From positions 1-28,504 of IMG/VR virus record IMGVR_UViG_3300020183_000362: DNA of 28,504 nucleotides; one strand, written 5' to 3'. A program made the position numbers and the translations under genes. The notes under the pieces are model-generated. The model searched no databases. It saw only the letters and a program-made list of their open reading frames with translations, and was not told where the DNA came from. The stretch comes from a virus. The first letter of the stretch is position 1. Each line of letters starts with the position of its first letter. Shown piece after piece: positions 1 to 28,504 of this stretch.

Positions 1-147
1 TGCAAGATTGCCAATAATTCTCTTGCGTCCTATCATAAATATTACATTGAGAAAAAAGTTAGATTCGCCAGATGGACAAATCGTGAAGCTCCACTCTGGT
101 ATTCAAATGCAATAAATACAAATAATGCCAACTTACAGTTTTTATAA
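1..147 (+). CDS. C-terminal part of a small conserved phage protein (5' end outside window)
   Basis: The frame is open from base 1 to a TAA at 145-147 and gives 48 residues rich in aromatic and basic residues, including RFARWTNREAPLWY near the middle. I recall short proteins with a similar 'FARW..R..P.WY' pattern in marine T4-like phages, but no function is known to me. Its last 23 bases overlap the next gene, whose ATG is at 125, so the two are probably translationally coupled. No start is visible, so the full length is unknown. The reading rests on one open frame that fits the gene-packed plus-strand layout. Confidence 0.6.
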   Translation, partial: CKIANNSLASYHKYYIEKKVRFARWTNREAPLWYSNAINTNNANLQFL

Positions 148-427
148 TAATCAGACTGGCGAACAGTTTGATGAAATGCTGAGAATTTCAGAGCGTGAGG
201 ACTATTTGAAGAATAATCCTCATGTCACCCAGGTCATTACGGCCCCATCCATCGTGAGTGGTGTCTCCACTTCAAAACAAAATAAAGTACCAGAAGGTTT
301 CAAAGAAGTTCTTTCTAAAGTTGCTGAGGCACATCCAGAAAGTGCAACAGGCAAACGATACGGTCGCAAATCAATGAAACAGGTAAAAACAAAACAGATA
401 GTAGATAAACATTTAGGTAAATTTTAA
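125..427 (+). CDS. conserved T4-like phage protein, FmdB-like N-terminus without zinc ribbon
   Basis: This 100-residue protein begins MPTYSFYNNQTGEQFDE. That resembles the start of FmdB-type small zinc-ribbon proteins (MPTY-[aromatic]) and of a hypothetical family I associate with marine T4-like phages. The cysteine pairs of a zinc ribbon are absent, so metal binding is not expected. The middle holds a NNPHVTQVITAPSIVSGV segment, and the last third is rich in lysine and arginine, which would suit nucleic-acid binding. It starts inside the upstream gene, which favours translational coupling. Function unknown; assignment to a conserved phage family is from memory. Confidence 0.65.
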   Translation: MPTYSFYNNQTGEQFDEMLRISEREDYLKNNPHVTQVITAPSIVSGVSTSKQNKVPEGFKEVLSKVAEAHPESATGKRYGRKSMKQVKTKQIVDKHLGKF

Positions 428-473
428 TTTTGAGATTTTGCTTTGTTATGCCAACTTTGTAAAAGGAGAGCCC

Positions 474-701
474 ATGTCAAAGCGTTCAATGCAAAAGAAA
501 GTCGCACTACTTCAACAAAAGTGGGATGGTGAAGTAGAAGAAAAAAACGAAATAGAAAGCGGCGATTGGAGTGCAGATAATATTGCAAAGAACCGACAAA
601 AAATATTAGAAAGGGAGGCACCTTGGGTATTAAAAAATATGAGCATTTTTGATTACTACGACCAGTATATTAAACCACAACAGGAGGCACAAGCCGCTTA
701 A
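474..701 (+). CDS. small hypothetical phage protein
   Basis: This is a 75-residue acidic and basic mixed protein, MSKRSMQKKVALLQQKWDG at the N-terminus. The ATG at 474 is chosen because AAAGGAG lies just upstream (about 464-470). An in-frame ATG at 438 would add 12 residues but has no comparable ribosome binding site. The protein looks mostly helical, with charged residues throughout and a Gln/Ala-rich tail. The gene ends two bases before the next ATG at 704, and AGGAGG within its last codons probably serves the downstream exonuclease. I recognise no domain. Confidence 0.65.
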   Translation: MSKRSMQKKVALLQQKWDGEVEEKNEIESGDWSADNIAKNRQKILEREAPWVLKNMSIFDYYDQYIKPQQEAQAA

Positions 702-703
702 CA

Positions 704-1372
704 ATGAATTTTCGTCATGTAAAACTAAGTGAATTAAATTATGACCTAGAATCTGAAACCACGGAGAAGGGTAGAGTATACAAAACTCCAGGAGGCAACC
801 TCTACCCTTCAATTACTACGGTTCTTTCAGCATACAACAAAAAGGCCATCTACGAATGGCGTCAAAGAGTTGGTGAAGAAGTTGCCAACAAAATCTCTGC
901 CAAGGCTTCTGGTCGTGGCACCAAGTTACACAATACAGTAGAAAAATATCTCCTTAATGAGATGACTGACATGAAATTCAAAACAATGATGCCAGACATT
1001 AAGGAAATGTTTTTTGATGTTCGCAAAGTTATTGATGCAAACATTGGTGATATCTACGGCATTGAAACACCGCTATATTCAGATAAATTGAAACTTGCAG
1101 GTCGTTGTGATTGTATCGCAGAATGGTCTGGTGAATTATCAATTGTTGACTGGAAGACTGCAAGTAAGTCCAAAGATAAGTCGTATATAGAAAATTACTT
1201 TATGCAGGCTTCGGCATATGCAGAAATGTTTGAAGAACGAACAGGCAAACCAATCAATCAAATTGTAATTGCCATTGCGGTAGAGAATGAAGGTACCCAA
1301 TTGTTTGTTGAGACTAAAGAAAATTATTTGACAAACTTGCAAAAATACATTGACAATTATCACAATACCTGA
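704..1372 (+). CDS. PD-(D/E)XK exonuclease, RecB/MGME1-like
   Basis: This 222-residue protein carries the RecB-type nuclease motifs in order: GTKLH near residues 72-76 (motif I His), E121, GRCD with D136, IVDWKT with D149 and K151 (the D-x-K pair), and QASAY at 168-172 (the motif following the active site). These fit the MGME1-like single-strand exonuclease family that marine T4-like phages often carry. The likely role is trimming or degrading DNA ends during replication, recombination or host DNA breakdown; substrate and polarity cannot be read here. It follows the upstream gene by two bases. Its last codons contain the promoter for the downstream tmRNA. Nuclease fold confidence is high; precise role is inferred. 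Confidence 0.8.
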   Translation: MNFRHVKLSELNYDLESETTEKGRVYKTPGGNLYPSITTVLSAYNKKAIYEWRQRVGEEVANKISAKASGRGTKLHNTVEKYLLNEMTDMKFKTMMPDIKEMFFDVRKVIDANIGDIYGIETPLYSDKLKLAGRCDCIAEWSGELSIVDWKTASKSKDKSYIENYFMQASAYAEMFEERTGKPINQIVIAIAVENEGTQLFVETKENYLTNLQKYIDNYHNT

Positions 1373-1378
1373 TACAAT
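1350..1378 (+). promoter_or_regulatory. sigma70-type promoter for tmRNA
   Basis: TTGACA at 1350-1355 and TACAAT at 1373-1378 are separated by exactly 17 bases: a consensus -35 box and a five-of-six -10 box. It lies in the last codons of the exonuclease gene. Predicted transcription start is about 1385-1386, directly before the tmRNA acceptor piece. This is the best host-type promoter I saw in the window. Confidence 0.75.
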
Positions 1379-1385
1379 ATAAATA
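1378..1385 (+). promoter_or_regulatory. T4-type late promoter box overlapping the tmRNA promoter
   Basis: TATAAATA, an exact match to the T4 late promoter -10 element, shares its first T with the last base of the sigma70 -10 box. A start near 1391 would also produce the tmRNA. In AT-rich DNA an isolated 8-mer can arise by chance, so use in vivo is inferred. Confidence 0.4.
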
Positions 1386-1450
1386 TAGAATTCGTTGAAG
1401 GTGACAGAAAAGTGTTCTGGACAGGGGTTCGATTCCCCTCTGGTCCACCA
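1386..1450 (+). ncRNA. ssrA: tmRNA acceptor piece (permuted, 3' half encoded first)
   Basis: The piece ends in an encoded CCA (1448-1450). The T arm is AGGGG (1423-1427), loop TTCGATT, and CCCCT (1435-1439), followed by the acceptor strand CTGGTCC (1440-1446) and discriminator A1447. CTGGTCC pairs with GGGCCAG at 1537-1543, downstream, with one G-U pair. No anticodon arm fits upstream, so this is not a tRNA. GTTCT (1414-1418) pairs with AGAAC (1572-1576) in the coding piece as part of helix H2. The order acceptor then coding marks a circularly permuted two-piece tmRNA. The 5' end is set only by the predicted promoter start. Confidence 0.85.
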
Positions 1451-1536
1451 GAAAGCATATTAGTTCGGGCACAGGCTGGGGGCTACCCGTTAAATACTCG
1501 CCCTCAGATAGAGTGAATTCTAATATGCTTCCTAAT
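1451..1536 (+). other. intervening segment of the permuted tmRNA precursor
   Basis: The 86 bases between the CCA end and the mature 5' end of the coding piece carry a perfect 11-bp inverted repeat, AAGCATATTAG (1453-1463) with CTAATATGCTT (1520-1530). This closes a long internal hairpin containing G/C-rich runs. It would place the two mature ends side by side for removal by tRNA-processing enzymes, as known for permuted tmRNA precursors. Which nucleases act here is not shown by the sequence. Confidence 0.7.
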
Positions 1537-1705
1537 GGGCCAGCCATGGTTTCGACAGGGCAGATGAGTAGAGAACTGGAGAATCGGTAAAGTCTAAGCC
1601 GTAATAGAGACAAAACGATAAACGCCAATGATGAGCGCTTTTTGATGGCGGCTTAAGCCATCTGAGGTTTCGCAGAGTGTCCTTATTACCCAATCACTCT
1701 GCACC
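1537..1705 (+). ncRNA. ssrA: tmRNA coding piece, tag ANDERFLMAA
   Basis: The 5' end is GGGCCAG (1537-1543), the acceptor 5' strand, followed by the D-loop-like GGTTTCGACAGG typical of tmRNA. A pseudoknot fits PK1: CGGT (1585-1588) with GCCG (1598-1601), and GTCT (1592-1595) with AGAC (1608-1611). The resume codon GCC at 1624 lies 12 bases after it and opens a tag reading ANDERFLMAA, ending in TAA at 1654-1656. A stem GATGGC (1644-1649)/GCCATC (1657-1662) holds the stop codon in its loop, as in helix H5. An 8-bp hairpin (1672-1679 with 1695-1702) closes the 3' side. Trans-translation rescues stalled ribosomes and tags incomplete proteins. The exact 3' end is uncertain by several bases. Confidence 0.88.
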
Positions 1706-1721
1706 AACAATTTAATATATT

Positions 1722-2426
1722 ATGAAAATTTACATTTCCAAATACCGTAGTCATTGGCTATCTCCATACACAATACTTGAGAAGGTTTGTTTTTGGGAGA
1801 AAGACAAAGATGCGTTCTACAATCTAGAAGACCATCCAAATCACAAGTATGAGAAATGGGTGAATCGTTTAGAACCAATTTCAATTGCGATTCAGAAGTT
1901 CCTCGATTTTCTTCATCCACGAATTGAATACATTAAGATTGACAAATATGATACTTGGAACATGGACTCAATATTGTCTCCAATTATTCTGCCAATGCTC
2001 AAACAATTAAAGAAAGATAAACACGGTTCTGGTGTTGTTGATTGTGAAGATGTACCAGAGCATCTAAGATACAATACGACCGAACAATGGGAAGACCAAA
2101 AGTGTTTTGAATTCTACCATGAGCATGAAGTCGAAGAAGGTGACCGTGACATTCATGCTCGTTGGGATTGGGTGCTCGATGAAATGATTTGGGCCTTTGA
2201 ACAACTCTGTGATGAGGATAACGACAAACAATTTCATTCTGGTGAACATGATATGAAGTCTGTTGCGTGTGCATGGGATGAAAATGGCAAACCAACAATG
2301 TTTACTTTTGAAAAAGGTCCCAATCATACAGCTAAGTTTGATTCGGATGCCTTTGAAAAACACCACAACCGAATCAACAACGGCACAAGATTGTTTGGTA
2401 AATATTACAGGAATCTTTGGGATTGA
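1722..2426 (+). CDS. conserved marine T4-like phage protein of unknown function
   Basis: This 234-residue protein has many Trp, His and acidic residues. It starts MKIYISKYRSHWLSPYTILE and contains WDWVLDEMIWAFEQLCDEDN in the second half. I recall this family as a widespread hypothetical protein of marine T4-like phages. No catalytic motif is clear to me. There is no strong ribosome binding site: the ATG follows the tmRNA 3' end by about 17 bases of AT-rich sequence, so it may be expressed by readthrough from the tmRNA promoter. Its stop overlaps the TTG start of the next gene. Family recognition is moderate; function unknown. Confidence 0.75.
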   Translation: MKIYISKYRSHWLSPYTILEKVCFWEKDKDAFYNLEDHPNHKYEKWVNRLEPISIAIQKFLDFLHPRIEYIKIDKYDTWNMDSILSPIILPMLKQLKKDKHGSGVVDCEDVPEHLRYNTTEQWEDQKCFEFYHEHEVEEGDRDIHARWDWVLDEMIWAFEQLCDEDNDKQFHSGEHDMKSVACAWDENGKPTMFTFEKGPNHTAKFDSDAFEKHHNRINNGTRLFGKYYRNLWD

Positions 2427-2614
2427 ATACTGTTGAAAAAATTTGGGCCCGTGCTACCGGTCATTTGATGGGTCGCACCGATGATGACCGACCAGATGTT
2501 CCAATTCTCACAGTTAAAGAAGCAAGAATTGCGTTGTTTCTTAAAACTTTTTGGATTGCAATTCATGTGATTACCTGTTTTTTCATTATTGCTAATGTTG
2601 TGAGACATTGGTAA
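2423..2614 (+). CDS. small single-pass membrane protein, TTG start
   Basis: About 63 residues: a soluble N-terminal half with TGHLMGRTDDDRPDVPIL, then a hydrophobic segment (IALFLKTFWIAIHVITCFFI, about residues 35-54) and a short basic end, VRHW. It looks like an inner-membrane anchor with one helix. I recall similar short proteins in marine T4-like phages. I chose TTG at 2423 because it overlaps the upstream TGA (2424-2426) and sits about 10 bases after AGGA (2409-2412). An in-frame TTG at 2417 is the alternative. Role unknown; no lysis motif is evident. Confidence 0.6.
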   Translation: MNTVEKIWARATGHLMGRTDDDRPDVPILTVKEARIALFLKTFWIAIHVITCFFIIANVVRHW

Positions 2615-2618
2615 TTAC

Positions 2619-2625
2619 TAAATAA
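2619..2625 (+). promoter_or_regulatory. possible CTAAATA late-promoter-like box
   Basis: TTACTAAATAA at 2615-2625 recurs exactly at 5701-5711 before gene 32. CTAAATA and ATAAATA motifs are late-promoter-like in marine T4-type phages. It lies about 57 bases before the gene at 2682. The case rests on motif and position only. Confidence 0.3.
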
Positions 2626-2629
2626 TAAA

Positions 2630-2650
2630 CCAGTCGTAATTTTCGACTGG
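2630..2650 (+). other. intergenic hairpin
   Basis: CCAGTCG (2630-2636) and CGACTGG (2644-2650) form a perfect 7-bp stem with a 7-base loop in the gap between two genes. No T run follows on the plus strand, but TTTATTATTT follows on the minus strand. It is therefore a weak terminator at best, or an RNA-processing or stability element in the leader of the gene at 2682. Confidence 0.45.
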
Positions 2651-2681
2651 TACACACACAAAACACACAAGGAGAATTACT

Positions 2682-2951
2682 ATGACAAATATGTCACCCT
2701 TTGAAATAAGGCTCGAATTACTGAAAATGGCTCAGGGTATGTTGGAATCTGACCATTTTGGTAAAAGAGAAATTATAGCAAATCAATATGCAGCTGAATG
2801 TGACGCTGCGAAACAAAGAGGTGAGGAACCACCGAAACATCCAGGTTACCCATCTTTCCCATCAGAACAAGAGATTATTGCCAAAGCGCAAACACTCAAT
2901 ACTTTTGTTTCCAATCTTCCAGTAGAGAAGTCTTCCACTAAGAAGTCCTGA
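2682..2951 (+). CDS. small conserved phage protein, unknown function
   Basis: An 89-residue protein starting MTNMSPFEIRLELLKMAQGM, preceded by AAGGAG ten bases upstream. It has a helical N-terminal half, a Pro-rich central patch (GEEPPKHPGYPSFPSEQE, about residues 48-65), and a Ser/Lys-rich tail. I recall small proteins with the 'MSPFEIRL.LL..A' opening in marine T4-like phages, without known function. It sits in its own unit, between the leader hairpin at 2630 and the UUCG hairpin at 2959. Confidence 0.7.
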   Translation: MTNMSPFEIRLELLKMAQGMLESDHFGKREIIANQYAAECDAAKQRGEEPPKHPGYPSFPSEQEIIAKAQTLNTFVSNLPVEKSSTKKS

Positions 2952-2958
2952 TGGATTA

Positions 2959-2980
2959 GGGAGGCTTCGGCCTCCCTTTT
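2959..2980 (+). terminator. C(UUCG)G tetraloop hairpin with short T run
   Basis: GGGAGGC (2959-2965), TTCG loop, GCCTCCC (2970-2976), then TTTT. The stem is perfect and closes a C(UUCG)G tetraloop, the very stable hairpin type known from T4 intergenic regions. Only four Ts follow, and the next ribosome binding site begins at 2984. It may therefore terminate partially or protect and process mRNA. Confidence 0.7.
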
Positions 2981-2995
2981 AACAAGGAGAATTAA

Positions 2996-3574
2996 ATGTT
3001 AAAATATTTTTCAATTGCTGCGATGGTTGCAGTATTGATAATTTTCGCAACATTGGGTGTAGCAGGACAACACTATGTCGATTCAAAAAGAATTATTCAA
3101 CCGAAATACTCACAATTAACACCAGACGCACAAAGACAAGTTGCCTGCCTTGCAAGTAACATATACTTTGAGGCAAGAAGTGAACCAAGAGAAGGACAAA
3201 TTGCCGTTGCATTTGTTACATTGAACCGAGTAGAATCATCAGACTTTCCAGACACCATTTGCGATGTGGTGAAACAGAAAAAGAAAGTCGAATCAATTGG
3301 AGATAAAAGAGTTGTTTGCCAATTTTCATGGTATTGTGAAACAACACCAAAATGGCAATATTACAATATGCTCTTGACAAATGACACTACAAAGAAGTAT
3401 AATGATGTATTGAAGATTGCAATCTATGTTTATGCCAATCACGAAAAGTTAAGAGACCCAACAAACGGTTCTCTTTACTATCATGCCGATTATGTCAGAC
3501 CTAATTGGCAAAATCTTGATAAACATGTTACAATCGGTAGACACATTTTTTATAAAGTTAAGGAAAATATTTAA
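2996..3574 (+). CDS. membrane-anchored SleB-type cell-wall hydrolase
   Basis: This 192-residue protein starts with a hydrophobic helix (residues 5-24, FSIAAMVAVLIIFATLGVAG), likely an uncleaved signal-anchor. The rest matches the Hydrolase_2/SleB family: VACLASNIYFEARSEPREGQ (49-68) with the catalytic-type Glu59 in IYFEAR, then CQFSWYC (108-114). Such enzymes are lytic transglycosylases or amidases that cut peptidoglycan, so the protein probably acts in the periplasm as the phage endolysin or a lysis helper. The N-terminal helix suggests SAR-like or Sec export, independent of a holin pore. AAGGAG at 2984-2989 supports the start. It is coupled (TAATG) to the small membrane protein that follows. 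Confidence 0.8.
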   Translation: MLKYFSIAAMVAVLIIFATLGVAGQHYVDSKRIIQPKYSQLTPDAQRQVACLASNIYFEARSEPREGQIAVAFVTLNRVESSDFPDTICDVVKQKKKVESIGDKRVVCQFSWYCETTPKWQYYNMLLTNDTTKKYNDVLKIAIYVYANHEKLRDPTNGSLYYHADYVRPNWQNLDKHVTIGRHIFYKVKENI

Positions 3575-3819
3575 TGGAACACGATAAAATTTTTACTCTT
3601 TCAGTAGCCGCTTCTGTGCTTGCTGCAATTTTTGGCATATCGATATATCACATTACGGATAGAAATTTAATGGCAAAGAATATTGACAATGCAATCGCCA
3701 AAGGAATTAATCCATTATCGGTAAGATGTTCATATGTTCGTGGTGACGATCCAATTTGTATCACATATGCCGCAAAAGGTGAAGAAACTGTGATACAATC
3801 TAGTTCTAGTAAAAAATAG
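3574..3819 (+). CDS. small membrane protein coupled to the hydrolase
   Basis: An 81-residue protein whose ATG overlaps the hydrolase stop in TAATG. It has one hydrophobic helix near the N-terminus (LSVAASVLAAIFGISIYHIT, about residues 9-28), then a soluble part with two cysteines (VRCSYVRGDDPICITYA) and a Ser/Lys tail. The layout suggests N-in, C-periplasmic, and the cysteines could form a disulfide there. Its pairing with a peptidoglycan hydrolase makes a lysis role (holin-like, pinholin-like or inner-spanin-like) possible. No such family signature is clear, so this stays inference. Confidence 0.65.
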   Translation: MEHDKIFTLSVAASVLAAIFGISIYHITDRNLMAKNIDNAIAKGINPLSVRCSYVRGDDPICITYAAKGEETVIQSSSSKK

Positions 3820-3833
3820 TTGAAAGGTATATT

Positions 3834-4103
3834 ATGGCAGTTAAACAAATGACAATCAATCAACTCTCTGAACCTGACCGTGACAAACTGTTCAAGGTAA
3901 TCAAAGAGTGTTCTGATTCAATGACAAGGCAAGATGCAGAAAAAGATTTTGTGCGTGAATCAATTGCAGAGACTTCAAAGAACATGCAATTACCGAAGAA
4001 GTTGATTGCAAGACTGGTGAAAGTTTATCACAAACAAAACTTTGATGAAGAAGTTGCTGTGCATGAACAATTTGAAACTTTATATGAAACGGTGGTGAAA
4101 TAA
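3834..4103 (+). CDS. dsbA: DsbA-like late-transcription dsDNA-binding protein
   Basis: The length, 89 residues, equals that of T4 DsbA as I remember it. The C-terminal half (AEKDFVRESIAETSKNMQLP, then KLIARLVKVYHK and FETLYETVVK) lines up with the T4 pattern 'NRLLALYHKDN..ELYDTV'. In T4, DsbA binds double-stranded DNA and enhances late transcription. Gene order also matches T4: dsbA, 33, 59, 32 in the direction of transcription, here with two extra genes inserted. GAAAGG precedes the ATG. Weak overall identity limits certainty, but length, motif spacing and context agree. Confidence 0.75.
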   Translation: MAVKQMTINQLSEPDRDKLFKVIKECSDSMTRQDAEKDFVRESIAETSKNMQLPKKLIARLVKVYHKQNFDEEVAVHEQFETLYETVVK

Positions 4104-4420
4104 TGGCTCGTTATACTTTTATTTGTGAACATTTAGAATATGATATGTTTCGTGGTGAAGAAAATGGTATTGCTTCAAAACACACCACAGAATTTAATGC
4201 AGATGATTTGACAACAATGCTCGAAAACTTTGAGTTGTTTCTTCGTGGTTCTGGTTTTCATTTTGTTGGAACAATTGATGTTGTAAAACCAGAAGATGAA
4301 TTTGAAGATGAAGAAGATTTTGATAATGTCGATCCACTTATCATGTCACATTTGGTCAATGATGTATTGAATCCGCCAAAGTTTAACGCAACAGGTCTTA
4401 CAGGTGAAAATGCCAACTAA
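4103..4420 (+). CDS. conserved hypothetical protein between dsbA and 33
   Basis: A 105-residue protein that starts in the dsbA stop codon (TAATG) and ends just inside gene 33. It begins MARYTFICEHLEYDMF, has a conserved-looking core TTMLENFELFLRGSGFHFVG (about residues 37-56), then a strongly acidic stretch (EDEFEDEEDFDNVD) and an Asn/Pro-rich tail. I recall 'LENFE.FLRGSGF' proteins in marine T4-like phages without known role. Its tight coupling to dsbA and 33 suggests a link with late transcription or replication, but nothing in the sequence proves it. Confidence 0.7.
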   Translation: MARYTFICEHLEYDMFRGEENGIASKHTTEFNADDLTTMLENFELFLRGSGFHFVGTIDVVKPEDEFEDEEDFDNVDPLIMSHLVNDVLNPPKFNATGLTGENAN

Positions 4421-4634
4421 AGATGAAATGGCAAAGTTTGCGAAGGCGATTGAGTCGTTAGTAGCAAACACCGACTACAATTATATCGAAGCAATTGTCG
4501 AGTATTGTAGAGAAACTGGATTAGAGATTGAAGTGGCTGCATCATTGGTTAATTCAAATTTAAAGGCTAAGTTGACCAGTGATGCAATGGATTTGAATTT
4601 ATTGAAAGAAAAAGGTTCTCGCCTTCCTATATGA
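4410..4634 (+). CDS. 33: gp33-like late promoter transcription accessory protein
   Basis: 74 residues from ATG 4410; a GTG two codons earlier is the alternative start, and AGGTG at 4402-4406 is close to either. MPTKDEMAKFAKAIESLVAN, then YIEAIVEYCRETGLEIEVAA and the ending DLNLLKEKGSRLPI match the short gp33 of marine T4-like phages as I remember it. T4 gp33 is longer (about 112 residues); it bridges RNA polymerase (beta flap) and the gp45 sliding clamp to activate late promoters. No separate C-terminal clamp-binding tail of the T4 type is evident. It sits directly before gene 59 with an ATGA overlap, as in T4 order. Confidence 0.8.
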   Translation: MPTKDEMAKFAKAIESLVANTDYNYIEAIVEYCRETGLEIEVAASLVNSNLKAKLTSDAMDLNLLKEKGSRLPI

Positions 4635-5230
4635 TTGATGGATACGAAGCGTTTGGTCTTTACGAATCTCTCAAACTACATTTTACAAAAGATTCATATG
4701 ATTTTCACAAGTATAATGGCAAGTCAAACATTAGTGTGACTTCCTTTGAGAATCGTAAAGACAAATACCATTTCTACAAACTCAGCAGAAAGTTCAACAA
4801 GAGAGAAGACTTAATTGAATTTCTTGTTGCAAATTTTGTCGAGCGAGATGGTTTGTGGGTTGGTGATTTATTGACGGAAGACGCCGAAGTGAATTATCGC
4901 AGCCGTCAAAAGATAATTCAATCGCTGTCTTACGAATTCACCGGTGACTTGGCAAAACTATTTGATGGTGTTGATGATCCAAATGAGGTAATCAAAGTAG
5001 TTGACGGTGATTATCCTATTCTGTTGACATACACTCTACAGCGAGTTATCAAAATTGAAACTTTGTGCATACTCAATTCAATTCTTAATTTCTTACCGAT
5101 GTGGGATAAAAAGATTACCGACACCATACGATGGCCAGATTTAAGAAGAAAGATTATCAAGTATACCGCATTTCTTCCCAAAGATAGTGTAAAGTATAAG
5201 TTGATATTGAAAAAAGTGATAGGAAAATGA
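4631..5230 (+). CDS. 59: gp59-like helicase loader
   Basis: 199 residues against about 217 in T4 gp59. YDFHKYNGKSNISVTSFENR and RKDKYHFYKLSRKFNKREDL follow the T4 gp59 N-terminal pattern ('YDVIKYNW...RRDKYFFQKLSEKYK'). FLVANFVERDGLWVGDLL, a repeated 'IETLCILNSILNFLP' helix and a basic C-terminus correspond to the helicase-loading part. In T4, gp59 binds fork DNA and gp32, and loads the gp41 helicase at forks and recombination intermediates. The ATG overlaps the gene 33 stop (ATGA), and its own stop overlaps the next ATG, so the cluster is translationally coupled. Confidence 0.85.
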   Translation: MIDGYEAFGLYESLKLHFTKDSYDFHKYNGKSNISVTSFENRKDKYHFYKLSRKFNKREDLIEFLVANFVERDGLWVGDLLTEDAEVNYRSRQKIIQSLSYEFTGDLAKLFDGVDDPNEVIKVVDGDYPILLTYTLQRVIKIETLCILNSILNFLPMWDKKITDTIRWPDLRRKIIKYTAFLPKDSVKYKLILKKVIGK

Positions 5231-5715
5231 TTAAGAAAATTTACTTAGATATGGATGGTGTTCTTACTGATTTCGAAGGACGCTTTGCGAAAAAGTTTGG
5301 TTATCCAGCAATGTCTGTTCGTGACCGCAAGAATTTCAGTAAAGAATGGCCACAGTTTATTGCAGATAAAGAATTTGAAACTTTAGAGTGGCTTTCAGGT
5401 GGCGAAGAACTACTGAAATTCATTCGCAAACATACAGAGATTCCTGTTGAGATGCTGACTTCATCTGGTGGTCAAAAACATCACAATGAAGTTGCTCGAC
5501 AGAAAAAAGTTTGGTTAAAGAAGATGGGTATTGCATACAAACCAAATGTTGTACCAGGTCGTAAATACAAAGCAGAATATGCTGCTAAAGATGTTGTTCT
5601 AATTGATGATACGAAAGAAATTATCAACAGTTTCAATTCCGCAGGCGGCATTGGCATACACCATACAGATGTTAATATTACCGTGAAAACGCTTCAAAGT
5701 TTACTAAATAAATGA
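5227..5715 (+). CDS. HAD-superfamily phosphatase, 5'-nucleotidase-like
   Basis: A 162-residue protein with the HAD motif I at the N-terminus, LDMDGVLTDF (D8 and D10), a candidate motif II LTSS (residues 77-80), a basic segment near 93-99, and motif IV VVLIDDTKE with D127 and D128. The layout fits 5'(3')-deoxyribonucleotidase-like phosphatases. A role in nucleotide dephosphorylation during replication is plausible. It is inserted between 59 and 32, with ATGA coupling to 59, so it would be made together with replication proteins. T4 has no gene here. Substrate is not deducible. Confidence 0.75.
   Translation: MIKKIYLDMDGVLTDFEGRFAKKFGYPAMSVRDRKNFSKEWPQFIADKEFETLEWLSGGEELLKFIRKHTEIPVEMLTSSGGQKHHNEVARQKKVWLKKMGIAYKPNVVPGRKYKAEYAAKDVVLIDDTKEIINSFNSAGGIGIHHTDVNITVKTLQSLLNK
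5704..5710 (+). promoter_or_regulatory. 32: possible CTAAATA late-promoter-like box upstream of gene 32
   Basis: The 11-base word TTACTAAATAA (5701-5711) is identical to the one at 2615-2625 and overlaps the HAD gene stop. It would start a transcript carrying the repeat leader of gene 32. The match is by motif only. Confidence 0.3.
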
Positions 5716-5736
5716 TATTATGTTTTTGTGGATAAG

Positions 5737-5780
5737 TCGTTTATACATCGTTTATACATCGTTCATATATCGTTTAATAA
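5737..5780 (+). repeat. 32: 11-nt tandem repeats in the gene 32 leader (candidate operator)
   Basis: Four head-to-tail 11-mers: TCGTTTATACA (5737-5747), an exact copy (5748-5758), TCGTTCATATA (5759-5769), and the degenerate TCGTTTAATAA (5770-5780), which runs into the AAGGAG at 5779-5784. The leader is U/A-rich and has no obvious strong stem. In T4, gp32 represses its own translation by cooperative binding to an unstructured leader nucleated at a pseudoknot. This array is a good candidate for an equivalent site. It could alternatively bind a transcription factor. Confidence 0.65.
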
Positions 5781-5790
5781 GGAGTAACAT

Positions 5791-6678
5791 ATGAGTAGTT
5801 TTGCAAATCTAAAGCGTAATCGTTCTGATATCGCTAAACTTACCAAAGCAATCGAAGCAACATCACAACCCGCAGAATCTGGTGGTAAAGACGATACTCG
5901 TTTTTGGCAACCAGAAGTAGACAAGGCAGGCAACGGCATGGCAATCATTCGTTTTCTTCCTGCGCCTGCGGTTGATGGTGATGATGCATTGCCTTGGGTT
6001 CGAACATTCAGTCATGGCTTCCAAGGACCAGGTGGTTGGTTCATTGATAACTGCCTCACAACTCTGAATGAAAAATGCCCAGTCTGTGAGCATAACAATA
6101 CACTATGGAATTCTGGCATTGAAGCAAACAAAGACATTGCTCGTAAACAGAAACGCAAATTGTCTTATATCTCCAATATTCTGATTATTTCAGACCCAAG
6201 TAATCCTGCCAACGAAGGACAAATCAAACTGTTTAAGTTTGGTAAGAAAATCTTTGATAAGATTACAGAGGCAATGAATCCAGAATTTGCAGATGAAACA
6301 CCTATCAATCCCTTTGACCTTTGGGAAGGTGCAAACTTTAAGTTGAAGATTCGTAATGTTGAGGGTTATCGTAATTATGACAAATCAGAGTTTGCCGATA
6401 AGTCTGCACTCTTTGATGGTGATGATGATAAACTTGAAGACTTGTGGAAGAAAGAGTTTGGTTTGAAAGAGTTTACTGAAAAGAAACAATTCAAATCATA
6501 CGAACAACTCAAAAATCGTTTAGATAAGGTTCTTGGTTTTGAAGGCACACCTGCACCAAAAACTAAGGCAGCTGATTCTGTTTCGTCTATCAAAGAAGAT
6601 GATGTGCCTTTTGATACATCGTCTAATATTGATGATGAAGATTTGGATTATTTCAAATCACTGGCAACACAAGACTAA
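5791..6678 (+). CDS. 32: gp32 single-stranded DNA-binding protein
   Basis: 295 residues against about 301 in T4. The N-terminus has the basic LAST-type motif (LKRNRSDIAKL, residues 7-17) used for cooperative binding. The core carries the zinc ligand set H75, C88, C96 and C99 (SHGF, DNC, EKCPVC). The aromatic/basic OB-fold surface follows (IARKQKRKLSYISNILIISD; LFKFGKKIFDKI). The C-terminus is acidic (KEDDVPFD; IDDEDLDYF), the part that recruits gp59 and other partners in T4. It coats single-stranded DNA at the fork and in recombination. A strong AAGGAG precedes the ATG. It is the last gene of the plus-strand run before a strong terminator. Confidence 0.93.
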   Translation: MSSFANLKRNRSDIAKLTKAIEATSQPAESGGKDDTRFWQPEVDKAGNGMAIIRFLPAPAVDGDDALPWVRTFSHGFQGPGGWFIDNCLTTLNEKCPVCEHNNTLWNSGIEANKDIARKQKRKLSYISNILIISDPSNPANEGQIKLFKFGKKIFDKITEAMNPEFADETPINPFDLWEGANFKLKIRNVEGYRNYDKSEFADKSALFDGDDDKLEDLWKKEFGLKEFTEKKQFKSYEQLKNRLDKVLGFEGTPAPKTKAADSVSSIKEDDVPFDTSSNIDDEDLDYFKSLATQD

Positions 6679-6697
6679 AAAATCCCATGCAAGTGCG

Positions 6698-6724
6698 AAC
6701 ACCCGCTTTGGCGGGTGTTTTTTT
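6698..6724 (+). terminator. rho-independent terminator after gene 32
   Basis: AACACCCGC (6698-6706), TTTG loop, GCGGGTGTT (6711-6719), then a T run to 6724. The stem is a perfect 9 bp. The convergent minus-strand gene ends inside the same T run (stop complement at 6723-6725). On the minus strand the stem is followed by mixed bases, so it is stronger for plus-strand transcripts. Confidence 0.9.
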
Positions 6725-8675
6725 ATACTCTCATTGATGCTAATGAAGAACCAGTGTCTTGTCGTTGATACGGATTCATGTGTGTCGTTTTGACAACCTG
6801 ATTATTTGTTGTTGGTGCATTTACAATAATTGGTGTTTGTGGTTTCATCTGTTGTCTTTGACCAGATGCAACATCTGTAGATGCAGAAGAAACAGCGCTG
6901 CCAGATGCAGAACTTGTTTTTGATTCTGCTTGTGCTAATGATTCCTTTTTACCTGATGCCAAGTCCATTGGTTTGCCATCTTTACCCGCCACTAAAGTTG
7001 GCGCACCAGGATTTTCTGGATTGTCAGCAGTAGGTAATGTTCCGAGTGGTTGAACATGCCAATCTTCTCTTGGAACATTTCTTACCAGTCCAAATTTTTC
7101 TAACCAACCAGTAGGACTATCTCTTGATCCTGCTAACGCATTAAGACCACCAGCGCCTTTTGAATTAATATCAATCGCAAGGCCTTTTAAGTGAAAACTT
7201 CCTTTACCTGTTCCTAAAGGAGGCATTGGTCTTGCAACTAATTTAGCAGCAGCCGCCTCATTACCTCCAAGTTCTGCGACTTTTGCTCTGAATAATTCTG
7301 CTTGTTTCTCATTACTTCTATAGCCGGAAGTAATTAATAGTTTTTTACCTGTTTGTTCATTGAATGCAGTTGCCATGTTCACAAGGCGTTTTTCAAATTC
7401 AGGATGAATACCAGTTAAATCAACTCCAGACTGAACAGAAGCAACTGATGCAAGAGATCCTCCGCCTGTTCCTTGTGGACCTGCTGCTTTACCTACTGCG
7501 GTTGGTGGTTCGGCTGAAATTGGTTTTGGTGCTTTTGGTGCAGCTGATGGTCCTGTTGAAGAAGGAAATGCACCAGGAACAATAATTGAATCTGGCGGTG
7601 GTGCAACTTCAACTGCTTGTGCTTGTTTTTTGGCCGCATCTTCTTGACGCATCGTTTCAGTCTTAGGTGGTAAACCTAATCTTGCACGAACAATCTCATC
7701 ATCACCAGTATATCGTTTTTCTTTCTCTAACTTTTTAACACGCTCAGTTTCTTGTCTTTTCTTTTCATCTGCTTCACTCTTTAATGCTCCATCTTGTTGT
7801 CTTTGTAATTTTTTAGTTTCTGCATCAGTTTCTCCCGCTTCTAACACCGCAGGTTTCTTTATCATGTTCTTAACAAAATTTGGTACCATCCAAGCGGTGG
7901 CTTTATTACTCAATAACTTTTCTGCCCAGCCTGTCAGAGTTTCTTTAATGCTATCAATTACACCAGAAATTTTATCAATAACATTTTTTATAAATTCAAA
8001 AGTTTGAGGAAATTTTTCAGCCAACATTTGTATTTTTTCGCCAAACCAATTACTAATTTTTTCAACAAAACCTTTTATTGCATCTACAACTGGAGCAATA
8101 AGCTCTTTTGCTTTATCAATTATTGGTTGAATGGAATCTTCAAACCATTGTTTAATACTATTTGTGAATTCATCAAACTTTATTTTAATCGCATCAAATA
8201 AACTTGTTGCCCATTCTGCAAAAGTATCTTTGAAAGCAATAAACACAACACCTACGATAGCTGCAAGACCTAAATATTTTGTAAGTTTTTTTGCTATGTT
8301 GCTTTTTGAATATTGGTCTTTTAATTTGGCATATTTCTTTTTTGCTTTTTCTTTAAGTTTTTCTCCTGCTTTAGAAATCAAAGTTGGTTTTTTATCTTCG
8401 GCAGTTTCAACTTCTAATTTTTTCTCTCTCTCAGATTCTTTGAGAAAATGGGCATCCGCACCTTTTGCAGGTTTACCGCCTTCTAATTTCACAAGCGTTT
8501 GGAAATTTTGACGAGCAACATTTAAGTCACGAGCAAGACCAGGCAAAGTCATAAAGTTTTTGCCAATGACTTTCATAAGTGCATTTGGATTTTCTTTGAC
8601 TATACCTTGGGTCTTTGTAACACCAAGAACTTTGTCTTTTATAGAACCACCAAGAATTTTTGAAATATCTGCCAT
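6723..8675 (-). CDS. tail/baseplate structural protein with C-terminal M15 peptidase domain
   Basis: 650 residues. Residues 31-88 (KVIGKNFMTLPGLARDLNVA and GADAHFLKESERE) match a segment of the next gene, showing paralogy. Then come a basic region, a hydrophobic helix (LGLAAIVGVVFIAFKD, about 136-151), amphipathic tape-measure-like helices, a charged coiled region and a Pro/Ala-rich linker. Residues about 420-545 hold an M15 (VanY/D-Ala-D-Ala carboxypeptidase-like) domain: SGYRS, SFHLKGLAID with H495 and D502, and DWHVQP with H540, the usual zinc ligands. Near the C-terminus is VNAPTTNNQ, again shared with the neighbour. It likely sits in the tail and cuts peptide cross-links in peptidoglycan during DNA entry. 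Tape-measure identity is possible but unproved. Confidence 0.75.
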   Translation of the reverse strand: MADISKILGGSIKDKVLGVTKTQGIVKENPNALMKVIGKNFMTLPGLARDLNVARQNFQTLVKLEGGKPAKGADAHFLKESEREKKLEVETAEDKKPTLISKAGEKLKEKAKKKYAKLKDQYSKSNIAKKLTKYLGLAAIVGVVFIAFKDTFAEWATSLFDAIKIKFDEFTNSIKQWFEDSIQPIIDKAKELIAPVVDAIKGFVEKISNWFGEKIQMLAEKFPQTFEFIKNVIDKISGVIDSIKETLTGWAEKLLSNKATAWMVPNFVKNMIKKPAVLEAGETDAETKKLQRQQDGALKSEADEKKRQETERVKKLEKEKRYTGDDEIVRARLGLPPKTETMRQEDAAKKQAQAVEVAPPPDSIIVPGAFPSSTGPSAAPKAPKPISAEPPTAVGKAAGPQGTGGGSLASVASVQSGVDLTGIHPEFEKRLVNMATAFNEQTGKKLLITSGYRSNEKQAELFRAKVAELGGNEAAAAKLVARPMPPLGTGKGSFHLKGLAIDINSKGAGGLNALAGSRDSPTGWLEKFGLVRNVPREDWHVQPLGTLPTADNPENPGAPTLVAGKDGKPMDLASGKKESLAQAESKTSSASGSAVSSASTDVASGQRQQMKPQTPIIVNAPTTNNQVVKTTHMNPYQRQDTGSSLASMRV

Positions 8676-8676
8676 A

Positions 8677-10527
8677 CTATGTTCTGATTAATTTGGCAAA
8701 TTCTTCATTAAATACATTTGCAACTTGTGGTTTGGCCCCACCTTCTGATGCTAAAGAACTGTTTGTTGTTGGGGCGTTTACAACAGAACCAACATCAGCG
8801 GCAGATTCCATTCTCTGTGCTTCTGCAACTTGACTAGAAGCATCAGACAAAGAAGAACCAGATGAAGGTGGATCAGCACTAATTGGAGATGGTGCTGAAG
8901 GAGTTGAAGAAGAAGATGATACTGAACCTCCGGTTGCACCACCTCCTGATGAAGCAGAAGTTGCACCAGGTGCTGAAGTTGATGGAGAAGAAGAAACTGT
9001 TCCACCGCCAGATTTTTTAATGAACTCTATCTGTCTTTGAAAACCAGCATTTGCTTCTTCCATTTCCTTTCGTTCAACATCAAGTGTTTGTTTATAATCA
9101 TCTTCTAATTCTTTAACTCTGGAAGGATCATTTGCATATCGTCTTTTGAATGATGCTATATGTCTTTCAGCATCAGCTTCTCGTCTTGCGAATCTTTTCT
9201 TATTACCTTCAATGTAACCTTCTAATTGTTTAACTTTATCCGTATCAGACATTTCGGGTGCGGGAGTAGGTGCAGACTGAACGGGTGCAGGAGGTGTTGC
9301 CGGTGTAGGAGGCGCCGGCATCTCTAATGGTGTGCCAAGTGCTTTAGATGCTTCGCCTGTCAATTGTTTATTTAATTCGTAATTGCGTTGTGCTTGTTCA
9401 AGTGGTATGCCTTCTTTTGTTACTGGTTCTGGAGTGGTTTCAGTTGGCGGCGGTTCAGGATATTTTGCAGCGAACTCTTGTGCTTTTGCAAATAAACCTC
9501 CCGCATCCCCTTTTCCTACTGCACCAAATAAAGCACCAAGGTCCGCAGATTTTTCATCGGATGCGCCAGATGCTTTTGCTGCACCAGAGGCAAATTTGGC
9601 AGGATCAGGCATTGTAGGTTTAACTGAATCTGCTTTTGCAGGTGCATCGTCTTTTACATCAACTTTGCCACCAAATAAACCCTTTACAAAATCTTTAATG
9701 CCAGTAAAAATATTTGATATTGTGTCTGTGATTGGCTGAAAGAAACTACTAATAGAATCAAATAACGATTTAAGCGTATCTTCACCAAACAATCCAAAAG
9801 TCAAAAACTTTAACATTCCACCAAGACCAGAAACTATTGCTTCACTAAAACTTCCTGTCTCTTGGTACTTTTTGAAACCTGCTGTGATACCACTAAACAA
9901 GGTTCCAATAATTGCAAGTGGTAAGAAAACTTTTTTGAATACTGATATTAAATTCTTTGGACTGAAAAGTTGTTTAATGCCCTCCATAAAACCGCCACTA
10001 AACATTTTCATTATGGAATCAAGAAGACCACCTTCTTTATCTTGTGTTGGTGCAGCTGCAGCCGTTGGTGCTGCGCCACCCGCTTTCATCCTTTGTGCTT
10101 CTAATGCCCGTTCACGCTCATCTTCTTTGAGGAAGAACGCATCGGCACCACCTCTAGATTTGCCACCTTTGAGTTTAACAAGTTTTTGAACATTCTGTCG
10201 AAGAACATTCATATCTCTGGCCATGCCAGGCAATGCCATAGAATTTTTTGCAATCACTTTCAACATCACAGCAGTATCGCCAGACATTTCTGCACCACCA
10301 ACTTTTTCTGGTGCTCTTTCTTTTCCTGGTTTGGCTTTGACACCTAACTTGTTACGAATCATTGCAGAGAAAATATCATCACCGCCAAACATTGCACGAA
10401 CAATGTTTTCTTTGCCAAACTGTTTACCAATGTCTTTCATCGAACCAGAAGCCGCAGCTTTAGCTCCACCTGATAAACCTTTACCAGATTCTATTTCAGA
10501 AATATATCTACTTGCAAAATCTGCCAT
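8677..10527 (-). CDS. tail structural protein, tape-measure-like, paralogue of the M15 protein
   Basis: 616 residues. Residues 85-143 (VIAKNSMALPGMARDMNVLR and GADAFFLKEDERERALE) align with residues 31-88 of the downstream protein. A hydrophobic stretch (VFLPLAIIGTLFSGITAGF, about 205-225) and repeated amphipathic segments (FLTFGLFG, ISSFFQPITDTISNIFTGI) resemble tape-measure proteins. Next are a Pro/Ala-rich linker, a charged coiled coil (EGNKKRFARREADAERHIAS) and a Ser/Gly-rich region. The C-terminus has VVNAPTTNSS. There is no peptidase domain. The ATG overlaps the stop of the gene 26 frameshift frame (TAATG), the place a tape measure occupies after tail assembly chaperones. T4 gene 29 function is a reasonable guess only. 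Confidence 0.7.
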   Translation of the reverse strand: MADFASRYISEIESGKGLSGGAKAAASGSMKDIGKQFGKENIVRAMFGGDDIFSAMIRNKLGVKAKPGKERAPEKVGGAEMSGDTAVMLKVIAKNSMALPGMARDMNVLRQNVQKLVKLKGGKSRGGADAFFLKEDERERALEAQRMKAGGAAPTAAAAPTQDKEGGLLDSIMKMFSGGFMEGIKQLFSPKNLISVFKKVFLPLAIIGTLFSGITAGFKKYQETGSFSEAIVSGLGGMLKFLTFGLFGEDTLKSLFDSISSFFQPITDTISNIFTGIKDFVKGLFGGKVDVKDDAPAKADSVKPTMPDPAKFASGAAKASGASDEKSADLGALFGAVGKGDAGGLFAKAQEFAAKYPEPPPTETTPEPVTKEGIPLEQAQRNYELNKQLTGEASKALGTPLEMPAPPTPATPPAPVQSAPTPAPEMSDTDKVKQLEGYIEGNKKRFARREADAERHIASFKRRYANDPSRVKELEDDYKQTLDVERKEMEEANAGFQRQIEFIKKSGGGTVSSSPSTSAPGATSASSGGGATGGSVSSSSSTPSAPSPISADPPSSGSSLSDASSQVAEAQRMESAADVGSVVNAPTTNSSLASEGGAKPQVANVFNEEFAKLIRT

Positions 10528-10724
10528 TATCGTTTTCTAGTTGCCTTTTGTAGTTCAATGCGTTCTTTTTCTTCCTGCAAATACTTCACTAGCAGAGACA
10601 CATAAATGTTTCTTTCCCAAGGTATCATATTTTCCAATTCAGTCAAACTATACTTGTGATGTTGCAATAAAGCAAAGTTTGTCTCATAGTAATTCTTCAG
10701 AGTATCATAACGAAAGATTAGACG
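10527..10724 (-). CDS. gene 26 frameshift extension (no start codon; gene 51 position)
   Basis: A 65-codon frame, -1 relative to gene 26, reads from the slip site to TAA at 10529-10527. It contains NYYETNFALLQHHKYSLTEL, then MIPWERNIYVSLLVKYLQEE and a basic end KATRKR. Its upstream limit is a TGA inside gene 26. No ATG, GTG or TTG occurs before the 21st codon, so independent translation of the whole frame is unlikely. The codons make a credible helical protein, and the stop overlaps the next ATG exactly (TAATG). Translated through the frameshift it gives a gp26 fusion of about 307 residues. In T4, gene 51 occupies this slot; in lambda and P2 the analogous slot holds the T or E' extension. Confidence 0.7.
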   Translation of the reverse strand, partial: RLIFRYDTLKNYYETNFALLQHHKYSLTELENMIPWERNIYVSLLVKYLQEEKERIELQKATRKR

Positions 10725-11449
10725 AAAAAACTTTGCATGCCCTTTATCGTCATATCTTCTTCATAACTGCATTTTGGACATTTGAAATGCACATCTTTTT
10801 TCACTTCAGGCATTGTATCAAAAAACTCTTTGAATTTCTCTAAATCTTTTTGTTGAAGACTATCAACAAATTCTTCCAGTTCTTCTCTTGGTGTATCTTT
10901 TGCATAATAAATTTGTTCTTTGTCATAAATGTAATCGATACAATCAACAAGAATACGAATCATCACCTCATTTTCATTTAACTTTTCATATTTCTGAATC
11001 ATTTCAAAAGTTGGATATTTGAAGCAGATACCAAGATTCTCTGTAATTTGAATCTTGTTTTTGTGGTTTGGATTTTTTGTTGGTTCAATTTCTAATAAGT
11101 TCAAATCAAACTCAACAATACCACTACACTTGGTTTCTTCACCGTTCTCGCCTTTGATGACATTGTTGCACTTGTACCGAAGATTCACAATTTCCTCTAC
11201 AGACCTTGCACGAAGATGCATGAAAAGAAACTCTAGGTCAAAAGTAGGAAGATTGTCAATATCGATTTCATCAAGCACACAATTCTTCAACACTTGACGA
11301 ATAACACCAATCATTTCGTTTGGGTCTTCAGATTCAGATGCCATAAGAAACAATTTCTGTTCTTTGACAAGAAACGGACGAAAACGAATTGGTTTACCTG
11401 TCGAAATTAAATTGACAGTATGAATAGGAACATCTAATTTAGGTAACAT
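10718..11449 (-). CDS. 26: gp26-like baseplate hub assembly protein / tail assembly chaperone
   Basis: 243 residues against about 208 for T4 gp26. It starts MLPKLDVPIHTVNLISTGKP, then IRFRPFLVKEQKLFLMASES, the typical opening of the T4_baseplate (gp26) family in marine T4-like phages. Cysteines C94, C108, C224 and C227 (YKCNN, TKCSG, CPKC) could form a zinc ribbon. GAGGA lies five bases before the ATG. The stop comes two codons after a slippery heptamer, so a minor longer product is predicted. Its place upstream of two tape-measure-like proteins fits a chaperone that wraps the tape measure during hub and tail-tube assembly. Confidence 0.82.
   Translation of the reverse strand: MLPKLDVPIHTVNLISTGKPIRFRPFLVKEQKLFLMASESEDPNEMIGVIRQVLKNCVLDEIDIDNLPTFDLEFLFMHLRARSVEEIVNLRYKCNNVIKGENGEETKCSGIVEFDLNLLEIEPTKNPNHKNKIQITENLGICFKYPTFEMIQKYEKLNENEVMIRILVDCIDYIYDKEQIYYAKDTPREELEEFVDSLQQKDLEKFKEFFDTMPEVKKDVHFKCPKCSYEEDMTIKGMQSFFV
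10724..10730 (-). other. 26: -1 ribosomal frameshift site T TTT TTC
   Basis: On the minus strand, gene 26 ends AGT TTT TTC GTC TAA. The heptamer T TTT TTC (10730-10724) is in the correct phase for tandem -1 slippage; both tRNAs re-pair on TTT TTT. Reading then continues CGT CTA ATC into the 65-codon frame. AAAGGG lies at 10745-10740, nine bases before the heptamer, where a Shine-Dalgarno-like element stimulates -1 shifting in E. coli dnaX. I saw no clear downstream pseudoknot. Confidence 0.7.
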
Positions 11450-11468
11450 AATATCCTCGCTTTGTTAA

Positions 11469-12218
11469 TTAAAATGCACGACCAATTGGTAATGCTCTTG
11501 CTGCGACTGAACCAAAGAGTGCAGTAGCCGCTGATGCTAAATCATATCCACCATCATATACTGGTCGATATCTTTGATATGCAAATTGAATTGAAAGGCG
11601 ATGAAAACCATCTTCTCCCCAACTCAATTGTTGTGGTGCAATTCCAATAGGAAATGCATCGACAAGTTCTACTGCGAAAATTCGTTTAATAAATTCGTCA
11701 TACTGAATAATTTTGATGTTTGTCAGATACCGAGATTGTTGACCTTTTGGAAAACGAATATTGTTTGTGTCAGAAGGATGAATTGCTTCCATCCAACGGT
11801 CAAATAACTTTCTTTCGTAGAAGTCATTGGTACACAGAAAGGTTAATGTTGTATCAGTATATTGTGTTTGATAAGGCACTTTGAAAGTAGGTCCATAAAT
11901 TTTCACATCGGCAGTTGCAGTTGTTCTGCCAGGCAGTTCTGCACTTTCACATTGAAGTGCCAAATATCTTGATAGTGAAGCATTAGAAGTTCTAGAAAAT
12001 TCATCTGCTTGACCTTGTCGGCCAAATGCCGAACCAATGGCATCAGATACATCACTAAAAATAGAATTTGGAAAGTTCAATATCTTTTCGATGATTGAGT
12101 TGCCTACGAATTGATTAATATATGGTGGAATTGGAAGAATGACTTCAAACCTAGAGGGTTTTGCAAGCCCATCTTTACCACGAATATTTGATAAGAATAA
12201 ATTTGGTGAGAACGACAT
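11469..12218 (-). CDS. 54: tail-tube-fold protein, probably gp54 tail tube initiator
   Basis: 249 residues. The N-terminus GKDGLAKPSRFEVILPIP and the central LALQCESAELPGRTTATADV, then FLCTNDFYERKLFDRWMEAI and the IQYDEFIKRIFAVELVDAFP strand pattern, fit the gp19-like tail tube fold shared by T4 gp19, gp48 and gp54. The length is closer to gp54 (about 320) than to gp19 (163), and genes 26 and 48 flank it in the hub region. Role: binds gp48 on the hub and starts tube polymerisation. It directly abuts the upstream gene (stop at 12219-12221). It could instead be another tube-fold baseplate protein. Confidence 0.6.
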   Translation of the reverse strand: MSFSPNLFLSNIRGKDGLAKPSRFEVILPIPPYINQFVGNSIIEKILNFPNSIFSDVSDAIGSAFGRQGQADEFSRTSNASLSRYLALQCESAELPGRTTATADVKIYGPTFKVPYQTQYTDTTLTFLCTNDFYERKLFDRWMEAIHPSDTNNIRFPKGQQSRYLTNIKIIQYDEFIKRIFAVELVDAFPIGIAPQQLSWGEDGFHRLSIQFAYQRYRPVYDGGYDLASAATALFGSVAARALPIGRAF

Positions 12219-12794
12219 TTAGAATTTCTTTCGTGAATCTGCGTAAACTTTGCTTTCCGATGTAGTAAATTGTTGCACTGGTAAGAGTGCGGCAATATCC
12301 CATTCATCAGCAGGTATCTCTAAAAATCTAGATGTTATATGTCCATAGAGATATCTCTTGATGCATGGCATAGCTTCAAATGCTGTAGAAGCAGCAGCCA
12401 AGTATTCGTAGTTGACACGAAACTTGGTTTTTTCGTTAAATTTTTTATTGCTTAATGTATCACTTAATTTGTCTAAAAGAAGAATTCGTTGCTTTGGGTG
12501 AATGTAGTGCAAATTCAACCCTAGAAACCCGTCTGAGTATCGTTCTATTGGAATGACCAATGGGAACCTGTCGTAATATGGCAACGAATCTTTCAACTTT
12601 GGATCATAAAAAAAGAAATACATCTTACCAATAAAAGACTTATCTTTTAGGCGTTCTCTATCTCGCATCAGAGCGGTCGCAGTAGGTCTTAAATCTCCTA
12701 CTTTTGCCTGTAACCATTTTCGTGCTGATACTGTTCGAGGAGTTAAACCCTCTTTTGCAAGAGATTGTTTTAGTCTGTCGAGTAAATACGCCAT
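12219..12794 (-). CDS. conserved virion-type protein of marine T4-like phages
   Basis: 191 residues. MAYLLDRLKQSLAKEGLTPR opens a basic helical region, followed by a strongly conserved-looking core (GKMYFFFYDPKLKDSLPYYD, then RFPLVIPIERYSDGFLGLNL and HYIHPKQRILLLDKL). The end includes CIKRYLYGHITSRFLEIPAD. I recall this core as common in marine T4-like phages, next to head-completion genes. A gp2-like DNA end protector is one idea because gene 4 is adjacent, but I cannot support it by motif. A GATAAATA box lies five bases before the ATG. Likely a late structural or DNA-packaging-associated protein. Confidence 0.7.
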   Translation of the reverse strand: MAYLLDRLKQSLAKEGLTPRTVSARKWLQAKVGDLRPTATALMRDRERLKDKSFIGKMYFFFYDPKLKDSLPYYDRFPLVIPIERYSDGFLGLNLHYIHPKQRILLLDKLSDTLSNKKFNEKTKFRVNYEYLAAASTAFEAMPCIKRYLYGHITSRFLEIPADEWDIAALLPVQQFTTSESKVYADSRKKF

Positions 12795-12798
12795 TTTG

Positions 12799-12806
12799 TA
12801 TTTATC
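12799..12806 (-). promoter_or_regulatory. T4-late-like box GATAAATA
   Basis: On the minus strand GATAAATA (12806-12799) differs from the T4 late consensus only at its first base. It lies in the short gap between the gene 4 stop and the ATG at 12794, so a start would fall at or near the start codon. Confidence 0.4.
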
Positions 12807-13235
12807 TTACAAACCAAGTTCTTTTTCTGTAATTAACTTAAACTGCCAACCGTGTTCTTTACAAAACATTTCTGCTGCTTTCCACTTTTGCTGATTTACA
12901 GCATAGGTGACTGTTTCTTGTATAAATCGTTTTGTGCGTCTAGCTTGCGTAGGTTGTTGCGTTTCTTTGAATGGTTTCACTTCTAAAACAAGAGTGGTTT
13001 CTTTGTCTTCCTGTTTGACTTTTGCAATAAAATCTGGGAAATAACGATGAACACGATTGTCAACAGGTGAAACATAAGGTATGTAAAGTTCTTCAGATGC
13101 CCACCAGATAACCCTCGGATTCTCATCCAAGTATTTCATTACTCGTAGTTCCCAAGAAGAACGATAGACAATATTGTTCGCATCTCCGTTATATTTCTTG
13201 GGGTTCTTTGGCTTAAACCATCCTTTATATGACAT
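12807..13235 (-). CDS. 4: gp4-like head completion protein with PD-(D/E)XK fold
   Basis: 142 residues against about 150 in T4 gp4 (also called 50/65). MSYKGWFKPKNPKKYNGDAN, YRSSWELRVMKYLDENP and KWKAAEMFCKEHGWQFKLIT match the T4 gp4 pattern closely. The core is TnsA-like: E29 in SSWEL, D68 in YFPDF, and E85-V-K87 in VLEVKP, a complete nuclease-type signature. In T4 the protein finishes filled heads before tail joining; the role of the nuclease-like core is unclear. Its ATG overlaps the CATAAATA box that probably serves the divergent gene 48. Confidence 0.85.
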   Translation of the reverse strand: MSYKGWFKPKNPKKYNGDANNIVYRSSWELRVMKYLDENPRVIWWASEELYIPYVSPVDNRVHRYFPDFIAKVKQEDKETTLVLEVKPFKETQQPTQARRTKRFIQETVTYAVNQQKWKAAEMFCKEHGWQFKLITEKELGL

Positions 13236-13240
13236 AAATA
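13233..13240 (+). promoter_or_regulatory. 48: T4-late-like box CATAAATA before gene 48
   Basis: CATAAATA (13233-13240) lies 28 bases before the gene 48 ATG at 13269, leaving room for a leader with AGGAAA (13259-13264). The same bases contain the start codon complement of the divergent gene 4. On the minus strand, CTATAAAGA (13260-13252) is a weaker box that could serve gene 4. Confidence 0.45.
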
Positions 13241-13268
13241 CTATCTATCTCTCTTTATAGGAAAAAGT

Positions 13269-14603
13269 ATGCCTCTTTTCGGATTTGGCGACATTCAATT
13301 CAACAAAGGTTCAGTAACCAGAAAAGGTCCTCTTGGCAACCTAGTTGACAATCGTTTTAAGACCACGACACTCAGATATCCAATTGATGTTGGCAATTAC
13401 GATAAAGCACACTACATGGTGTTTTACATTCGTCAACAATCAAACACTAAATTCAAAGGAAATATCATCGAAGATGAAAATGCGGTAAATTCTGCAGCTG
13501 CCGATTTACAAAAAAATGCATTTTCACAACTAAATGCACTACAACCATCAAATATAGGTTCACAGGTTGGAGGTGCGTTATTGAGTAAAATTAATAATGG
13601 TTTAAGTGAAATCAATAAAGCAACAGGTGGGGCATTAGAAGGATTAACATCTGCGGTAGGTAAAGCTGCTGGAGGTGTTATAAATGATGTGAACAATTTG
13701 TTTGGTAGAAAAACATCTCTGATTGGTGGTAACTCTGCTGCAACGCAAAGAAATATTGATACCTCTATTAAAGCAATTACAGACAAAAGTCCTTTGGGTA
13801 GTCTTCGAAAAACTCAATTGACTACCGATGCGATTGCACTTTACATGCCAGATACCTTAAATTATTCTTACTCTCAATCTTATGACCAATTGTCATTAGG
13901 TGGAGAAGCTTTAGGACAAGCAGTCGCTGCAGGAGCATCTTTAATCGATGCTTTCAAATCTGGAGAAGGTGCAGTTGACACAATTAAAAAAACTGCTGCG
14001 GCTGGAGGAGAAACAGCAAAACTGTTGGCCCTACAAAAAGGTGCCAGCACAGTTGGTTCATTAACCGGTAGTGGTCAAACTGCCCAATTAGGATTTACTG
14101 CTGTAACAGGTACAGTTCAAAATCCAATGTTAGAGATGATTTACAAGTCGCCCAACTTTAGAACATTTCAATTTGATTTTACATTTTATCCTAGAGATGA
14201 AAGAGAAGCATTAGAAGTTCAAAAAATTATTGAGAGATTTCGTTTTCATCAGGCACCAGAGTTATCTTCGGCACAAGGATTTTTAATTCCTCCTTCTGAA
14301 TTTGATATTAAGTTTTATTACGGTGGTGTTCAAAATCCAAACATACCTTCAATTGCTACTTGCGTTTTAACAACAATCGATGTAAACTATGCTCCAAATG
14401 GTTGGTCTGCATTTGAAGTTCCTGGTGAAAATTCTCCTGCTGTTGGTAGAACAGGTATGCCAGTTGCAATTCAAGTTACTCTGCAATTCCAAGAAACTAC
14501 ATATCTCACCAAAACAGATTTCAAACAAGATAAAGACTTTTCGGATCAACAGAGCAGTTCGTTCACAAGAGCAAGTCAGGCAGGACAATACGGTACAAGT
14601 TAA
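13269..14603 (+). CDS. 48: gp48-like baseplate tail tube cap
   Basis: 444 residues; T4 gp48 has about 364. MPLFGFGDIQFNKGSVTRKG, then RYPIDVGNYDKAHYMVFYIR, is the characteristic opening of gp48 in marine T4-like phages. The C-terminal part (PMLEMIYKSPNFRTFQFDFT, then FYPRDEREALEVQKIIERFR) is the tail-tube-like domain. Between lies a long Ala/Gly-rich low-complexity section (about residues 75-265), longer than in T4. The role is to bind the hub top and, with gp54, seed the tail tube. AGGAAA precedes the ATG. It heads the long plus-strand structural run, and its stop overlaps the gene 53 ATG (TTAATGG). Confidence 0.85.
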   Translation: MPLFGFGDIQFNKGSVTRKGPLGNLVDNRFKTTTLRYPIDVGNYDKAHYMVFYIRQQSNTKFKGNIIEDENAVNSAAADLQKNAFSQLNALQPSNIGSQVGGALLSKINNGLSEINKATGGALEGLTSAVGKAAGGVINDVNNLFGRKTSLIGGNSAATQRNIDTSIKAITDKSPLGSLRKTQLTTDAIALYMPDTLNYSYSQSYDQLSLGGEALGQAVAAGASLIDAFKSGEGAVDTIKKTAAAGGETAKLLALQKGASTVGSLTGSGQTAQLGFTAVTGTVQNPMLEMIYKSPNFRTFQFDFTFYPRDEREALEVQKIIERFRFHQAPELSSAQGFLIPPSEFDIKFYYGGVQNPNIPSIATCVLTTIDVNYAPNGWSAFEVPGENSPAVGRTGMPVAIQVTLQFQETTYLTKTDFKQDKDFSDQQSSSFTRASQAGQYGTS

Positions 14604-15253
14604 TGGCTACATTTTTCAATTATTATCCTAAAACATTCTATACCAGTAACAATGATACGACTGGTCTAGAATCTGTTACAAATTTAATTACCAGATTTAA
14701 GTTTGAAGAAGGCATCAAACAAAACTCTGCTGCATTCTATAAGTATAACATACAAGAAGGCGACACTCCAGAAATCATTGCAGACAAGTATTATGGAGAT
14801 GTTGAAAAACATTGGATAGTTTTGTTGTTCAATGATATCGTTGACCCACAATGGGATTGGCCATTAGATTCCCGTGAAATAATTAACTACATCGATAAAA
14901 AGTATACTGCGAATGGTGCTGCAAATACAACCGTTCAAACTGGTATTGCGTGGGCAATGAGTATCAATAATACTCATGCTTATTTCAAAATCATTACCAC
15001 AACTTCTTTTGATGGCACACAAAGTATAGAAAAATTACAAGTTGACCAAAATGCATACGCAAACATTGCTGCAACAACAACTTCGTATACGACACAGGCT
15101 GGCGAATCTGTAACAATTTCCATAACTAAAGAAAAACAAACATACTATGACTATGAAATTGATTTGAATGAAAGTAAAAGAGAAATTAAACTACTCAAAT
15201 CAGACTTTGTTGATGCGGTCAGTAAAGAATTTAAGAGAGTGATTACACAATGA
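14603..15253 (+). CDS. 53: gp53 baseplate wedge protein with LysM-like domain
   Basis: 216 residues against about 196 in T4. After MATFFNYYPKTFYTSNNDTT comes a LysM-like segment, YNIQEGDTPEIIADKYYGDV and HWIVLLFNDIVDPQWDWPLD (residues 49-90), which matches T4 gp53 ('PEELANAIYGNPQLYWVLLMCND'). The C-terminus, YYDYEIDLNESKREIKLL, is the conserved end seen in this family. gp53 joins neighbouring wedges around the hub in baseplate assembly. It overlaps gene 48 by one base and the next gene by four bases (ATGA). Confidence 0.87.
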   Translation: MATFFNYYPKTFYTSNNDTTGLESVTNLITRFKFEEGIKQNSAAFYKYNIQEGDTPEIIADKYYGDVEKHWIVLLFNDIVDPQWDWPLDSREIINYIDKKYTANGAANTTVQTGIAWAMSINNTHAYFKIITTTSFDGTQSIEKLQVDQNAYANIAATTTSYTTQAGESVTISITKEKQTYYDYEIDLNESKREIKLLKSDFVDAVSKEFKRVITQ

Positions 15254-16584
15254 GTTTTGAAGTAAAACAATCAACTCAGTTTAAGATAAATGAGTTGATA
15301 ATTGTAACAAAGGCAGGACCAATTGACATATCAGGTATCTTTGAAGAATTGAATATATTTGATTCTGTTCTGGTTCCTGTTATTAATGGCACTCTATTGG
15401 TCAAAGATTCAATTGGTCTTTCAGGTCGCCTGTTGTTTGATGGTTCTGAATCCCTTCTCATTGATATAGCAAAAGATAAGAAGTCTGATATTGCTTCTTT
15501 TAGAAAAGCTTTTAGGATTTACAAACAATCAGACCGAAAGAATGATACCCAGAATAGTGAAACATTTCTGTTACATTTTGTTGCTGATGAATTAATGTAT
15601 TCTGACCAACAAAGAATTAATCAGTCTTTTGAAACGACTTATGCACAAATGGTTGAAAAGATTCTTCTCAACTATCTAAAAGTACCATCAAATAATTTAA
15701 GGGGCATTATCAATCCAACATCAGGACTTCGAAAAGTTGTAATACCAAATTTACGACCACTAGATGCTATAGATTGGATTGCAAAGAGGGCAGTTGATTC
15801 ACAAGACTCACCAAATTTTATGTTCTATCAAAATATGATTGGATATAATTTTGCTTCACTATCTGTTCTGTTGTCACAACCAGATATTTTGAATGTAAAG
15901 TTTGAACCAAAAAATCAAGAGGGAAAAACTTCAATTGATGAGATTAGTTCTGCACGGTCTTTAGAAGTGATATCACAGGCTAACGAAGTAGAAAAAACTC
16001 GTTCTGGTGTAAATGCAGGTAAATTTATTGGTTTTGATCCAATGACAAGAACTGTTGCGACAAGAAATATTAGTTACGGCGACCATTATTTGAACATGAA
16101 GCACGGCAATAAAAATCCAAATTTTTCACAAATTATCAATCGTGATGGTGTAAACAATACAGAAACTTATGATGCAAATAAAACCGTTGGTAGTTTTGGT
16201 GCTGCAAGACAGTTGAGTGAGTATATTAAGAAAAAAGACCCAACATCAATTTCAAAAGAAGACAATGTTGAGAGTTATCTTTCGCAGAGAACATCTATTA
16301 TTAAAAATCTGATGACAAAAAGAGTTCGTCTTTCAATGCCTGGCAACTTTCAACTAACCTCAGGATTCAATGTTAGTCTTGTTGCACCAACTTTTGGTAA
16401 AAAAATGAAAGGTGATGACAATGAAGATCCAAGTTTAAGTGGCAAATATTTGATTGTTGCTTCTCGTCAAATCATTGGATATGATAAACACGAAACTATC
16501 ATTGAGGTTGCAACAACATCTTCAGACAATCAATTTATTCCTGTAAGTAATCCTCTACAAACTTCTGCAATAGGTTCTTATTGA
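15250..16584 (+). CDS. 27: gp27-like baseplate hub protein
   Basis: 444 residues, somewhat longer than T4 gp27 (about 391). It begins MSFEVKQSTQFKINELIIVT with a beta-rich domain (DSVLVPVINGTLLVKDSIGL) and holds LRPLDAIDWIAKRAVDSQDS followed by PNFMFYQNMIGYNFASL, the pattern of the T4 gp27 'P.EAI.WLA..S' region. The C-terminal part contains VRLSMPGNFQLTSGFNVSLV, typical of the tube-like hub domain. Trimeric gp27 carries the gp5 spike beneath the tube. It directly precedes gene 5, which supports the call. Similarity is structural in type rather than close. Confidence 0.75.
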   Translation: MSFEVKQSTQFKINELIIVTKAGPIDISGIFEELNIFDSVLVPVINGTLLVKDSIGLSGRLLFDGSESLLIDIAKDKKSDIASFRKAFRIYKQSDRKNDTQNSETFLLHFVADELMYSDQQRINQSFETTYAQMVEKILLNYLKVPSNNLRGIINPTSGLRKVVIPNLRPLDAIDWIAKRAVDSQDSPNFMFYQNMIGYNFASLSVLLSQPDILNVKFEPKNQEGKTSIDEISSARSLEVISQANEVEKTRSGVNAGKFIGFDPMTRTVATRNISYGDHYLNMKHGNKNPNFSQIINRDGVNNTETYDANKTVGSFGAARQLSEYIKKKDPTSISKEDNVESYLSQRTSIIKNLMTKRVRLSMPGNFQLTSGFNVSLVAPTFGKKMKGDDNEDPSLSGKYLIVASRQIIGYDKHETIIEVATTSSDNQFIPVSNPLQTSAIGSY

Positions 16585-16585
16585 T

Positions 16586-17449
16586 ATGGAAGAAAAACAA
16601 TCACAAAAGTTTGCAGGTAAAGATGGTTTTATTTGGTGGATTGGAATTGTAGAAGATAGACAAGATCCTCTTAAACTAGGTCGTGTGCGTGTTCGATGCG
16701 TTGGTTGGCATGCTGAGAATAAGATGTTATTGCCAACTGATATGTTACCTTGGTCCACACCATCATATTCAACGAATGTTTCTTCTCCATATCCACCAAA
16801 AGAAGGTGATATGGTATTTGGTTTCTTTATGGATGGTGAGAATGGACAGTCACCAGTAATTCTTGGTGTGTTTCCATCAATTCCTTTGAAAGCAGGAAAT
16901 GCACAAGAGGCATTTAGTGATGGTCGAGATGCAGGTCAATTAGCAGCTGCGCCAGTAAAACCTGATGAATCGCAAACTTTGTATCCAAGAAAGTTAGATG
17001 AACCGACAACATCACGATTGGCAAGAAATGATGAAGACTATCCATCCCCAATCAATCAGGCAAAAGCTGCAAAAAAACTCAATAAAGTAGAACCCGATTC
17101 TTACTACAATGCAAAATATCCATATAACAATGTATATGAATCTGAATCAGGACATGCATTAGAATTTGACGATACAAAAGACAATGAGAGGATTCATCTC
17201 TATCATCGTTCTGGTTCTTATACTGAATATAGTCCCCAAGGTGACCGTTCAGAGAGAATACAGAGGAATAAATTTACAGTAGTTGTTGGTGATGAACAAG
17301 TTTATGTGCAAGGTGATGTGACGGTTTATATTGACGGCAATGCAACGATGCAAGTTGGTGGCAATTTTAGTGCTGATATTGGAGGCACTTGCACTATAAA
17401 TTCTGGTGGTAATATGAAATTTACTGCCCCTAAAATTGATTTGAACTAA
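16586..17449 (+). CDS. 5: gp5-like spike protein without lysozyme domain
   Basis: 287 residues, half of T4 gp5 (575). Residues about 10-110 form the OB-fold domain: GFIWWIGIVEDRQDPLKLGR, VRCVGWHAEN, PPKEGDMVFGFFMDGENGQS and PVILGVFP. A Pro/Lys-rich linker follows. Residues about 205-287 are the beta-helix with repeats such as YVQGDVTVYIDGNATMQVGG and NFSADIGG. The T4 lysozyme domain between them is absent. The trimer would pierce the outer membrane without enzyme activity; cell-wall cutting may be done by the M15 protein of the minus-strand block. The stop overlaps the next ATG (TAATG). Confidence 0.88.
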   Translation: MEEKQSQKFAGKDGFIWWIGIVEDRQDPLKLGRVRVRCVGWHAENKMLLPTDMLPWSTPSYSTNVSSPYPPKEGDMVFGFFMDGENGQSPVILGVFPSIPLKAGNAQEAFSDGRDAGQLAAAPVKPDESQTLYPRKLDEPTTSRLARNDEDYPSPINQAKAAKKLNKVEPDSYYNAKYPYNNVYESESGHALEFDDTKDNERIHLYHRSGSYTEYSPQGDRSERIQRNKFTVVVGDEQVYVQGDVTVYIDGNATMQVGGNFSADIGGTCTINSGGNMKFTAPKIDLN

Positions 17450-17664
17450 TGGATGGTGAATTTGTTGTTTTAATTGGTAACAAACTTCATACTTTTACAA
17501 AATATGAAGACATACCAGAAGTTTTTGATAATTTAATCAAATTCAAACCAAAACAATTAGACATGCCACATACACATGAAGAACATGAAGAAATGGATAG
17601 TTGGAATCAAAAACTACAAACTTTAATGGAGAAAGAGCGTGCCGGCCGCAACAAGAATAGGTGA
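17449..17664 (+). CDS. small protein between spike and PAAR genes
   Basis: 71 residues. MDGEFVVLIGNKLHTFTKYE suggests a short beta-rich N-terminal part. The middle is His/Glu-rich (MPHTHEEHEEMDSWNQ, about residues 43-58), followed by a basic end. The gene is coupled to gene 5 (TAATG) and overlaps the PAAR gene by 26 bases. It may help fold or load the spike or PAAR tip, and the His cluster could bind metal. Both points are inference from position and composition; I recognise no family. Confidence 0.6.
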   Translation: MDGEFVVLIGNKLHTFTKYEDIPEVFDNLIKFKPKQLDMPHTHEEHEEMDSWNQKLQTLMEKERAGRNKNR

Positions 17665-17926
17665 TGCCGATGTTGTTCATTGTTCCATGCCAGTCAGAGC
17701 AGAGGGTTCGCCCAATGTATTTGTGAATGGCATTCCTTGGAGTAGACAGGGAGACAATAATAATGTTCATTTATTACCTGGCGTTCCTTGTCCAGCACAT
17801 GCGGCACCAATCACAATAGGCTCATCTACTGTTTTTGTTAATGGAAAAGGTGCTGGAAGAATAGGAGATGCAATAACTGGTTGCACTTCTGTTGCAGAAG
17901 GATCTCCCAATGTATTTGCAGGATAA
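17639..17926 (+). CDS. PAAR-type spike tip (gp5.4-like), GTG start
   Basis: 95 residues starting at GTG 17639, seven bases after GGAG. MPAATRIGDADVVHCSMPVR is the PAAR opening (A-x-R-x-GD), followed by two related half-repeats ending GSPNVFVNG and GSPNVFAG, and by HLLPGVPCPAHAAPI. His and Cys residues in VVHC, VHLL, PCPAH and TGC are candidates for the single metal site of PAAR tips. T4 gp5.4 has the same role: sharpening the gp5 beta-helix end for membrane puncture. Position one gene after gene 5 agrees. Confidence 0.88.
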   Translation: MPAATRIGDADVVHCSMPVRAEGSPNVFVNGIPWSRQGDNNNVHLLPGVPCPAHAAPITIGSSTVFVNGKGAGRIGDAITGCTSVAEGSPNVFAG

Positions 17927-17928
17927 CG

Positions 17929-17936
17929 AATAAATA
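17929..17936 (+). promoter_or_regulatory. 25: T4-late-like box AATAAATA before gene 25
   Basis: AATAAATA lies in the 14-base gap before the gene 25 ATG (17941), with only four bases between. One mismatch to the T4 late consensus. The predicted start would fall at the ATG, giving little or no leader. Confidence 0.35.
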
Positions 17937-17940
17937 GACG

Positions 17941-18345
17941 ATGGCAACCGTAACGATAGAATCAGACCGCACTTTTAGAGACTTGGATTTGAATTTCACG
18001 ATTCATCCAGTCAAAAAAGACATTAATGTTTACAAGAACGAATTTGCAATTATCAATTCAATTAAAAATTTAGTTCTGACGAATCATTACGACAGACCGT
18101 TTCAACCAGAAATTGGTAGTAATATTCGGCGTTTGTTGTTTGAACAAGTGGATTCAATTACAGCAGCCCAAATTGAAAGAGAAATTACTGAAGTTATTGG
18201 CAACTTTGAACCCAGAGCGCAAGTGTCTAGGGTCGATGCAGTACCTTCACCAGACGAAAATCTTTATAAAATACGATTGGAATTCTTCATTATCAACAGC
18301 TCAGATCCAGTCACAATCAATTTTTTCCTAGAGCGGATTAGATAA
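17941..18345 (+). CDS. 25: gp25 baseplate wedge protein
   Basis: 134 residues against 132 in T4. RTFRDLDLNFTIHPVKKDIN, LVLTNHYDRPFQPEIGSNIR and NFEPRAQVSRVDAV show the GPW/gp25 family, including the EPR motif near residues 90-92. It forms the inner-ring core bundle of the wedge with gp6 and gp7, and starts sheath polymerisation in contractile tails. The nearest Shine-Dalgarno-like sequence (AGGA, 17921-17924) is 16 bases away, so initiation may depend on a short or leaderless late transcript. It is followed after one base by gene 6. Confidence 0.92.
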   Translation: MATVTIESDRTFRDLDLNFTIHPVKKDINVYKNEFAIINSIKNLVLTNHYDRPFQPEIGSNIRRLLFEQVDSITAAQIEREITEVIGNFEPRAQVSRVDAVPSPDENLYKIRLEFFIINSSDPVTINFFLERIR

Positions 18346-18346
18346 A

Positions 18347-20407
18347 ATGGCAGACCGTTTAAGAGTAACAGAATTAGATTTTGATACGATAAAACAAAAT
18401 CTAAAAAACTTTCTAAAGCAACAACCTGAGTTTACAGACTATGATTTCGATGGCGCAGGCCTTTCGATTCTGTTAGACATTTTGGCATACAATACGCACT
18501 ACAATGCCTATTATCTGAACATGGTTGCAAATGAGTCATTTTTAGATACCGCACTACTTCGTGACTCTGTTGTTTCACATGCTAAAACTTTAGGTTATAC
18601 TCCTTATTCTACACGAGCACCTGTTGCAATCATCAACTTCACAATTGATTCAAACACAACAACTGCCGCAACTGCTACATTGCCAGAAGGTTATGCTTTC
18701 TTGTCGAATCAGATTGACAGCAAAGCACATAACTTTGTTGTTCTCAATGACACGACAGTTACAAAATCAAATACACAATTCTTTTTTGAAAATCTTCAAA
18801 TTTATGAAGGTCAGTTAATTACCTATTCATTTACTTTTGATGAAGGTTCAAATCCAAAACAAGTATTTACATTACCAGATACAAACATTGACACTACGAC
18901 AATTAAAGTTTTGGTAAATCCATCTAGCTCAAATACTGCGACTTCAACATATATTAGAGCAACTGATGTTTTAGATATTACATCCACATCTGAAGTTTTC
19001 TTTCTACAAGAAGAAAGAGGTGGTAACTTTCAAATTTATTTTGGAAATGATGTTGTTGGTAAAGCACTACCAGATGGTGCGATTGTCTCTGTAACCTATC
19101 TTGTAACAAACGGAACTGCTGCAAATAAAGCAAATAACTTTGTCGCAACGGCAACTGTTGTTGACTCTTTAACCAATGGACTCTCTAACTTTACAATTAC
19201 GCCAGTTTCTGGTGCATCTGGTGGTGCAGACCGTGAATCTGTTGACAATATTAAATTCTCTGCGGCCGCAAGATTTTCTACACAGAATCGTTTGGTAACT
19301 TTCAAAGATTATGAAACATACATTTTGAACAATTATCCAAACATCGATTCGATATCTGTTTGGGGTGGTGAAGAAAACGAACCACCAGTTTATGGTAAAG
19401 TTTTTATTTCGATGAAACCGAGAGAGAACTATTATATCTCCGAGGCAGAGAAACAAAGAATCATTGACGAAATTATCAAACCAAAAGCTATCATTGCTGT
19501 TCAGTCTGAAATTTTAGATCCAGAGTTCTTGTATATTCTTGTTGATGTTGAGGGACAATACGATGCAAGAAAAACAACAAACACAGAAGCAATTCTTAAA
19601 GAAAGAATTCGAAATGCAATTGTAAATTACTCGGATACTTACCTCAATAAATTTGCTTCAAAAATTATTGATTCGAAATTAGAAACTGCAATTGATAGTG
19701 TTGATTTGAATGCAATTATTGGTAACGAAATTAAAATTAAAGTTCAAAAGAGATTTGAACCAGAGATAAACACACCACAATCTTACAATGTTAAATTTAA
19801 TGTGCCTTTACATCGAGGTACAGTAACCGACAGACTTTCTTCTACTGAATTTGATGTGATTGATAGTGATGGCGTAAGAAGAACCGTATTTTATGAAGAA
19901 GTGCCACAATCGTTTACTGGTATTTCTTCAATTCAAATTACAAATCCAGGCACAGGTTATACAAGTGCACCAACAGTTACAATCACTGGTGACGGAACTG
20001 GCGCAACCGCAGAAGCAGTAATTGTAAATGGCACAATTCAAAGTATTCGTGTTGTTAATCGTGGCATTGATTACACCCGTGCTATTGTTACGATTACAGG
20101 TGGCGGTGGTTATGGTGGTGCTGCGACTGCCACAATTGATGCTGTTGTTGGCTCACTCAGAACAATTTACTATGATACGAATGCTCAACGACAAATTGTA
20201 AACAGTTCTGCTGGCACAATTAATTACAATACTGGTGAAATCAATCTAAACGATATCAATATTCTTTCTGTTTCTTCGGCCGATGGTTTAATTCGTCTGA
20301 CAATTGAAGCAGATGAGGGTATCATTGAATCTGCAAGAAATACAATCATTACAATTGACGAAACTGATCCAATTTCTATTGTTGTAAATCTCACTAAAGT
20401 TTCGTAA
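18347..20407 (+). CDS. 6: gp6 baseplate wedge protein with extra GTGY module
   Basis: 686 residues against about 660 in T4. MADRLRVTELDFDTIKQNLK, LLDILAYNTHYNAYYLNMVA and SVVSHAKTLGYTPYSTRAPV are the gp6/baseplate-J-type N-terminus. RFSTQNRLVTFKDYETYILN is the conserved central part. gp6 dimers form the ring that holds wedges together. Residues about 525-605 carry Gly-rich repeats (NPGTGYTSAPTVTITGDGTG, then NRGIDYTRAIVTITGGGGYG), a module T4 gp6 lacks as far as I recall. The stop overlaps the next ATG (TAATG). Confidence 0.9.
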   Translation: MADRLRVTELDFDTIKQNLKNFLKQQPEFTDYDFDGAGLSILLDILAYNTHYNAYYLNMVANESFLDTALLRDSVVSHAKTLGYTPYSTRAPVAIINFTIDSNTTTAATATLPEGYAFLSNQIDSKAHNFVVLNDTTVTKSNTQFFFENLQIYEGQLITYSFTFDEGSNPKQVFTLPDTNIDTTTIKVLVNPSSSNTATSTYIRATDVLDITSTSEVFFLQEERGGNFQIYFGNDVVGKALPDGAIVSVTYLVTNGTAANKANNFVATATVVDSLTNGLSNFTITPVSGASGGADRESVDNIKFSAAARFSTQNRLVTFKDYETYILNNYPNIDSISVWGGEENEPPVYGKVFISMKPRENYYISEAEKQRIIDEIIKPKAIIAVQSEILDPEFLYILVDVEGQYDARKTTNTEAILKERIRNAIVNYSDTYLNKFASKIIDSKLETAIDSVDLNAIIGNEIKIKVQKRFEPEINTPQSYNVKFNVPLHRGTVTDRLSSTEFDVIDSDGVRRTVFYEEVPQSFTGISSIQITNPGTGYTSAPTVTITGDGTGATAEAVIVNGTIQSIRVVNRGIDYTRAIVTITGGGGYGGAATATIDAVVGSLRTIYYDTNAQRQIVNSSAGTINYNTGEINLNDINILSVSSADGLIRLTIEADEGIIESARNTIITIDETDPISIVVNLTKVS

Positions 20408-22929
20408 TGTCTTTTGCCAATACTTCTATTTTAGTTAATAGTCAAGTTCCTGAGTTTGTTCGGGAAGAATATTCTCTATTCATTACTTTTTTAGAGGCAT
20501 ACTACGAATTCTTAGAAACAAAACAATCAGATGAACTCAACGATTTAACACAACAGGCAAAAAATTTACGATACTTATCTGATGTTGATTATTCGTTAGA
20601 CCAATTTGAAGACAGTTTCTTCAATTCGTTTGCATCTCTTTTACCAAGAGATGTTTCAGTTGATAAAGAATTCTTAATCAAAAATGTTCTGCCACTTTAT
20701 CTTTCAAAAGGTAATGAGGCATCGTTCAAACTTTTATTCAGAATGTTGTTCAATGATGAAGTTGCAATTCTTCAACCAAGAAACAACATTCTTCGTGCAT
20801 CTGATGGCAAATGGACAGTAGACAATATTCTTCAAATTGAAACTGACATTCGAAGTGTCTATACCGGTGATGGTTCAAATAGCACATTCATTCTTGCACA
20901 AACTTCTGGCTCAGGTGAAATTGATGTTTATGTTAACGGTGTTCTTAAAACAGAGGACACAGACTATTTCATTCGCAAAGAAACACGAAAAGTGGTATTT
21001 GTCACACCACCAGCAGCCAATTCTTCAGTTAAAATATTTTATAATAACTTTGATATTACTCTTTTAGACAATCGCAAAGTTACAGGTTCAACATCTGGTG
21101 CAACAGCAATAGTTGAACGGGCGGTTAAACGAATTATTACAGACCGCTTAAACTTTGGTCTGCCATTTGAATTGTTCATTGATAGTAAAACACTCATCAG
21201 TAATTTTACAAATGGCGAAATAATCACAACCAACATTGTAGATTCAAATGATGTTCTAATTAATTTAGAGGCAGACACCTTCTCTATTCTAACAAAAATA
21301 AATGTTATCGATGGTGGCGCAAATTACAATGTTGGTGATCCAGTAACCGTTGTTGGTGGTGGCGCAACAATACCTGCAACGGCTGAAGTTGAATCAATTA
21401 CAGATGGTTTTACTGACCGATTTGTTATAAATTATGGCGGTGCTGGATTTAAGGCTGCGTCTATTATTTTTTCTGATCCAAGTTTGCTACCTGGCATAAT
21501 CACAGGTGCTGTTGATGCCGTAAACACAAATCACTATACAGCAAACACTTACAATGTTTTGGGCGTTGATATCATTCAACCATATGAGAATGTTACGATT
21601 AATGCGATTGATTATGGTTTTCCTGCAGCACCTACTGAGAATGCAAACACACGAATTGTTGATGCATTGACTAATCTTTTAGTAACTGATTTAGGACCAA
21701 TGACAAATGCCATTGTTCTTTTTTCAAGTGTATCTACAAATACAACTTTATTAGATTCTGAAGGCGCAAAATACGCAGTAGGAAATACTTTCTTTGACAT
21801 TAAAGATTTTCGCTCAGTTGGTAGAATAGATGTTTACAATGGTGGCACTGGTTATAAAATTGGTGATGAAATTATTTTTGCACCAGATCCAACAGGAACA
21901 GGCGCAGCTGCAGCAGTAAAAACTGTTAGTGGCATTGGAGCTGTTTTAACTGTTCAAATACAACCACCTCGCATTGGTGGTACTGCAAATGTTCTGAATA
22001 ATACAGTTGAAATTATTGGAACAGGCACAAACTTTACAGGCGATTTACAGATTGGTGATAAGATTGTAATTCGCAGCCAAGAACGATTTGTCAACGCAAT
22101 TACATCTTCTACTACTGCAAATGTCAATGTTGCATTTTCTTGGACAGACGGCACGACATATGCAAATAACTATAGAGTTGGTTCATTTGCAAGAGGATTG
22201 GTTGGCGGCACAAATTATACACAGAATGTATTTCCAACAGTCACAGTTTCTACTGCTTCTGGTGGAGCTGGTGCAAATATTGCCATCACCTCTCTTATGG
22301 GAGATGGTGAATCAATAGAAGCAATTGCCGACCAAATTGCAGGTAGTATCACATCAATTCGTCTGTTGACTGGCGGTGTTGGATATCAATACATTCCAGA
22401 AGTTGACCTCACAAACCATGGTGATGGTAGTGCAATTGCAAATGCAGTTTTAGGTGAAGTCTATGTAACTTTACCTGGTCGTTGGACAACATCAGATTCC
22501 ATTATTTCCAACTCTGAAAGAAAATTGCAAGGTGCAAATTACTATGTTGATTATTCATATGTAACTTCTTCATTGACACAATTTGCAAGGTACAAACAAG
22601 TTCTCCGAGAACTCATGCATCCGTCTGGTTTTGTAAATTATGCAGATTTAAATAAACAATCTTCTGCAAATACTTCTGTAACTGTTCAAGATGATGTCTC
22701 AAATACAATTTCTGGTATTGTTGATGTGACGGCTGGCTCGCCATTTATTATTGGTACTGGTACACGATTTGTTCTTGCAAACAATAAAGGTATTCTCACA
22801 GTTGGTTCAAATGTTGCAGTCAATGGTGAAATACGAACAATTGGCACCATCAATAGTAACACAAATGTTTCGGTTACAACGGCATTTACTCACTCAGCAA
22901 ATGACCAGACTCTTATTATACTGATATAA
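20407..22929 (+). CDS. 7: gp7-like baseplate wedge protein with repeat modules
   Basis: 840 residues; T4 gp7 has about 1032. The N-terminus (VPEFVREEYSLFITFLEAYY, then FEDSFFNSFASLLPRDVSVD and LPLYLSKGNEASFKLLFRML) is a helical wedge-core region common in marine T4-like phages at this position. After it follow Gly-rich GxxY modules near residues 299 (DGGANYNVGD), 476 (NGGTGYKIGD) and 653 (TGGVGYQYIP), and two GTGTxF modules near 540 and 775. These are likely surface beta domains. The gene 7 name rests on order (25-6-here-8) and the helical core rather than strong similarity. Confidence 0.72.
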   Translation: MSFANTSILVNSQVPEFVREEYSLFITFLEAYYEFLETKQSDELNDLTQQAKNLRYLSDVDYSLDQFEDSFFNSFASLLPRDVSVDKEFLIKNVLPLYLSKGNEASFKLLFRMLFNDEVAILQPRNNILRASDGKWTVDNILQIETDIRSVYTGDGSNSTFILAQTSGSGEIDVYVNGVLKTEDTDYFIRKETRKVVFVTPPAANSSVKIFYNNFDITLLDNRKVTGSTSGATAIVERAVKRIITDRLNFGLPFELFIDSKTLISNFTNGEIITTNIVDSNDVLINLEADTFSILTKINVIDGGANYNVGDPVTVVGGGATIPATAEVESITDGFTDRFVINYGGAGFKAASIIFSDPSLLPGIITGAVDAVNTNHYTANTYNVLGVDIIQPYENVTINAIDYGFPAAPTENANTRIVDALTNLLVTDLGPMTNAIVLFSSVSTNTTLLDSEGAKYAVGNTFFDIKDFRSVGRIDVYNGGTGYKIGDEIIFAPDPTGTGAAAAVKTVSGIGAVLTVQIQPPRIGGTANVLNNTVEIIGTGTNFTGDLQIGDKIVIRSQERFVNAITSSTTANVNVAFSWTDGTTYANNYRVGSFARGLVGGTNYTQNVFPTVTVSTASGGAGANIAITSLMGDGESIEAIADQIAGSITSIRLLTGGVGYQYIPEVDLTNHGDGSAIANAVLGEVYVTLPGRWTTSDSIISNSERKLQGANYYVDYSYVTSSLTQFARYKQVLRELMHPSGFVNYADLNKQSSANTSVTVQDDVSNTISGIVDVTAGSPFIIGTGTRFVLANNKGILTVGSNVAVNGEIRTIGTINSNTNVSVTTAFTHSANDQTLIILI

Positions 22930-22932
22930 ATA
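22925..22932 (+). promoter_or_regulatory. 8: exact T4 late promoter box TATAAATA before gene 8
   Basis: TATAAATA overlaps the gene 7 stop (TAA 22927-22929) and ends six bases before the gene 8 ATG. The predicted start is at about 22938-22939. No Shine-Dalgarno sequence is present, so a transcript from here would be nearly leaderless. Confidence 0.45.
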
Positions 22933-22938
22933 ATACTT

Positions 22939-24555
22939 ATGGCAAACTCAATTAATACAAGAAAACTTAGTTATAACTCTGCAAAACTTTGGCGAGATGC
23001 ACTCTTAAATGCCTCGACAAATACAAGTCCAGTTCTTTATGTAACAATTGGCAATAATGTGCCATATGCCAATGAGGCATCACCAGATTTAATTGTTGAC
23101 ACAATCAATACTGAAAAAGAAGCATGGGACAACATCTTTGCAGCTAAAAGAGCCACAGGTAACGATGTTCAACTGGTAGTACCAAGAGTTAATTGGACTG
23201 CTAATACAAAATATCGCCAGTATGACGATACCGCAGAAATTATTGACTTAGTTACTGCGAATAATACTATCAATCTAAAACCGATGTATGTCATTACATC
23301 GGCACGAAATGTTTATAAATGTGTTGCAAATTCTGCTGGAGCCAACTCGACTGTTGAACCAACTGGCGACTATACAACTTCTAATGGTAACATTGCAACT
23401 GCTGATGGTTTTATTTGGAAGTATATGTTCAATGTTCAACCATCAAATAAATTCTTAGATGATTCTTGGATTCCAGCACCAACTTCTACAACTGCACTAG
23501 ACTTTGGTGTAAACGATACTGGTGTTGTCATTGGTGAGTTAACCACAATTGTAATGACAGCCAATGGAACAAACTATCGAGAGGCATCAAACATTCGTGT
23601 AGACGGTTTTGTATCTGGCCAATCTACAATTCGTCTTTCAAATACTGCAAATACACTTGCAATCTTCAGTATTCCAACACTTGCAAATCTTGCCAATATG
23701 GCAATTTCTGGCACAGGTTTAACATCTGATGCTCACATTACAGCCATTGCAATCGCAAATGGATTGATTACACTTTCTTCTGCTACAAACGCAACTGGTG
23801 GAAACGCAAATAACATTACAATTTCTACCCGTGTTTATATTGATGGGGACGGCATTGGAACTACTGCAAATGCAGTTCTTTCAAATACGAGCATTGATGT
23901 GACCTCTGCAAATGCCAATGTCGCAAGAATTAATGTAACTACGATTGGTACTGGTTACACCCGTGCCAATGCTTTCATTTATGGTTCGGGCACAGGTGCA
24001 AATACCCGTGTTATTATTGGTCCTAAATTTGGTCATGCTTTTAATTCAGCAGAAGAATTATACTCAAATAGTGTTCTGGTTGTTGTGAGATTTGGTGAGT
24101 TAGATTCGACAGAAAACGGACTTATTTCTGTTGATACATCGTTTAGACAAATAGGACTTCTTCAAAATCCGTATAAATACAATGCAAATAGTAGGGTTGA
24201 AGTTTCAAATGCTAATACAGTCATCTCTCAAACAACAGATTTGAGTATTGTAGCAGGAACTAATTACACTCTCAATGAATATGTCTATCAAGGTTCTTCT
24301 GCAAACAATTCTTCCGCCTATGGTTATTTGTATGCCCAAACTTCAAATGAGGCAAAGTTAACAAGAGTGACAGGAACATTTGGGACTGGTTTGCCACTCA
24401 TCGGTGCTACATCTGGCGTGTCTAGAACCGTTACTGGCGTTGCAAATCCAGAGTTAGAACCATACTCTGGAGACATGTTATACATAGAAAATGCAGTTAA
24501 AACTGACCGTGCTGATGGTCAGGCAGAAAATATTAAACTGACGATAAGTTTTTAG
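22939..24555 (+). CDS. 8: gp8 baseplate wedge protein, enlarged
   Basis: 538 residues against 334 in T4. LSYNSAKLWRDALLNASTNT, YVTIGNNVPYANEASPDLIV, VVPRVNWTANTKYRQYDDTA and NIATADGFIWKYMFNVQPSN follow the T4 gp8 pattern ('FITFGRSEPW', 'VIPRRDW', 'GDGYVWEYLFEIPP'). The extra length comes from Asn/Thr-rich beta modules (TANGTNYREASNIRVDG near residue 204; TTIGTGYTRANAFIYGSGTG near 332). gp8 dimers bind the wedge periphery and carry fibre-linked proteins. No ribosome binding site is visible. A near-exact late promoter box overlaps the upstream stop. Confidence 0.85.
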   Translation: MANSINTRKLSYNSAKLWRDALLNASTNTSPVLYVTIGNNVPYANEASPDLIVDTINTEKEAWDNIFAAKRATGNDVQLVVPRVNWTANTKYRQYDDTAEIIDLVTANNTINLKPMYVITSARNVYKCVANSAGANSTVEPTGDYTTSNGNIATADGFIWKYMFNVQPSNKFLDDSWIPAPTSTTALDFGVNDTGVVIGELTTIVMTANGTNYREASNIRVDGFVSGQSTIRLSNTANTLAIFSIPTLANLANMAISGTGLTSDAHITAIAIANGLITLSSATNATGGNANNITISTRVYIDGDGIGTTANAVLSNTSIDVTSANANVARINVTTIGTGYTRANAFIYGSGTGANTRVIIGPKFGHAFNSAEELYSNSVLVVVRFGELDSTENGLISVDTSFRQIGLLQNPYKYNANSRVEVSNANTVISQTTDLSIVAGTNYTLNEYVYQGSSANNSSAYGYLYAQTSNEAKLTRVTGTFGTGLPLIGATSGVSRTVTGVANPELEPYSGDMLYIENAVKTDRADGQAENIKLTISF

Positions 24556-24565
24556 GGCTGAATAA

Positions 24566-27500
24566 ATGGCACTTGATACAAATTTTAATGTAAATCCATA
24601 TTATGACGATTACGATGCGGATAAAAAATTTCTTCGCATGCTTTTCAAACCAGGTTATGCTGTTCAGGCTCGGGAACTTACCCAACTTCAAACAATTCTT
24701 CAAAAACAAGTAGAGCGTTTTGGTGACCATATTTTCAAAGATGGTTCTGTTGTCACTGGTGGTGAAACAGTTTATCAAAATACTACTTTCATCAATGTGT
24801 CTTCTTCCTATGCAGGCACGACAGTAAATATTAATAGCTTTGTTGGTCAAACAATTGTCGATAACATTCAAAATCCTACCAAGAAAGCACAAGTTCTTAA
24901 AGTTTTTGATGAAGATTTAGGAACAAGTGAACCAAAAACATTAGTTGTTTCGCCAATTTTTGGTACTTTTAGTGGTAGCGAAACAATTCTTACCTTTAGT
25001 TCAGCACCAGTTTTTGCAAATACCACAGCTGTTGGCACCAATCAAGTATTCTCAGTTAATGATGGTGTTTATTACTATGACGGATTCTTCATTGATGTTG
25101 ATGCACAAACTGTTGCTATTTCAAAATATACACAGGCAGGAAATGCACGAATTGGTTTTGAAATTACAGAATCAATTGTCACATCTTCTACAGATACCTC
25201 ACTTTTAGATCCAGCACAAAACGCATCTAACTATCAGGCCCCTGGTGCTGACCGTTATAAGGTGCAAATGATTCTTGCGAATCGTTCATTGGCTTCTACT
25301 GATGATACACAATTTATTGAACTTGCTCGTTTTGAAAATGGAAGTTTAACAAAGTTTGTTCAGTATCCTCTATACTCAGTTTTAGAAGATACACTTGCTC
25401 GTAGAACATATGATGAGTCTGGCAATTATACAGTAAAACCATTTAAGATTGCTTTAGAGACAAATGCATCAAATACTGCAAACTTAAATGTTATTTTATC
25501 TCCAGGTAAAGCATATGTCTATGGCTATGAGTTTGAGACAATTTCTCCAACGACTATAACATATGATAAACCAAGAGAGACAGATGGTGTTAATAATAGG
25601 AGAATAACTGCCGACTATGGCTATTATGTCTTTGCAAACACTCCACATGGTTCTTTTCCAATCAACAGTTTACAAACAGTAAATTTGCATTGTGTTGCAA
25701 ATGCATCAATTAACACAACATCTTCTAGCACAGTTTCAAATACAAAAATTGGTACAGCAAGAGTTAAATCGATTGCATTTGATTCTGCTGGAAATTCCGC
25801 CAACTCGGCATCTTATGAATACAAATTATTCTTATTTGATGTGAATGTTGGTTCAATTAATGGCGGAAATACAAATGCAAGTATTTCTGCTGCAAATACA
25901 ACTTTTGTTCAGTTGGCAAATACACTTAGTGGTGTAAATCTCTATTCGACAGTTAATAATGCTTATCGTGGCGCCAAACTTCGAATTAGTGCTGGTCCTG
26001 GCACAGGAGAACTACCAAGAACAATTACAAATTACAACGGAACAACACAAACCGTTCAAATTGATGTTCCATTTGCTGCAAATGTGAATCAAGGCACTTC
26101 TCAATGGGCAATTGATTTTGAATTCAATGATGCAAAAGCAGTTATTGTCTCATCTGGCACATCAATTATTTCTGCAATGAATATTGATGAAAGGTCAAAA
26201 GACGATGCTTCTACATTTGATGACACATTTATTAGTGACACAAGTTCTGAGGTATTGGTATTTCTTCTCGGTGATGATTTTGTTGCTAACGGTACTATTT
26301 CAGATGTTTCTTTCTCGTATCGTAGATTATACGAAGGACAGGCATTCTCAACTTCACAGTCCCCAGCACTTACTGTTGGTACTGGCGAATCTCTTTCTTC
26401 TGCAACTTCAACATCGGCCCGTGCTGAAAATTATCAAATCATTGTTACTTCACAAGGCACTGGTGCATATGCTGTAGGACAAACTGTTCCTGCAACTGCT
26501 ATTACAAGTGTTGATACTGTTGCTCGTAAGATTACGATTACAAACGCAAATAACATGACTGCTAACATCATTGCGACAATTGATGTAAGCAATCCAACAC
26601 AAAAGAATAAAACATACATTGCAGGCAATAATATTGTTCAAGTATCTGGTGGTGTGAATCTATTTGGCAATGGTGCAATTACACTTTATGGATCGCAAGG
26701 TCAAATTCAAATTGCAGCCAATACAATTGTTAAGAGTCCAGATATACCACAATCTCTGTATACATCAGATGTTGTGAATCTAATTTCAGTATTAGATTTT
26801 AACAACACAACAATCACTACAGCAAATGCCAGTAGTGCTATTAATGTAACATCTCGTTATGCTTTAATAAATGGTCAAAAAGATTCTTACTATGACCATG
26901 CTGCAATTACACTATTACCTGGAGTTCCTGCACCAGTAGGTCCTCTTGTTGTTCAATTCAATCAATTTGTTTCTTCTGGTCCAGGATACTTTACAGTAGA
27001 TTCTTATACTGGTGGTGGATATGCTTATGAAAATATTCCTGCATATTTTTCACCAAATGGTTTCAAATATGAATTACGAGACAGTCTAGATTTCAGACCT
27101 GTTCGTGCAAATGCTACTATCGCAACTGCAAATTCAATTGTGTTCGATGTTGATTCTACAACAACTGGTCCTAAGATACCTGAAAATGGTTCAGATATTA
27201 TACTCGACTATCAATACCATCTTCCTAGATTTGATAAAGTCGTTCTGAATAAAAATAGAACTTTTGAAATTATTAAAGGTGATCCTTCTTTAACTCCTGT
27301 TGATCCGAAAGATAAAGACAATGCAATGACGCTTTATGTTTTGCGTCATCCACCTTATGTTCTAAGCACGGCAAATACACAAGTTCAGTATATCGACAAC
27401 AAACGATATACGATGAGAGATATTGGTAACATTGAAAAACGAGTTACAAATTTAGAATATTACACATCTCTTTCTCTGTTAGAACAAGAAACACTCAGTA

Positions 27501-28504
27501 AACAAGATTTAACAATTCTTGATTCTTCTAACTTGGCAAGATTTAAGAATGGTATTATTGTTGATTCATTCAAAGGACACTCAATTGCTGATGTGTCTAA
27601 GAATGAGTATCATGCATCTATTGATCCAAATAACAAAGAAATGAGACCAACATTCAATGTTTCAGCTCATTCAATGACTTTTGATTCTGCAAATTCTTCT
27701 GGCTATACACAAAATGGTGCCTTCATCACAGTTTCTACAAATGTGATACCATTTATTACACAGAATCTTGCATCAAAATCTGTTAATGTCAATCCGTTTA
27801 ACTTAGTTAACTATCTTGGTAAAATTGAACTGAATCCAAAATCAGATATTTGGATTGATACTGACCGTAATCCAGATGTTCTTGTTAACATTGGTGGCGA
27901 TAAAGACGCATGGGATTTAATTATTGGTGACCGTCAACCATGGAACTATGAATGGGGTGATTGGCAGACCTATAATGTTGGTGTAGAAATTCAACAAGCT
28001 CAGTGGGTCGGTGGTCCTCCACATGGTGCTGGTAATCCAAACTTACGCATCTTTGCCAATGACCGAATTATCACTAGAACTCAACAAACAAGAACAGGTA
28101 CTGCAACCTCTGTTGTACCAGAAACAATCACGCAAACACTCGGTGACCGGGTCGTAGATATTTCAATCATACCTTACATGAGAAGTGTTGGTGTGTTGTT
28201 TACTGCATCCGATTTCAAACCTGCAACGACACTATTCCCATTTTTTGATTCTACATTGGTAGAAACAAATACGGCTCGGGCAAATAAATTTAGATTGGCA
28301 AATAACAATCTTCGTTATCAAACAACAACTGGTAACTATGAGACTGTAAGTATTATCAACAATGCAACAAGCCCCCCTACCACAAACGGTACCGCTTTCA
28401 TTGTTAAGACTTCAAATACAGAAGCATTTGTTGTTAATATTGATCCTAAATCTTCATTTAACATTGCAAATGCTAATCTTGTTGGTACTTCTTCTGGCAC
28501 ATCT
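24566..28504 (+). CDS. giant DUF4815-type structural protein (3' end outside window)
   Basis: Open from ATG 24566 to the window end, at least 1313 residues. AGGG lies eight bases before the ATG. The N-terminus NPYYDDYDADKKFLRMLFKP, then GYAVQARELTQLQTILQKQV and GDHIFKDGSVVTGG, is the DUF4815 signature I recall from marine T4-like phages. A long Asn/Thr/Ser-rich beta region follows. Near residue 1195, DISIIPYMRSVGVLFTASDF and FPFFDST resemble the late part of the same family. It occupies the T4 gene 9/10 position, after gene 8, so it probably forms peripheral baseplate or short-fibre attachment parts. Receptor binding is possible but unproved. Confidence 0.8.
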   Translation, partial: MALDTNFNVNPYYDDYDADKKFLRMLFKPGYAVQARELTQLQTILQKQVERFGDHIFKDGSVVTGGETVYQNTTFINVSSSYAGTTVNINSFVGQTIVDNIQNPTKKAQVLKVFDEDLGTSEPKTLVVSPIFGTFSGSETILTFSSAPVFANTTAVGTNQVFSVNDGVYYYDGFFIDVDAQTVAISKYTQAGNARIGFEITESIVTSSTDTSLLDPAQNASNYQAPGADRYKVQMILANRSLASTDDTQFIELARFENGSLTKFVQYPLYSVLEDTLARRTYDESGNYTVKPFKIALETNASNTANLNVILSPGKAYVYGYEFETISPTTITYDKPRETDGVNNRRITADYGYYVFANTPHGSFPINSLQTVNLHCVANASINTTSSSTVSNTKIGTARVKSIAFDSAGNSANSASYEYKLFLFDVNVGSINGGNTNASISAANTTFVQLANTLSGVNLYSTVNNAYRGAKLRISAGPGTGELPRTITNYNGTTQTVQIDVPFAANVNQGTSQWAIDFEFNDAKAVIVSSGTSIISAMNIDERSKDDASTFDDTFISDTSSEVLVFLLGDDFVANGTISDVSFSYRRLYEGQAFSTSQSPALTVGTGESLSSATSTSARAENYQIIVTSQGTGAYAVGQTVPATAITSVDTVARKITITNANNMTANIIATIDVSNPTQKNKTYIAGNNIVQVSGGVNLFGNGAITLYGSQGQIQIAANTIVKSPDIPQSLYTSDVVNLISVLDFNNTTITTANASSAINVTSRYALINGQKDSYYDHAAITLLPGVPAPVGPLVVQFNQFVSSGPGYFTVDSYTGGGYAYENIPAYFSPNGFKYELRDSLDFRPVRANATIATANSIVFDVDSTTTGPKIPENGSDIILDYQYHLPRFDKVVLNKNRTFEIIKGDPSLTPVDPKDKDNAMTLYVLRHPPYVLSTANTQVQYIDNKRYTMRDIGNIEKRVTNLEYYTSLSLLEQETLSKQDLTILDSSNLARFKNGIIVDSFKGHSIADVSKNEYHASIDPNNKEMRPTFNVSAHSMTFDSANSSGYTQNGAFITVSTNVIPFITQNLASKSVNVNPFNLVNYLGKIELNPKSDIWIDTDRNPDVLVNIGGDKDAWDLIIGDRQPWNYEWGDWQTYNVGVEIQQAQWVGGPPHGAGNPNLRIFANDRIITRTQQTRTGTATSVVPETITQTLGDRVVDISIIPYMRSVGVLFTASDFKPATTLFPFFDSTLVETNTARANKFRLANNNLRYQTTTGNYETVSIINNATSPPTTNGTAFIVKTSNTEAFVVNIDPKSSFNIANANLVGTSSGTS

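Follow-up and report, generated by a model that had tools for sequence, protein, structure and literature searches.

Gene 26 of the DNA analysed here, from a marine T4-like virus (28,504 nucleotides, hereafter the window), and the start-less reading frame behind it are almost certainly, judging from their sequences, one tail assembly chaperone gene that would yield products of two lengths by programmed −1 frameshifting. An earlier note on this DNA had read the junction as a programmed −1 frameshift, and the present analysis supports that reading through a slippery heptamer conserved in phase, selection acting on the −1 frame and synonymous constraint at the site. The sequence itself showed the site and its phase, the coding selection on the extension, constraint on synonymous change, the stimulator and the order of the genes. 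The features of the region are listed in Table 1.

The 3′ end of gene 26 reads AGT TTT TTC GTC TAA. The sequence bore out the slippery heptamer in the exact phase for −1 slippage at the end of the gene, as well as the 65-codon open frame ending in TAATG, and the position of AAAGGG nine bases 5′ of the heptamer was confirmed. The −1 frame is open from position 10760 to its stop codon at 10529..10527 (minus strand), where it overlaps the start codon, ATG, of the ORF that follows. Slippage by −1 at the heptamer would give a predicted fusion of 307 residues, 65 of them new. The earlier note had also described the first 20 codons of this frame as free of start codons; this held for ATG, which first appears at codon 33 within the conserved core ENMIPWER, and failed for TTG, which occurs at codon 20.

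Table 1. Positions of the frameshift junction and neighbouring tail genes in the window.
Feature	Coordinates	Strand	Evidence
Tail tube protein, directly upstream	11469..12218	−	phrog_45, E = 1.3e-35
Gene 26 homologue, putative short chaperone form (TAC-N / gpG-like), 243 aa	10718..11449	−	PF12322, phrog_150
AAAGGG, Shine-Dalgarno-like candidate stimulator, 9 nt 5′ of the heptamer	10740..10745	−	Synonymous shuffle test
Slippery heptamer T TTT TTC, two codons before the stop	10724..10730	−	Phase xxT TTT TTC
TAA, 0-frame stop of gene 26	10718..10720	−	Sequence
−1 frame extension (gp51 homologue; TAC-C), 65 codons and stop	10527..10724	−	phrog_634; pN/pS
Tape-measure-like protein 1, 616 aa, its start overlapping the stop of the extension	8677..10527	−	phrog_58/991, weak (E 4e-4); position; paralogy
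Tape-measure-like protein 2, 650 aa, VanY/M15 peptidase-like domain	6723..8675	−	phrog_991/1272, E about 1e-6; VanY, E = 1.7e-7

Profile searches matched the gene 26 product to PF12322 (T4_baseplate; E = 4e-59, 200 bits against a gathering cut-off of 24.5) and to phrog_150 (E = 1e-77). The 65-residue extension alone matched phrog_634, a family labelled 'baseplate hub assembly catalyst' (E = 8e-27), and the match of the fusion to this family crossed the junction, covering residues 200–305. An AlphaFold model of the gene 26 product of the window had a mean pLDDT of 88. The top PDB match of this model by probability in Foldseek (0.80) was the HK97 tail assembly chaperone 2ob9, a short match of 61 columns with an E-value of 0.78; the likeness of the modelled protein to the HK97 chaperone fold is suggestive only.

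A tblastn search with gp26 hit 1509 GenBank phage records, for the most part from cyanophages, relatives of T4 and phages of Ackermannviridae type, and the extension alone gave matches in 576 records. Two gp26-based scans of IMG/VR, combined with finished genomes, provided 165 usable loci; removal of loci more than 90% alike and of those with the extension cut off left a non-redundant set of 104. A further scan used only the extension as query and was therefore not biased towards the slip site; it gave 78 scored loci, some on contigs that overlap the gp26-based set. The contig scan with a T4-type gp51 as query returned four loci only, so no inference on the frequency of the two-gene arrangement is drawn from it.

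The earlier note had proposed comparing the junction across relatives as a check, and the comparison found the heptamer, its phase and the frame of 60-odd codons conserved, together with synonymous constraint. The −1 frame was open 3′ of gp26 in all 165 loci, contig ends shortening it in a few. The heptamer T TTT TTY occurred in slip phase in 162 of these loci (101 of the 104 non-redundant ones), and the three exceptions, CBA120, K483 and Kuja, carried a T7-gene-10-like N NTT TTY. All 78 extension-only loci had the heptamer in phase, as T TTT TTY in 75 and T TTT TTA in 3. The latter three (L210, L216 and L239) were initially scored as having lost the heptamer; their in-phase T TTT TTA changes Phe-Phe of frame 0 to Phe-Leu and retains both the slipperiness and the −1 reading FFR. 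The heptamer was also retained where the stop codon sits 1–7 codons further downstream. Among the loci scanned, there was no relative with the −1 frame but without a slip-type site.

Two variants of the junction were observed in passing. T TTT TTT directly abuts the stop codon (e.g., AGT TTT TTT TAA or TAG) in ten loci (L035, L039, L047, L052, L063, L064, L068, L070, L071 and L089); a stop immediately after the A-site codon is possibly a stop-assisted variant of the shift. Ackermannviridae-like relatives (L004:3720-3905, L007:3642-3848, L008:3591-3878, L252-L269, L285, L286 and L295) have an open −1 frame after gp26 with N NTT TTY (G/A ATT TTC, A CTT TTC or C CTT TTT) and no full heptamer. In CBA120, the open −1 frame after gp26 holds no annotated gene.

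The breadth of this conservation bears on whether an error in the run of six T has split one ordinary gene, a test that the earlier note had set for the frameshift reading. Homopolymer runs are prone to error, and T4 has the protein in a single frame, as gp51. However, the same run and frame relation were found in more than 150 IMG/VR contigs and in the finished genomes of S-PM2, P-SSM4 and pf16, and a one-base mistake would need to recur at the same place in all of them. Four loci from other metagenomes (L091-L094), with gp26 98–100% identical, have the same T6 run, which makes an assembly error unlikely. These independent assemblies rule the error out in practice, and we give it a negligible probability.

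Codon statistics were in line with a programmed frameshift. With amino acids and codon usage taken into account, xxT TTT TTY was expected in 46 of 101 non-redundant loci and was observed in all 101; the loci are related and not independent, so the naive probability of this excess is not taken literally. At control xFF sites elsewhere in gp26, the slip form was used in 5 of 35 cases. Synonymous diversity was zero over codons −4 to −1, the four codons ending at the heptamer, across 31 clade members. For extension codons 1–18, pN/pS calculated from 191 pairs was 0.13 in the −1 frame, 2.56 in the 0 frame and 0.87 in the +1 frame, indicating that, by this measure, the stretch is under purifying selection in the −1 frame only. 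Synonymous variation was also low in extension codons 1–2 and 4–6 (10707-10724 in the window, and in relatives); this low variation just 3′ of the slip site, where no stable fold was detected, may represent a further signal.

These codons also bear on how the extension is likely to be reached. The extension could instead be a separate small gene, gp51, as several cyanophages are annotated, its own start being used through translational coupling or reinitiation once gene 26 has ended. In S-PM2, P-SSM4 and Vibrio phage V07, an ATG lies no more than about 8 nt from the gene 26 stop, with gp51 or hypothetical ORFs annotated, and an early ATG is present in 28 of 101 relatives, in which a separate gp51 start is possible. 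Against this, the first 18 extension codons lack ATG in the other 73 relatives and in all 23 members of the window's clade, and they lack ATG, GTG and TTG alike in 50 of the 101 non-redundant loci. The codons 5′ of the usual starts are selected at the protein level in the −1 frame only, and the heptamer is invariant even in relatives with an early ATG. T4 and Aeromonas phages have in-frame long forms. For the window itself, a separate gp51 start was rejected on the absence of ATG before codon 33, which lies inside the conserved core. A separate gp51 is very improbable; codons 1–18, often start-less, are most simply translated by ribosomes arriving from gene 26.

The frameshift reading gained further support from the sequence 5′ of the heptamer, where the earlier note had compared AAAGGG to the dnaX stimulator. 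In the relatives, anti-Shine-Dalgarno pairing just 5′ of the heptamer was −6.0 kcal/mol against a shuffle mean of −4.5, stronger than in 200 of 200 synonymous shuffles, and the same test detected no such excess in a control stretch further upstream. Codons for Lys/Glu/Arg-Gly spelled GGG in 62% of cases before the heptamer versus 24% at control sites. This conserved Shine-Dalgarno-like signal argues for AAAGGG as a stimulator. Downstream RNA structure was set aside as a stimulator: simple shuffles of 51 relatives revealed no strong conserved fold, with a mean z of only −0.3 to −1.1.

The stimulator also helps to separate ribosomal slippage from slippage of the polymerase during transcription of the T6 run. 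Six to eight T in the run could permit the latter, and the final product would be identical. Nevertheless, the X XXY YYZ slip phase is preserved, the run at most sites is just six T with a C after it, T TTT TTA stands at the site in three relatives, and in the Ackermannviridae-like relatives the −1 frame is retained after a run of four or five T. Conservation of a Shine-Dalgarno-like ribosomal stimulator likewise speaks against transcriptional slippage, which we consider most improbable.

Under programmed −1 frameshifting, most ribosomes would halt at TAA and release the 243-residue short form. A minority would be paused by the Shine-Dalgarno-like AAAGGG with TTT TTC in place, slip by −1 at T TTT TTC and read 65 further codons to complete the 307-residue long form. 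Both the slippage and its rate are what we infer from the sequence. If the analogy with lambda gpG/gpGT holds, the part common to both products would coat the tape measure protein, whose gene is adjacent, and the extension would recruit tail tube subunits from the gene upstream; a chaperone role for the gene 26 products is suggested by the same analogy.

The neighbouring genes support the G/GT-type chaperone assignment made in the earlier note. A tail tube gene lies upstream and tape-measure-like genes downstream, an order (tail tube, chaperone, tape measure) that is the V-G/T-H order of lambda. The two downstream genes, which had been called tape-measure-like from the sequence alone, look so by their weak phrog matches; their products share 31.8% identity over 211 aa, and tblastn of both against GenBank phages gave no match for either. 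The tandem pair recurs in the window's clade (L091, L096, L098, L116, L118, L124-L126, L128, L132, L151, L155 and L160), and L151 possibly has a third tandem tape-measure-like gene. One frameshifted chaperone pair might serve two paralogous tape-measure proteins, with about 200 residues in common in their N-terminal halves and a peptidase-like domain in the second, so that the tail ruler would be a hetero-assembly and not one kind of molecule; we regard this idea as speculative and rather unlikely. The tandem paralogous tape-measure-like genes are perhaps a fresher lead than the frameshift.

The frameshift described here is well supported but was already reported for T4-like phages in 2022. 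According to a 2016 review, frameshifting of the G/GT type is a widely conserved trait of long-tailed phages 'except T4' (PMC5009743). The paper on phage Adele (PMC12846349) cites Vladimirov, Gautam & Davidson (Virology 2022, 566:9-15, PMID 34826709) for slip signals of the poly-T type in the TAC-N genes of T4-like phages. The 2022 case concerns the same gene family at the same position. The present analysis appears to differ from it in covering an uncultured clade with a start-less extension, in its wide conservation counts and in its tests of synonymous constraint and of the Shine-Dalgarno-like stimulator. In that report, Vladimirov, Gautam and Davidson are said to have found frameshifting kept in several T4-like groups, with T4 using separate genes 26 and 51.

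T4 gp26 matched PF12322 only (E = 9e-64), and T4 gp51 (249 aa) matched PF12322 over residues 1–201 and then the extension family phrog_634, all in one frame. The gp51 of Aeromonas phages is likewise a natural in-frame long form, with the PF12322 domain followed by the same tail. In T4 and Aeromonas phage Aes012, gp26 and gp51 are encoded by two separate, divergently placed genes, whereas the window has one gene and a slip; T4 gp26 lacks the heptamer that gene 26 of the window carries. From these sequences, T4 seems to encode the short form and the long form in a gene each, and the window and most relatives seem to rely on slippage within a single gene. T4-like and Ackermannviridae-like phages at large have the slip site, and T4 with its genes 26 and 51 looks exceptional, in agreement with the 2022 report. 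The free-standing gp51 'assembly catalyst' in many cyanophage records probably represents the end portion of a fusion protein. In the marine clade, gene finders will miss the extension because it lacks a usual start codon.

The arrangement resembles lambda G/GT and P2 E/E+E′ in having a −1 slip near the end of the chaperone gene, a position between the tail tube and tape measure genes, and a predicted minor long form. In contrast to lambda, whose heptamer is not that of the window, the window encodes a PF12322 family protein with conserved Cys pairs; the two are likened by arrangement and not by sequence similarity. The slip site of T7 gene 10 is G GTT TTC. The Ackermannviridae-like relatives CBA120, K483 and Kuja resemble it in having N NTT TTY at the same place, whereas in the window the heptamer T TTT TTC is complete.
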